Below, in pieces: positions 1-43,382 of a DNA stretch of 43,382 nucleotides (the stretch's first letter is position 1; each line of letters begins with the position of its first letter). The position numbers were made by a program, and so were the translations under genes. The notes below the pieces were generated by a model. That model worked only from the letters and a program-made list of their open reading frames with translations. It had not been told where the DNA came from and did no database searches. The stretch is from a virus. The stretch lies in IMG/VR virus record IMGVR_UViG_3300006805_000004, positions 1 to 43,382 of that record; one strand, written 5' to 3'.

Positions 1-34
1 TGCCTTTCATCAACGCCCCGGATAGGGCCGCCAA
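1..34. repeat. terminal direct repeat, left copy
   Basis: The first 34 bases are identical to bases 43349-43382. This is what an assembler leaves when it closes a circular or circularly permuted phage genome, so the unique length is about 43,348 bp. It is too short for the terminal redundancy of a headful or T7-like virion and is better read as an assembly overlap. It lies in the leftward late unit, just upstream of the metallophosphoesterase gene. Confidence 0.9.
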
Positions 35-133
35 AACGACGTAGGGCGACAGATGCCGCCCCACGAAAAACAGGATTGTGAAGAGAAGAAGGGCGCCTAA
101 TGCCCGCGCAGCCAGCGCCACGCTCGCCCGCAC
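1..133 (-). CDS. possible small membrane protein, cut by the window edge
   Basis: This minus-strand frame starts at GTG 133 or GTG 121 and is open to base 1. Continued through the circular junction it stops at a TGA 11 bases inside the phosphoesterase gene, giving about 44 residues. The middle is strongly hydrophobic (ALGALLLFTILFFVG) and could form one transmembrane helix, followed by a basic end (KGSYASR). It overlaps the holin-like gene in another frame and fills the only gap between holin and phosphoesterase. It could be an antiholin-type or accessory lysis peptide, but no family is recognised and the start lacks a good ribosome binding site. Confidence 0.3.
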   Translation of the reverse strand, partial: MRASVALAARALGALLLFTILFFVGRHLSPYVVLAALSGALMKG

Positions 134-303
134 ACAGCCATGAATTGCGCGAATCTCTGCGACTGACTGATCTGGATGCAGAACCAAATCACCGACAACA
201 AAGAAGCAAGCGTCGGCAACCAGTCCACCAGCACCCCCACGACAACAGAAAGAGAAAGAAAGTCCGCAATGTGCTTAGCGGTATCGGCGTGATCGTGGCT
301 CAT
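97..303 (-). CDS. holin, T7-like
   Basis: This 68-residue protein has one clear hydrophobic segment at about residues 16-46 (SLSVVVGVLVDWLPTLASLL, then SVIWFCIQI) and a short basic tail (GRAWRWLRGH). The LPTLASLLSVIW pattern resembles small class II holins of T7-like podoviruses, which open the inner membrane so that endolysin can reach the wall. Its start overlaps the tailspike stop by ATGA (300-303), so the two are translationally coupled. The lysozyme lies further down the same leftward unit across the circle junction. A second holin candidate is the two-TM protein at 41192-41479. Assignment rests on size, topology and position. Confidence 0.65.
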   Translation of the reverse strand: MSHDHADTAKHIADFLSLSVVVGVLVDWLPTLASLLSVIWFCIQISQSQRFAQFMAVCGRAWRWLRGH

Positions 304-1901
304 GCGACATACTCGCCGCTGATGCTGAACGCCATTGAGTCACCTGAGGCCCACGTCATCGGCACAGATGCCCGAACCGGAGTGCCGACAACCGAACTTC
401 CCGCACCCGCAAAGAACTTCACCGTTTGCCCGTTTGCATCAATTTCGCAGATTCCCGTAAAATGGCCCGTCCCGGCATCGGTAATCCTGACGCTCCCAAC
501 GGCCTTCGATTTCGCCTTGTAAGGGGCTGTAAAGGTCACATCACCAGAGCCGAAGCTCGATGTGGACCCGAATGAGAACGACACGCTTGCCGTCCATTGG
601 CGACCTTGCCGACTATATTTACCGATAAGCGTTCCGTCTCCAACGGTGGGGGAACCGCCACCAGCAGACAGAGTTGGCGTATATGATAGCTCAGAGTGCC
701 AAATATCGTTGTTCGGGCCGTTGATGACGAGAGTAGCCCCCGCCGACTGAATCGCGCCGAGATGGAAAGTGCTTTCGACCACGTTACTGTTGATTGTCAG
801 CGTTCCAGATGCCTGCATGATATTCGTGCTATCGAAGGCGATCTGGCCGATATTGCTGCTCACCCCGTCCCCGAACGTCACCGTTGAGGCGTAGGCATTA
901 TTGCTGAACTGGTTGGTAGATGCCTGAACGCTCACCGCCCCATTAAAACGGTTCCCTTCATACATGCCGCCGCTGCCATTCTGGATCGTCAGCTTGCCGA
1001 TTTGACAGCCAATGACCCGAACTGTTCCCTGTCCATTAAGCAGGATGCCGCCACCGGCCTGATTGGTCGAGATGCCGATAATCTTGCTGTAGAGCGACGT
1101 TCCAGGCGTAGTGTCCTTTAGCTCGATCTCATACCCAGCCGTATCGGTCGTGTTCCAGACGCCGCCGTTGATGAACAGATTCCCGCCATCGTCCTCGGCA
1201 AGCAGCGCACGGCCCTGCGTCTCGATGCTGTCGCAATTGATGAAGCAAGTCTCAGGTCCGTTGATCGTCAGATTATTGCCGGTGAATGATCCGCCAGAGA
1301 AGCGAAGGCCGTGAAACTGGTTGCCGCGAGCAGACACGGTTATCGTCGTGCTGTTCGCATTGCGGACCAGCTTGGCACCAGGCCCGACAAATCGCTGGTA
1401 GTCGTTATCGCACGTCAGGTTGCCATGAAGGTAATTGGCCTGCGGGAAAAATACCTCTTTGGCGCCGCTGTCGATTGTCGCCTGAATCGCCGTCGTGTCG
1501 TTGGTGACGCCATCACCGACAGCGCCATACTCCTGCGGCGTAACTCGCGCGATTACGGCTAGGTTCGTCTCTCCCTTGCCGATTTGGGCCGCGCCAGTGG
1601 AAGAAGCAAGCTCGGCAAGCACACCCGGATTAATGGGGTCGATGTCATACATCGTTACCGATTCCGTCGAGTTTTTCAGGATGCCGCGGTATTGCTTGGT
1701 CGCGTCGAAATAGATCGCCGGAAACTGTCCGCCACTATCCGCGACCACCGGGTTGGTGTGGGCCACGTTGAGCGCAGCCGTCGTGTAGACAGCTTGGGGC
1801 GTCGTCGTTCCCGTTGCGTAAAAATATAGCTTTGCACCGGCATAAGGATTCGCGTTCGCGTCCAGTGCGCGGGAAGCGTCGGTGAAAATTTCTGCTGCCA
1901 T
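300..1901 (-). CDS. tailspike with pectate-lyase-like beta-helix
   Basis: A 533-residue receptor-binding or depolymerase tailspike. The first ~110 residues (FTDASRALDANANPYAGAKL...) form a short virion-binding head seen on many podovirus spikes. VTPQEYGAVGDGVTNDTTAI near residue 120 is the hallmark entry of the pectate lyase 3 fold, followed by Gly/Asn-rich beta-helix sequence to about residue 400 and a C-terminal beta-sandwich-like part that probably drives trimerisation. It is likely to bind and perhaps cleave capsule or LPS. I chose ATG 1901 because it follows GGGGCAATC and lies just past a terminator; an earlier in-frame start at 1928 would place translation inside that hairpin. The holin follows with a 4-bp overlap. 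Confidence 0.85.
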   Translation of the reverse strand: MAAEIFTDASRALDANANPYAGAKLYFYATGTTTPQAVYTTAALNVAHTNPVVADSGGQFPAIYFDATKQYRGILKNSTESVTMYDIDPINPGVLAELASSTGAAQIGKGETNLAVIARVTPQEYGAVGDGVTNDTTAIQATIDSGAKEVFFPQANYLHGNLTCDNDYQRFVGPGAKLVRNANSTTITVSARGNQFHGLRFSGGSFTGNNLTINGPETCFINCDSIETQGRALLAEDDGGNLFINGGVWNTTDTAGYEIELKDTTPGTSLYSKIIGISTNQAGGGILLNGQGTVRVIGCQIGKLTIQNGSGGMYEGNRFNGAVSVQASTNQFSNNAYASTVTFGDGVSSNIGQIAFDSTNIMQASGTLTINSNVVESTFHLGAIQSAGATLVINGPNNDIWHSELSYTPTLSAGGGSPTVGDGTLIGKYSRQGRQWTASVSFSFGSTSSFGSGDVTFTAPYKAKSKAVGSVRITDAGTGHFTGICEIDANGQTVKFFAGAGSSVVGTPVRASVPMTWASGDSMAFSISGEYVA

Positions 1902-1913
1902 GATTGCCCCAAT

Positions 1914-1938
1914 AAAAAAGGGCGCCACAAGGACGCCC
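1914..1938 (-). terminator. intrinsic terminator upstream of the tailspike
   Basis: On the minus strand GGGCG-T-CC, loop TTGT, GG-CGCCC is followed directly by TTTTTT. This is a compact stem with one bulge and a perfect U-tract. It lies between the ejection-protein gene and the tailspike start, inside an otherwise continuous leftward late unit. Tailspike, holin and downstream lysis genes must therefore depend on partial read-through, antitermination or a local promoter. Confidence 0.75.
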
Positions 1939-1994
1939 GTTCGTGCTAAAGATGGATGATGCTTCGGATTATCTGGCGGGTCGCCGCCCTTGGG

Positions 1995-3782
1995 TTAGCG
2001 TGGTTCTACGCCCCGACCATCTCCGGTATCTTGGTCGGCTGCTGCACGGCCAGGACTTTTTGAGAACTGGTCGGCAAGATACTGCTGTAGCTGACGCGCA
2101 TCCATGAGGAAGGATTGCTCGCGCGAAGCCACCTTGTTGAGCCGGTCGAAATAGCGGTTGATGACTTCGGGGTTAGATGTGTCCGGCGCACGGCGCAGCC
2201 ACTTTGTGAAGTCAGGATTGAGCAACAGGCGAGCGCGCCAACTATTGCCGAGCTTTTCACCCGTATTGCGCGCGCCGACAGCAGCGATCGCGCCGAGCGG
2301 ACCGCCTTGGGTGTAGCCAAACACGCCGAGGATCGTGTCCATGAGGCCATTACCCTTTTGCTCAACGACAGAGCCGGTGTTGCTGTTATTAAGCCCCTGC
2401 TGCGTCTGCGCCTTGCGGCGGGCGATCAAGCGGATGTCTCGCAAAGCCTCTGCGCCATCCTTGCCGAACACACGGGTAAGAGTGCGGTCATTGGCGTTCT
2501 CAAGGCCAGTCGCGAGTTTGGCGAATGAGAAGGATTCCCCTCCCGCCATGTTCTCTATGATCGTTGCCCCGATGTCTGCCTTCTCGCCGTCATCGAGCGT
2601 GTCCCAAACCCGTGCAAACCCCTTTTCATCGCCGCGCTTAGCCGCAATCTTGGAAAGCAGGCGCGTTGCCGCCTTCTCTGCATCTAGGGGGTTATTGCGC
2701 GTTCCGAGCAATTCGCGCGAGACTTCCCGGCGGAAAGCCAGCCGCTCGGCATGGGACTGATTGGCGCGGTCGAACGCTCCGACAGCCTTTGGGTTGGCAG
2801 AACCGAGAGCCTGACGAAGCTCCGCGGTTGCCGCCTCGTCAACTTGACCGAAAAGCACATCGGACGACGAAGGGTCTAGGTTGTTATCCTTCACGCGCTG
2901 GCGCAGCGTCCGGCGAAGCGACTGTAGGGAGCCGACCGTCACGCCGCTTTCTGCGATGTCGGAGCGAATCCCCTTCAAAGCATTAATCAGCGAAGCGTTG
3001 CCGGTGCGCCCATTCGCTTCAAGGTTCGCAATCTGATCGTCGATGAAAGAAAGCGTCTGTGCGCCGTCCGAGCGAGCGCCCGGCGCCATCTTCTCCACGC
3101 GATTGTAGAACGCTGATGTCTGATCTTTCGCTTGCGTGTTCTGGCGCTCAAGCGCCCCCTGCACACGGGTGCCGAGCTGCGTTTCGTCCAGAGGGGCGCC
3201 GCTTCCGGTGATTTGCTGCAAACGGTTCTGCGTGGCCGCGATGTCCTCAGCGCGAGCCGCAGCAACAGCCGGAGCGCCGGTTTTCGACTTCTCAAGCGCA
3301 GCCATCGCCGGACGCTTTGATTCTACCGCATCGGGCAAGCGAATCTTGATGTCTTGTCGCTTCCCTGCGTTCACAACGGCTTCGTCAACATTCGGGAGGC
3401 GCTTGGCGAGGAAGTTGTCTGCGGCGCTCGTAATCCTCTGTCCAGCCTTCGTTCCCATCAGGGCGCCAACAGCCTTGGGAGCCTGCGACGCCGCTGCGCC
3501 GCCCAATGCCCCGATAGCACCGCCGCCCGCCGCACCGAGAACGCTTTGACCCGCGCCCTCGCCCTGCCCGAAGCCGGATGCCGCTCCGAGGGCGGCGCCT
3601 TGGCGAACAAACTGGCCGACCGTGCGGGCCTCGCCAAGAACGCCGACAGGAGTTAGCAGGCTCGCTCCGATCTCCGGGACAACACCATACTTCTCGCGCG
3701 CCTTCATCTGCGCCGCGCGCTCAACGTCGCGTTCGCGCTGATACCCCTCCGAGAAGCTGCCTCCGCTCAGAAGCTCGCCCAA
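1995..3782 (-). CDS. large ejection (internal virion) protein, C-terminal part
   Basis: This frame codes for the C-terminal ~590 residues of a protein probably carried in the virion and injected with the DNA. It has an Ala/Gly-rich, weakly hydrophobic stretch (AALGAASGFGQGEGAGQSVL, then GAAGGGAIGALGG) like the membrane-active parts of ejection proteins, followed by long helical sequence. The sequence starting SDEIYGLRGGLGELLSGGSF, then SEGYQRERD, continues without a break in sense from the end of the 3767-4975 gene, but in a frame one base away. With one extra T in the TTT run at 3812-3814 (minus strand) the two fuse into a single protein of about 993 residues. The only local start for this half alone is a TTG at 3782. 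Either a frameshift or a two-polypeptide arrangement is possible; I favour a single gene. Confidence 0.7.
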   Translation of the reverse strand: MGELLSGGSFSEGYQRERDVERAAQMKAREKYGVVPEIGASLLTPVGVLGEARTVGQFVRQGAALGAASGFGQGEGAGQSVLGAAGGGAIGALGGAAASQAPKAVGALMGTKAGQRITSAADNFLAKRLPNVDEAVVNAGKRQDIKIRLPDAVESKRPAMAALEKSKTGAPAVAAARAEDIAATQNRLQQITGSGAPLDETQLGTRVQGALERQNTQAKDQTSAFYNRVEKMAPGARSDGAQTLSFIDDQIANLEANGRTGNASLINALKGIRSDIAESGVTVGSLQSLRRTLRQRVKDNNLDPSSSDVLFGQVDEAATAELRQALGSANPKAVGAFDRANQSHAERLAFRREVSRELLGTRNNPLDAEKAATRLLSKIAAKRGDEKGFARVWDTLDDGEKADIGATIIENMAGGESFSFAKLATGLENANDRTLTRVFGKDGAEALRDIRLIARRKAQTQQGLNNSNTGSVVEQKGNGLMDTILGVFGYTQGGPLGAIAAVGARNTGEKLGNSWRARLLLNPDFTKWLRRAPDTSNPEVINRYFDRLNKVASREQSFLMDARQLQQYLADQFSKSPGRAAADQDTGDGRGVEPR

Positions 3783-4975
3783 GCCGCCGCGCAGACCGTA
3801 AATCTCGTCCGAAAGGTTGAGGCAATGCCCTTATCGACAAGCGGATTGACGCCAATATCTTCGCCGCCAAGGCGCTTTTGCAATTCCGCTTCTGCCGCCT
3901 GCTTGCGCTGAGCGTCGATCTGCGAATAGTCCACGCCAGTATCAAGGTTGCCCTCTTTGGCTGCCTTGACGACTTCCTCAGCATTGGCGAGAGGTCCGAA
4001 GCCGCGAGACTGCCACCATGCGTTGAGCAGTTCCGGCGTCAGGTTGGCCTTGTTCTGTTCGAGGAAATCGCGATACTGCGCATTCTGCTCTGCGGTAAGG
4101 CGCTGGCCCTCGATATTGGAGCCAAAGGCGCCCGTGCCGGTGTCCGCATCAAAGGCGATGTTATCCATCGTCGCGCCGGGGCCAAGGAAGCCTTCACCGG
4201 GTCGGCGCGGAGTGCCAGCCGGTGGCGTGAAATTGTCGGGAACGGGTAGACCGGCGCGCTGGCGCTCCGCAAGCTGGTCAGGGGTGAACTTCTGCCCCTG
4301 ATTGCTGAAACCGCGCATGTCGCTGACATAAGGCGCGGCAACGTGCGGGCCGATTACGTCCTCAGGGTTCGCGCCGATCGCCTCAGCGCGGCGGCTGAAA
4401 AACTCGCGCTCCTGATCGTATGCCTTCACATTCTGCGCGGCGATGTTGTAGATTTCACGGCGCAGATAAGCGCGAGCCTCAGGCGGGAGAACGCCGCCAC
4501 CGCTCCAGCCGAATTCGCGCTTGAGGCGGGCCACCACGTTCTGAACGATATTGGAACCGCTCTTGGCGAAATCGACTTCCCCCTCGCGAACCGCAGAATT
4601 GGGATCGAGCGCCTTGGCATAGTCATAGATCAAGCCAACGTCGCTGCCGCCGTCCTCGCCGCGCGACATGGCCTTTGCGAACGACTGGACTGCGGTCGTA
4701 TAGTCTTTGACCACCTGCGATTTGCGATAATCGTCCATGAGCGACTGGACGCGATTGAACCCTTGGTTCTCGATGTCGCGTTGCTCGCCGCGCTGCTGGC
4801 GCTCCTCCGAGCTATTGGCGCGATAGTCTGCCTGCTGGTCGCGTCCGCGCTGATACGGGTCAGGCTGCTTCGGAACCCCAGGAATAAAGCCGGGAGCGCG
4901 CTGGGGAGCCTGCGGCGACTGCTGCGTCGTGCCGTTCAGCTGCGACAGCAATGCCGGATCGGTGACTTTCTGCAT
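3767..4975 (-). CDS. large ejection (internal virion) protein, N-terminal part
   Basis: This frame codes for 402 residues, of which the last ~14 (RTRFTVCAAAWASF) are out-of-frame sequence after an apparent frameshift near 3812-3814. The N-terminal ~90 residues are Gln/Pro/Arg-rich and probably disordered; the rest is helical and Gln/Ala-rich, as in virion ejection proteins. It follows the previous ejection gene with its ATG overlapping that gene's stop codon at 4975. Position (third ejection gene after the tail hub genes) matches the P22 gp7-gp20-gp16 order, although sequence similarity to gp16 is not evident to me. Read together with 1995-3782 as one protein. Confidence 0.7.
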   Translation of the reverse strand: MQKVTDPALLSQLNGTTQQSPQAPQRAPGFIPGVPKQPDPYQRGRDQQADYRANSSEERQQRGEQRDIENQGFNRVQSLMDDYRKSQVVKDYTTAVQSFAKAMSRGEDGGSDVGLIYDYAKALDPNSAVREGEVDFAKSGSNIVQNVVARLKREFGWSGGGVLPPEARAYLRREIYNIAAQNVKAYDQEREFFSRRAEAIGANPEDVIGPHVAAPYVSDMRGFSNQGQKFTPDQLAERQRAGLPVPDNFTPPAGTPRRPGEGFLGPGATMDNIAFDADTGTGAFGSNIEGQRLTAEQNAQYRDFLEQNKANLTPELLNAWWQSRGFGPLANAEEVVKAAKEGNLDTGVDYSQIDAQRKQAAEAELQKRLGGEDIGVNPLVDKGIASTFRTRFTVCAAAWASF

Positions 4976-5850
4976 TAATTCACCTCATACCATTCGCCGC
5001 CACGCTGGACGTAAGTTTTGCCGTTGATCTGCTTGCCGATCTGGATGCCGTTTTGCTGCATCCAACGCTGCGCCGCCTGCTGGCCGTTCGGGCCCAGCGC
5101 CTGCTGGATGCGCGAGAAGTCCTCAGGCGTGATAACCTTGCTCTGCTTCGCGCCAGCAATGATGGAAGCGGCTTCCTGATCGGTGGCGCCGCCTTGGGGC
5201 CGTTGCCCGCCTCCCACCTGAGCCAGCGCTGATTGATCGCGCGTGTTGACCAACATGCCGCCTTCGGGGATTACCTGATATTTCGGCTCGCGACCCTCAA
5301 GCAGCTTCGACACAGCCCCCGCCTCTGCAATCGCGGCTTGCAGAACCTGCGGGCTATACTGCTCATATTCGGTCGGGATATCCATGCCGCGCTGTTCCGC
5401 AATGCGGACATAATTCGACCATGCGCCCGCCCGCTGATCTTCCGGCAGCCGGTCAATCTCAAGCGCGGCGTTCGAGATAAAATCCACCGACTGCTTGAGC
5501 TGCTTCTTCGTGTTGTCGTCCAGCTTCATCACGAGATCGGGATCGAACCCGAACGCCTGCGCCATCGCCTCCTTGTCGCCCATGTAGGCGCGGCGCAGAA
5601 TGTCCTGCTGGCCCATCTGCTGGATCGAGGCGCGCTGATCCTGAGCGACCTTGTAACCAACCTCAGGATTCCACTTGATCAGGTCTTGCGTGGCCTGTTG
5701 GTTCGTCGGGTCCATTGCGAGGACGCCGATTGCCTTTTTGGTCTCAGCGTCCTTGCGGAGCGCCTGCCCCTGCTGGAAGCCCTGCTGCGTCATGGCCGCG
5801 ATATTCCCGACCGCGTTAGGATCGAGGATGCCCCAATTAATCTGCGTCAT
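4975..5850 (-). CDS. ejection protein, P22 gp20-like position
   Basis: A 291-residue protein, very rich in Gln and Ala (AAMTQQGFQQGQALRKDAET), predicted mostly helical, with no signal peptide or transmembrane segment. Such Gln-rich helical proteins in the tail end of podovirus late operons are carried in the capsid and released into the cell envelope to guide the DNA across. It is the middle one of three consecutive ejection-type genes. Its ATG lies 14 bp inside the small gene at 5837-5965 and its stop overlaps the next start. The function is inferred from composition and order. Confidence 0.65.
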   Translation of the reverse strand: MTQINWGILDPNAVGNIAAMTQQGFQQGQALRKDAETKKAIGVLAMDPTNQQATQDLIKWNPEVGYKVAQDQRASIQQMGQQDILRRAYMGDKEAMAQAFGFDPDLVMKLDDNTKKQLKQSVDFISNAALEIDRLPEDQRAGAWSNYVRIAEQRGMDIPTEYEQYSPQVLQAAIAEAGAVSKLLEGREPKYQVIPEGGMLVNTRDQSALAQVGGGQRPQGGATDQEAASIIAGAKQSKVITPEDFSRIQQALGPNGQQAAQRWMQQNGIQIGKQINGKTYVQRGGEWYEVN

Positions 5851-5965
5851 TCTCTAACTCCGCGATGCGCTTGCGAAGGGCAGCGCAGTTTTCCGACCAG
5901 CCCGACACTTTTTCGCGGGCTTTCAGCTTGTCCTTGAGGGCTTTCAATTCCTCTTGCTTCGTCAT
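5837..5965 (-). CDS. small charged helical protein
   Basis: A 42-residue protein starting MTKQEELKALKDKLKAREKV, lysine/glutamate-rich and fully helical, probably a coiled coil. Its ATG overlaps the stop of the gene at 5962 by ATGA and its TAA lies 14 bp inside the next gene, so it sits cleanly in the operon. It lies between two ejection-protein genes. I do not recognise a family; a small virion or assembly cofactor is possible. Confidence 0.6.
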   Translation of the reverse strand: MTKQEELKALKDKLKAREKVSGWSENCAALRKRIAELENDAD

Positions 5966-6825
5966 CCGAACACGCGCCCCGCGATATTGCCGAGGCTGCT
6001 GCCGACCGTTCCCCAAAGCTGCGCGTTGGCATTGCCGCGGGCGAGCGCCGCATTAGCCAGGGCCGAGGAAGCGGCGTTGTTGTTCGCCGTCACCTGATTG
6101 ACCATGTTGGTGGAGACGCCAGCCTGCGCGCCAGCCGCGTTGAGGCCGGTTCCCATCAGGTTGCCGAGATAGCCGAGGTAATTCCCAAACTCGTCGGATG
6201 CGATGCCCTGCCCGAACTGGTTGAGCGACTTCATGGCCGCCCCGGACTGTAGGATGCCGCGTGACGAAGCCGAAGCATCGAGAGCCTTCACGCCCTGATT
6301 GAAGCGGAACTGATAGCCGGTGCTGTTCTTGTAGTTGTCGAACGCCTGCTGGTAATTCGCCGCCGTGGTGGGCTGCGTTGACGCGACAGGCTGGTTCGTT
6401 CCCGCCATCATCAGCGTGTCATTGTTCGGCACATATTGCCCGTTCAGAGCGTTGTAGCCATAATTGAGGACGCCAGTCGGCTCGCCACGCCAAAGGTCAT
6501 TGGCGGCAAACAGGCGCGACACGCCGCTTTGCGGGACGGCCTGCGAGGTTTGCCCCGCGCTGGTCGAGACTGCGTTGCTTGTCGGACCCAACCCCAGCAA
6601 CGCGCCATACATCGAACCGGCCTGATTGCCGCGGTTGATGTAGGGAGACAGGACCGCCGCGTTCTGAGCATATTGCTCGCGCGCAAGCTGGTTGTTCGCC
6701 GTCGTCGTGTCCTGAGCGGTTTGCGCTGCCTGATTGGCTGCTTTTTTCTGTGCCGAGGAACCAATCGCCGCCGCGCCGATAGCGCCCGCGCCAGCGATAA
6801 CCCCGCCAACTACTGCTGCTGGCAT
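5962..6825 (-). CDS. DNA transfer / ejection protein, P22 gp7-like
   Basis: A 287-residue protein. It begins with an Ala/Gly-rich hydrophobic N-terminus (AAVVGGVIAGAGAIGAAAIG) followed by an Asn/Gln-rich helical region and the conserved core TGYQFRFNQGVKALDASASS, then GILQSGAAMKSLNQFGQGIA. That core is typical of podovirus DNA transfer proteins of the p32/gp7 type, which leave the capsid first and help form a channel across the envelope. The Gly/Ala-rich N-terminus could insert into membranes. It lies downstream of the tail hub genes and directly upstream of two further ejection-type genes, as in P22-like phages. Confidence 0.8.
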   Translation of the reverse strand: MPAAVVGGVIAGAGAIGAAAIGSSAQKKAANQAAQTAQDTTTANNQLAREQYAQNAAVLSPYINRGNQAGSMYGALLGLGPTSNAVSTSAGQTSQAVPQSGVSRLFAANDLWRGEPTGVLNYGYNALNGQYVPNNDTLMMAGTNQPVASTQPTTAANYQQAFDNYKNSTGYQFRFNQGVKALDASASSRGILQSGAAMKSLNQFGQGIASDEFGNYLGYLGNLMGTGLNAAGAQAGVSTNMVNQVTANNNAASSALANAALARGNANAQLWGTVGSSLGNIAGRVFG

Positions 6826-6826
6826 A

Positions 6827-7249
6827 TCATGCCCTCCAGTCGAATAGATCGTAGATTGTCGGCCCCATTCCGAGGTCGAGCGTTTGCCTTCCGGCTGGTT
6901 TCATGCCCATCTTGACGGCGAAGGCCCGCACGTTGCCCGCCTCAGGCTGTATGCGGGTCCAAAGGTGATGCGCACCGTTCTCGACGAGAAACGCTATCCC
7001 CCATGCCGCGAATTTGACCGCCCATTCGCCCCGCCCTTCCGGCAAGACAAAGGTGTGGATCTCATACACACCGGGAGCCGACCAAATGCAGGCGAAGCCC
7101 CCATGCTCTCCATCGAGAAAGATGTTCTCGTCATTCGCCACCGCTGCCGACAAATCCAACGGCTCGGCAGGATCGCCACCAATGAAAGGCCGCACGTCAG
7201 GATGGTTGACCAGATAGTTGACGCGAACAGGATCAAATGTCCGGTTCAT
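6827..7249 (-). CDS. GNAT-fold phage protein, possible virion assembly factor
   Basis: A 140-residue protein with an acetyltransferase-like layout: a central strand motif (GFACIWSAPGVYEIHTFVLP), a helix following EGRGEWAVKFAAWGIAFLVE, and a C-terminal strand pair (FAVKMGMKPAGRQTLDLGMG). Small GNAT-like proteins at this position, between tail hub and ejection genes, occur in several podoviruses. Whether it still acetylates anything cannot be told; no clear pyrophosphate-binding R/Q-x-x-G-x-G/A loop is visible, except that EGRGEWAVKF may stand in for it. Its start overlaps the previous gene by ATGA. Confidence 0.55.
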   Translation of the reverse strand: MNRTFDPVRVNYLVNHPDVRPFIGGDPAEPLDLSAAVANDENIFLDGEHGGFACIWSAPGVYEIHTFVLPEGRGEWAVKFAAWGIAFLVENGAHHLWTRIQPEAGNVRAFAVKMGMKPAGRQTLDLGMGPTIYDLFDWRA

Positions 7250-8007
7250 GGCTGGGCGCCCCCTGTCCCGACGACTTGCTCGCGCACGTAACCTGGAGGC
7301 GTTGTCCCTGTCCCCGATGAAGGGGGAGAGCCCGCAGTCGGGATTGCGATGCCCCCGATCACATGCGTATCTCCGACCTGCGTTATTTCATCGGTCGTTC
7401 CGAGATATGCGACCGCGCCGCCCGTCCGCGCTGCGTCGTTGTAATAGACCCGGACGAAAGACCCCTGCGCAAAGCCGGAAACCGAACCCGCGTTGACTGC
7501 TACGATCGTTTCCGTCGAACCAGTCGTGTAAATCCGCTGGTGAGCGGAAACCGTAATCACCCCGTCGCTCGTCGCCGTCAGAAGCCCGTCAACCGGGTTC
7601 GTGCGGCTGCTCGACAGGCTCACCCCTGCGTTGAGCGTAGCCACCCCTTGGTTAGCTTGCGCTGCTGCGTCCTGTGCGGCCTGCAAGCCGGAAACGATGG
7701 TCGAGAGCAAGCCGACCTGATCGGCCAGCTGCTGAAAAGCCGCCTCCGTTCCCTCGCAATTGCGCTGATAGAGAAGCTGCAAAAACGGGCTTGCCGCCCC
7801 GCTGCTTTCCACAATCGGAACCCCGCGTGGGATGCGGTTCAAATTCAGGCTGCCGGCAGTCAGGCTTGACGAAAAATCAGGCCCGACAACCAGCGATCCA
7901 CCTGTTACGGTAAGAGCCGCCGCCGCATAATCGAATCGAACCGGAGCCATACCTATATCGCCGCCAGACACCGCCAGCGATGCCGGGGCATAGGTAAAGC
8001 TAGGCAA
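7246..8007 (-). CDS. tail fibre- or tail-associated structural protein
   Basis: A 253-residue protein. The N-terminal ~70 residues are small beta-repeats (ASLAVSGGDIGMAPV, AALTVTGGSLVVGP), a central helix (QLADQVGLLSTIVSGLQAAQ, then DAAAQ) has the look of a trimeric coiled coil, and the C-terminal part is beta-rich and ends in a Gly/Thr/Pro tail. This composition fits a tail appendage or adaptor. It is coupled to its neighbours by an 8-bp overlap upstream and ATGA downstream. No enzymatic motif is seen. Confidence 0.55.
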   Translation of the reverse strand: MPSFTYAPASLAVSGGDIGMAPVRFDYAAAALTVTGGSLVVGPDFSSSLTAGSLNLNRIPRGVPIVESSGAASPFLQLLYQRNCEGTEAAFQQLADQVGLLSTIVSGLQAAQDAAAQANQGVATLNAGVSLSSSRTNPVDGLLTATSDGVITVSAHQRIYTTGSTETIVAVNAGSVSGFAQGSFVRVYYNDAARTGGAVAYLGTTDEITQVGDTHVIGGIAIPTAGSPPSSGTGTTPPGYVREQVVGTGGAQP

Positions 8008-8410
8008 TGGTCAGGAACGTCCCGGCGTTGATCGTGAATGGTTGACCGTCAGGCAGCGTGTAGGACACGCCATAATCCAGATAACCGATTAGCTCGTTGT
8101 TCGTCGCCGTGTCGTCGTAAAGGACAATATAGCGAAACGGCCCAATCGTGCCGCCCGATGCCGTGAACACGCAGGATGCGAGGACAAGGCTATATGTCCC
8201 GCCAGTCTGCGACGATGACGACACCGATACCGCCGTGCCGCCAGCCGTATACCCATTCCCAGCCGAAATCTCGGTCAGGTCGGTGAACTGCGTATTCGCA
8301 AGGCTCGGCGCGGTATTGGTCAGGCAGAATTTCAGGGTATCGGCCCCGAGGTCATGCTTGCCCTCTGCCACCGCTTCCTTGAAGCTGTTGAAGATTAAAG
8401 CCGTTGCCAT
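8000..8410 (-). CDS. conserved phage structural protein
   Basis: A 136-residue, Thr/Ser/Gly-rich, beta-dominated protein beginning MATALIFNSFKEAVAEGKHD and continuing with KFCLTNTAPSLANTQFTDLT. This opening is common in small virion proteins encoded beside tail genes of many siphoviruses and podoviruses, of unknown role. Stop and start share bases with the tail hub gene at 8410. A tail or fibre-base component is likely from position. Confidence 0.6.
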   Translation of the reverse strand: MATALIFNSFKEAVAEGKHDLGADTLKFCLTNTAPSLANTQFTDLTEISAGNGYTAGGTAVSVSSSSQTGGTYSLVLASCVFTASGGTIGPFRYIVLYDDTATNNELIGYLDYGVSYTLPDGQPFTINAGTFLTIA

Positions 8411-9768
8411 TAACGCGACCTTCCTGCGCCGGGGTCATTGACCGTCACCGCAGAGACGCGGAACGGAACCTGATCTGTCGTGCGAAACTCGAACAAGGCG
8501 CCGGGATCGTCGAACGTCCCGAGCCTGCGCCACTCCAGGCGGGTCCGGTATTCACCCTGCGCCCCGAGCGGAGCGGGGAACCACTGACTCCACGTCCGCC
8601 CCGCATCGCGGCTGAAACGCATCTCGCATTGCGGATCGGCATAATCGCCCGAGAGAAACCCGGTGTTGCCGACATTCGCCCGCAAACGCAGGCTGCGGAT
8701 TCCCACATTGCCCCCGTTAAGCGGAAAGCCGCCGCGGAAACGCCGCTCGAACACACCGCCAAGGTCGGTGAACCCGGAACCCCACGTAATCGTTTTGCCG
8801 TCAATTACCGAGCCGAACACGCCGCCCGACCAGCATTGCGGCACGAAGTTGCTTTCACCGTAGGACTGGAACTCGCTCCACATTCCCGAGCGCAGCGACC
8901 AGATTTGCGTTTCCTCGTCGAGACGCAGCCCCAACATCTCAATGCCGTTAATCAGGAAGTTGAACAGGGAGACGTTCGTCGCCGCCTCAATCCGCTCTTC
9001 AAGCCCGACGTTGGAAATGATATTCGACTCTTCGGTCATGCAGACCTGATTCTGGTTCGTGACCCAAGCGTGGGTAGAACCGATCTTCGTTGCGCAGCCG
9101 GTCGCTTTGATGCCCTTTTTGTAAACCCTCCCCTGCAAGGGAGCGAAAGGCAAATCCGCATTACCCGTTGATGGCCAGAACTCTACCGTCTCGGCGCCAT
9201 AAAGAATGAGGATGCCGTCAAGATACAGGCAATCCAGAAGCCGGTCGGGCTGGCTTTCCGCCGATGCGAAATTTAGCCCGTCAATGTTGTCGCTTAGCGG
9301 GTCCGAATAATAGAACGCCTGCGTGTCAGCCCGAATGGCAATCGCCCGCGATTCCCCGACAATCACCTTGAGAACATTCGCCCCGTCAGGAAACGTCACC
9401 GCTGCCAGCGTCGAGCCGTCATAGCCCCACAGGCTCCCACCGGCTGCCGCGAACAGGAGATCAGCGTAACCGTCCATCGAGACGGGTCCGTCGCCGTTGA
9501 TTCCTCCAAGGCTCGTCGTGTCCATGTAGAGTGACGAACCCGACACGCCGAACAAGGCGCCGCCCAAAACCCCATCGCGCTTATAAAGCTGTCGAACCGG
9601 GCCAGCCCCCATGTTGGCCGAGCGATCGGCAAGCGGCGGGCGCGATTGCAGCACAACGCCGCCTGTCTCGGTCGGAGCCTGTTCCGCATACATGTTGATG
9701 ACCGGAAGCTCCGGCAAATCGCCTTCGGCCCGCTTGTAGGATGAGAGGCCGAACTGAACGTCAGGCAT
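8410..9768 (-). CDS. tail hub / packaged-DNA stabilisation protein, P22 gp10-like
   Basis: A 452-residue protein. FGLSSYKRAEGDLPELPVIN, then MYAEQAPTE, is the typical opening of the P22 gp10 family, the hub protein that plugs the portal after packaging. The body consists of repeated short strand motifs (LFGVSGSSLYMD, LLFAAAGGSLWGYDG, LILYGAETVEFWPSTG) as in its beta-propeller fold. It directly follows a gp4-like gene with a shared TGATG-type junction, reproducing the P22 order gp4-gp10. No signal peptide; acts in virion assembly. Confidence 0.8.
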   Translation of the reverse strand: MPDVQFGLSSYKRAEGDLPELPVINMYAEQAPTETGGVVLQSRPPLADRSANMGAGPVRQLYKRDGVLGGALFGVSGSSLYMDTTSLGGINGDGPVSMDGYADLLFAAAGGSLWGYDGSTLAAVTFPDGANVLKVIVGESRAIAIRADTQAFYYSDPLSDNIDGLNFASAESQPDRLLDCLYLDGILILYGAETVEFWPSTGNADLPFAPLQGRVYKKGIKATGCATKIGSTHAWVTNQNQVCMTEESNIISNVGLEERIEAATNVSLFNFLINGIEMLGLRLDEETQIWSLRSGMWSEFQSYGESNFVPQCWSGGVFGSVIDGKTITWGSGFTDLGGVFERRFRGGFPLNGGNVGIRSLRLRANVGNTGFLSGDYADPQCEMRFSRDAGRTWSQWFPAPLGAQGEYRTRLEWRRLGTFDDPGALFEFRTTDQVPFRVSAVTVNDPGAGRSR

Positions 9769-10430
9769 CAGTTATAAGGCCCCATGAAGTAAGACGAGGG
9801 CCGATCCTGTGCGTCAATCTTGAACTCAAGCACGGCAGCGCGCGCCGCGATCTCGTCAGGAACCGGATAGCCAAACGCGGTGCAAACCCGCTTCGTCAGG
9901 ATAGTGAGAACCCCGCCCTGCCAGTCCTGCGGGATGTCGAGCGTCTGCGTGGCGTCCGTGACAACCTCGATCTTACGCAGATAGTCAATATTGACCTTGG
10001 AATTTGCCGAGGGAACCGGCCAGACGTAAAGGTCAACCTGATCGCGCTGGCGGTCGATATAGAAGATGCTCGGGTTGCCCGTCTGCGTCTTGTTCGGCAG
10101 TATCTTGTATTGGTCGCGGTCGAACGGAGTCAGCGGACGCTCAAGCGTCGCCGTCGTCTGGAAGCGAACTGCCGCAACGTCATAGACATCGCTCGCAAGC
10201 GTGGTCGGGTTGATGTTGGCGGTTATATCCACTTCCGCCGTTTCCTGCCGCCACAGCGTGTAGCCGCGGGTTTCCCACTCCTTGAGAAGCAGATTCAACT
10301 CGTCAATCACGTCCTGGACTTCCACCGCCGTGGGATCGGTCCCGGCAGCAATGATCTGCCCGTCGCGCAGCGCCTTGTAAGCCATGTCGCGCGCAGTGAA
10401 GGAAAGCGTGTAGACGCCAGAAGTTGTCAT
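9768..10430 (-). CDS. head-tail adaptor, P22 gp4-like
   Basis: A 220-residue protein. FTARDMAYKALRDGQIIAAG, then TDPTAVEVQDVIDELNLLLKEW, is characteristic of the podovirus tail accessory factor gp4 family, whose helical N-terminal domain binds the portal ring. The C-terminal half carries beta strands (QVDLYVWPVPSANSKVNIDY). In the virion it would sit between portal and gp10-like hub. It overlaps the upstream small zinc-type protein by ATGA. Confidence 0.8.
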   Translation of the reverse strand: MTTSGVYTLSFTARDMAYKALRDGQIIAAGTDPTAVEVQDVIDELNLLLKEWETRGYTLWRQETAEVDITANINPTTLASDVYDVAAVRFQTTATLERPLTPFDRDQYKILPNKTQTGNPSIFYIDRQRDQVDLYVWPVPSANSKVNIDYLRKIEVVTDATQTLDIPQDWQGGVLTILTKRVCTAFGYPVPDEIAARAAVLEFKIDAQDRPSSYFMGPYN

Positions 10431-10675
10431 AGATCCTCCGGCGTGATTTCATTGTCGCTGACGAAATAGTCGGGCGGATAGGGGCGCGCGTCTTTGCGCG
10501 GCATGCCCTCAGGTCCGACATAAGGCGGATGGTGATCGGGCGGCACAGGGTCATAGTCCGCATCGCAGACCATCGCGCCTGTCCACTCTCGGCGCAGGCG
10601 CGGGTAGCGAAAGCCACACCGGTCACAGATATACGCAGACGACTTGTCAACGTCGCCGCTAGGCCCCGTATACAT
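10427..10675 (-). CDS. small phage zinc-finger-like protein
   Basis: An 82-residue protein. An N-terminal CDRCGFRYP motif at residues 17-25 and a third Cys in MVCDADYDP suggest a degenerate zinc ribbon, followed by a Pro/Asp/His-rich tail. Proteins of this pattern (CxxCGFxYP...W.G..VC) occur just after the major capsid gene in many phages; the role is unknown. It starts at ATG 10675 after a GGAG-like site, 26 bp downstream of a strong hairpin. Confidence 0.65.
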   Translation of the reverse strand: MYTGPSGDVDKSSAYICDRCGFRYPRLRREWTGAMVCDADYDPVPPDHHPPYVGPEGMPRKDARPYPPDYFVSDNEITPEDL

Positions 10676-10700
10676 GGCAAGTCTCCGCTGGAATAAGGTT

Positions 10701-10724
10701 GCTCCCCCTTTAAGGGCGGGGAGC
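10701..10724 (-). other. hairpin after the major capsid gene
   Basis: GCTCCCC and GGGGAGC form a perfect 7-bp stem around a 10-base loop, just past the capsid stop codon. On the minus strand no U-run follows, so it is more likely an mRNA-stabilising or processing structure or a weak attenuator than a full terminator. A second pairing (GGGAAAGCTCCC) can compete for the same left arm. Confidence 0.5.
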
Positions 10725-10737
10725 TTTCCCTTTGGCT

Positions 10738-11640
10738 CTAGGCGCCCGCCGAACCGAAAATGGAACGGAATTCGCCCCAGCCAGCGGCAAAGCGCATGGT
10801 CGCCTTGGCCTTCGCGTTCTCCGTATCGAAGTCAGCGTCTTTCGACAGCTCGACTTCACGGCGCCACATCGAAAGCAAGCCTTCCGGCGCATCGGTCTGA
10901 ACGAACCACGCATCCATGTCCGTGAGGAACACGTTCGGGACGATCTCGGGGATCGAACCCATAACGCGGATTGCGTTGATGTCGTTGTTGGCCGTGCCCT
11001 GACGAAGATCGCTCTTGAAGATGCGAGTCGCGTTGAACTCGTCATCCGTCGAAACGATCAGACGCTGCGGCTTGACCATGATCTTCAGACCGCGGGCGTT
11101 CGTGACCTGCCGAATACGCTTCACAGCGTCCTCAACCGCGCTTTCCGAGAGGTCGGCAGCGGTCAGAAGGTTCGACTGGTTGCCCGAGCGCGTCGGGTGC
11201 GAAGCCGAGCAAAGCTCCACGCCGTCACCGCCAGTGTAGTTGCTGTCGAACGCACGGTTCAGGATATTCGCGTGAACGATTTCCGCCGTCTGCTTCATCG
11301 AATAAGCGAGACCGCGCGAACGCCGCGAAGCGACTTCCTGATACAGATTGTCCTCAAGCTCTTCCTTGGTGACGATGTAGCCGAGGCCGTAGACAACATG
11401 GGTAAAGGTGCTGGTGACACCCTCGCCTTCGCTGTCATAGCTCACCGAGGCGCCTTCGCCCTTGGTCGATGCCAAGCCGAAGCCGGTAATCTCGGTGACC
11501 TTTTCGTAGGCCTTGTCAGAGTCGCGCTTCTCAAAGATTTGCGACCACTGAGCAGGCTGCTCGTTATACTTGTGCCCGAAGAGGGCCTTGATGCCCGGCC
11601 ACAGAAGACTGGGGTGGGCTGAACGGGTAATGACAGTCAT
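10738..11640 (-). CDS. major capsid protein
   Basis: A 300-residue protein, acidic, with no leader peptide. The opening MTVITRSAHPSLLWPGIKAL, then FGHKYNEQPAQWSQIFEKRD, and the later stretches IVTKEELEDNLYQEVASRRS and FVQTDAPEGLLSMWRREVEL are those of a family of phage major capsid proteins with the HK97 fold. It lies after the scaffold and decoration genes, and is flanked by a hairpin (10701-10724) that may help give it high expression. No cleavage delta domain is fused, consistent with a separate scaffold gene upstream. Confidence 0.85.
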   Translation of the reverse strand: MTVITRSAHPSLLWPGIKALFGHKYNEQPAQWSQIFEKRDSDKAYEKVTEITGFGLASTKGEGASVSYDSEGEGVTSTFTHVVYGLGYIVTKEELEDNLYQEVASRRSRGLAYSMKQTAEIVHANILNRAFDSNYTGGDGVELCSASHPTRSGNQSNLLTAADLSESAVEDAVKRIRQVTNARGLKIMVKPQRLIVSTDDEFNATRIFKSDLRQGTANNDINAIRVMGSIPEIVPNVFLTDMDAWFVQTDAPEGLLSMWRREVELSKDADFDTENAKAKATMRFAAGWGEFRSIFGSAGA

Positions 11641-11655
11641 TGGTCAGTCCCTCCC

Positions 11656-12246
11656 TTAAACGCCAGTCGAGCCGGCAGCGCCGGTTTCGGTGGGCAGGTT
11701 GATACGGACGAGAACCTTAGCGTTCGCGCCGATTGCGTTGTCCTCGCGCTGGACGAAGCCCACAATGCGCCACTGGAGCGTTGCGGTCGTCGCCTTGGTC
11801 GAGGTGTCGAGCTGGAAGCCCGAGAGGCCGGTAACAGCCGAGCCGCTGCCCGAAGCCATGTCGGCGTTGAGGCCAACGTCGGTTGCAGCAAGAGCGCCGC
11901 CCACCGCGTCTTCCTGACATTCGAACACAAGGTTCGGGTCATCAGCGACGAGGATGTAGGCTGCGGTCGAAGCAGGGCGGTATTTGTAGCCGCCACCAAC
12001 AAGCGCGGGGGTCGGCACGAAGCCAACAACCACACCAGTGATGGGACCAGCCGAACCGGCAGTTGCGCGCGTAGCGGTTGCCACGCCTTTGGCGTCTGCG
12101 CTGCCAGCAATGACAACGGGATCGCCGATATAAAGAGCGGTGCCATCCGATGCGGGAACGTAGTAGACGTTCGCCGCGCCGTTATAGGGCGCACCGCTCC
12201 GATACTTGACCGGACGAAAGCCGGTCGGAGCGTTGCTATTAGCCAT
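11656..12246 (-). CDS. capsid decoration (cement) protein candidate
   Basis: A 196-residue beta-rich, Ala/Gly/Thr-rich protein beginning MANSNAPTGFRPVKYRSGAP. Domains such as YIGDPVVIAGSADAKGV and GPITGVVVGFVP look like the small beta-barrel repeats of capsid-stabilising proteins. It lies between scaffold and major capsid genes, a usual place for decoration proteins. A minor head protein is the alternative. Confidence 0.6.
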   Translation of the reverse strand: MANSNAPTGFRPVKYRSGAPYNGAANVYYVPASDGTALYIGDPVVIAGSADAKGVATATRATAGSAGPITGVVVGFVPTPALVGGGYKYRPASTAAYILVADDPNLVFECQEDAVGGALAATDVGLNADMASGSGSAVTGLSGFQLDTSTKATTATLQWRIVGFVQREDNAIGANAKVLVRINLPTETGAAGSTGV

Positions 12247-12258
12247 GTAGGAAAATCC

Positions 12259-12714
12259 TTATGGAGAGGTCGCCGTTACGCGACCGATGCGGTTTTGACC
12301 CTTCGGAACGTAGCTCGTCCCGGCAAGGTCGCTCTGGTCGGATGCGCCGCCAACTATGCCCTTCTCGACATCAACCAATGCCCGCGCCTTCATGGCTCGG
12401 TCTTCACGAATGAATTCCTTGGGCTTCATGCAGAGATATGCCTTGATGGGGTTGCGCTCTTCATCCGTCCCGACCGTCAGGGGAGCGATGCCCGGCACTT
12501 TTTGCCAGGTGTCCACCTCGGTCGCTTGATGAATCCTCATGCCGACATCGTTGAACCAGCGGAAATCGAACTGCTCGCCGAATTCCTGCCGTGCCTTTTC
12601 CGGGATCGCCATTTTCAGCGAATAGGTCCGGTCAATGTCGCCATCGTTGCGGCTGCGACGTTCGCGCAACTCTTCGATCGAACGCACTTCGGTGCGCGAA
12701 TTAGGGTGTGCCAT
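12259..12714 (-). CDS. conserved phage head-region protein
   Basis: A 151-residue soluble protein, Arg/Glu-rich at the start (EVRSIEELRERRSRNDGDID) with a compact core (FGEQFDFRWFNDVGMRIHQA) and a Gly/Ser tail. I recognise it only as a protein type found between scaffold and decoration/capsid genes in some podoviruses. The ATG at 12714 shares its A with the scaffold stop (TGATG), which decides the start. Probably head assembly; function unknown. Confidence 0.6.
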   Translation of the reverse strand: MAHPNSRTEVRSIEELRERRSRNDGDIDRTYSLKMAIPEKARQEFGEQFDFRWFNDVGMRIHQATEVDTWQKVPGIAPLTVGTDEERNPIKAYLCMKPKEFIREDRAMKARALVDVEKGIVGGASDQSDLAGTSYVPKGQNRIGRVTATSP

Positions 12715-13508
12715 CAGGCGTTTTCCTTCCAATATTCCTCAGCATAGGATTCTTTCTTGACGCCCTGCTTTTCGAGCTTGAGCGCGACAGCCTTTGCTTC
12801 GGGAGGGAGATCGTTGAATCCGCGCTGGCGGTTCGACGACGTGGCGCGGGCCGTCCGGCCCTGTTGCTCTGCGACCTCTGCCGGTCCCTTGGACTTGGGC
12901 TTTGCATCGCCGAAATATTCCGGGAACCGCTTGCGCACGGCATCCTCTGCGAGCTTCAATTGCTCGTCAGGAGATTTGCCCTGCCCTGCCGCGATATTGG
13001 AAACATTGATAGCCATCTGCGTGGCGAGAGGATCGACCTGCCGCCATTCCGCGTTGCGGGTTTCAAAGTCCGCAATCGGTGCCTTGTCGGTCGTTTCCGA
13101 TGACAGGCTTTGCAGCTTGGCCGAAGCCTGCCGCGCGCGGTCATGGTCGCCCTCGTCAACAGCCGCGGCGAATTCCGCTTCAACCTTTGCGCGCTCGTCT
13201 GCACGAACCCGCTCAAGCATGGCGTCCGTCGTCCGCGAGATGCGGCTCAGCCGATCCTCAAGGTTCTTTCGCGCTCGGCGCTCGGCCTTGTTGATCGCCA
13301 CGGTATTCTTGAGGAACGCAGAAGCAGGCTGCCACTCTTCCGGGTCGCCGCGCCACTGGTCCTTGGGCGACCATCCCAGCTCGGACGCCGCCTCTTCAAG
13401 CGTGATAGCCTGATCATCGCCATCACCTTTGGGCAATTCCTCGCCCGTTTCGACAGGGCGAGTGTCCTCACCCTCAACCCCATCCGGGGTAAGGTCTTCG
13501 TCTGCCAT
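12714..13508 (-). CDS. scaffolding protein
   Basis: A 264-residue, highly charged, helical protein. It has an acidic disordered N-terminus (DGVEGEDTRPVETGEELPKG), a long coiled-coil core (NKAERRARKNLEDRLSRISR, RADERAKVEAEFAAAVDEGD) and a basic amphipathic C-terminus (ALKLEKQGVKKESYAEEYWK) of the sort that binds coat subunits. Location immediately before decoration and capsid genes fits the internal scaffold that organises procapsid assembly and is then released. Start ATG 13508 has a GGAAAGG ribosome binding site. Confidence 0.75.
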   Translation of the reverse strand: MADEDLTPDGVEGEDTRPVETGEELPKGDGDDQAITLEEAASELGWSPKDQWRGDPEEWQPASAFLKNTVAINKAERRARKNLEDRLSRISRTTDAMLERVRADERAKVEAEFAAAVDEGDHDRARQASAKLQSLSSETTDKAPIADFETRNAEWRQVDPLATQMAINVSNIAAGQGKSPDEQLKLAEDAVRKRFPEYFGDAKPKSKGPAEVAEQQGRTARATSSNRQRGFNDLPPEAKAVALKLEKQGVKKESYAEEYWKENA

Positions 13509-13533
13509 TTGGCACCTTTCCGATTGCCCTACA

Positions 13534-13563
13534 GAGCGGGCCGCTCAAACCCCGTCAGGGGGT
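13534..13563 (-). other. paired hairpins between head fibre and scaffold genes
   Basis: Two stems occur back to back: GAGCGGGCCGCTC (13534-13546, a near-perfect palindrome) and ACCCC-GTCAG-GGGGT (13549-13563). On the minus strand they follow the head fibre stop... in transcription order they lie just after the fibre's upstream neighbour region and before the fibre stop is not crossed; precisely, they occupy the 57-bp gap between scaffold start (13508) and fibre stop (13566). No U-run follows, so attenuation or RNA processing is more likely than full termination. Confidence 0.4.
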
Positions 13564-13565
13564 AT

Positions 13566-15104
13566 CTACGTAAGCCTCATCGTGTAGTCGTAACTGAGCA
13601 TGGACATTCCCGTCCCGCCCCAACCGACATAGAAGCGGCCAAACGTCGTTGGATCGCCTGCGATGTCATTGACGATATCGAATATGCCGTTCGGGAACTG
13701 CGCTACACGCGTCCACGTCGCGCCATTGTCATAGCTGATCCAGAAGCCGTAGCCGGTTGCGCTGCTTGCTCCTGTCGGGCTGACCATTCGCCAGCCAGCG
13801 GCCAGAAGCGTTGGATATTGCGAGCCATATGCCGCCTTGCCTACCCCGACCCCGAACACCTCACCGAAACTCGCTGCCCCGATGACATCATCTGTTCCCG
13901 TCACCTGAGACCATGTCGCCATGCCATCGGTCGAGCGCCACAGCCCCAGGCACTCGTCGCCGCCGCACCAATACCATTCGTTCGCGTTCGCCCCTTGGGT
14001 GAACTTGCCGTGATAGGAATCGGCGTTGAAGCTGACGATGAAACTGCTCTTGACGCGGCTCCAACTTGCGCCCTTGTCGGTCGTCTTCCAGATGCCGCGG
14101 CACGCGAGGTCACTTGCCGAGCCGGTCCCGTCGCCGACGTTATAGGCATAGGCAACCGAGCTGTTGAATTTATCGCCCACCAGCACGCGCCGGGACAGGT
14201 TGTATGCGCTATGGAAATTGAGCGCGTTTCCGTCGCCGATCGCGCATTTCGTCCAGGCTACGCCTTTGTTCGCAGTCCGCCAAATGCCGTTCTTGTCGCT
14301 TTGTCCAGAGAGCGGGAACGCCCGGTTCGTCTGCACCTGCACCCAGTTATCAGCGTCGAACTTGACGATATTGCCGCCCCCGGGGCCGCCGCTGGCGGTC
14401 GCCAGCGCGGCCGAACCGGCCCAGGTCGCCCCCTTGTCCGCCGTTCGCGCCGTAACCAGACCGATGCCGTTGCGCTCGCCGTGGATCGTGCCAACCCAGG
14501 CATCTGGTTCGTCGGGCGACCAGTCGATATCGCCGCCGTGCTGGAAGCGGATCGAGCCGCCGTGCGCTGAAGGGGAGGCTTTACCTGCACTCGCGCGCGG
14601 AAGGATCATCAACCCGCGATCGTGCATCGCATAGCCGACGTCGCCCTGATCATTCACCTTGACGAGCGTCGTCACCATGTTCTCGATGCCGGGTGAATAC
14701 TCGTGGATTGTAACGGTGCGGTTCGGGAAGGTCAGAACAGTCGGAGGGCTGTCAATATACCAGACACCCATGCCCTCGGCGATCCAGAGCCGATTGACAG
14801 TCGGGTCAAAGTCCATGTCCCCGTTCGTCATGTAGTTTTCGTCGGTATAAGCCTGCCAGCCGATCGAGGATGCGACGCGGTCGTTGATGGTGCCGCTGCC
14901 GCCTCCGAGCGCGAAGGTCACGCCATAGTCGGTCGAGACGTCAATGCCACCACCAGCGCCGATGATGTAGATATGTCCCGCATTGTGGGGGCTGACGGCG
15001 ATAGCTTTGCAGACGCCTCGCCAGACGTGATAACGTGATCGCTGCTCCCAACCGTCGCCGTGAAAATCCCGTTTCCGTCTACAGCTTGTCCGGGATTCGC
15101 CCAC
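13566..15104 (-). CDS. head fibre / spike with Asp-box beta-propeller (main part)
   Basis: From about residue 32 (KAIAVSPHNAGHIYIIGAGG) to the end this frame encodes a ~480-residue beta-propeller with at least six Asp-box (BNR) motifs: STDYGVTF, TADKGATW, TANKGVAW, TTDKGASW, STDGMATW and SYDNGATW. Such folds occur in sialidases and glycan-binding proteins; no catalytic residues can be assigned by eye. The first ~31 residues from ATG 15104 are out-of-frame sequence; the true N-terminus lies upstream (15287) and reaches this frame through two one-base shifts. Its position after the spike-base gene suggests a capsid-mounted spike that binds host surface polysaccharide. The intact product would have about 573 residues. 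Confidence 0.7.
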   Translation of the reverse strand: MGESRTSCRRKRDFHGDGWEQRSRYHVWRGVCKAIAVSPHNAGHIYIIGAGGGIDVSTDYGVTFALGGGSGTINDRVASSIGWQAYTDENYMTNGDMDFDPTVNRLWIAEGMGVWYIDSPPTVLTFPNRTVTIHEYSPGIENMVTTLVKVNDQGDVGYAMHDRGLMILPRASAGKASPSAHGGSIRFQHGGDIDWSPDEPDAWVGTIHGERNGIGLVTARTADKGATWAGSAALATASGGPGGGNIVKFDADNWVQVQTNRAFPLSGQSDKNGIWRTANKGVAWTKCAIGDGNALNFHSAYNLSRRVLVGDKFNSSVAYAYNVGDGTGSASDLACRGIWKTTDKGASWSRVKSSFIVSFNADSYHGKFTQGANANEWYWCGGDECLGLWRSTDGMATWSQVTGTDDVIGAASFGEVFGVGVGKAAYGSQYPTLLAAGWRMVSPTGASSATGYGFWISYDNGATWTRVAQFPNGIFDIVNDIAGDPTTFGRFYVGWGGTGMSMLSYDYTMRLT

Positions 15105-15287
15105 TGAGTGCGGAGCGTGTCGCCTACCGCGACCGTATCATCGAACGAGATATCAAATTGCGGCGGGTATGTCGTCGGACCAACAGCCAAAGCCAGAACC
15201 GGAGCCGTTATGGTAGCAGGGGGGCGAGCCTCCCCCACTCTCTCCGACAGCATTGTCAAAGAGCGTGAGGCCGGTTCCGATGAACAT
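14918..15287 (-). CDS. N-terminal segment of the head fibre, frameshifted
   Basis: The natural start is ATG 15287, sharing its A with the spike-base stop (TGATG), and gives MFIGTGLTLFDNAVGES. At a run of six C (plus-strand G 15219-15224) the sense passes to the +1 frame, which encodes an Ig-like stretch (ATITAPVLALAVGPTTYPPQ, then FDISFDDTVAVGDTLRT) as far as SSDHVITSGEAS. At an AAA run (plus-strand TTT 15006-15008) sense returns to the original frame and continues into the propeller. Without the shifts the start frame stops at TGA 15153-15155 and the middle frame runs to 14918. One C too many and one A too few would explain both breaks. Confidence 0.6.
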
Positions 15288-15526
15288 CAGCGCAGCGCGA
15301 CGATATCCGTTGCGGTCGTGCCCGTCGAGTAAACCCGGACAGCCTGAATAGGCAGCATGCCCACAGGAGCCGCCTTGAACGTCAGGGTCGCCCCGCCAGC
15401 CATGTCAACCTTCACGTCGCCCGACACACCGACATACAGCGCGCGGGTCGCGGCAAAAGTCGTGCTGTCGCTCGGCGTTACCGCGGCACCGTTCCGTGCC
15501 GAAGATACATCGGTATAATAAGCCAT
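15287..15526 (-). CDS. head spike base protein, RcGTA Rcc01079-like
   Basis: A 79-residue beta-rich protein (YYTDVSSARNGAAVTPSDST, ALYVGVSGDVKVDMAGGATL, then TFKAAPVGMLPIQAVRVYST). This layout, with the ALYVG...GDV and G.LPI...V..TGT elements, matches the small spike-base proteins known from the Rhodobacter capsulatus gene transfer agent, which anchor head spikes at capsid vertices. The next gene encodes a large Asp-box protein, matching the base-then-spike gene pair. Recognition is from memory of the family; no search was run. Confidence 0.6.
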   Translation of the reverse strand: MAYYTDVSSARNGAAVTPSDSTTFAATRALYVGVSGDVKVDMAGGATLTFKAAPVGMLPIQAVRVYSTGTTATDIVALR

Positions 15527-15529
15527 CTC

Positions 15530-15868
15530 TCAAACCTCCAACACGCCGCAGACATCCTTGTCCTTGGCGAGACGGTATTCCCGTCCATCGGCGCCCTCGA
15601 CGAGCGTCCCGGCATATTTCGCGAACAAAACAGCGTCCCCGACCTTGGGCTGATCGCCAGCCGGCCATTCGGCATAGGTGAACGCATGCGGGCTGACCGC
15701 GACAAGTCGCCCCTTCATCGTGGCGATGTCATTGCCTTCCTTGATCGTCGGAGCAAGAATGATCCCGCCCTTCGTGACCTCTTCGGTTTCCTCAGGGGCA
15801 ATCAGCACGTTATATTCGCTCGGACGGATGCCGGGTTTCAAATCTGCAAGCGCGGGAATCGTCCCCAT
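15530..15868 (-). CDS. GroES-like co-chaperonin
   Basis: A 112-residue Hsp10-family protein. The segment IRPSEYNVLIAPEETEEVTK, then GGIIL, at residues 14-38 corresponds to the GroES first strand and mobile loop, with the GroEL-contacting hydrophobic triplet IIL after GG. GRLVAVSP (53-60), PKVGDAVLFAKYAG (74-87) and the C-terminal EYRLAKDKDVCGVLEV match the remaining beta-barrel. The start at ATG 15868 follows one base after the preceding TGA. In phages such proteins replace host GroES so that GroEL can fold capsid protein, as T4 gp31 does; location among head genes fits. Confidence 0.8.
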   Translation of the reverse strand: MGTIPALADLKPGIRPSEYNVLIAPEETEEVTKGGIILAPTIKEGNDIATMKGRLVAVSPHAFTYAEWPAGDQPKVGDAVLFAKYAGTLVEGADGREYRLAKDKDVCGVLEV

Positions 15869-15869
15869 T

Positions 15870-16115
15870 TCATTCTCCGTAGACAGGTTCAACCTCAAGA
15901 ACAGCGCACCACCCTTCGTAGGGCGTTTCGGCAAGAGCGCGGTAAGCGTCGGCGCGGGTCCGTAATTCCGCGAGCATCAGCGGATCACACTGCCCACCGT
16001 CCCACGTCACCTTGTCCCACTCGTCTTTTTGAGCGTCAGACGCCCGCAGGCATGCCTCCTGCACCCATTTCGTTACCGGGTGTTCCATCCATGCCAGGAA
16101 TTGCTCCTGCGTCAT
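15870..16115 (-). CDS. small conserved head-region protein
   Basis: An 81-residue acidic helical protein rich in Trp (FLAWMEHPVTKWVQEACLRA, DEWDKVTWDGGQC). Its first 27 codons overlap the 3' end of the portal gene by 80 bp in another frame, an unusually long overlap in this compact operon; both readings look like real protein. It precedes the GroES-like gene by one base. No function is recognised. Confidence 0.6.
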   Translation of the reverse strand: MTQEQFLAWMEHPVTKWVQEACLRASDAQKDEWDKVTWDGGQCDPLMLAELRTRADAYRALAETPYEGWCAVLEVEPVYGE

Positions 16116-18042
16116 TTACCATCCCCATCTGGAAGCCCAAGTCATGGGCCTTCATCGCGTTATCCAGTTGCGTCGATTGCGCTTCGGCGCCGTATTTCTG
16201 AGCCGAGGCCTGATCCTTGTTCGCCTTCGCCATCTCTACCGGATCGGGCTGCTGCGGCTGCGGCGGCGGGAAAATCCCGTCGATGTCCTCGATGTTTGCT
16301 GCCTCATAGACACGGCGCATGATCTCGCGCGCATCGGCACCCGCCTGAACAGCAGGGCCAAGCGTCTGCATCATGAACTGAGCCGCGGCCATGCGCTGCA
16401 TCGACGTGACGTTAGACGGGTCACTGACCGGACGAATGTCCATGTCCTTGTTGTCGAAATCCGCCTCGAAATTCGCTGCCGGATCATCGAGGACGTTCAT
16501 ATAGTCCTCGGCAAGCTCCTGCCCGCCCCAGCGCGACATGTTATCAAACAGCAGCGCGAACTCTTCCTTGAGCGCGCGATAAACCCGCTTGTAGATCGCG
16601 GTGAAGACCTGCAATCCCTGCTCGATCAGCGCCAGCGTCGTGCCGACCTGCCCGTTGTTCGATGCCTCCCCGGTGATCACGTCCTTGACCGAGGCAATAT
16701 CCTTTGCGGCACCCAGCATCATTTCGAGCATGTTGAACGCCACGCTCGACGGCTGCGGGAACGTCCGCTCTACCAGTCCGTTGCGAAGCTGCTCTGCCGT
16801 TGCATCGACCGTCTTATATTCGCCGGGCCGGAAGCGCACATAGGTCTGACCCTTGGCCTGCAACCTCAAACCGGCAGCAACAAACCCGCCCCCCGCGATC
16901 TCGGCCGTCCCCGCGTCGATAAGCTGGTTGATCGTCGTGTTGACGACTTCCGTGATCTCTGCAAGCAAGTGACCAAATCCGATGCCCTTGAAATGCCCCT
17001 CGGGGTTCGGCAGGAAGTCATACTTGATGTAATAGACCGAGAGCTTGTCGATATCCCCGTCAGGGTCGTCCAGTTGCTCGGGGCCATAGTTGGCTTCCAT
17101 GCGAAGCACCTGCTTCGATTCATGGTCAACCGTGATAATGTAAGGCTCTGCCCGCCCGTCGCCGTCGAGATCGATGTAGCGATGCTGCTCTAGCAGCTTG
17201 CGGGGCTTTTCCTCGTCGCCATCCTGCTCGGCAAAGGTCACGTCGCGGTAATGCCCCGAGGCAATCCGCTGCTTCACCTGATAGGTAGCGAGATTGTCGA
17301 TCTCTTCGGTCAGGCGCGGTGTGTGGTTGCAGTCCGTCGCCCATGTCGGCGCCACCATCTTGAGGCCCGACACCAGCCGCACCTTGAACTCGCCGCCGCG
17401 CTTGTAGACCTTGCGGAACATGCAGCCGACAATCGGGAGCAAAAGCAAGAGCTGGTCGGTGTCCTGCTCCCATCCCTTCATGCGGTAGAAGAGATAGGTG
17501 TTCAGATATGCCTTGAGACGCGCAGCGCGGGCCTTCTTCGCCCCCGGCTCCTTCTGCCATGCGGGCTGCGCCGTCTGTGCGATCTCGGGCGGAACCTGCT
17601 GCAATGCGGCCATCGGGACAAGCTGCCCCATGATGTTGACCATCGGACCGCCCGGACCCATCATCGGAACGCCGGAGTCATTCCCGACGACCTTGACCGA
17701 AACCGCTTCATCGCCCTTGACGATTGCAGGATAGGCCCGCGCCTGGAACTGGAGCGCCGCAACCGTCAACATCGGATACTTGACGTTCGACGCCCCCGGC
17801 CACGGGTGGTCTTTCTTCTCGGGCTTCTCCTGCGCCGCAGCCTTTACCGCGGCTTCCGCCTTTTCACGCCATACGCCCTCGTCTACAAGGTCGCGGTCGT
17901 AATCCTCCACGACATCAGCACCGATCGTCGCAAGCTGCTGCTCGCTCAGATATTGCGTGATGTCGCCTTCTACATCGGCAAGGCGCACGGCCTCGCCCTC
18001 GCCAGCCTCTTCCATTTCGGGCTGGTCGAGATATTCGTCCAT
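16036..18042 (-). CDS. portal protein
   Basis: A 668-residue protein in the size range of P22-type portals (P22 gp1 is 725). It has an acidic N-terminus, the clip/stem region (DHPWPGASNVKYPMLTVAAL, then QFQARAYPAIVKGDEAVSVK), a core with YYIKYDFLPNPEGHFKGIGF, then GHLLAEI, and a Gln/Ala-rich C-terminal barrel-like helix (PPQPQQPDPVEMAKANKDQA). It forms the dodecameric ring through which DNA is packaged and to which the gp4-like adaptor binds. It lies directly downstream of terminase and one small gene. Its 3' end overlaps the next gene by 80 bp. Confidence 0.85.
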   Translation of the reverse strand: MDEYLDQPEMEEAGEGEAVRLADVEGDITQYLSEQQLATIGADVVEDYDRDLVDEGVWREKAEAAVKAAAQEKPEKKDHPWPGASNVKYPMLTVAALQFQARAYPAIVKGDEAVSVKVVGNDSGVPMMGPGGPMVNIMGQLVPMAALQQVPPEIAQTAQPAWQKEPGAKKARAARLKAYLNTYLFYRMKGWEQDTDQLLLLLPIVGCMFRKVYKRGGEFKVRLVSGLKMVAPTWATDCNHTPRLTEEIDNLATYQVKQRIASGHYRDVTFAEQDGDEEKPRKLLEQHRYIDLDGDGRAEPYIITVDHESKQVLRMEANYGPEQLDDPDGDIDKLSVYYIKYDFLPNPEGHFKGIGFGHLLAEITEVVNTTINQLIDAGTAEIAGGGFVAAGLRLQAKGQTYVRFRPGEYKTVDATAEQLRNGLVERTFPQPSSVAFNMLEMMLGAAKDIASVKDVITGEASNNGQVGTTLALIEQGLQVFTAIYKRVYRALKEEFALLFDNMSRWGGQELAEDYMNVLDDPAANFEADFDNKDMDIRPVSDPSNVTSMQRMAAAQFMMQTLGPAVQAGADAREIMRRVYEAANIEDIDGIFPPPQPQQPDPVEMAKANKDQASAQKYGAEAQSTQLDNAMKAHDLGFQMGMVNDAGAIPGMDGTPGNEMGAGGMPAGV

Positions 18043-18043
18043 A

Positions 18044-18370
18044 TTAGCTACGGACAGCGATGATCGTGAAGGTGCCTGCGGTCGGGGTCAGCGAGCCAGC
18101 AGTCGGGTTGACAAAGCGAAGCGCGAGCGTGTCGGCAGCCGAGACGCGGGCGCCTGCAATGCCTACCGCGTTCGAGATCGACGGGTTGTTGACAATCACC
18201 TTGTCAGCAGTCGTCAGGCCCGTGACCGTGAAAGTCTGCTCTGCGACAGTCGCTGCGCCTACCGAAGCCGGGGTCAGCGACGCCGAATAGACCTTGATAC
18301 CCGTGATAGCGGTGCCGCTGTTCGGAACGTCACCGTCCAGAGCGAGCGCCGAAAGATTCGTCGTTCCCAT
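18044..18370 (-). CDS. small Ig-like / beta-rich virion protein
   Basis: A 108-residue Thr/Ser/Val/Ala-rich protein with alternating strands (TAITGIKVYSASLTPASVGA, TVAEQTFTVTGLTTADKVIV). It has no Cys and looks like a single beta-sandwich decoration or fibre domain. It lies between terminase large subunit and portal, an odd place for a fibre, with 1 bp to the portal start. Similar beta domains appear at the start of the head fibre gene, so it may belong to the same surface apparatus. Confidence 0.55.
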   Translation of the reverse strand: MGTTNLSALALDGDVPNSGTAITGIKVYSASLTPASVGAATVAEQTFTVTGLTTADKVIVNNPSISNAVGIAGARVSAADTLALRFVNPTAGSLTPTAGTFTIIAVRS

Positions 18371-18381
18371 AGTAATACCTC

Positions 18382-19674
18382 CTAGTAGCCCGTCACCGAT
18401 GATCGGCCCCGCCCGTCGTAACGGTCGTCCTCTTCAACGGTGCTGGCTGGTTCTTCGTAAGCTACACACAAAAGCCCGAAAGCATCGGCTGCGTGGCTGG
18501 ACCAATCATGCTCAGGCCCAAGCCCGACATTGCGATGCTCGTCTATCTTCTCGTGATACCAGCCGAGAGCATCAAGTCCGGCTGAGCATTTCGTCGCGTG
18601 AAACCGGATGCTCGGGAACAGCCGGCGCGTAACCTCAATGCGCTTCAATGCAGCGCCCTTGCCTTGGTTAGGGATCGTCACGACCTCAAAACCAGCTGCG
18701 CGAATATGATCCTCGAACCGGATTGCCGTCACAGCGTCCATCTTCGCCCCGTCTTGAGGCAGGACACACAGCGCATGACCGTAACCATTGGCCCGCAGCC
18801 ACTCGATATGCGCCGAGAGCGGCTGGCCTACAGTCTCGTAATAATCCAGAACCCGGATTGCATTCCCAACGATCTGCGCAATCCAGATGGAGCAAGCGTC
18901 CCTTACCCCTATGTCCCATATCGCCAGATACCGAATGAGCGGATCCGCAGCGACCTCATCGCTTATCCGGCCCTCTGCCCGAGCCTTTGCCAAACTCGCG
19001 GCATAATCGGCGCCCGCCGAGACGGTGATGTAATCACCCTCCCATATGTGGCGGTATTGATCAGCCTCTTGCCTCAGGCAGTCCAGGCGCTCGTCCTCAA
19101 GCTCTTTCGGGAACCACGGGTTGTCGTTCCAGTTGGCCCGGACCACGCTTGCCCCTGTCGGCAGGCTCTCGCCCCTCAGCAGCACGTCAACAGGGTCGGT
19201 CTTTAGCCGCGGGTTCCATGTGAACCACAGTTCACTTCCCGGTGCGCGGATTGTCGGCCGCAGCAATTGCAGCGAGCGGGAGGAAAGCGTCTGCGCTTCC
19301 TCAACCCATGCCCGCTTGAAACCCTCCAGCGACTTGATGCTTTCCGCCGTGTGGTCCTGCATCCCCTGAAATATGATAACGCCATCGCCCGGCGTCTGAA
19401 TGCGATCAGAGAAAACCTTGAACCCGTCAGCCTCGCCTAGACCGAACTCGTTCAGCTTGCTCTCGATCAGGCGCTTTGCCGAATCCTTGAGCGACTTCTG
19501 AACTTCGCGAATGCAGACGGAGAGGAGGCCGCGCTCATACAGGCTGTCATCAACGAGCGCCCCCGCCCTGTCGTGAAACTTGCCGGAACCACGGCCTCCC
19601 CAAGCTCCCTTGTATCGCGATGGCTTGTAGAGCGGCTTGAAGACCTCAGCCGTTGGTATTCGGAGAGTCGACAA
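18382..19674 (-). CDS. terL: terminase large subunit
   Basis: A 430-residue packaging ATPase/nuclease of the PBSX-type terminase 3 family. Walker A is GGRGSGKF at residues 26-33, Walker B and catalytic Glu AWVEEAQ at 122-128, coupling motif WFTWNP at about 150; the RNase H-like nuclease domain follows with IWDIGVRDA (Asp254), LPQDGAKMDA (Asp308) and SSHAADAFG near the end. Walker A has Phe where Ser/Thr is usual. The start is a TTG at 19674, 29 bp inside the small subunit gene; I keep it because the following RIPTAEVFKPLYKPSRYKGA is the family's normal N-terminus. Confidence 0.9.
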   Translation of the reverse strand: MSTLRIPTAEVFKPLYKPSRYKGAWGGRGSGKFHDRAGALVDDSLYERGLLSVCIREVQKSLKDSAKRLIESKLNEFGLGEADGFKVFSDRIQTPGDGVIIFQGMQDHTAESIKSLEGFKRAWVEEAQTLSSRSLQLLRPTIRAPGSELWFTWNPRLKTDPVDVLLRGESLPTGASVVRANWNDNPWFPKELEDERLDCLRQEADQYRHIWEGDYITVSAGADYAASLAKARAEGRISDEVAADPLIRYLAIWDIGVRDACSIWIAQIVGNAIRVLDYYETVGQPLSAHIEWLRANGYGHALCVLPQDGAKMDAVTAIRFEDHIRAAGFEVVTIPNQGKGAALKRIEVTRRLFPSIRFHATKCSAGLDALGWYHEKIDEHRNVGLGPEHDWSSHAADAFGLLCVAYEEPASTVEEDDRYDGRGRSSVTGY

Positions 19675-20032
19675 ACTCCCGCACCACCTTGTTTACAGTG
19701 ACCTCGCCGGACAGCCTTTGCTCTTGCACGTCGCGGAAATCGTCAGGCGCGAAATTCTTGAGGCCGAAGATGGCGAGCGTTGCATTGCCCTTGCCAGTCT
19801 CCAGCACTTCTCGCGCCTTCAAGTCATACCAAGCCGCCGCAGCGGCCTTCGCCCTTTTTACGGCTGAGGAAAATTCTGGGTGGACATTGCCCCATTCCGT
19901 AATCGTATCGCGACAAACGCCGATCTGTGCGGCGTAGCTCGTGATGCTGGCGCCGGTCGAACAGTGGGACACGATGCCCTCTGCGTATTCCGGCTTATAC
20001 GATGTAGGGCGACCCCTCTTGCTAGTGGCCAT
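19646..20032 (-). CDS. terS: terminase small subunit
   Basis: A 128-residue protein. RGRPTSYKPEYAEGIVSHCS, then a helix-turn-helix around SYAAQIGVCRDTITEWGNVH (residues 32-51), is the usual DNA-recognition end of phage small terminases. The second half is helical (oligomerisation) and the end binds the large subunit. It recognises the packaging site and starts headful or site-specific packaging. It overlaps the large subunit start by 29 bp and follows the 217-bp intergenic gap after a 28-bp interval and one small gene. Confidence 0.8.
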   Translation of the reverse strand: MATSKRGRPTSYKPEYAEGIVSHCSTGASITSYAAQIGVCRDTITEWGNVHPEFSSAVKRAKAAAAAWYDLKAREVLETGKGNATLAIFGLKNFAPDDFRDVQEQRLSGEVTVNKVVREFVDSPNTNG

Positions 20033-20060
20033 ATCGTTGGCCTTTCGGTTGTTGTTGATC

Positions 20061-20288
20061 TTACTCGCTGTCGATCATGTGCTGCGTTGCGACAGCCATC
20101 ATTCCGATAGCGCGATAGGAATCGTAATGACCCCATGAGAAGCCGGTCAGCCCTTCATCTGTTTCCAGAAAAAACACTGCCAGCTCAGGCAGGCCGTATT
20201 CGCCGGCCTCTATGCGATCGGCTAAAGCGCGAAGCTGCCCAGGAATGTCGTTGAGCGATGGCCCTTCGACCAGCCTGACAATTTCCAT
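20061..20288 (-). CDS. small conserved phage protein
   Basis: A 75-residue acidic protein (MEIVRLVEGPSLNDIPGQLR, ALADRIEAGEYGLPELAVFF). The start is decided by a good AGGAG six bases before ATG 20288; longer readings upstream run through an inverted repeat and lack protein character. The pattern LRALADRIEAGEYG is common in small phage proteins of unknown role encoded near replication or packaging genes. It is the first gene after a 217-bp non-coding gap and leads into the terminase genes. Confidence 0.65.
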   Translation of the reverse strand: MEIVRLVEGPSLNDIPGQLRALADRIEAGEYGLPELAVFFLETDEGLTGFSWGHYDSYRAIGMMAVATQHMIDSE

Positions 20289-20306
20289 GGGCGCTCCTGA
20301 ATTTAA

Positions 20307-20383
20307 CCCCGCCATCGCGTCAGTGCCGACCGCGCGCTGCATCATGCCTTGCGAAAGGTGCGTCGGATAAACCGATGGCGGGG
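20307..20383. repeat. 11-bp perfect inverted repeat in the pre-terminase gap
   Basis: CCCCGCCATCG (20307-20317) and CGATGGCGGGG (20373-20383) are exact reverse complements, 55 bases apart, inside the 20289-20505 non-coding gap that separates replication from packaging genes. The gap also has a minus-strand TTGACA (20504-20509), though no matching -10 is clear. A regulatory loop, a late promoter element, or a packaging-site element for the adjacent small terminase gene are possible. Confidence 0.5.
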
Positions 20384-20505
20384 AACCAGCGCGGAAAGGA
20401 GAAAACGCGCCGGAAATGAAAAGGGCCGCCGAGCGGTTAAGCTGGCGACCCGTCTTGGCGCAATACGCCACATTGGCTCCGCGTTGCCACAAATTACCGC
20501 TCGTG

Positions 20506-21027
20506 TCAAGCAAGTCGCGCTATCAAGCGATTGGCCGCAAAGCGAATATCGACTATGGCATTGTTGAGCGCATTGGTCTTTGGCAGGCAGACTGGCTCAC
20601 CGCTTCCCTTGCATCCTGAAATGTGGATTGCCCATTGCGATAGGCTCCAATCCTCTCCGGCCACCTTGCGCGTGATATGCGCCAGCCCATCAAGACAGCA
20701 CTCCAGTTCTTGCAGCTCGGATTGCATCGCCAGCTTGCGAGGAAGTGGACCACCATTGCCATTGCCCTTTGGCGACATATCCAAGCATGACTTGGGGCTG
20801 GGGCGCTCGCAGGCTATCCACAAGTCGCGAAAGCGGGACAGCGCCTTGTGCTGCTCCTCTGTGATCGTTCCTCGTTTGCGTAGGCTGTCGATCGGCGCGA
20901 CACGGACAAACCGCTTTCCCTCTGGCGATACCGTCTCGGCATATTCGCTTTGCAGCATCTGCTCTTGTGTTGGCGCGAGCGCGATCTGCGGCTTGACCTT
21001 CTGCTTTCTTGCCCCCCGCTTTGCCAT
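20506..21027 (-). CDS. hypothetical phage protein
   Basis: A 173-residue protein. It has a basic start (MAKRGARKQKVKPQIALAPT), a central helical region (GTITEEQHKALSRFRDLWIA) and a C-terminal helical part with two Cys residues (QELECCLDGLAHITRKVAGE). The shape, a basic tail followed by a helical pair near replication genes, suggests DNA binding, but no helix-turn-helix is certain. The start shares its A with the previous stop (TAATG). It is the last gene before the pre-terminase gap. Confidence 0.55.
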   Translation of the reverse strand: MAKRGARKQKVKPQIALAPTQEQMLQSEYAETVSPEGKRFVRVAPIDSLRKRGTITEEQHKALSRFRDLWIACERPSPKSCLDMSPKGNGNGGPLPRKLAMQSELQELECCLDGLAHITRKVAGEDWSLSQWAIHISGCKGSGEPVCLPKTNALNNAIVDIRFAANRLIARLA

Positions 21028-21227
21028 TATGCCGTTTCCTCCGCAATTTTTTGATATTCTCCGCACCAATGAAATCCTTGCGTCGTCGGATAGACTGCGG
21101 TGGCCCCACCGTGGGAGTGCTTGCCATTCGTTGGCGGATAGCGACGACATGCAGAATATCTGTACCATTCATCGACACGGCCTTCACAACCGTTCCAAAA
21201 ACGACAGTCGGCGCATTTCTCGCTCAT
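21027..21227 (-). CDS. small Cys-rich phage protein
   Basis: A 66-residue protein with CADCRFWNGC at residues 5-14, CRRYPPT and HWCGEY. The Cys/His spacing suggests one zinc site. Small proteins with the CxxCxFW...CRRYPP pattern are widespread in phage early regions, without known function. The ATG at 21227 overlaps the preceding stop as ATGA, which sets the start. Confidence 0.65.
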   Translation of the reverse strand: MSEKCADCRFWNGCEGRVDEWYRYSACRRYPPTNGKHSHGGATAVYPTTQGFHWCGEYQKIAEETA

Positions 21228-21442
21228 GCCTTTGCCTTTCCTGCTTGGATCATGGCGTGGGCAGGTAAAACATCGGTGCCGAGATATTCGAACGTCCCGC
21301 GCGGCAGACCCTCCAAAAACCGCTCGCGAACCGTCCACGCCACCATACGGCCCGCGTCGCCGTGCTTCTCGACTGCCTCATTGAGCGCGCACGAAAGCAA
21401 CCACTCAAACCATTCATGCGACAAGCTTGCCGTCTCACTCAT
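21224..21442 (-). CDS. hypothetical small protein
   Basis: A 72-residue protein starting MSETASLSHEWFEWLLSCAL, then NEAVEKHGDAGRMVAWTVRE; helical, acidic, no transmembrane segment. ATG 21442 has a very strong purine-rich site (AAGGGAGAAAGAGGG) just before it, so the start is secure. Coupled to the next gene by ATGA. No family recognised. Confidence 0.6.
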   Translation of the reverse strand: MSETASLSHEWFEWLLSCALNEAVEKHGDAGRMVAWTVRERFLEGLPRGTFEYLGTDVLPAHAMIQAGKAKA

Positions 21443-21470
21443 CCCTCTTTCTCCCTTCTTACCGCTATGA

Positions 21471-21869
21471 TTAGAGGTTTTCGATGCGGCGAATTTCGTC
21501 AGATTGGCGCGACAAATCGCCCATAAGCTGATCAAGAATATCATTGATGCGGCCGATGCTACCGATGCGCTCAGGGACAGCACCAGAATTTCCGCAAGCA
21601 GAAGGCATTGCCCCTTTCACGCGATCGGCGATAAGCGAGATGCGTTCGCTGTTTGACTTGGCGATGGCCGTTGCCTCGGAAATCCTGTCGAAAATGTCGC
21701 CCAAGTCCCGCTGGGCTTCTCCCTGTAGATTGGCTTGCATCGCCTGAGCAGCGTAGGCGTTCAAAGTCGAACCAGCGCCCACGTGAGCATGATTCCCGAC
21801 CCAGTTCTGAGCGCGCGCAGATTCAGCTTTCATCCGTGCGAAATTGTTGTCATCGTGTTCCACGTTCAT
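21471..21869 (-). CDS. hypothetical helical protein
   Basis: A 132-residue protein beginning MNVEHDDNNFARMKAESARA. The C-terminal half is a long heptad-like helix (FDRISEATAIAKSNSERISL, IADRVKG ... GRINDILDQLMGDLSRQSDE), so it probably forms a coiled-coil oligomer. ATG 21869 lies one base after the preceding TGA with a GAGAATTGAG site. Located in the replication block; role unknown. Confidence 0.55.
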   Translation of the reverse strand: MNVEHDDNNFARMKAESARAQNWVGNHAHVGAGSTLNAYAAQAMQANLQGEAQRDLGDIFDRISEATAIAKSNSERISLIADRVKGAMPSACGNSGAVPERIGSIGRINDILDQLMGDLSRQSDEIRRIENL

Positions 21870-21870
21870 C

Positions 21871-22038
21871 TCAATTCTCCTCTTTCCAGTGTGCAATGTC
21901 CCAATCGTAATCACGGTCTGACCAATTCCATTTCGAGGCAGGAAGCGCCTCCTTGCTCACGATCCCGTTGCGGAACTTAACCCTCAAGGGTGTGTCTCCC
22001 GTGCGGGGTGGGCGGTGGTTTGTGGGGTGCCAGGTCAT
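21871..22038 (-). CDS. hypothetical small protein
   Basis: A 55-residue protein, MTWHPTNHRPPRTGDTPLRV then KFRNGIVSKEALPASKWNWS, rich in Trp, Arg and Asp. The ATG at 22038 overlaps the initiator gene stop as ATGA; the longer reading from 22155 would overlap that gene by 120 bp and lacks support. The VRFRNG..S...LPA.KWNWS pattern is seen in small phage proteins beside replication genes. Function unknown. Confidence 0.55.
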   Translation of the reverse strand: MTWHPTNHRPPRTGDTPLRVKFRNGIVSKEALPASKWNWSDRDYDWDIAHWKEEN

Positions 22039-22658
22039 GGTCCGCTGCCGAGGCTGGCGAGGAATGATCCAGGGCCATCGTTCGCGGGACGGCGAGATTC
22101 TGGCTTGGCAAAGCGCCGGCTGTTCAAAACCCATGTCTTCCAACCGTCCTGCCAATCGAGGAAGCGATTCCCCTTGCCGCGATGGTGGGCGCTAAAATGC
22201 TCGATCTGTGTCGCAAGCTCTTTCGGCGACCAGCTGTCGACGATTGCCTTGCATTGGCTGTCAGCACCAAACGGCTCAGGCTTCCAATCGACCGGCAACG
22301 CGCGCTTTGTGTTTTTAGGTTTGGTGTTTACTGACGTATTGGGTGACACAGTGTCGGGGGTCTTTGTCGCCTTTGTCACCGGTGACACAGTGTCGGGGGT
22401 GACACAGTGTCGGGGGTGAAGCGTATAAAGACACCCCTTGCCCGGTTTATCGTCGCGGGTCAGGTGGCCGTTTTTTTCAGCCTCGCGAAGAGCGCGCTGA
22501 ACGGTCCGCTCGGAGCAGCCGGACTTTGCCGCAATACGCGCGATAGATGGCCAACATTTCCCGTCATCGTTCGCCCAATCAGCGAGCGCCAGCATTACCA
22601 GCTTATCAACGGACGGGAGAGCGAGGCGCCACACCTCGGTCATAAGAGCGATGCTCAT
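22035..22658 (-). CDS. HTH replication initiator-like protein (phage O type)
   Basis: A 207-residue protein. The N-terminal ~75 residues are a winged helix of the HTH_36 type (LVMLALADWANDDGKCWPSI, ARIAAKSGCSERTVQRALRE, AEKNGHLTRD), as at the start of phage replication proteins that load DnaB. A Thr/Pro/Ser-rich linker (about 85-115) follows, encoded by DNA that contains three copies of a palindrome (22342-22416), then a C-terminal domain (ELATQIEHFSAHHRGKGNRF) resembling that of phage O/DnaT-like proteins. This arrangement parallels lambda O, whose gene contains the origin iterons. The DnaB helicase is two genes upstream in the same operon. Confidence 0.75.
   Translation of the reverse strand: MSIALMTEVWRLALPSVDKLVMLALADWANDDGKCWPSIARIAAKSGCSERTVQRALREAEKNGHLTRDDKPGKGCLYTLHPRHCVTPDTVSPVTKATKTPDTVSPNTSVNTKPKNTKRALPVDWKPEPFGADSQCKAIVDSWSPKELATQIEHFSAHHRGKGNRFLDWQDGWKTWVLNSRRFAKPESRRPANDGPGSFLASLGSGP
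22342..22416. repeat. three palindromic iterons, candidate replication origin
   Basis: GGTGACACAGTGTCGGGGG occurs at 22342-22360, 22381-22399 and 22398-22416. Each copy contains the perfect palindrome GACAC-A-GTGTC (22345-22355, 22384-22394, 22401-22411). The third copy is read in a different codon frame (RHCV) from the first two (PDTVSP), so selection must act on the DNA, not the peptide. Adjacent bases 22308-22340 are unusually T-rich for this genome, like a duplex-unwinding element. Lambda-type phages place origin iterons in their initiator gene in the same way. Confidence 0.65.
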
Positions 22659-23047
22659 CGGCGCGCCCTTTCCCGAAGGATCGCCATATAATCCTCTTTC
22701 CGAAGATATATCCCGAAGTCAGCGATCGCGCGCTTGCACGACTGCTCCGGTTGCAGCACATCGGCGCCCTCTCCCCTGTTCCAAGCTGCCACGAACTCTT
22801 TGATCTCCGGCGCGTAGGTGAACCATTCGCGATGCCGCCAATGGGCTGCGAACTGCTGGTGCAAGGCGTCCTCGTATCGGGAAGCATCGCCTTCCGCTTC
22901 AAAATGAAGGACTAGGTCAATCTTCAAACGGGTATGGTTGCCTGATTGCAACTCAACCAGCCGACGCTCGGGATCGCAGGCAACGCCGATCTTCACGGCT
23001 ACCCGACGAGCATCTGTGATGAAATAGAGGTGCTGAATCTTGCTCAT
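22655..23047 (-). CDS. GIY-YIG-like (T5orf172/MUG113) protein
   Basis: A 130-residue protein. LYFITDARRVAVKIGVACDP, then ERRLVELQSGNHTRLKIDLV, corresponds to the T5orf172/MUG113 branch of GIY-YIG folds, with YFI and VKIG standing for the two signature strands and R27/R28 in the following helix; a Glu in FEAEGDASRYEDALHQQFAA could complete the active site. Such proteins are often annotated as nucleases without proof. It lies between DnaB and the initiator-like gene, overlapping both by ATGA, and may act in replication or repair. Confidence 0.65.
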   Translation of the reverse strand: MSKIQHLYFITDARRVAVKIGVACDPERRLVELQSGNHTRLKIDLVLHFEAEGDASRYEDALHQQFAAHWRHREWFTYAPEIKEFVAAWNRGEGADVLQPEQSCKRAIADFGIYLRKEDYMAILRERARR

Positions 23048-24399
23048 AGCCCGCGCACCGCCTGATAGGCGCCGTGGAAAGCCCCTATCCCCTTCCCTGT
23101 CTCCCCGTTACGGCGCTTGGCGCAAATGAACTCGATCTTTCCTTGATGCTCGTGCATCGCGGCTTCCCACTTCATGTAATCGGGGTCATTGATCTCTTTG
23201 CGCTCGCGCTGGAGGTAATATTCGTTGCGAAGCAGGAACATCACCGTATCGGCGTCTTGCTCGATCTGTCCGCTATCGCGAAGGTCAGACAGTTGCGGGC
23301 GGCATCCTGGACGCTTCTCGACCTCTCGGCTCAATTGAGCCAGCGCCATGACGGCAATGTCATGCTCCTTGGCAATGGCCTTTAGCGCACGGCTGATCTG
23401 GCTCACCGCCTCATAGGCACTCTTGCCTTTGTCCGCGCTCAGGAGCTGGAGATAATCGACGACCACAAGGTCAAGCCGCGCCCCCTTGGCCGCGAATTTT
23501 CTGGCCTGCCTACGCACGATGACATTGAGCCGACCAATTGACAGCGAACTTGCGTCCACTACCTCAATGGGCAAATCTGCGGCGATCTCACGCGCTTGGC
23601 GCAGACGGCGAAAATCATCGGATCCGATCTTCTGATTGACGATCGACGAGAACGGAACGCCCGTTTCACCATTGAAGCAAAGGTCAGCCGCCATGCGCGC
23701 GCCAAGCTCAGGGGCCGACATTTCTAGGCTGACGTAGAGGACGCCATGTCCGTTCATTGCCGCCCCGATGCTGTAGGACAGCGCGACAGCCGTCTTGCCC
23801 ATGCCAGGACGAGCAGCGAGAATAATCATCTGCTTGCGCCTTGCACCGCCCAACAGGTCGTCCATCGGCGGAATCAGCTTGCACATCACGCCACGGTCGC
23901 GGCTTTCAAGCTGTGCCATCATCGCATCGAGGCAATTTGCGCCGGTGTGCATTGTCGTGGACGAGGCAATGTCAGTCGCATGGGTCAGTGCGCTGTCAAC
24001 ATGATCGACAGTATCGGCCAGCGTTACGGATTGGTCCGCTGCCATCTCGATTGCTTCGGTAAGCCCTTCCGCAATGCGACGGCGCTTGGCAATCTCTGCA
24101 ACTTGTTTCGCAAGGTCAACGCATCCGATCAGCGCAACCGGATTGGCAGTCAGGTTAGCGACGAGCGAGGGTCCGCCAGCGGTCTTATACGCCTCGTCAT
24201 CCTTGAACATGTTGTTGATAGCAACGCCGTTCGCTGCCTTGCCAGCCGAGAAGCTATCGCGTGCGGCGCGGAACATGCGGCCTAGAAGCGGATCAGCGAA
24301 ATCCTCTGGCGCGACAATATCGGCCAGTCGGTCAATCTGGTTAGGGTCAATCATGGCAGCGGCGAGGACAACGCCCTCTGCCTCGATATTCGCGATCAT
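23044..24399 (-). CDS. dnaB: replicative DNA helicase, DnaB family
   Basis: A 451-residue hexameric helicase. An N-terminal primase-interaction domain (residues 1-130, EAEGVVLAAAMIDPNQIDRL) and linker precede the RecA-like motor with Walker A ARPGMGKTA (196-204), LYVSLEMS (221-228), Walker B LVVVDYLQLL (311-320) and DLRDSGQIEQDADTVMFLLR with the arginine finger region. It unwinds the phage fork with the host DNA polymerase III. ATG 24399 is preferred because it makes an ATGA overlap with the resolvase gene; a longer reading starts at 24456 inside that gene. Confidence 0.9.
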   Translation of the reverse strand: MIANIEAEGVVLAAAMIDPNQIDRLADIVAPEDFADPLLGRMFRAARDSFSAGKAANGVAINNMFKDDEAYKTAGGPSLVANLTANPVALIGCVDLAKQVAEIAKRRRIAEGLTEAIEMAADQSVTLADTVDHVDSALTHATDIASSTTMHTGANCLDAMMAQLESRDRGVMCKLIPPMDDLLGGARRKQMIILAARPGMGKTAVALSYSIGAAMNGHGVLYVSLEMSAPELGARMAADLCFNGETGVPFSSIVNQKIGSDDFRRLRQAREIAADLPIEVVDASSLSIGRLNVIVRRQARKFAAKGARLDLVVVDYLQLLSADKGKSAYEAVSQISRALKAIAKEHDIAVMALAQLSREVEKRPGCRPQLSDLRDSGQIEQDADTVMFLLRNEYYLQRERKEINDPDYMKWEAAMHEHQGKIEFICAKRRNGETGKGIGAFHGAYQAVRGL

Positions 24400-24788
24400 T
24401 CGGTTATTTCCAGATTGGAGATGACGCGGCAGGCCGCCTGCCCAAGCGTCATGCACTCAGGATCGAAAAACGCGACCGTGCAGCCATCAATCGACCGATC
24501 CCTGTAGACGTGCAGCGAATTAACCCACTGATCGCCTGTCAGGACGCCATGCTTGACGAGAAGATCGAGGACGGGCTTGACCCTGTTGTCGATGTCGCTG
24601 CGGTGGTCGATGTTAAGTCGGATCGTGATGCCATAGGGCGGAGAAGGCATGTCCCATGCGCTTACCGACAAGCAGTCGCCAGCAGCACGCTGCCATGCCT
24701 TGTAGGCCGACGAGCGATAGCGCCCCTTGCCGTCCTGTCGGTTGACGAAGGCATTATTGAGGCTTGGGGGGAGAGGAAGAGAAATCAT
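24396..24788 (-). CDS. rusA: RusA-family Holliday junction resolvase
   Basis: A 130-residue protein. LPLPPSLNNAFVNRQDGKGR at the start and the key metal-binding stretch SDIDNRVKPVLDLLVKHGVL, then TGDQWVNSLHV, identify a RusA/YqgF-type endodeoxyribonuclease, with the DIDN Asp residues as catalytic ligands and the basic RVKP. It cuts four-way junctions left by recombination-dependent replication so that concatemers can be packaged. ATGA overlaps at both ends tie it to the HTH gene and to DnaB. Confidence 0.85.
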   Translation of the reverse strand: MISLPLPPSLNNAFVNRQDGKGRYRSSAYKAWQRAAGDCLSVSAWDMPSPPYGITIRLNIDHRSDIDNRVKPVLDLLVKHGVLTGDQWVNSLHVYRDRSIDGCTVAFFDPECMTLGQAACRVISNLEITE

Positions 24789-25351
24789 GCCGCAAGTCTC
24801 TTCCATGCGTCACGATCCCAACCCTTGCGCTCGGCTTTCGCGATCAATTCTTCTTCGCTCATGACAAGGGAGCCAAAGCCATATTTCCAAAAATTGGCTT
24901 TGGGGTTTGGCTTTCCATTCTTGTCCACGCGATAAACGCATGTCCTGTCGTGGTCGCGAATGAAGTCTGCCGCCTCGTCCGCGATGCCCTTTGCCTTGCG
25001 TCCGTCGAATTGGCGCGGGCCAAAGTCGAAATGCCAGCCAGTGCGAGCGGGGGCTTTGGGAGTGGCTTTCAGGCCCATGCGGTTCGCTTGCCGCACAAGC
25101 GCCTTGCGGTCACATCCGATCATGTTTGCAATCTGCGTGGTCGAGCGGACGCCCCAGTTATCACGGACGAGCTGCTTTAGCTCATCGGTCCATTTGGTTT
25201 TCAGCCCCTCGATTCCGATCTCGCGGCGCCAATCGACAATCTTGTTTTTGCCGACGCCATAGCGCGCGCAGAGGTTGGCAATGGTGTCCATTGCATGTTC
25301 GGGGAAATCGCTCGGCATGACCTTGCGCAAAAAGTGCGGTTCGTAAGTCAT
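24785..25351 (-). CDS. HTH domain protein
   Basis: A 188-residue basic protein. Two helix-turn-helix-like segments appear, at about residues 25-50 (IANLCARYGVGKNKIVDWRR) and 70-95 (TTQIANMIGCDRKALVRQAN), followed by a C-terminal domain with an aromatic-rich end (KANFWKYGFGSLVMSEEELI). The domain pair suggests a DNA-binding regulator or replication accessory. It follows a 50-residue gene with an ATGA overlap and is upstream of RusA. No named family recognised. Confidence 0.6.
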   Translation of the reverse strand: MTYEPHFLRKVMPSDFPEHAMDTIANLCARYGVGKNKIVDWRREIGIEGLKTKWTDELKQLVRDNWGVRSTTQIANMIGCDRKALVRQANRMGLKATPKAPARTGWHFDFGPRQFDGRKAKGIADEAADFIRDHDRTCVYRVDKNGKPNPKANFWKYGFGSLVMSEEELIAKAERKGWDRDAWKRLAA

Positions 25352-25500
25352 CGCCGCACCCCCTGTAGACGTGCCACAAGGTCTGCACGGCCCATTTGGT
25401 GAGCCATTGCCAGAGCCTTTTCGACAGGATCGATTGCGGGCTTGGTGACGTAGCGGACGTGATCAACGCGCAGCGGTTTGCGATGGAAGGGCCAGCGCAT
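25348..25500 (-). CDS. hypothetical 50-residue protein
   Basis: MRWPFHRKPLRVDHVRYVTK, then PAIDPVEKALAMAHQMGRAD; basic N-terminus and an amphipathic helix at the end. Its ATG shares a base with the stop of the first operon gene (TGATG at 25498-25502) and its TGA overlaps the HTH gene start, so it fits the operon exactly. No family recognised. Confidence 0.55.
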   Translation of the reverse strand: MRWPFHRKPLRVDHVRYVTKPAIDPVEKALAMAHQMGRADLVARLQGVRR

Positions 25501-25757
25501 CACGCATCACCGCGGAGGATTTTCGCCATCTTCTTCCCGACATGCGCGCTGTTCTCAGTCACGCAATCAAGGGCACGCTCGATACGGGCCTGCATTGCAC
25601 CGGCCGCGTCAGAAGCGCGGTCAGCAGCATCGCGGGCTTCGTCCAGAAGGGCTTGCAGGGTGAACTCGTCAGCAGCCTTGCCAGCAGCAAAAACAGCCAT
25701 CAGAATTGCCCCGCCAGTGAAACCGGCAATCAGGGCTAACACAGTGCTAATCGACAT
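25500..25757 (-). CDS. small membrane-anchored helical protein
   Basis: An 85-residue protein. Residues 4-26 form one transmembrane helix (STVLALIAGFTGGAILMAVF), followed by an acidic heptad-rich helix (LLDEARDAADRASDAAGAMQ), so the C-terminal part probably sits in the cytoplasm as a coiled coil. ATG 25757 has a CAGGAG site. It is the first gene of the leftward replication block, downstream of the terminator at 25884-25913. Its role is unknown; an anchor for replication or an early host-takeover protein is possible. Confidence 0.6.
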   Translation of the reverse strand: MSISTVLALIAGFTGGAILMAVFAAGKAADEFTLQALLDEARDAADRASDAAGAMQARIERALDCVTENSAHVGKKMAKILRGDA

Positions 25758-25883
25758 GGTAAACTCCTGTGGTTAAACGAAATTAACGGCTTCCATACGA
25801 AATGGACCAATCTGAAACGGCGTTTACGAAGGGCTTGCGCGCGCCTCGGTTTTCGCTGCACCGCGCAATGAATGAATCGCATG

Positions 25884-25913
25884 AAAAAGACCGGCGAGGC
25901 ACGAAGCCCCGCC
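25884..25913 (-). terminator. intrinsic terminator after the Cro-like gene
   Basis: On the minus strand GGCGGGGC-TTCGT-GCCTCGCC forms an 8-bp stem (one G-T pair) with a five-base loop, followed by GGTCTTTTT. It lies 62 bases past the Cro-like stop codon. Transcripts from the leftward promoter at 26212-26239 should stop here before the replication genes unless antitermination or another promoter carries them on. The remaining gap (25758-25883) shows an inverted GTTAA/TTAAC pair at 25772-25787 but no convincing promoter. Confidence 0.8.
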
Positions 25914-25975
25914 AGCCAGTGGCCCGACCCGTTGCGTCGAGCTTGGGAATGTCGTGTTAGCCCCCCCGAGCATGG

Positions 25976-26203
25976 TCAGGCCACCAAGCCTGATCGGCGC
26001 TCGAACTCTGCGCGCCATGCGTCGAATGGGACCGCGCCGTCTGTCGCATCGTCAATCGCGCGGGCAGTATCGGCATCAGGAAATCGCTTGCCGTTCGCGT
26101 ATCTCGTCACGGCGACCTGCGTCTTACCGATCATTTCAGCCAACCCGGAGTGGGTCGCGCCTTCCTTGAGATACGCCAGTAGGGAGGCTGAATAAGTGCT
26201 CAT
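25976..26203 (-). CDS. Cro-like HTH regulator
   Basis: A 75-residue protein. SGLAEMIGKTQVAVTRYANG (residues 19-38) is a lambda-repressor-type helix-turn-helix, followed by a short dimerisation tail (DADTARAIDDATDGAVPFDA). It is divergent from the S24-domain repressor and shares its operator region, so it is the natural Cro counterpart or an early leftward regulator. The -10 box (26212-26217) ends only eight bases before ATG 26203, so the mRNA is probably leaderless. A strong terminator follows the gene. Confidence 0.75.
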   Translation of the reverse strand: MSTYSASLLAYLKEGATHSGLAEMIGKTQVAVTRYANGKRFPDADTARAIDDATDGAVPFDAWRAEFERRSGLVA

Positions 26204-26211
26204 GGTCCGGC

Positions 26212-26239
26212 AGTATACCGAAACGGTATACGATTGCAA
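26212..26239 (-). promoter_or_regulatory. leftward promoter for the Cro-like gene
   Basis: Minus strand: -35 TTGCAA (26239-26234), 16-base spacer, -10 TATACT (26217-26212), then eight bases to ATG 26203. The -10 and spacer lie inside the operator palindrome 26213-26231, so repressor binding would block it. Confidence 0.65.
26213..26231. promoter_or_regulatory. repressor operator, divergent region
   Basis: GTATACCGAAACGGTATAC is a perfect 8+3+8 palindrome. A related partial site, AATACCATTCTGG (26238-26250), follows 24 bp away centre to centre. Both resemble the sites at 27262-27278 and 27296-27310, defining a family with core ATACCR-N3-YGGTAT that the HTH repressors at this locus probably bind. 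Confidence 0.8.
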
Positions 26240-26282
26240 TACCATTCTGGCCATTCCGCCCAGATCATCGCGCGAGCAAAAT

Positions 26283-26930
26283 ATGCCGATGGGGTATTTA
26301 GACCGACTCGCAGACCTTCGCACACGCCGCGGCTTCACGCAGGAGCAGCTTGCGGAGAAAATGGACGTTGCCCAAGCCACGGTGCAGCGGTGGGAGTCAG
26401 GCAAGCGAGAGCCGAAATTTGAGCAGCTTCACGCGCTGGCCGACATTCTCGGGGTAACTGCCGGAGAATTGCTTGAAGGCGATACCGCCGCCCCTGTGGG
26501 TCCGCGTCTATATGTGAAGGGCGAGGTGGCGGCTGGCGTATGGCGCCAAGCCGTCGAGCAGCCCGCCGACGAATGGGAAACCTTCTACGGACGCGCAGAC
26601 GTGACGGCCGACATAGAGCATCGCTTCGGTTTGCGCGTTGTCGGGGATAGTATGGATCAAATCTATCCACCTGGGACTATCGTTGAGTGCGTCTCGCTTT
26701 TCGGGCGGGCGGAAGCTGCACCGGGAAAGCGCGTTGTCGTTATCCGAACCAACGACTTGGGCATGTGCGAAGCGACCGTAAAAGAGCTGGTCGAGCGCGA
26801 GGGGGAATTATGGCTGGTTCCGAGATCAAACAACCCGGCCCATGCGCCGTTCAAGCTGAACGGGCCGGATGGCGACATAGTGGAGACAAGAATCGCCGCC
26901 GTCGTCGTTGCTTCTGTGCGACCGGAATAG
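26283..26930 (+). CDS. CI/LexA-type prophage repressor
   Basis: A 215-residue repressor. The N-terminal HTH (FTQEQLAEKMDVAQATVQRW, residues 18-37) binds operators; the C-terminal half is an S24 peptidase with a cleavage site Ala84-Gly85 (EVAAGVW), catalytic Ser123 (VVGDSMD) and Lys149 (PGKRVVV). RecA-stimulated self-cleavage would induce the prophage. ATG 26283 and ATG 26289 are both possible; neither has a strong ribosome binding site. Its transcript runs on into the lipoprotein gene that overlaps its 3' end. Operators lie on both sides, at the divergent promoter and at the early promoter 330 bp downstream. Confidence 0.85.
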   Translation: MPMGYLDRLADLRTRRGFTQEQLAEKMDVAQATVQRWESGKREPKFEQLHALADILGVTAGELLEGDTAAPVGPRLYVKGEVAAGVWRQAVEQPADEWETFYGRADVTADIEHRFGLRVVGDSMDQIYPPGTIVECVSLFGRAEAAPGKRVVVIRTNDLGMCEATVKELVEREGELWLVPRSNNPAHAPFKLNGPDGDIVETRIAAVVVASVRPE

Positions 26931-27262
26931 CACTCGCTATAGCTCTCTCAGGATGCAATCAACGTCCGGCCACGAAGGGCGACGTGGATAGCGCCGCCGA
27001 TCGCGTGGCGAGTGCTTCTAGGGAGCGGGTGGCCGAACTGGAAGTAAGGGTCCGCGCCCTTGAGGCCGACATCGTTTTCCTGAAAGAGCAGAACGCCAAG
27101 CGCGCGGACGCGATCCTGGAGCTAAACTCTATCGGCTCAAGCGAGCATAAATGGGTCAGCGATAACCTCGATATTCTTTTCGAAAATGATGAAACTCTGC
27201 GCTCCACGCTTAACCAGACGAGGGCCGCTCAGGGCTGGGCGCCGCTGACCCGAAAAGATTGA
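26810..27262 (+). CDS. repressor-linked lipoprotein, possible superinfection exclusion
   Basis: A 150-residue protein in the +1 frame relative to the repressor, overlapping it by 121 bp. Residues 27-50 are a lipoprotein signal: a run of five Arg, then GIALAIALSGC with Cys49 at the lipobox. After that comes a coiled coil (SRERVAELEVRVRALEADIV, then FLKEQNAKRADAI) and a C-terminal helix. The only in-frame start is ATG 26810. It would be co-transcribed with the repressor, and so made in the lysogen, as is usual for superinfection exclusion or lysogenic conversion genes. Its stop codon abuts the next operator. Confidence 0.6.
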   Translation: MAGSEIKQPGPCAVQAERAGWRHSGDKNRRRRRCFCATGIALAIALSGCNQRPATKGDVDSAADRVASASRERVAELEVRVRALEADIVFLKEQNAKRADAILELNSIGSSEHKWVSDNLDILFENDETLRSTLNQTRAAQGWAPLTRKD

Positions 27263-27278
27263 ATACCATTTTGGTATT
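27262..27278. promoter_or_regulatory. repressor operator, upstream early site
   Basis: AATACCA-TTT-TGGTATT is a perfect 7+3+7 palindrome beginning at the last base of the lipoprotein stop codon. It lies just upstream of the -35 box of the early promoter and 33 bp (about three helical turns) centre to centre from the site in that promoter, a spacing that favours cooperative repressor binding. Confidence 0.75.
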
Positions 27279-27284
27279 TTCCTG

Positions 27285-27313
27285 TTGACGCGATAATACC
27301 GTATCGGTATACA
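27285..27313 (+). promoter_or_regulatory. early rightward promoter with internal operator
   Basis: -35 TTGACG (27285-27290), 17-base spacer, -10 TATACA (27308-27313). The palindrome ATACCG-TAT-CGGTAT (27296-27310) spans the spacer and -10, so bound repressor excludes polymerase. The first gene starts at 27339 with AAGGGG as ribosome binding site. This promoter can drive the whole early operon to the integrase. Confidence 0.8.
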
Positions 27314-27338
27314 CGGTTCCAGACAAGGGGCCGTGATA

Positions 27339-27785
27339 ATGAACGCGCACAGCACACTCAAGGCAGATCGGATCGCCCCGCACCACGCGCGCCGGATCGA
27401 GGAACTTAGCCTCGCCGCCTTCGCACTGTGGGGCATCGTTCGCCCCGGATTCACCGGACCCATCCCCCACGATCATCAAGACGTAGTGATGCAGCACCTC
27501 GATACGCTGCTCGGCCTTACGCCCATCGAGAGCGAGCGCGCCAAGGATCGGCTTTTCGAGCAGACGCTGAACCACAGCATCCCCGAGCATGACCGCCCCG
27601 CAATCCTGCGCTGTGCGACCGAGCTTACCCGCATCGCTGCGAACTACAACGGATCGGAAGAACAGGCCCGCGAGATTTGGGCTGCTGGCTTCGACCTGTT
27701 GGAGATTGATAGCTTGTGGGAGGCAAGCCGCGATCAGGAAGCAGACTGGCGCGAATGGAACCAGCCGGAATGGAGGGCGGCATGA
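27339..27785 (+). CDS. first early gene, hypothetical
   Basis: A 148-residue helical protein, acidic, no transmembrane segment, starting MNAHSTLKADRIAPHHARRI and ending EADWREWNQPEWRAA. ATG 27339 sits 8 bases after AAGGGG; a GTG at 27333 is also in frame. As the first product after the repressed early promoter it may act on the host or on early regulation. No family recognised. Confidence 0.6.
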   Translation: MNAHSTLKADRIAPHHARRIEELSLAAFALWGIVRPGFTGPIPHDHQDVVMQHLDTLLGLTPIESERAKDRLFEQTLNHSIPEHDRPAILRCATELTRIAANYNGSEEQAREIWAAGFDLLEIDSLWEASRDQEADWREWNQPEWRAA

Positions 27786-28183
27786 GCGCGAAGTCCACCA
27801 TGTCCCCCGACCTTATCGCCTTTCTCAAGGCTTGGTATCATTGGGCTACCAATGGGGCGCCGCATCGGGAGCCTTTCCGGCGCAACGATGGTCTGTGCGA
27901 CAATGTTTGGAAATGGGGCGACGGATCAAAGGCGCAAAAATACGAGGTCCATGATGCGCTGGCCGATATGTTCGGCGGGAGATGGTTTCCGTTCGGCGAA
28001 GAAAATTACGACGCCCGCTACGAAGCCTCCACCCAACACGAATGCCCCAAGCGCCTCGCATGGGTCCGTGAACGGCTGTTCGAAGCGGGGGAGTTGCGCA
28101 ACTGCAACGATTGCGACTTTTCCACGACCGAGAAGGACGTCACCGTCTGCCCTGATCGCGCTTGCCGGGGGTCGGTAGCATGA
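27782..28183 (+). CDS. hypothetical protein with C-terminal zinc-ribbon-like motif
   Basis: A 133-residue protein. The first 100 residues are aromatic and helical (LIAFLKAWYHWATNGAPHRE); the end has CNDCDFSTTEKDVTVCPDRA followed by C, a CxxC-x12-CxxxxC zinc-ribbon-like knuckle. The start overlaps the previous stop as ATGA. Possibly nucleic-acid or protein binding; no family recognised. Confidence 0.6.
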   Translation: MSAKSTMSPDLIAFLKAWYHWATNGAPHREPFRRNDGLCDNVWKWGDGSKAQKYEVHDALADMFGGRWFPFGEENYDARYEASTQHECPKRLAWVRERLFEAGELRNCNDCDFSTTEKDVTVCPDRACRGSVA

Positions 28184-28476
28184 GCGCGTCTGATATCGCG
28201 AAAGAACGCGCAGACTGGCTGCTCGACGCCATTGCTTGCGCAATGCAAGACCGCCGCTTCCTAAGAGGCAATCCACAATACGACGAAGACATCGGTATGG
28301 CTATTTTGCTGAACGGAGAGAAGGCCATAAACGTGGCGATCGCTAAGCACTGGTCTAGCCAAGACGTGATCTACGTCCAGTGGAGCGATGACGGGCAGCA
28401 TATCCGCAAGTGGTCGCGCGAACCCTTCGATGGCGCCGGTGCAATTTCAGCTGTGACCGTGGAGCAACGGTCATGA
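28180..28476 (+). CDS. hypothetical protein with [13 protein letters not shown] motif
   Basis: A 98-residue protein. The C-terminal third, [20 protein letters not shown], is nearly identical to the N-terminal part of the protein at 39334-39606, and the DNA shows a shared 26-base stretch there, so the two are recombined or duplicated domains. The motif is frequent in small phage proteins of unknown role. ATGA overlap at both ends. Confidence 0.6.
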
Positions 28477-28595
28477 CCGCATTCACCCGCCACCTTCGCC
28501 TCACCTCTCTCAGCATGGAAACACCGCTCTGGATGTATCCGGTGATGGGAGTGCTTTCTTTCTGTCTTATTGGTTTTTGGAGTGGATGGCAATGA
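28473..28595 (+). CDS. small membrane protein
   Basis: A 40-residue protein with a basic N-terminus ([14 protein letters not shown]) and one transmembrane helix ([20 protein letters not shown]). The start overlaps the previous stop as ATGA and its stop overlaps the alpha-CTD-like gene start. Early phage membrane peptides often interfere with host envelope functions; nothing more can be said. Confidence 0.55.
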
Positions 28596-29236
28596 ACGAC
28601 AAGGCGCCTCCTTCGGACCGCGCTACCCGTGCAAGCACCGAGCCTGCAAGCAGTCTCGGCCATTCGGCGGGTATCGCTGGCGCGTCCGCTCTCGATAGTT
28701 CCGTTGGCGAGATGGAATGGTCGATAAGGACTTACAACTGTCTAGCAAACGCCGGGATACTTACCGTTAGACAGCTCACTGAAATGACGGAAGCAGAGGT
28801 TCTTCGCATTCCAAACTTCGGGCGCAAATCCCTCAACGAGGTCAACGAAGTTTTAGCCGGTATGGGGTTACGTATCGGAGGCCTTTCCTCCGCTATCGCC
28901 AATCCAAAACCCGTTGGTGGATGCGCCGCCGCTGTCCCAGCAGGGATAGTTAGCATCGAAACGCCATGGAGCCGTGGACGTAAGAAAAAGTCCACATGCG
29001 ACTGTCGCATCTGCGTTCGCAGTCGCCAGTTTGACCTTCGCGTCAAGCCCTTGGGCGAATTCAACCGAAAGTATTTCAGCGCCCTCTATGACGAGCTTTG
29101 CGAGGTCGAGGACGAGCGCGATTACCTCCAGGCGATCCTAGACGGAACGTGGCCACAATCTGTCGAGATTCTCGAAAAACGGCTCGAAAAGGCGCGCGAA
29201 ATAGCCGCCACAAAACTCAAGGAAACATCCCAATGA
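28592..29236 (+). CDS. RNA polymerase alpha-CTD-like protein
   Basis: A 214-residue protein. Residues 37-96 align by eye with the C-terminal domain of bacterial RNA polymerase alpha: [12 protein letters not shown] corresponds to E. coli VRSANCLKAEAI, and [20 protein letters not shown] to [20 protein letters not shown]. The residues of the UP-element-binding surface are kept (Arg46, Asn49, Cys50, Gly77, Lys79, Ser80, Glu83 for R265, N268, C269, G296, K298, S299, E302). A disordered N-terminus replaces the alpha-NTD, and a C-terminal part carries CDCRIC (136-141) and a long charged helix. It could bind promoter DNA or compete with host alpha-CTD. ATGA overlaps on both sides. Confidence 0.8.
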
Positions 29237-29928
29237 ATGCCCCTAGCAAAGTAAAGGCGGACACTATCGCAGCCGCATATGTCGCAGCCTTCGCGGAGAT
29301 CGAGGGCGCCATTAAGGACGCGAAAAACCCGCACTTCAAGAGCAAGTATGCGGACCTCCCCGCCGTCATCGCAGCTATCAAGCCTGCGCTGGTCAACCAC
29401 GGCCTCGCGTTCACGCAACCGTGCGAGCCTTCTGCAGAAGGGGTTACTGTCCGCACGATCCTGCACCACGTCTCAGGCGAGGCGCTGGACCTTGGCAGCC
29501 TGTTCGTCCCCGCCAACAAGCGGGATGCTCAGGGATTCGGCTCTGCACTAACCTATGCGCGGCGCTATGCCCTTGTGTCGGCATTTGGCGTCCCGACCGA
29601 GGATGACGACGGAAACGCGGCTGTCGCTTCCATGAGCCGTCAGGAACCGAAGCAGGAACCAAAGCGCGGCCTTGATGGCCCATATACCTCGAAAGACGCG
29701 CTCAAGAAGGCGTTTATCGCCCTGCGTAGCGAAGTGAACCGCTGCGGTGACGATGACACCCTCGAATGCCTGCTGGCAACGGACGACGCGAAGAAGCTGA
29801 TCGCGCAATGCGACCGAGACGCGCCGCACCTTTTGCACGGCAATGACCCGAACGCACCCGAATGGATCGGGCTTTACGCTGAAATACAGCGCTTGCGTGA
29901 CAATTTTCAACTGGAGAATGTTCGATGA
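29233..29928 (+). CDS. erf: ERF-family single-strand annealing protein
   Basis: A 231-residue protein. [20 protein letters not shown], then [20 protein letters not shown], and the later [20 protein letters not shown] are the signature stretches of the ERF superfamily (P22 Erf-like), which anneals complementary single strands in phage recombination and genome circularisation. A Gln/Lys linker and a C-terminal helical domain follow. ATG 29233 overlaps the previous stop as ATGA. SSB is the next gene, as is common for such recombination modules. Confidence 0.85.
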
Positions 29929-30296
29929 TTACGATTACCGTTGCCGGAAACGCGGGCAAGGATGCCGAGGCAAAGACCACGCAGGGCGGCGACAGCTATT
30001 GCCGCTTCTCGCTTCCCGGCACGTCCGGCTTTGGCGAGCGCGAACAGACCGTTTGGTTCGACGTGACCAAATGGGGCAAGGGCGCCGATGGCCTTGCGCG
30101 GCATATCCTCAAGGGAACGCCGGTCACTGTCACTGGCGAGCTTTCGACGCGCGAGCATGAGGGCAAGACGTATCTGCAAATCCGTGCGGATCGCGTGAAG
30201 CTGCAAGGGACGCGCGGCCAGCAGTCGGACACCCGACATGCCAACCAAAATGGCTTCGGAACCGACGACGATCTCGATTCAGACGTGCCATTTTAG
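29925..30296 (+). CDS. ssb: single-stranded DNA-binding protein
   Basis: A 123-residue OB-fold SSB: ITVAGNAGKDAEAKTTQGGD as first strands, EQTVWFDVTKWGKGADGLAR, then HILKGTPVTVTGELSTREHE and KTYLQIRADRVKL, followed by a short linker and the acidic tip DLDSDVPF that binds partner proteins. It coats single strands during phage replication and annealing. ATGA overlap with the ERF gene. Confidence 0.9.
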   Translation: MITITVAGNAGKDAEAKTTQGGDSYCRFSLPGTSGFGEREQTVWFDVTKWGKGADGLARHILKGTPVTVTGELSTREHEGKTYLQIRADRVKLQGTRGQQSDTRHANQNGFGTDDDLDSDVPF

Positions 30297-30308
30297 GATC
30301 GCCGCCAC

Positions 30309-30617
30309 ATGCTCCCCAAGCTCCGCCCGTTCTCGCGCATCAAGCCGCGCCGTCAGAAGCACCCCGCCCACATGGCGCGCGTTGCCCTGATGCCGTGCCT
30401 TGTATGCGGTGCGACAAGTGAGGTCCACCACGTGAGAACTGGCAACAAGGGCAAGGATGACGCACGTGTCGTTCCGCTTTGCCCGGACCACCATCGGAGC
30501 AGCATCGGCTTTCACGGGCTTGGGAGCGAACGGGCGTTCTACCAGGAATACGGAATCGACCTGTCCGCGGAAGCCGAGAGGCTTGCGAATGAAAGTCGCG
30601 AAAGGGGTTTGCTGTGA
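30309..30617 (+). CDS. Ref-like HNH nuclease
   Basis: A 102-residue protein. A basic N-terminus precedes CLVCGATSEVHHVRTGNKGK and VVPLCPDHHRSSIGFHGLGS, a Cys4/His zinc-stabilised HNH (beta-beta-alpha-metal) core, and a C-terminal QEYGIDLSAEAERLANESRE. The pattern is that of the phage Ref family, whose P1 member is a RecA-dependent nuclease. It lies in the recombination module next to ERF and SSB, 12 bp after the SSB stop. Confidence 0.75.
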   Translation: MLPKLRPFSRIKPRRQKHPAHMARVALMPCLVCGATSEVHHVRTGNKGKDDARVVPLCPDHHRSSIGFHGLGSERAFYQEYGIDLSAEAERLANESRERGLL

Positions 30618-31054
30618 CCGACGACCCGCTCCTGTTCCGCAACGACCTTGGCGCGCTCCGTCCTGATAGCCCCGCTGCTGTGGAAGCCATGCGAGCTTTC
30701 AAGCAAGGCGAAACGCTGCGGATCGAGATCAAGCGGACACGCGGCAATATCGGGCGCCTGCGCTGGTATTGGGCGATGTTGCGGATTGCCTTGGATAACC
30801 TTGGCGACCGTTTCGACGGGCCGGTAACTCCGGTGATGCTGCACAAGTGGCTCAAAATCCGCTTCGGCCTCTCGCAGCCGGTGCGGTCGAAGAAAACAGG
30901 CGAGATCATCGGGTATGACGAGGGAAGCATCGCATTCCACCGTCTGCCGGAGAGTGAGCGCGCCCCGTTCATTGAGTGGGCAGTCGAGTTTCTTGCCGAA
31001 CAGCTTGGGACCGATCCTGCCACGCTCAAGAACGAGGCGAATAGAGTTTCCTAG
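30614..31054 (+). CDS. conserved phage early protein
   Basis: A 146-residue protein. KRTRGNIGRLRWYWAMLRIA, then LDNLGDRFDGPVTPVMLHKW, followed by KKTGEIIGYDEGSIAFHRLP, is a strongly conserved pattern I associate with alphaproteobacterial phages and prophages, encoded beside Ref-like nucleases. The basic first helix suggests nucleic acid contact. ATGA overlap with the HNH gene. Function unknown, probably recombination or replication. Confidence 0.65.
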   Translation: MTDDPLLFRNDLGALRPDSPAAVEAMRAFKQGETLRIEIKRTRGNIGRLRWYWAMLRIALDNLGDRFDGPVTPVMLHKWLKIRFGLSQPVRSKKTGEIIGYDEGSIAFHRLPESERAPFIEWAVEFLAEQLGTDPATLKNEANRVS

Positions 31055-31100
31055 CAGAAAGGGAGCCGGGCGGCCTAACAAGCCGTCCGGTGTAAATCAG

Positions 31101-31214
31101 ATGATTATCACGAAAGTAGAAAAATACGAAGCCAAGCTCGCGCGCGACCGCAAGCGGGTTCGTGGCGGGGCGAAGGCGTCGGTCAAGCCGGCGGCGAAGA
31201 AGGCATCGAAATAA
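31101..31214 (+). CDS. small basic peptide
   Basis: A 37-residue Lys/Arg/Ala-rich peptide, MIITKVEKYEAKLARDRKRV, then RGGAKASVKPAAKKASK, resembling histone-tail-like or translation-linked basic peptides. The stop is shared with the next start (TAATG). No good ribosome binding site is seen and the gap 31055-31100 is short. Moderate to low confidence. Confidence 0.45.
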   Translation: MIITKVEKYEAKLARDRKRVRGGAKASVKPAAKKASK

Positions 31215-31441
31215 TGCCCACCCCCCAAGGTCACCGCAAGAGCATCATCGGCGCCCCCGCGTTCGTCTGTAACGGGCGCGGTGGTCGTGGGCGCCTGCTT
31301 CCCACGCCGCCCGCATGGTCGGCCCCGCGCGATCGGCAGGCAGAGGCCATTGCCGAGCGCGATCGCGAGCGCGCAAGGCGGGCGCTGCACCTGTCGGACG
31401 AACGCACGCCGCTCAGTGTCGTGCGGGGGTTGGCGGCGTGA
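31214..31441 (+). CDS. hypothetical Arg-rich protein
   Basis: A 75-residue basic protein (MPTPQGHRKSIIGAPAFVCN; helix AEAIAERDRERARRALHLSD near the end). The start overlaps the preceding stop and its TGA overlaps the GTG of the methyltransferase-like gene, so it fits the coupled operon. Possibly nucleic-acid-binding. No family recognised. Confidence 0.5.
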   Translation: MPTPQGHRKSIIGAPAFVCNGRGGRGRLLPTPPAWSAPRDRQAEAIAERDRERARRALHLSDERTPLSVVRGLAA

Positions 31442-32061
31442 GTCGCGTTCTCGTCGCCTGCGAATTTTCCGGGACCGTGCGCCGGGCCTTCAATAGCCGC
31501 GGCTATGACGCATGGTCCTGCGACCTGCTTCCTGCCGAGGATCGCAGCAATCGCCATATCACCGGCGACGTTCGCGACATTCTCGGTGATGGCTGGGATT
31601 TGCTGATCGTCGCGCACCCGCCCTGCACCCGGCTTTGCAACAGTGGGGTCCGGTGGCTGTCCAGCCCGCCTCACGGTCGATCGCTCGACGATATGTGGCG
31701 CGAACTTGACGAGGGCGTCGCCCTGTTCTCAGACCTCTGGAACGCCCCTGTCGAGCGTATCGCGGTCGAAAACCCGGTGATGCACAAGCACGCCAAGGCG
31801 CGGATCGTGAATTACCAGCCGCCGGCGCAGTCAGTGCAGCCTTGGCAATTCGGCCACGGCGAAACCAAGCGCACCTGTCTGTGGCTCAAAAACCTGCCGC
31901 CGCTGACGCCGACCGATGTTGTCGAAGGCCGCGAGGCGCGCGTTCACCGGATGCCTCCCGGACCGGACCGCTGGAAGGAACGCAGCCGCTTCTTCGATGG
32001 CATCGCCGCGGCAATGGCCGATCAATGGGGTCCGCTTCTTCCGAGTGAGATCGCAGCATGA
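31438..32061 (+). CDS. C5-cytosine methyltransferase-like protein
   Basis: A 207-residue protein with a reduced DNA-cytosine methyltransferase core: VLVACEFSGTVRRAF (motif I-like AdoMet site), CDLLP (motif II-like), the catalytic-loop-like HPPCTRLCNSG (motif IV PPC) and VENPVMHKHA (motif VI ENP). It lacks the length for a target recognition domain (typical enzymes exceed 300 residues). It may modify phage DNA, need a partner, or be a divergent nucleotide-modifying enzyme. GTG 31438 is chosen because it overlaps the previous TGA and begins the conserved fold immediately. Confidence 0.65.
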   Translation: MSRVLVACEFSGTVRRAFNSRGYDAWSCDLLPAEDRSNRHITGDVRDILGDGWDLLIVAHPPCTRLCNSGVRWLSSPPHGRSLDDMWRELDEGVALFSDLWNAPVERIAVENPVMHKHAKARIVNYQPPAQSVQPWQFGHGETKRTCLWLKNLPPLTPTDVVEGREARVHRMPPGPDRWKERSRFFDGIAAAMADQWGPLLPSEIAA

Positions 32062-32230
32062 CCTACGCAGTCCACTCCCTCCACGTCCCCTCCGTCAAGG
32101 TAACGTCCGGCACCTACACGCTGGACGGACAAACGCGCATCCCCTCGCCCCTCCTTTGCATGAGGCGGGTAGCTTCAACGATGCAGAGGCATGGCGGCTT
32201 GGGGAGCTTGAGAAGGTGAAGGCGCGGTGA
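32058..32230 (+). CDS. small gene with apparent frameshift
   Basis: ATG 32058 overlaps the previous stop (ATGA) and gives MTYAVHSLHVPSVKVTSGTY, TLDGQTRIP. After the CCCC run at 32141-32144 the sensible sequence continues in the -1 frame (LAPPLHEAGSFNDAEAWRLG, ELEKVKAR) to the TGA at 32228-32230, which overlaps the next gene's GTG. With one more C a 57-residue product results. The unshifted frame instead yields an Arg-rich tail ending at about 32222. No family recognised. Confidence 0.5.
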
Positions 32231-32394
32231 CGGATCCAGCTCGTTTCAGACAGGCAGATGTGCAAAAAGCAATCCGTGCTGCCAAGCTGGAGGGCGAGCA
32301 ATATCCGCGTGTCATTTTGCGGCCAAACGGTGAAATCGAGATTATATGTGGCGGACAGAAGCCCGCAAACGATGAAGAAGAATTCGACCTGTGA
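32227..32394 (+). CDS. small protein preceding integrase
   Basis: A 55-residue protein from GTG 32227: TDPARFRQADVQKAIRAAKL, then EGEQYPRVILRPNGEIEIIC. The form A-R-F-x-Q-A-D-V-x-x-A-x-x-A-A-K followed by a strand pair and an acidic tail is common just upstream of tyrosine integrases in alphaproteobacterial prophages. It could be a recombination directionality or integrase-coupled protein; this is inference. GTGA overlaps on both sides. Confidence 0.6.
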   Translation: MTDPARFRQADVQKAIRAAKLEGEQYPRVILRPNGEIEIICGGQKPANDEEEFDL

Positions 32395-33446
32395 GCAAGC
32401 GCAAAAAATGGCTGCCCGACAATGTGACGCCCTATAAGGATCGGCACGGAAAAACCCGTTATCGGTTTCGGAAGGTGGGGCTTCCGCAATACCACTTTCG
32501 CTATGAACCGGGAACGCCTGAATTCATGGAAGAGTATCACCGCGCCAAGTCGGCGGAGAAGCCCGCCCCGGCCCCAAGATATGAGGCTGGCACGGTTGAT
32601 GCAGTTATCGCCGCACTCTATGATTCGCCACGCTGGCGCAAAATGCGGCCATCGAGCCGCCGCACCTACCAGGGCATCATCGAGAAGTTCCGCGCCCGCA
32701 ACGGGCATCGCAAGATCACGGCGATCACGACCGCTATCATTGACAAGAAGCTCGGCGAAATGTCGGAAACGCCTGCGGCTGCGAACAACTATCGCAAGTC
32801 CCTTTCCCGCGTCTTTCGACAAGCCATTAAAATGGGCCTGATGAAACACAACCCGGTAGAGGCGACCGACGCTTACAAAATGGAAGGCGAAGGCTTCCAT
32901 ACGTGGACTGAGGAAGAGATTGCCGCCTACGAGGAGAAATGGCCTGTCGGGACGCGCGAGCGCCTAGCCTTCGCCCTGCTATTGCACACCGCCGTGCGCC
33001 GGTCTGATATGATCAAGATCGGCCCTGCTAACCGTGATGGTGACAGGCTGAACCTCGATCACACGAAGAACGACAGCGAAACGTCGATCCCGATCAATGC
33101 CGACCTGGAAGCGGCCATTGCACCCTTTGCGGACACAACCGGCCCTTATCTGCAAACAATGCACGGCAAGCCCTACACGGCAGACGGATTCGGCAACTGG
33201 TTCCGCCGCAAGGTAAAAGACGCGGGGCTGCCCTTGGGATGCTCGCCGCACGGATTGCGCAAGGCCATGTCGCGCCGTCTTGCGGAGTCTGGATCGACCA
33301 ATCAGCAGGGTCGCGCCGTCACTGGACACAAGACCGACCGCGAGTTCACGCGCTACGCGGCGAAGGCCAATAAGGCCGCGATGGCAGACGAAGCAATGGC
33401 GAACCTGTCTAAGCGGTTCGCCAAAAAGGATAATGCAGATGGCTGA
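32391..33446 (+). CDS. int: tyrosine integrase
   Basis: A 351-residue site-specific recombinase. The N-terminal ~60 residues resemble an arm-binding domain (YKDRHGKTRYRFRKVGLPQY), followed by a SAM-like core-binding domain (70-160) and the catalytic domain with Arg203 (HTAVRRSD), Lys226 (HTKND), His287/Arg290 (SPHGLRK), His313 (VTGHKT) and Tyr322 (FTRYA). It integrates and excises the phage chromosome. The GTG start overlaps the previous stop. The next 164 bp are non-coding and are the most likely place for attP. Confidence 0.9.
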   Translation: MSKRKKWLPDNVTPYKDRHGKTRYRFRKVGLPQYHFRYEPGTPEFMEEYHRAKSAEKPAPAPRYEAGTVDAVIAALYDSPRWRKMRPSSRRTYQGIIEKFRARNGHRKITAITTAIIDKKLGEMSETPAAANNYRKSLSRVFRQAIKMGLMKHNPVEATDAYKMEGEGFHTWTEEEIAAYEEKWPVGTRERLAFALLLHTAVRRSDMIKIGPANRDGDRLNLDHTKNDSETSIPINADLEAAIAPFADTTGPYLQTMHGKPYTADGFGNWFRRKVKDAGLPLGCSPHGLRKAMSRRLAESGSTNQQGRAVTGHKTDREFTRYAAKANKAAMADEAMANLSKRFAKKDNADG

Positions 33447-33463
33447 AATTCGCGCATTTACGC

Positions 33464-33492
33464 TTGACAATGGTGGACAGGGCTGCTCTAAG
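33464..33492 (+). promoter_or_regulatory. promoter for the second rightward block
   Basis: TTGACA (33464-33469), 17-base spacer, TCTAAG (33487-33492, four of six consensus bases). It lies 18 bases past the integrase stop codon and points at the accessory gene block starting at 33611. No repressor-type palindrome overlaps it, so these genes may be made in the lysogen. Confidence 0.5.
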
Positions 33493-33530
33493 GTAGCTGT
33501 GGCTAACCAAAGCGGTAGCCGTGGCGAACC
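33492..33530. repeat. tandem repeats next to integrase, candidate attP arm sites
   Basis: GGTAGCTGTGGCTAACC (33492-33508) and GGTAGCCGTGGCGAACC (33514-33530) match at 15 of 17 positions, 22 bp apart (about two turns). A third, partial copy with TGGCGAACC occurs near 33573-33581. They lie in the only non-coding gap beside the integrase gene and could be integrase arm-binding sites around attP. Confidence 0.4.
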
Positions 33531-33610
33531 CCTGATTAGAACTCACGGCAGTCCGCGGCATCCCGAAGCTCTTGGCGAACCACGAAACGCTAGTTTTGGA
33601 GGTTCCTGAG

Positions 33611-33883
33611 ATGATCAACGACACCATCGCAACCGTTAAGCCGATCAGCGATGCGCTCCTCGACCAGTTGCAGGACGAGATGCGCGAGATGGCAATCGAA
33701 CTGCGCAGCGAGGCGCGGGCTTTCCTGATCGAAGATGACGACATTCGCACGAACCGCGATCTTGCGGAGATTCTCGAATACGTCGCCGACAACCGCCCGT
33801 TGCTCGTTCGCTTCGGCTTCACGCTCCGCAAGCACCACACCCGGCACGCGGCTATTCGCGCTCTGACCGGCGGTGCGGCATGA
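33611..33883 (+). CDS. hypothetical accessory protein
   Basis: A 90-residue acidic helical protein (MINDTIATVKPISDALLDQL, QDEMREMAIELRSEARAFLI). ATG 33611 has GGAGG eight bases upstream, so the start is firm. First gene of the second rightward block. The last codons overlap the next start as ATGA. No family recognised. Confidence 0.6.
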   Translation: MINDTIATVKPISDALLDQLQDEMREMAIELRSEARAFLIEDDDIRTNRDLAEILEYVADNRPLLVRFGFTLRKHHTRHAAIRALTGGAA

Positions 33884-34131
33884 CGCCAGTTGATTCAAAT
33901 ACGCGCTCGGATTCTGTGCTGCAAGCGGTCCTGCCTTGCGACCGCGTAACCTATGAAGGTGTCGGAGGTTGGAACGACGGGCGTCTGGGCCAAGTCTTCG
34001 ACCTTCTGGCGGATGTGATCGAAGATCGCGGCGAGAAAGTCTGGCGGCACCCCTTGCTTACACAGATCGAAGCGATGGACAGCGAGATGCCGCTCCCCAC
34101 CCCTCCCGCATTGGAGGAACGTCGTGGGTGA
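33880..34131 (+). CDS. hypothetical accessory protein, linker cassette 1
   Basis: An 83-residue protein. Its N-terminus (PVDSNTRSDSV) is encoded by repeat A and its C-terminus (PTPPALEERRG) by repeat B, both of which recur around different coding sequence in the second cassette (36087-36729). The unique middle (EGVGGWNDGRLGQVFDLLAD, VIEDRGEKVWRHPLL) is acidic and helical. Function unknown. Confidence 0.6.
   Translation: MTPVDSNTRSDSVLQAVLPCDRVTYEGVGGWNDGRLGQVFDLLADVIEDRGEKVWRHPLLTQIEAMDSEMPLPTPPALEERRG
33885..33918 (+). repeat. junction repeat A, copy 1
   Basis: 34 bases identical to 36089-36122, encoding the N-terminal PVDSNTRSDSV of the gene that starts at 33880. The flanks diverge at once on both sides. 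Confidence 0.85.
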
Positions 34132-34135
34132 GCGG
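34093..34135 (+). repeat. junction repeat B, copy 1
   Basis: 43 bases identical to 36691-36733. They encode the end of one gene (PTPPALEERRG), include the ribosome binding site GGAGGAAC, and the GTG start with codons MGER of the next gene. Confidence 0.9.
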
Positions 34136-34348
34136 GTGACCACAACCGATCCGACATTTTCGACGCGCGCCCAGCTTGAACAATGGGCCGTCCTGACAGC
34201 CAAGCAGGCCGCTGCGCATCAGGCCCTCGGTGAGCGCACCGCTACCTTAGAAGCGTTGGCGCTGATTAAGCGCGTCACGCTCGCGCATCTGCATCTGCCT
34301 TTTGCCGATCAGCAGGAGCCCACCCCCACCAACGAAAGGAACATGTAA
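34124..34348 (+). CDS. hypothetical accessory protein, linker cassette 1
   Basis: A 74-residue protein from GTG 34124 after GGAGGAAC. The first residues (MGER) come from repeat B and the last (PTPTNERNM) from repeat C. The middle is a helical domain (RAQLEQWAVLTAKQAAAHQA, LGERTATLEALALIKRV). Its counterpart in the other cassette, between the same two repeats, is the unrelated DUF5131 gene. Function unknown. Confidence 0.6.
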   Translation: MGERVTTTDPTFSTRAQLEQWAVLTAKQAAAHQALGERTATLEALALIKRVTLAHLHLPFADQQEPTPTNERNM

Positions 34349-34353
34349 TGGCT
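34319..34353 (+). repeat. junction repeat C, copy 1
   Basis: 35 bases identical to 37451-37485. They encode a gene end (PTNERNM), carry GAAAGGA as ribosome binding site and the ATG GCT start of the next gene. A looser relative occurs at about 35296-35325 before the gene at 35323. Confidence 0.9.
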
Positions 34354-34563
34354 ACCGAACCCCGAACCTATCGCGGCTGGAACGTGAATTACGACTATCC
34401 GCCGATTCCGATCCGCTCTGCCGACTGGAGCGCGACCTCGCCGGATTATGACGTGGATTGCGACGAGGACGGCTTTCACGTCTGCTCTGGTCAGCAGGTC
34501 CATGCTGCGACCTATGAGGCCCTGTGCGCCGAAATCGACGCCGTAATCGAGGAGTCCGAGTAA
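34348..34563 (+). CDS. hypothetical acidic protein
   Basis: A 71-residue protein (TYRGWNVNYDYPPIPIRSAD, DVDCDEDGFHVCSGQQVHAA), strongly acidic with many aromatic residues; the form 'RGW.V.YDYPPIP.R..D...' is common in small phage proteins of unknown role. Translation start lies in repeat C. TAATG junctions on both sides. Confidence 0.6.
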   Translation: MATEPRTYRGWNVNYDYPPIPIRSADWSATSPDYDVDCDEDGFHVCSGQQVHAATYEALCAEIDAVIEESE

Positions 34564-34904
34564 TGGCTACCGAACAAGAGGGGCATACGCCGGGTCCTTG
34601 GTTCGTCGCCGCACAGAATGACGGCCTCGTCATCATCGACGGCCCGCCATCCCCTGCGCCATACGACGGACCGATCCCGAAGGCGCACGGCCCCGATGTT
34701 GTCGCGACGCCGAACTGGCGACTTGCGGGGCATGAGGCCAACGCCCGCCTGATAGCGGCGGCACCTGATCTGCTGGAGGCTGGAGACGGCGCGCGGCAAG
34801 CACTCTGGAACGCGCTCGACCATCTCGGTTTCGAGTGCCCCGATGCACACCCTGCGATCGTCGAACTCGACGCCGCCATCGCTCGTGCCACAGGAGAAGC
34901 GTGA
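34563..34904 (+). CDS. conserved phage accessory protein
   Basis: A 113-residue protein. HTPGPWFVAAQNDGLVIIDG at the start and HEANARLIAAAPDLLEAGDG in the middle are a widespread phage protein pattern (TPGPW...NA.LIA.APDLL) without known function. A C-terminal Asp/Ala-rich helix follows. The start overlaps the previous stop (TAATG). Confidence 0.65.
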   Translation: MATEQEGHTPGPWFVAAQNDGLVIIDGPPSPAPYDGPIPKAHGPDVVATPNWRLAGHEANARLIAAAPDLLEAGDGARQALWNALDHLGFECPDAHPAIVELDAAIARATGEA

Positions 34905-35050
34905 TGGGCTGCATCAAACTTCCGAACGGCGGAATCGCCTGCACACGAGGAAAGCGCATCAAGCCGGAAGCGCTCAAGCGCGACCTAGAAATCATAGCTC
35001 AATTTGAACGCGATCTGGAGGCTGGGAAATATGACAAGCGTCGGAAATAA
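34904..35050 (+). CDS. small basic protein
   Basis: A 48-residue protein: MGCIKLPNGGIACTRGKRIK, then a helix EALKRDLEIIAQFERDLEAG, YDKRRK. Two Cys flank a beta turn. The start is TGATG-coupled to the gene before; its 3' end overlaps the next gene by 20 bp. No family recognised. Confidence 0.55.
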   Translation: MGCIKLPNGGIACTRGKRIKPEALKRDLEIIAQFERDLEAGKYDKRRK

Positions 35051-35321
35051 GGCGGATTACGTCCGCAGCGAGGCATCGCGCAACACGACATTCGATCACC
35101 ATTGCCATTGGCCAGGGTGCAACAAATCCGTCCCGCCCGCAATGTGGGGATGCCGCCAGCACTGGTTCAAGCTGCCACTCCGCCTCCGCAACCGCATTTG
35201 GGCAACCTATCGACCGGGACAGGAAGTCACCAAGACGCCGAGCCGGGAATACATGGTAGTCGCGCAAGAGGTCCAGGATTGGATCAAGGCCAATGCCCCT
35301 CCCCCAACAGAAAGGACGTAG
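35031..35321 (+). CDS. conserved phage protein with zinc-finger-like core
   Basis: A 96-residue protein. HHCHWPGCNKSVPPAMWGCR, then QHWFKLPLRLRNRIWATYRP, gives C/H pairs fit for one zinc and a conserved phage pattern (WGC..HWF.LP..LR..IW..YRPGQE). Its function is unknown; such proteins are common in phage early regions. The end (PPPTERT) resembles repeat C ends. Confidence 0.65.
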   Translation: MTSVGNKADYVRSEASRNTTFDHHCHWPGCNKSVPPAMWGCRQHWFKLPLRLRNRIWATYRPGQEVTKTPSREYMVVAQEVQDWIKANAPPPTERT

Positions 35322-35322
35322 A

Positions 35323-35508
35323 ATGATCTGCTATCGCGACATGACGTTCTGCGAGGCGAAGTGCGGCAATCTGTCGTGCAACAGCAATTTCACCGACAAG
35401 GTTCGCGAAGAGGCCCGCGAGTGGTGGGGCGGCGAAGGTGCTCCCGTGGCCTTTGCTGACCTGTCTGTCATATGCCGGGATTTCATCCCTGTGGAGGACG
35501 TAGCATGA
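35323..35508 (+). CDS. small Cys-rich protein
   Basis: A 61-residue protein with Cys at positions 3, 10, 14, 19 and 50 (MICYRDMTFCEAKCGNLSCN), suggesting a metal-bound N-terminal knuckle, and an acidic Trp-rich second half (REEAREWWGGEGAPVAFADL). The pattern 'CYRDMTFC....C.N..C' is common in phages; function unknown. The ATG follows GAAAGGACGTAGA. Confidence 0.6.
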   Translation: MICYRDMTFCEAKCGNLSCNSNFTDKVREEAREWWGGEGAPVAFADLSVICRDFIPVEDVA

Positions 35509-35624
35509 TGATGGAGGATAAAGGGGATATGGCGTTGCCTGCGGCCCGCGCTGCCACTGCTTCGCAGCCGAGCCCTTCGGTCTCGGGCATAGCTGACATC
35601 GCTAACGCGGGAGTGGCGGCATGA
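35505..35624 (+). CDS. small hypothetical peptide
   Basis: A 39-residue Ala/Ser-rich peptide (MMMEDKGDMALPAARAATAS). ATGA overlaps at both ends (35505-35508 and 35621-35624) are the main evidence that it is translated. No structure or family recognised. Confidence 0.4.
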   Translation: MMMEDKGDMALPAARAATASQPSPSVSGIADIANAGVAA

Positions 35625-36097
35625 CTATTCTCGCCATTGACCACTGCATCTTCGGGAGTGGCCACGGATTTCGTTCACCGCACTGGGACAATCGCTTCTA
35701 TTGGCTTAATGGCGAACTCTACACGTTTCATCCAGGCTTCGGCGCACAGCTTCACAGTGTGCAATGGAGGCACCCCAATGCCGGAGAGCGGCGAAAGCTT
35801 TGCGGCCAGACATTCCGCCCGTTCCGTAGCGAAAGACGATGGGGGCGGGTCATGGTCGCTTGGGCTTGGGTGGAAATGCCGAAAGACATTGAAAGCGCAA
35901 ACTTAGCTCTGCGCGAACTCGAAAAGTCACTCGGCGGCGTGTCTGACTATCGACCGCCGGAACAACGCTGGCGCCTCGCGCAAGCGATCGAAGCGGCGGC
36001 AGCCGACGAGACGGGAACCGGCTCGGCCGTAGGCGAGAGCGCGGTGGCCGACGGCCATGCGCCACACCCCAATCAGGACACCCCCCATGCCAGTTGA
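35621..36097 (+). CDS. hypothetical accessory protein
   Basis: A 158-residue protein. The N-terminal ~90 residues are aromatic and compact (HWDNRFYWLNGELYTFHPGF), followed by a helix (DIESANLALRELEKSLGGVS) and a disordered Ala/Gly/Pro tail. It overlaps the next start by 11 bp. No family recognised. Confidence 0.5.
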   Translation: MTILAIDHCIFGSGHGFRSPHWDNRFYWLNGELYTFHPGFGAQLHSVQWRHPNAGERRKLCGQTFRPFRSERRWGRVMVAWAWVEMPKDIESANLALRELEKSLGGVSDYRPPEQRWRLAQAIEAAAADETGTGSAVGESAVADGHAPHPNQDTPHAS

Positions 36098-36422
36098 TTC
36101 AAATACGCGCTCGGATTCTGTGGGGCGAGCATCGAAGCCGAAAAGCTACCAAGGAATGAAGCGCCGTATCATGGACCTCCGCCTCGAAATCATCGCCTAT
36201 GATGCTGAAACAGACAAGCTAAAGCAAAGGGCCGAGCGCGAAGGTGGGCCGTCTGCACGGCTTGCGGTTGACAGTGCGAGAAGCCCTAAATTTCATGAGT
36301 TGAACAACGAGCTTATTCAGGCCGAGATTGATCTGGCTGGTTGGAAATTCCCGGCGAAGAAGAAGAAGCCAGATGCCTCATTCAGTTCAATGATAAATCT
36401 CGCGATTAGGAGGGTCCGGTGA
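36087..36422 (+). CDS. hypothetical accessory protein, linker cassette 2
   Basis: A 111-residue protein beginning with the repeat A peptide (PVDSNTRSDSV) but then unrelated to the cassette 1 gene: a basic helical hairpin (YQGMKRRIMDLRLEIIAYDA, ETDKLKQRAER) and a Lys-rich end (KFPAKKKKPDASF). Function unknown. Confidence 0.6.
   Translation: MPVDSNTRSDSVGRASKPKSYQGMKRRIMDLRLEIIAYDAETDKLKQRAEREGGPSARLAVDSARSPKFHELNNELIQAEIDLAGWKFPAKKKKPDASFSSMINLAIRRVR
36089..36122 (+). repeat. junction repeat A, copy 2
   Basis: Exact copy of 33885-33918, here starting two bases after the A of ATG 36087. Confidence 0.85.
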
Positions 36423-36511
36423 GCGGATCAGCCATGTTTTTCATGTGGGCGTGTGGCTTTGTTGCCGGATTTTGCGCCGATGCCTTGCTAGAAAAAGTGA
36501 GCAGAAAATGA
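36419..36511 (+). CDS. very small membrane protein
   Basis: A 30-residue peptide from GTG 36419: SGSAMFFMWACGFVAGFCAD, then ALLEKVSRK, one transmembrane helix and a basic tail. GTGA overlap with the gene before and ATGA with the gene after, with GGAGGG upstream. It is too short for function prediction. Confidence 0.5.
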   Translation: MSGSAMFFMWACGFVAGFCADALLEKVSRK

Positions 36512-36729
36512 ATAACCCGATTTTGGACGAGCTTGACGTGCTGGACACGATCATTTCCTCGATCGCCATTCTATCCAACCCTGACTGGGCTGAAAAACGC
36601 AAAACCCCGCAGGACGCGCTCGACGAGATACACGACTTAACAAGCATCGTGATTGGCGATGTGATGAAGCGCATCTCTGAAAGGGCGCCTCTCCCCACCC
36701 CTCCCGCATTGGAGGAACGTCGTGGGTGA
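36508..36729 (+). CDS. hypothetical accessory protein, linker cassette 2
   Basis: A 73-residue acidic helical protein (MNNPILDELDVLDTIISSIA, LDEIHDLTSIVIGDVMKRIS) ending in the repeat B peptide PTPPALEERRG. The ATG overlaps the preceding stop. Function unknown. Confidence 0.55.
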   Translation: MNNPILDELDVLDTIISSIAILSNPDWAEKRKTPQDALDEIHDLTSIVIGDVMKRISERAPLPTPPALEERRG

Positions 36730-36733
36730 GCGG
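36691..36733 (+). repeat. junction repeat B, copy 2
   Basis: Exact copy of 34093-34135: gene end, ribosome binding site and GTG start of the DUF5131 gene. Confidence 0.9.
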
Positions 36734-37480
36734 ACAAAAATCGAATGGTGTGATCACACCTTCAACCCTTGGATCGGCTGCACAAAGGTCAGCCCGGCGT
36801 GCGATAACTGCTATGCTGAGGCCCTGATGGATGGGCGCTACGGGCGCGTCCAGTGGGGCGCTGGCAATCCGCGCTCGCGCACCGCCCCTTCGACGTGGAG
36901 GCAGCCGCGCAAGTGGAATCGTGACGCCGAAAAGGCGGGCAGGCGTCCGTTCGTGTTCTGCTCGTCGCTGGCCGATGTGTTCGATAACGAGGTTGATCCC
37001 AGATGGCGTGCTGACCTGTTCAAGCTGATCGAAGATACGCCGAACCTTGTCTGGCTTCTCCTGACCAAGCGGATCGGAAACGTAATGCGGATGATGGAGG
37101 GCGTTCGGATGCCCAATAATGTGGCGTTCGGAGCAACGATGGCCGATCAGATGGAATATGACCGCGACCGGATGAAACTCGCCGCCGTCCGCTTCGCGCT
37201 GCATCCGCTGTTCACCTTTGGCAGCTTCGAGCCGTTGCTTGGCCCTGTCATTCTCGACCGGAACTCGCCGGACTGGATTATTGTCGGCGGTGAGAGCGGG
37301 CCGAACGCACGACCGATGGACCTTGATTGGGCGCGCTCGCTGAAACGCCAGAGCGACGACCTTGGGCGCATCTTCAATTTCAAGCAGGTCGGCGGCCGCA
37401 CGTCGGACAAAGGCGGCCACCTTCTTGACGGTCGCGAATATCTCGCGCGCCCCACCCCCACCAACGAAAGGAACATGTAA
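36722..37480 (+). CDS. Gp37/Gp68-family (DUF5131) protein
   Basis: A 252-residue protein. TKIEWCDHTFNPWIGCTKVS, then PACDNCYAE, is the family signature; three Cys in CTKVSPACDNC (C-x6-C-x2-C) could hold an iron-sulfur cluster as in radical-SAM-like enzymes, and NVAFGATM, GSFEPLLGPV and IIVGGESGPNARPM follow as in the family. It is widespread in phages and plasmids; its reaction is unknown. Start is GTG 36722 in repeat B and the end (PTPTNERNM) is repeat C, so it was inserted or exchanged between these junctions. Confidence 0.8.
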   Translation: MGERTKIEWCDHTFNPWIGCTKVSPACDNCYAEALMDGRYGRVQWGAGNPRSRTAPSTWRQPRKWNRDAEKAGRRPFVFCSSLADVFDNEVDPRWRADLFKLIEDTPNLVWLLLTKRIGNVMRMMEGVRMPNNVAFGATMADQMEYDRDRMKLAAVRFALHPLFTFGSFEPLLGPVILDRNSPDWIIVGGESGPNARPMDLDWARSLKRQSDDLGRIFNFKQVGGRTSDKGGHLLDGREYLARPTPTNERNM

Positions 37481-37485
37481 TGGCT
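37451..37485 (+). repeat. junction repeat C, copy 2
   Basis: Exact copy of 34319-34353: end of the DUF5131 gene, GAAAGGA, and ATG GCT of the following gene. Confidence 0.9.
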
Positions 37486-37803
37486 GCCGTGAGGACTAGC
37501 GTCGAGATCGGATCCGGCCTTTCCGATTACGAGGCCGAGATTGACGTCGAGTATCGGATCCACCCCGGCTTCAAGGGCACATGTTACCAGCCCCCGGAAG
37601 AGGCATCTGCCGAGGTTATCGCCGTCACTATCATCGCGGAGGACGGCACGAAATATCCCGCGCCGTGGCTGGCTGACTTGCTGGTAGAGGACGAGGAAAT
37701 TCTGTCGCTGTGCCTATTGGATGCCGACGAACGTCATCAGGACGCACTGGAGGCGCGCGCCGAAGCAAAGCGCGAGGAACGCTGGATGGGAGACGCATCA
37801 TGA
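37480..37803 (+). CDS. hypothetical acidic protein
   Basis: A 107-residue protein. The N-terminal beta part (IGSGLSDYEAEIDVEYRIHP) with GFKGTCYQPPEEASAEVIAV resembles small phage proteins that pair strands around a 'G...Y.PP..AS.EV' motif, and the C-terminus is an acidic helix (DADERHQDALEARAEAKREE). Starts in repeat C. Function unknown. Confidence 0.6.
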   Translation: MAAVRTSVEIGSGLSDYEAEIDVEYRIHPGFKGTCYQPPEEASAEVIAVTIIAEDGTKYPAPWLADLLVEDEEILSLCLLDADERHQDALEARAEAKREERWMGDAS

Positions 37804-37982
37804 GCAATGCAGGAGATAAGCCGGGGTCGCGTTCGCTCCTTCCCGCGAGCGACACTGGCACCCCGATCCAGTTTGTCATGCCGCCTTTGAGGCTCTCCGA
37901 GAAGGCAAAGCACGAGATGGCCGCCATCGAACGTCGGCAGGCGCGCTTCTACCAAACTGCTCACCTTTACTGGTTCGACTGA
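37800..37982 (+). CDS. small hypothetical protein
   Basis: A 60-residue protein, MSNAGDKPGSRSLLPASDTG, then PPLRLSEKAKHEMAAIERRQ. ATGA overlap with the previous gene. Disordered start and one helix; no family recognised. Confidence 0.5.
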   Translation: MSNAGDKPGSRSLLPASDTGTPIQFVMPPLRLSEKAKHEMAAIERRQARFYQTAHLYWFD

Positions 37983-37993
37983 AAGGACACGTC

Positions 37994-38173
37994 ATGACGA
38001 AAGAAGATTGGTCGGCAATCGCCTCGATTGTCACGCAGATCGATTCCGCCATGCGCGCGCCTCACAGCGGCTTTCGTGACGAGCGGATGCAGGAGGCGCT
38101 CAAGATCGCTCGCGATCGTTACGATGCACTGGCGAACGCCCCCAGCCCGAAAGGCCATTCCAATGACCAATAA
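37994..38173 (+). CDS. small helical protein
   Basis: A 59-residue protein, MTKEDWSAIASIVTQIDSAM and a second helix ERMQEALKIARDRYDALANA. A good GAAAGGA site precedes ATG 37994. Its last codons overlap the next gene by 11 bp. No family recognised. Confidence 0.5.
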   Translation: MTKEDWSAIASIVTQIDSAMRAPHSGFRDERMQEALKIARDRYDALANAPSPKGHSNDQ

Positions 38174-38570
38174 CCCCAACCCGACCGGAGATAAGCCGGT
38201 GGTGACGCAGGACGGGCCGTTTCACGTCTCGCGCAGCACCGACGGCAAGAACTATTGGTTCAGTGCGCGTGATGCAGCATCAGGCGTTTCCATTCCGGCG
38301 AAGAGCAAAACCGACGCGCAATTGCTGGTTCGCAGCATCAACATGGCTTGCACATTGTTCGCCACCCGCCACCGCGAGCAAGACACGCTATCCCGCGACG
38401 GGCGGGAGGCCTTTACTGCCGACGAGCTATACGAAATGGTCCGCCCTATTTGGCACTATGCCCCGCGCGGAACCGGCGACGGCGGAATGTTTTTTGCCAG
38501 CGAGCGCGGCCAAATGCTAATGCGTTCTATGGAGAAAATCGCCGCCGCCCTCAAAGCACAGGAAGGATAG
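38163..38570 (+). CDS. conserved phage accessory protein
   Basis: A 135-residue protein. GPFHVSRSTDGKNYWFSARD is a beta-rich N-terminus similar in layout to small phage proteins; the second half is helical (FTADELYEMVRPIWHYAPRG). No catalytic motif seen. The start lies inside the end of the previous gene. Confidence 0.55.
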   Translation: MTNNPNPTGDKPVVTQDGPFHVSRSTDGKNYWFSARDAASGVSIPAKSKTDAQLLVRSINMACTLFATRHREQDTLSRDGREAFTADELYEMVRPIWHYAPRGTGDGGMFFASERGQMLMRSMEKIAAALKAQEG

Positions 38571-38574
38571 GGGG

Positions 38575-39003
38575 ATGCAAGACCTTATCAAGAGGATCGA
38601 GGCGGCGAGCGGACCGGATCGGGAATTGGATGCGGCAATAATGGTCGCACGTGAACCGAACAGCCTCAGACTCCCCAAAGAAGGGGACATTGATGAATAC
38701 GCCGACCCTGCGCGCTCTGGTGATGTGATAACCACGCGTGGTTTTGCTGGTGCTGTCGTGTCGGCACCCAATTACACGGCGTCGCTAGATGCGGCCATCC
38801 GGCTGATTCCAGCTGATTGGGCTTGGCACGTTTCTAAGGTCGACGTCCCAGACGCAGCGTCAAGCGCGACAGTCTGGATACCAAGCCAAAGGACGAAGAT
38901 GCTGCGCAACGAGCGTGCAGATTGCCACAATGCCGCCACCCCTGCCCTCGCTCTATGCGCCGCAGCATTGAAGGCCCGCCAGCAGGAGAACTCACATGGA
39001 TAA
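38575..39003 (+). CDS. phage ABA-sandwich-type protein
   Basis: A 142-residue protein. LIKRIEAASGPDRELDAAIM and YTASLDAAIRLIPADWAWHV, followed by a C-terminal NAATPALALCAAALKARQQE, match the layout of the phage ABA sandwich domain family, small proteins of unknown function common in phage accessory regions. ATG 38575 follows GGAAGGATAGGGG. Confidence 0.65.
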   Translation: MQDLIKRIEAASGPDRELDAAIMVAREPNSLRLPKEGDIDEYADPARSGDVITTRGFAGAVVSAPNYTASLDAAIRLIPADWAWHVSKVDVPDAASSATVWIPSQRTKMLRNERADCHNAATPALALCAAALKARQQENSHG

Positions 39004-39334
39004 GCCAACCGTGAAGCAGGGCCTTGTGGAGCGCCTTCGCACACACTTCGACGATTGCCCGCCAAGGCATAGCGAGACTTCTTCCACGCGCCCGTTGCTG
39101 GTTGAGGCGGCCGCGGAAGTCGAGAGACTGAGGGAGGCTTTGCAAGATGCCATTGGCCAGCTTCACTGGATCAACGCGCAGGCAGAAAACGCTATGGCAA
39201 CGTCTGCCGGGGCCGCCACGTCGAACGGCGATCAAGACGGCGCGCTTCAAATGCTCAACAGCATAGCGTCAGACATCGGCGTCAATGCCATGATGCTTAG
39301 CGACAAGCTGACCGCAGCCCTAGGAGAACCATAA
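38996..39334 (+). CDS. hypothetical helical protein
   Basis: A 112-residue protein. A coiled-coil segment (VEAAAEVERLREALQDAIGQ) leads to a helical C-terminus (LNSIASDIGVNAMMLSDKLT). The ATG overlaps the end of the previous gene by 8 bp with AGGAG upstream. Such 'RLREAL' proteins are frequent in phage accessory blocks; role unknown. Confidence 0.55.
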   Translation: MDKPTVKQGLVERLRTHFDDCPPRHSETSSTRPLLVEAAAEVERLREALQDAIGQLHWINAQAENAMATSAGAATSNGDQDGALQMLNSIASDIGVNAMMLSDKLTAALGEP

Positions 39335-39606
39335 TGTCTGATGACGTGGAGAAGATCGCCCTGATCTACGTGCGCTGGTCCGATGACGGCCAGCATATCC
39401 GCAAGTGGTCGCGCGACCCCTTCGACGGCGGCGAGCCGATGTATAGCCGCTCGTTCCTGCTATCAGAGGAAAGGGTGGAGGCTGCATCTCGTGGGCTTGC
39501 GAAACATGATCGCATAGAGATTTGCAGCGACGCGACTTACAGGCTCTCAACCTACGGCCCGAAAGCCATTTCGGCAATCGTCGCTGCTATCGGGGAGGGG
39601 AAGTGA
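39334..39606 (+). CDS. [13 protein letters not shown]-motif protein, second copy
   Basis: A 90-residue protein. [20 protein letters not shown] matches the C-terminal third of the protein at 28180-28476, but here it is near the N-terminus and is followed by a different C-terminal part (ATYRLSTYGPKAISAIVAAI). AGGAGAACCATA precedes the start. Function unknown. Confidence 0.6.
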   Translation: MSDDVEKIALIYVRWSDDGQHIRKWSRDPFDGGEPMYSRSFLLSEERVEAASRGLAKHDRIEICSDATYRLSTYGPKAISAIVAAIGEGK

Positions 39607-39845
39607 TGGACTTCGGGATCGGCAATTTTGGAGTGCCCATCATGGTAAGCCACCATGCCATGAAAGACACGGATCAGCGCCTGTTCCCTGCTTCAAGGCA
39701 CCGCAGCAGGCGCATCCACAAGAAGCTCGTCAAAAGGTTCGGTGGCGAGTTCAGGCGGGTTCCCTGCATCTACCAAACTCCGCAGGGGCTAGTTGCGCAC
39801 CCAGCTTTGTATGAGCAACTGAAACGCACAATTGGACGCCCATGA
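39606..39845 (+). CDS. hypothetical basic protein
   Basis: A 79-residue protein with a strongly basic middle (RHRSRRIHKKLVKRFGGEFR) and a C-terminal domain (YQTPQGLVAHPALYEQLKRT). The VPC.Y.T..G...HP..Y..L pattern occurs in small phage proteins. TGATG-coupled start. Possibly nucleic acid binding; unknown. Confidence 0.55.
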   Translation: MDFGIGNFGVPIMVSHHAMKDTDQRLFPASRHRSRRIHKKLVKRFGGEFRRVPCIYQTPQGLVAHPALYEQLKRTIGRP

Positions 39846-39940
39846 ACCCCATCCGCCACGGCGAGAGAGTCGCCAAGGTGCTTGCGGCAATGATGCTGGT
39901 CGGGGTGCTGGTTGCGGTGTTTCAAGCTGCCTTCAAGTGA
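39842..39940 (+). CDS. very small membrane protein
   Basis: A 32-residue peptide, MNPIRHGERVAKVLAAMMLV then GVLVAVFQAAFK: a basic N-terminus and one transmembrane helix. ATGA overlap with the previous gene supports translation. Function unknown. Confidence 0.5.
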   Translation: MNPIRHGERVAKVLAAMMLVGVLVAVFQAAFK

Positions 39941-40092
39941 GGCGCGCGTTTTCAACGGATGGCGGGATTTGTGGAAAGGTGGGGTGCCGTCTTTCCGGCT
40001 GTCAGCGCGGGGCGTTTGCTCTTGAACGGGCCGGATGGAATTGCACCACCAATTGTCTTTCGACTACCCCGAAACCGAGGCGCACCAGCTAA
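39937..40092 (+). CDS. possible small Cys-rich protein
   Basis: A 51-residue reading from GTG 39937 (GTGA overlap with the previous stop) with five Cys (GGICGKVGCRLSGCQR, NCTTNC). It overlaps the next candidate (40035-40187) by 58 bp in another frame, so at most one may be real. No ribosome binding site is clear. Confidence 0.3.
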   Translation: MRRAFSTDGGICGKVGCRLSGCQRGAFALERAGWNCTTNCLSTTPKPRRTS

Positions 40093-40187
40093 TTGCGCTT
40101 CGACCCGCCGCGCACGATTTTGTTAACACAAGAGCGGGTGGGGATCAAGGTTTATTGCGGATTCAGGCGGGATTTGGTATGGAGTGA
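40035..40187 (+). CDS. possible small hypothetical protein
   Basis: A 50-residue reading, MELHHQLSFDYPETEAHQLI, then ALRPAAHDFVNTRAGGDQGL. Its stop shares the A of the next ATG (TGATG), which suggests coupling. It competes with the 39937-40092 frame. Low confidence. Confidence 0.35.
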   Translation: MELHHQLSFDYPETEAHQLIALRPAAHDFVNTRAGGDQGLLRIQAGFGME

Positions 40188-40339
40188 TGATGAGCTGGGA
40201 CTGGACAAAAGCGCGCACCTATAAGGTCCATATGCCCGTGCCGATGCTTCGCGAGCAGCAGTATTACGTGATGGCGAGCATGAAGCGCCAGTATGACGAG
40301 TATGTCGCTAGTCTGGAAGCGCGTCACTCCAAGCCTTAA
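40187..40339 (+). CDS. last rightward gene, small hypothetical
   Basis: A 50-residue protein (MMSWDWTKARTYKVHMPVPM, EQQYYVMASMKRQYDEYVAS). GGAG at 40181-40184 better fits the second ATG (40190). Its end overlaps the end of the Rz1-like gene by 32 bp in the opposite direction, so the two arms converge here; no hairpin terminator is visible at the meeting point. Confidence 0.5.
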   Translation: MMSWDWTKARTYKVHMPVPMLREQQYYVMASMKRQYDEYVASLEARHSKP

Positions 40340-40553
40340 CCCCCTGCGCCTGCGCTGCGCATTTACCGTAAAGCGTCACCACCGTCTCCTCCCAAAGCAA
40401 CCTTGCCGGATCGACGAACGGCTCAGGGATTGGCGGGAGGGTCGGGCAAGGCTGGCGTAGCGCCGCTGGCAGCCCGGTTTGCACTTTCAACCGAGGACCG
40501 CAGCCCGTCAACAACAGCGACAGGGGGAGCGCAATCAGCAGGAACTTCGACAT
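40308..40553 (-). CDS. Rz1-like outer-membrane spanin lipoprotein
   Basis: An 81-residue protein. The signal MSKFLLIALPLSLLLTGC has its lipobox LTGC at residues 15-18; after cleavage the Pro-rich chain (CPTLPPIPEPFVDPARL) would sit in the periplasm anchored to the outer membrane. The gene starts inside the Rz-like gene in another frame and extends past its end, the classic nested spanin arrangement. It completes lysis by fusing inner and outer membranes with Rz. Confidence 0.75.
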   Translation of the reverse strand: MSKFLLIALPLSLLLTGCGPRLKVQTGLPAALRQPCPTLPPIPEPFVDPARLLWEETVVTLYGKCAAQAQGVKAWSDALPD

Positions 40554-40803
40554 TGCGATACTCTCTCTCGATAATCGTTCGGGTGTTGTAGGATTGGCGG
40601 TCAAGAGCGGCATCGGTTTTCGCCACCTTGTCGGAAGCTATCTCGCCGCGTTCGCGCGCCTTGTCTGCCACTTCCTGTAGCTTGCGCTCGACCTTTGCCA
40701 TGTCGGCGTCGGCTTTCCATCCCCGCACGGTGTAGCCCATTCCGAAGCAGGCCGTAGCGGCGAGGATGCCAGCGAGGATTTTGTATTGCAGGGGGATAAT
40801 CAT
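40423..40803 (-). CDS. Rz-like inner-membrane spanin
   Basis: A 126-residue protein. Residues 7-25 form an N-terminal transmembrane anchor (KILAGILAATACFGMGYTVR), followed by a periplasmic coiled coil (DADMAKVERKLQEVADKARE) and a Pro-rich tail. Size, topology and the nested lipoprotein gene identify an i-spanin. It is downstream of lysozyme and the two-TM protein on the minus strand. Confidence 0.75.
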   Translation of the reverse strand: MIIPLQYKILAGILAATACFGMGYTVRGWKADADMAKVERKLQEVADKARERGEIASDKVAKTDAALDRQSYNTRTIIEREYRNVEVPADCAPPVAVVDGLRSSVESANRAASGATPALPDPPANP

Positions 40804-40837
40804 TGCCAGAATCTCGCAGATTTGCTAGGGTGACGAC

Positions 40838-41191
40838 ATGGGCAAGAGGCGCCTTGAGACGAAGCCAATCTACGCTCCCGCAGTCACGCCTACGGCAGTG
40901 CCGGAGGATTTCGACCGCACGAAGCGCCTTGATTTCTGGAACGATCCAGACCGATGGGACGGCATTGACGACACGCACAAAACCATGATTTGGGAGGTGC
41001 GTCGTCGTGACAGAATTGACGTTGGGTCGACAAAGCCAGCCGACCCATTCGCCAATTGCGCAAACCCATATGCAAATGCTCTCAACCACGGCATCGGGTG
41101 GCCGCCAGCCCCATACTATGCGGAAAGGCTCCAGTCGGATGCCTATCTCAACCAAGGGCTTTTCGGAAAGCTGTTCGGGAGTCCATTCTAA
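40838..41191 (+). CDS. plus-strand gene inside the lysis block
   Basis: A 117-residue soluble protein, basic at the start (MGKRRLETKPIYAPAVTPTA), then acidic and aromatic (FDRTKRLDFWNDPDRWDGID) and Pro/Tyr-rich at the end. It opposes its minus-strand neighbours, which leave exactly this interval free (40804-41191), and AGGGTGA precedes ATG 40838. An isolated reversed gene between lysis genes is typical of a moron acquired separately. No family recognised; no convincing promoter is seen apart from a GATAAT at 40795-40800 without -35. Confidence 0.55.
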   Translation: MGKRRLETKPIYAPAVTPTAVPEDFDRTKRLDFWNDPDRWDGIDDTHKTMIWEVRRRDRIDVGSTKPADPFANCANPYANALNHGIGWPPAPYYAERLQSDAYLNQGLFGKLFGSPF

Positions 41192-41479
41192 TCATTCGTC
41201 ACCACCAGAATTGGCTTCCAGCGAGATGCCTCCAGCCGTTCCCTTGAAGTTGCGGATTGCCGAGCGCATTGTCAGGCCAAGCGTCACAAGGCCGCTCATT
41301 GCCAACACGCCGTAAAGCGCGTTTCCGAGGATCGTAAGGCGCTGCGCTTCCGTTCCCGCAGGCCAGTCCCAACGAATGAGCGTCACCAGCCATATCGACA
41401 TGAAAAGGGCGGCAACGCCACCGGCAAGCCATGCGACACCGTAGAGCCAGTTGCGCCATAGCGGAGAGGGCGGCGTCAC
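41192..41479 (-). CDS. two-TM membrane protein, holin/antiholin candidate
   Basis: A 95-residue protein with two transmembrane helices (NWLYGVAWLAGGVAALFMSI, then WLVTLI; and NALYGVLAMSGLVTLGLTMR), a short linker (RWDWPAGTEAQR) and an acidic C-terminus. GTG 41479 overlaps the lysozyme stop (GTGA), which sets the start. Position between lysozyme and spanins suggests a holin or an antiholin for the T7-like holin at 97-303. Confidence 0.6.
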   Translation of the reverse strand: MTPPSPLWRNWLYGVAWLAGGVAALFMSIWLVTLIRWDWPAGTEAQRLTILGNALYGVLAMSGLVTLGLTMRSAIRNFKGTAGGISLEANSGGDE

Positions 41480-41907
41480 GATCCGGCCCGATACAAAGCG
41501 GCCTCGTCGGCGCGGCGGTTGACAAGGCCCTTCAAAACCCTCCCCCCGCCACGAACCCACATGCCGAACGCCTGCGCGGCTCGCACGAAATCACCCGCGT
41601 TGTGGGCTTTCAGGACCGACGAACGCGCAAAGCCTTCTTCACCGATGTTGAACGCCAGTGCGACCATTGCGTCGAACTGTTCCTGCGTCGGATTCTTCGC
41701 GAGTGCGGAAACCTTTTTCTCAAAACGCGCAAGGTCTTTCCGAAGCAGCGCCTCCGCCTCCGGCTCGGTGATCGTCATGCCGGGTTTGACATGCTTGCCA
41801 GTTGAGCCATAGCCGATAGTTAAAACACCCGCCGCGCATTTGTATGCCTTCAGTTCTAGGCCCTCCCAACGCTTGATGAGCGCGAGGCCCTTAGGTCCGA
41901 TGTTCAT
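41476..41907 (-). CDS. endolysin, GH24 phage lysozyme
   Basis: A 143-residue muramidase. The catalytic signature is E15-x8-C24-x5-T30 in WEGLELKAYKCAAGVLTIGY, then GST; the usual Asp is Cys, as in the P1 Lyz type. TQEQFDAMVALAFNIG and the later QAFGMWVRGGGRVLKGLVNR, RRADEAALY complete the fold. It has no SAR or signal sequence, so it needs a holin to reach the wall. ATG 41907 follows the previous TGA by two bases; an in-frame ATG at 41919 is possible. Confidence 0.85.
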   Translation of the reverse strand: MNIGPKGLALIKRWEGLELKAYKCAAGVLTIGYGSTGKHVKPGMTITEPEAEALLRKDLARFEKKVSALAKNPTQEQFDAMVALAFNIGEEGFARSSVLKAHNAGDFVRAAQAFGMWVRGGGRVLKGLVNRRADEAALYRAGS

Positions 41908-41909
41908 TG

Positions 41910-42191
41910 TCACCCCCATTGCTTTGCCAGCGCCTCAGCCATGAGCGCCGAATAGGCCACCGCATCCTCTGCGCTGTCCCTGTGGAATCCCTTGCGTTGA
42001 TGCTGCCGAGCGAGCTTCAACAGGAGCATGAAGCCCCAGCCCTCTGCCTCGGTCATGTCCCGCCCGGTGATCGCGTTGAACGCCCGCACAGTGGATGCCA
42101 TTGACCGTTCACCTTCCGGCTGGTCATATTCCTGACCGCGTTCGGCCATGAGAGACGAAGCGCGTTCCAGGAACTCGATAGCATCGCACAT
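41910..42191 (-). CDS. conserved phage protein (DUF6378-like)
   Basis: A 93-residue protein: AIEFLERASSLMAERGQEYD, QPEGERSMASTVRAFNAITG, then MTEAEGWGFMLLLKLARQHQ. The pattern (AAELM..RG..YD...GERSM...V.AFNAITGR.MTE.EGW.FM..LK.AR) is a widespread phage protein of unknown role. The first 46 codons overlap the 3' end of the phosphoesterase gene in another frame. Confidence 0.7.
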   Translation of the reverse strand: MCDAIEFLERASSLMAERGQEYDQPEGERSMASTVRAFNAITGRDMTEAEGWGFMLLLKLARQHQRKGFHRDSAEDAVAYSALMAEALAKQWG

Positions 42192-43345
42192 TGGATCATC
42201 TCCGGTGTGACTGTCACCGTGCCGACTTCCCCGAACAGGCGGTGATAGGTGATTGCGGTGATTGCGCGCTCGGAGAACCAGCCGCCCCGAGCTGCGTAAG
42301 CATCACGTGCCGCAAGCGTCGGATGCTGGATCACAACGGCGCCGGGATGCTCTTTCACTTCCCGATGATGGCGGTGTCCGGTGTGGATATAGACCTTGCT
42401 GCACCTGCCCCACATTTCGCGGAACTGCGCCGCAAATAGCGTCGGGAGAGCGGCGTTCTTGCTCAGGTGGCCATGATGGAACCCAAGCATCACATTGCCC
42501 CATTCCAGCGCGAAATAGGGCAATTCGCTATCGTGGACGACAATGCGCGGCTCATCCTCGTAGAGCGCCGCAAACAGGTTGCGCAGCCACAACGACGAGG
42601 CGAGGTCGTGATTGCCCTCAGAGATAACGAGGATCACGCTACGGTGCTTCTGGAGCGCCAGAGAGACAAGCTGGCGGATCAGACGGATCGAAACCTTGAC
42701 GACCTTGCCGAACCGGCTGTCAGCGTCCAGCACGTGCCCGTGCGTCGGGGTGACGGGCGCGAAGCCATCATAGTGGACGAAATCGCCCTTGATGCTGATA
42801 ACCGCGGTATCGGAAGTGGGAGAACCGGCCACCATTGCCTGCATTGCGGCGATGCCGGTTGCCTCAGCTATGTTAACGTCCCAATCGGCGCCGCCCTCCT
42901 CATGCCAAGCCAGCATCCCGACATGGTAATCGGTGAAAGTGTAGAGGGTGCAGAGCGCCGTTGTCGTGCCGGTCGGGGCAGGAAGCGGAGCAACAGGCGT
43001 AATAGCTTCTGCCATCGCCGCAACGGCTTCTTCCATAGCCTCGGCAAGCCGCGCCTGATCTGGGTGCTGACGCTCCCAAACCCGTTCGACTTCGCCATCT
43101 GCCCCGCGCTGGACAGTGACTTTCCCCATGTGATAGCCGGGGGCCGTTCCCCACTCGAAATGACCCGGCGCATAACCCGACTTTGCGGCGCGCGCCTTTA
43201 CCCGGCGGACCGCTTTGCTGATCGTGTCGTTTCCTAGCCCTAAAGCCCGTTCTGCCGCGTTCCCGCTGCCATGCTCCTTGATTGCGTCTAACGCGCGCCG
43301 CTCAACGTCGGTCGCATATTCGTATAGTGCTTCATCGACTGGCAT
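42053..43345 (-). CDS. winged-HTH metallophosphoesterase
   Basis: A 430-residue protein. An N-terminal HTH (GSGNAAERALGLGNDTISKA, residues 26-45) and a linker precede a calcineurin-like phosphoesterase with its metal motifs: TDYHVG (138-143), KGDFVHYDG (186-194), EGNHD (243-247), FHHGH (289-293) and HTGHRHH (321-327). Similar fusions occur in phage late regions; DNA or nucleotide substrates are plausible but unproven. The last ~46 residues (MLSSSWNALRLSWPNAVRNM) look like out-of-frame reading of the next gene, giving a 139-bp overlap. ATG 43345 has AAAGG seven bases upstream, in the terminal repeat. Confidence 0.75.
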   Translation of the reverse strand: MPVDEALYEYATDVERRALDAIKEHGSGNAAERALGLGNDTISKAVRRVKARAAKSGYAPGHFEWGTAPGYHMGKVTVQRGADGEVERVWERQHPDQARLAEAMEEAVAAMAEAITPVAPLPAPTGTTTALCTLYTFTDYHVGMLAWHEEGGADWDVNIAEATGIAAMQAMVAGSPTSDTAVISIKGDFVHYDGFAPVTPTHGHVLDADSRFGKVVKVSIRLIRQLVSLALQKHRSVILVISEGNHDLASSLWLRNLFAALYEDEPRIVVHDSELPYFALEWGNVMLGFHHGHLSKNAALPTLFAAQFREMWGRCSKVYIHTGHRHHREVKEHPGAVVIQHPTLAARDAYAARGGWFSERAITAITYHRLFGEVGTVTVTPEMIQCAMLSSSWNALRLSWPNAVRNMTSRKVNGQWHPLCGRSTRSPGGT

Positions 43346-43348
43346 AAC

Positions 43349-43382
43349 TGCCTTTCATCAACGCCCCGGATAGGGCCGCCAA
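43349..43382. repeat. terminal direct repeat, right copy
   Basis: Exact copy of bases 1-34. Read on the minus strand it carries the AAAGG ribosome binding site of the gene that starts at 43345, so that gene directly follows the holin region once the molecule is circular. Confidence 0.9.

Follow-up and report, generated by a model that had tools for sequence, protein, structure and literature searches.

What are short exact repeats doing at gene joints, when they recur within one phage genome in the same order and with different genes between them? The question is raised by the window analysed here, a stretch of viral DNA of 43,382 nucleotides. Its first and last 34 nt are identical, so that it appears to be a complete circular virus record; a tRNA search of the window found none. 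The original prediction, made from the letters alone, described three such repeats (A, B and C) and read them as the conserved linkers of a cassette system, with the phage's own ERF protein as the candidate agent. With a probability of about 0.8, we consider the repeats to be gene-boundary seams at which related temperate phages swap whole genes by homologous recombination, the tandem A-B-C having arisen through unequal exchange at a further seam, F.

Repeats at the gene joints of the window

The predicted repeats were confirmed. A (34 nt), B (43 nt) and C (35 nt; 34319-34353 and 37451-37485) each occur twice as exact copies, first in the order A-B-C and then as A'-B'-C' (Table 1), and beyond these exact cores each repeat extends slightly with mismatches. 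By our own estimate, the chance expectation of exact repeats of these lengths in 43 kb is about 1e-11 and thus negligible. B and C each contain the last codons of a gene, its stop, a ribosome-binding site and the start of the next gene, as had been described. A begins at or just after a start codon and encodes the first residues of a gene, so it is not a full stop-to-start junction. The interval from A to C holds two genes in cassette 1 and four in cassette 2, among them the DUF5131 gene. A looser C-like junction noticed at 35296-35325 is real and represents a different seam, E. The small gene g2 has no meaningful match in Pfam or PHROG. Upstream of the array the window carries genes for ERF, SSB and an integrase.

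Table 1. Seams, genes and candidate recombination functions of the window (positions are those of the whole stretch).
Feature	Position	Strand	Remarks
ERF-family single-strand annealing protein (candidate agent)	29098..29928	+	PF04404, E 2.1e-25
SSB	29925..30296	+	PF00436
Integrase gene	32391-33446		tyrosine recombinase; 0.4 kb from seam A
g1, cargo of A-B slot, cassette 1	33880..34131	+	ORF of 83 aa
Seam A, copy 1	33885..33918	+	encodes N-terminal PVDSNTRSDSV of g1; exact repeat; identical in S. terrae contig 691-724
Seam B, copy 1	34093..34135	+	C-terminal tail ..TPPALEERRG*, SD GGAGG, GTG start of next gene (MGER); S. terrae 978-1019 identical, 42 nt
g2, cargo of B-C slot, cassette 1	34124..34348	+	ORF of 74 aa
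Seam C, copy 1	34319..34360	+	tail PTPTNERNM*, SD AAAGGA, overlapping ATG (MATE); S. terrae 1445-1484 identical, 40 nt
g3, gene between 16-nt repeats	34348..34563	+	absent in S. terrae
Seam D	34560..34592	+	stop/ATG overlap plus MATEQEGHTP; 16 nt GTAATGGCTACCGAAC common to seam C; copies flank g3
g4, PHROG 1273 type	34563..34904	+	ends conserved with S. terrae, middle differs
Seam G	34860..34909	+	C-terminal end of g4, SD AGGAGA, ATG of next gene; 50 nt exact in S. terrae
g5, PHROG 18063 family	35031..35321	+	last residues encoded by seam E
Seam E	35296..35327	+	tail APPPTERT*, SD AAAGGA, ATG; 31/32 nt in S. terrae, there directly adjoining g7
g6, gene between AGGACGTAG.ATGAT repeats	35323..35508	+	absent in S. 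terrae
Second copy of AGGACGTAG.ATGAT	35495..35508	+	pairs with 35313-35326 to flank g6; single copy in S. terrae
g7 and g8 block	35505..36097	+	common to S. terrae, 93.9% over 591 bp
Seam F	36066..36088	+	CAATCAGGACACCCCC..ATG; end of g8 plus RBS; composite insertion seam
g9, g10, g11, cargo of A'-B' slot, cassette 2	36087..36729	+	ORFs; unrelated to g1 and to X of S. terrae
Seam A, copy 2 (A')	36089..36122	+	start of g9; exact repeat, also compared with S. terrae
Seam B, copy 2 (B')	36691..36733	+	end of g11 and start of DUF5131 gene; exact repeat
DUF5131 gene, cargo of B'-C' slot	36722..37480	+	PF07505 (Pfam), E 5.7e-65
Seam C, copy 2 (C')	37451..37485	+	end of DUF5131 gene and start of g13; exact repeat

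Seven seams, A to G, were distinguished in all. Scans for promoters and terminators gave nothing convincing at them, with no sigma-70-type promoter-like site. The first copy of B forms a stable hairpin that pairs the SD (z -3.3); this hairpin is not special in the remaining B copies (z -0.4 and -0.1), and the other seams fold poorly. The proximity of the integrase gene to seam A, and an integrase-like ORF beside a second array described below, would suit an integron-like site-specific cassette array in which the seams are targets of a tyrosine recombinase, for example this integrase. A comparison among the seams, however, yields no core common to all apart from RBS-like bits (the longest stretch in common is 8-13 nt); they are largely coding, only B copy 1 folds unusually well, and an integrase next to the early genes is usual in temperate phages. 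We regard such an array as very improbable and have rejected it for want of a common core and folds.

The same seams around other genes in a sister prophage

When viral contigs were scanned for exact copies of A, B and C, each gave one match, all in a single record, contig NZ_BCZQ01000038.1 of Sphingopyxis terrae, which represents a prophage, and no match outside it; the A-B-C order is thus not confined to the window. In this contig A lies at 691, B at 978 and C at 1445, in the same order and among different genes. Extending the search to the flanking genes, as had been proposed with the original prediction, reveals a third, unrelated gene set, so that each seam has three different left and three different right partners. 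A joins gene 33611 to g1, g8 to g9 and, in S. terrae, a gene that is NT5C-like by Pfam to X; B joins g1 to g2, g11 to the DUF5131 gene and X to Y; C joins g2 to g3, the DUF5131 gene to g13 and Y to Z. The complete A-B-C series is carried by two phages only, that of the window and this one sister.

Alignment of the window with the S. terrae prophage displays further near-identical islands, D (34560), G (34860-34909), E (35296) and F (36066), amid unrelated DNA. A, B, C, D, E and G are all common to the two, and the genes between most of them are unrelated; the 3' part of g4 is also shared (168 bp, 92.9%). Eight of the ten isolated shared islands are no more than 5 nt away from a start or stop, whereas random placement would put 1.9 of them there (P 3e-5).

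The occurrence of the A-B-C order twice in one genome might be explained by an old tandem duplication of one gene set whose genes have diverged past recognition, only the ends surviving. After removal of the seam-encoded tails, no homology was detected between the proteins of the same slot (A-B and B-C slots), and the cassettes are therefore not eroded copies of one ancestral set. The gene numbers also differ, one slot has a recognisable DUF5131 protein, the S. terrae set is again unrelated, and exact seams next to fully diverged genes would be odd. A duplication thus has hardly any probability left, and it was rejected on the non-homology of the same-slot genes.

Homology of the cargo DNA to other Sphingopyxis and viral loci stops at or near the seam edges. 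The spans are 33934-34080 for g1, 34366-34541 for g3, 34909-35289 for orf34904 plus g5, and 35079-35285 for g5. The g1 homolog in one locus (L037) covers residues 16-76 only, without the seam tails, and the g3 homologs in two others (L038 and L042) begin after the seam. In the g5 family (PHROG 18063; 37 viral loci) a conserved core extends to near VQDWI and is followed by a tail that differs in almost every lineage, being encoded by seam E in the window and by seam Q, of a second lineage, in the prophage locus L039. DUF5131 relatives start with MADGTKIEW or similar and end shortly past LLDG.., whereas the protein of the window starts MGER-TKIEW and ends LLDGREYLAR-PTPTNERNM; the homologs are without the MGER and PTPTNERNM tails. 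On the evidence of these alignments the terminal tails are assigned to the seams rather than to the genes. The terminal residues of small phage proteins may thus be seam-derived and not native, which matters for annotation and for guesses about function that are based on termini.

Copies of a seam resemble one another more closely than do the genes that the phages share (all four are perfect, with a joint P of about 4e-4, a value biased by the seams having been picked as exact), and this could reflect selection for a function. The seams might then be conserved as translation or coupling signals, through occlusion of the RBS or stop-start coupling, with recombination incidental, and both the stop-RBS-start arrangement of B and C and the hairpin of B copy 1 would fit such a role. 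The other B copies and the other seams do not repeat this folding, though, one job would need seven different sequences, and A is almost wholly coding sequence. Conservation for function would also leave unexplained the genes flanked by two copies of a repeat in one phage and replaced by one copy in the other (see below), and we consider it improbable.

A second lineage provides another case, with its own repeats at gene joints. It is represented by a Sphingopyxis prophage in genome G412 (L039), which has the same sequence as viral contig L051 across this region. Its seam P comprises 45 nt at 93%, and its seam Q comprises 39 nt exact, plus a 28-nt version at another joint. Genome G432 has Q and other short blocks in common with G412, with different genes around them; some of these shared blocks fall inside one composite gene. 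By reading, an integrase-like ORF flanks the L039 array. In a third genome, G427, 26 nt exact of seam G (34888-34913) join yet other genes. Among about 50 related loci, exact junction repeats of at least 28 nt were found in these phages only; a few other repeats seen in these loci are of different kinds. A degenerate B pattern in genome contigs, A (up to 3 mismatches) and G (1 mismatch) in 398 genomes of the family, and seams G and E in viral contigs all matched S. terrae alone, and known phages and plasmids gave matches to cargo at the gene level only.

Footprints of gene gain and loss at the seams

Three differences between the window and S. terrae coincide with short repeats. In the window, a copy of GTAATGGCTACCGAAC stands on either side of g3; S. 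terrae lacks g3 and has C and D fused across a single copy. Similarly, g6 sits between AGGACGTAGAATGAT and AGGACGTAGCATGAT, and in S. terrae E is fused to g7 through one copy of AGGACGTAG.ATGAT, without g6. The third difference concerns the A'-B'-C' module. In S. terrae, g8 is followed by CAGGACACCCCCATG and then directly by the gene corresponding to window 38575, while in the window this g8 end leads into the F-A joint, which in S. terrae precedes that phage's own A. This F/A' joint is chimeric: its left side matches S. terrae 2582-2601 (g8/g17 joint), its right side matches S. terrae 677-728 (F-A joint), and the two have AGGACACCCCC in common. Since the end of g8 is joined to the F-A joint, insertion at seam F is the best reading of the whole A'-B'-C' stretch (36085 to about 38575), and unequal exchange between two phages of the group would be its simplest route. 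A search for a donor phage carrying exactly the A'-B'-C' cargo found none. The window has g3, g6 and the module where S. terrae has none of them, and each of the three stands at a short repeat that includes a start codon or ribosome-binding site.

In the mechanism that we propose, a seam would be a short block of DNA that runs from the last codons of one gene over the ribosome-binding site to the start codon of the next, and related temperate phages would trade whole genes at such seams by homologous recombination. With the same seam present in both partners, a gene would be inserted between seams in frame, with a start signal and with seam-encoded terminal residues. The second A-B-C module, with its different cargo, would have come from another phage of the group and been joined at F, just after g8, by unequal exchange. 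We infer that seam identity drives the exchange, and likewise the direction of each event and the enzyme, either a phage annealing protein of the ERF/RecT-like type or the host RecA.

Minimal pairing lengths are 31-34 nt with RecA and 23-27 nt with Red beta, whose recombination efficiency was equalled by an Erf protein (PMC3945230). Seams A, B and C, at 34-43 nt, and seam G reach or exceed these lengths. The joints at F, g6 and g3 share no more than about 9-16 nt, less than the published minima for efficient homologous pairing, and microhomology or illegitimate events may thus have made some of the joints; the shorter shared stretches may alternatively be due to erosion. It is conceivable, although we would bet against it, that the joints came about through illegitimate or microhomology recombination at RBS-like sequences and that selection retained only those that left genes intact; where boundary sequences are not findable, illegitimate recombination is the account usually given (PMC3029335). 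A, B, C and G, however, are identical islands of 34-50 nt on both sides of changed genes, which is more than microhomology needs.

A second contig, C39, very probably carries the continuation of the S. terrae prophage: the same repeat is found at the end of the first contig (C38) and at the start of C39, and blocks of 95-96% are common to C39 and the early region of the window. At the place of the window's ERF and SSB, C39 has a YqaJ exonuclease, RecT and SSB; in the second-lineage records neither ERF nor RecT was found. Apparently the annealing protein has been exchanged without loss of the seams, and ERF is therefore no more than a candidate for the agent. Of the cassette system first envisaged, conserved linkers with variable cargo have held up, on the A-B-C series of S. 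terrae, the non-homologous cargo of the same slots, and P and Q in G412 and G432; a dedicated system would go beyond these observations, and the role given to ERF does not carry over to the sister or the second lineage. A stronger version seems to us unlikely. In it, the seams would be an evolved plug-in architecture of ordered, identical gene sockets, kept under selection in this phage group because new accessory genes could be taken up in frame with immediate expression, and the annealing protein would be the exchange engine.

Comparison with known systems

Lambdoid boundary sequences are mostly present in a single copy per genome. The window, unlike this, has several different seams, in order, twice in one genome, and they encode protein tails. 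Boundary or linker sequences were proposed for lambdoid phages by Susskind and Botstein in 1978 and by Clark et al. in 2001 for HK620, as cited in PMC3029335, where they are also cited as missing at most mosaic joints. As presented there, they resemble our seams in being short conserved sequences at gene joints that are proposed sites of homologous recombination between mosaic modules. A conserved joint sequence with different genes between, across phages, is what we find here, the carrier being a Sphingopyxis-type phage, and the footprints are consistent with exchange by homologous recombination at the boundary. In mycobacteriophages Island3 and Brujita, about 50 bp of identity and an 18-residue C-terminal tail shared by neighbouring proteins mark gene gain or loss (PMC3029335); that is one event, whereas the present case has several, at a series of seams, and extends to a second lineage.

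The PeSL cassettes of T4-type phages (Arbiol 2010; Comeau 2014; via PMC4503421) also have short elements that recur between accessory genes, with a supposed role in gene shuffling. PeSLs carry promoters and stem-loops. No promoter or terminator signal was found at the seams, and instead of an early promoter plus stem-loop per element there is one seam copy that folds unusually well. The SAS/ESAS repeats of cluster K mycobacteriophages lie just upstream of the starts of unrelated genes in one genome (PMC3203893). They have one consensus, tied to a given gene family and placed before many starts, with inverted repeats in half of the cases; the seams are mutually different, span both gene ends and change partners. 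An attC-like folded common core at every joint, as in integrons, is absent from the seams, which have no shared core and are mostly unfolded.

The locus thus presents an unusually clear record of whole-gene swapping by viruses at short matching seams. With seven seams, several precise gain or loss footprints and two independent phage pairs, the boundary model is directly testable here. Among known systems the arrangement comes under the classical idea of the lambdoid "boundary sequence", in a new form with different, ordered seams that are repeated within one genome and encode protein tails.

Annealing modules of the sister phages

The annealing modules of the window and its sister phage, the Sphingopyxis terrae prophage, occupy an equivalent position yet differ: ERF and SSB are found in the former and a YqaJ exonuclease, RecT and SSB in the latter. 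The protein predicted directly ahead of ERF carries a domain of the RNA polymerase alpha C-terminal type (PF03118, E 2.9e-19).

Coordinates of the features (in the window unless a locus or contig is named)
Feature	Window	Elsewhere
Annealing module	29098-30296	L105:529-2821 (S. terrae)
PF03118 protein	28577-29236	
Conserved g7 stretch	35531-35613	
72-bp repeat	28367-28438, 39362-39433	
GGTGACACAGTGTCGGGGGT copies	22341-22420	
75-bp island	231-305	7113-7187 (S. terrae contig)
L077 junction		L077:8979-9023, 9793-9837
Seam B copy 1, folded	34085-34140	
TCGTGGGTGAG in seams B and Q	34121-34131	L039:6310-6337 (seam Q)

Conserved and repeated segments

Within gene g7, 83 bp are conserved in S. terrae, L036 and L043, and 65 of these also in Sphingopyxis phage VSN-002; DNA identity is 85-94%, with similarity mostly absent in the flanks. 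Translated in frame, the stretch gives ..RAAT..PSPSVSGIAxIANA; g7 itself is possibly the truncated start of a gene. Two genes contain a 72-bp repeat (87.5% identity), apparently a domain common to both; GGTGACACAGTGTCGGGGGT is also present in repeated copies.

Seam B and other junctions

Copy 1 of seam B, a gene-boundary repeat, forms a strong hairpin with the SD paired (z -3.3); folding of the remaining two copies is less unusual. Seam B shares TCGTGGGTGAG with seam Q of another lineage, in both as a stop-start overlap (RG*/GTG GGT GAG); this may reflect chance or common origin. The 75-bp island, 90.7% identical to S. terrae, lies where a minus-strand gene ends and is perhaps a late-region seam. 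Another phage, L077, carries two copies of a stem-loop, RBS and ATG junction (45 nt, 96%).
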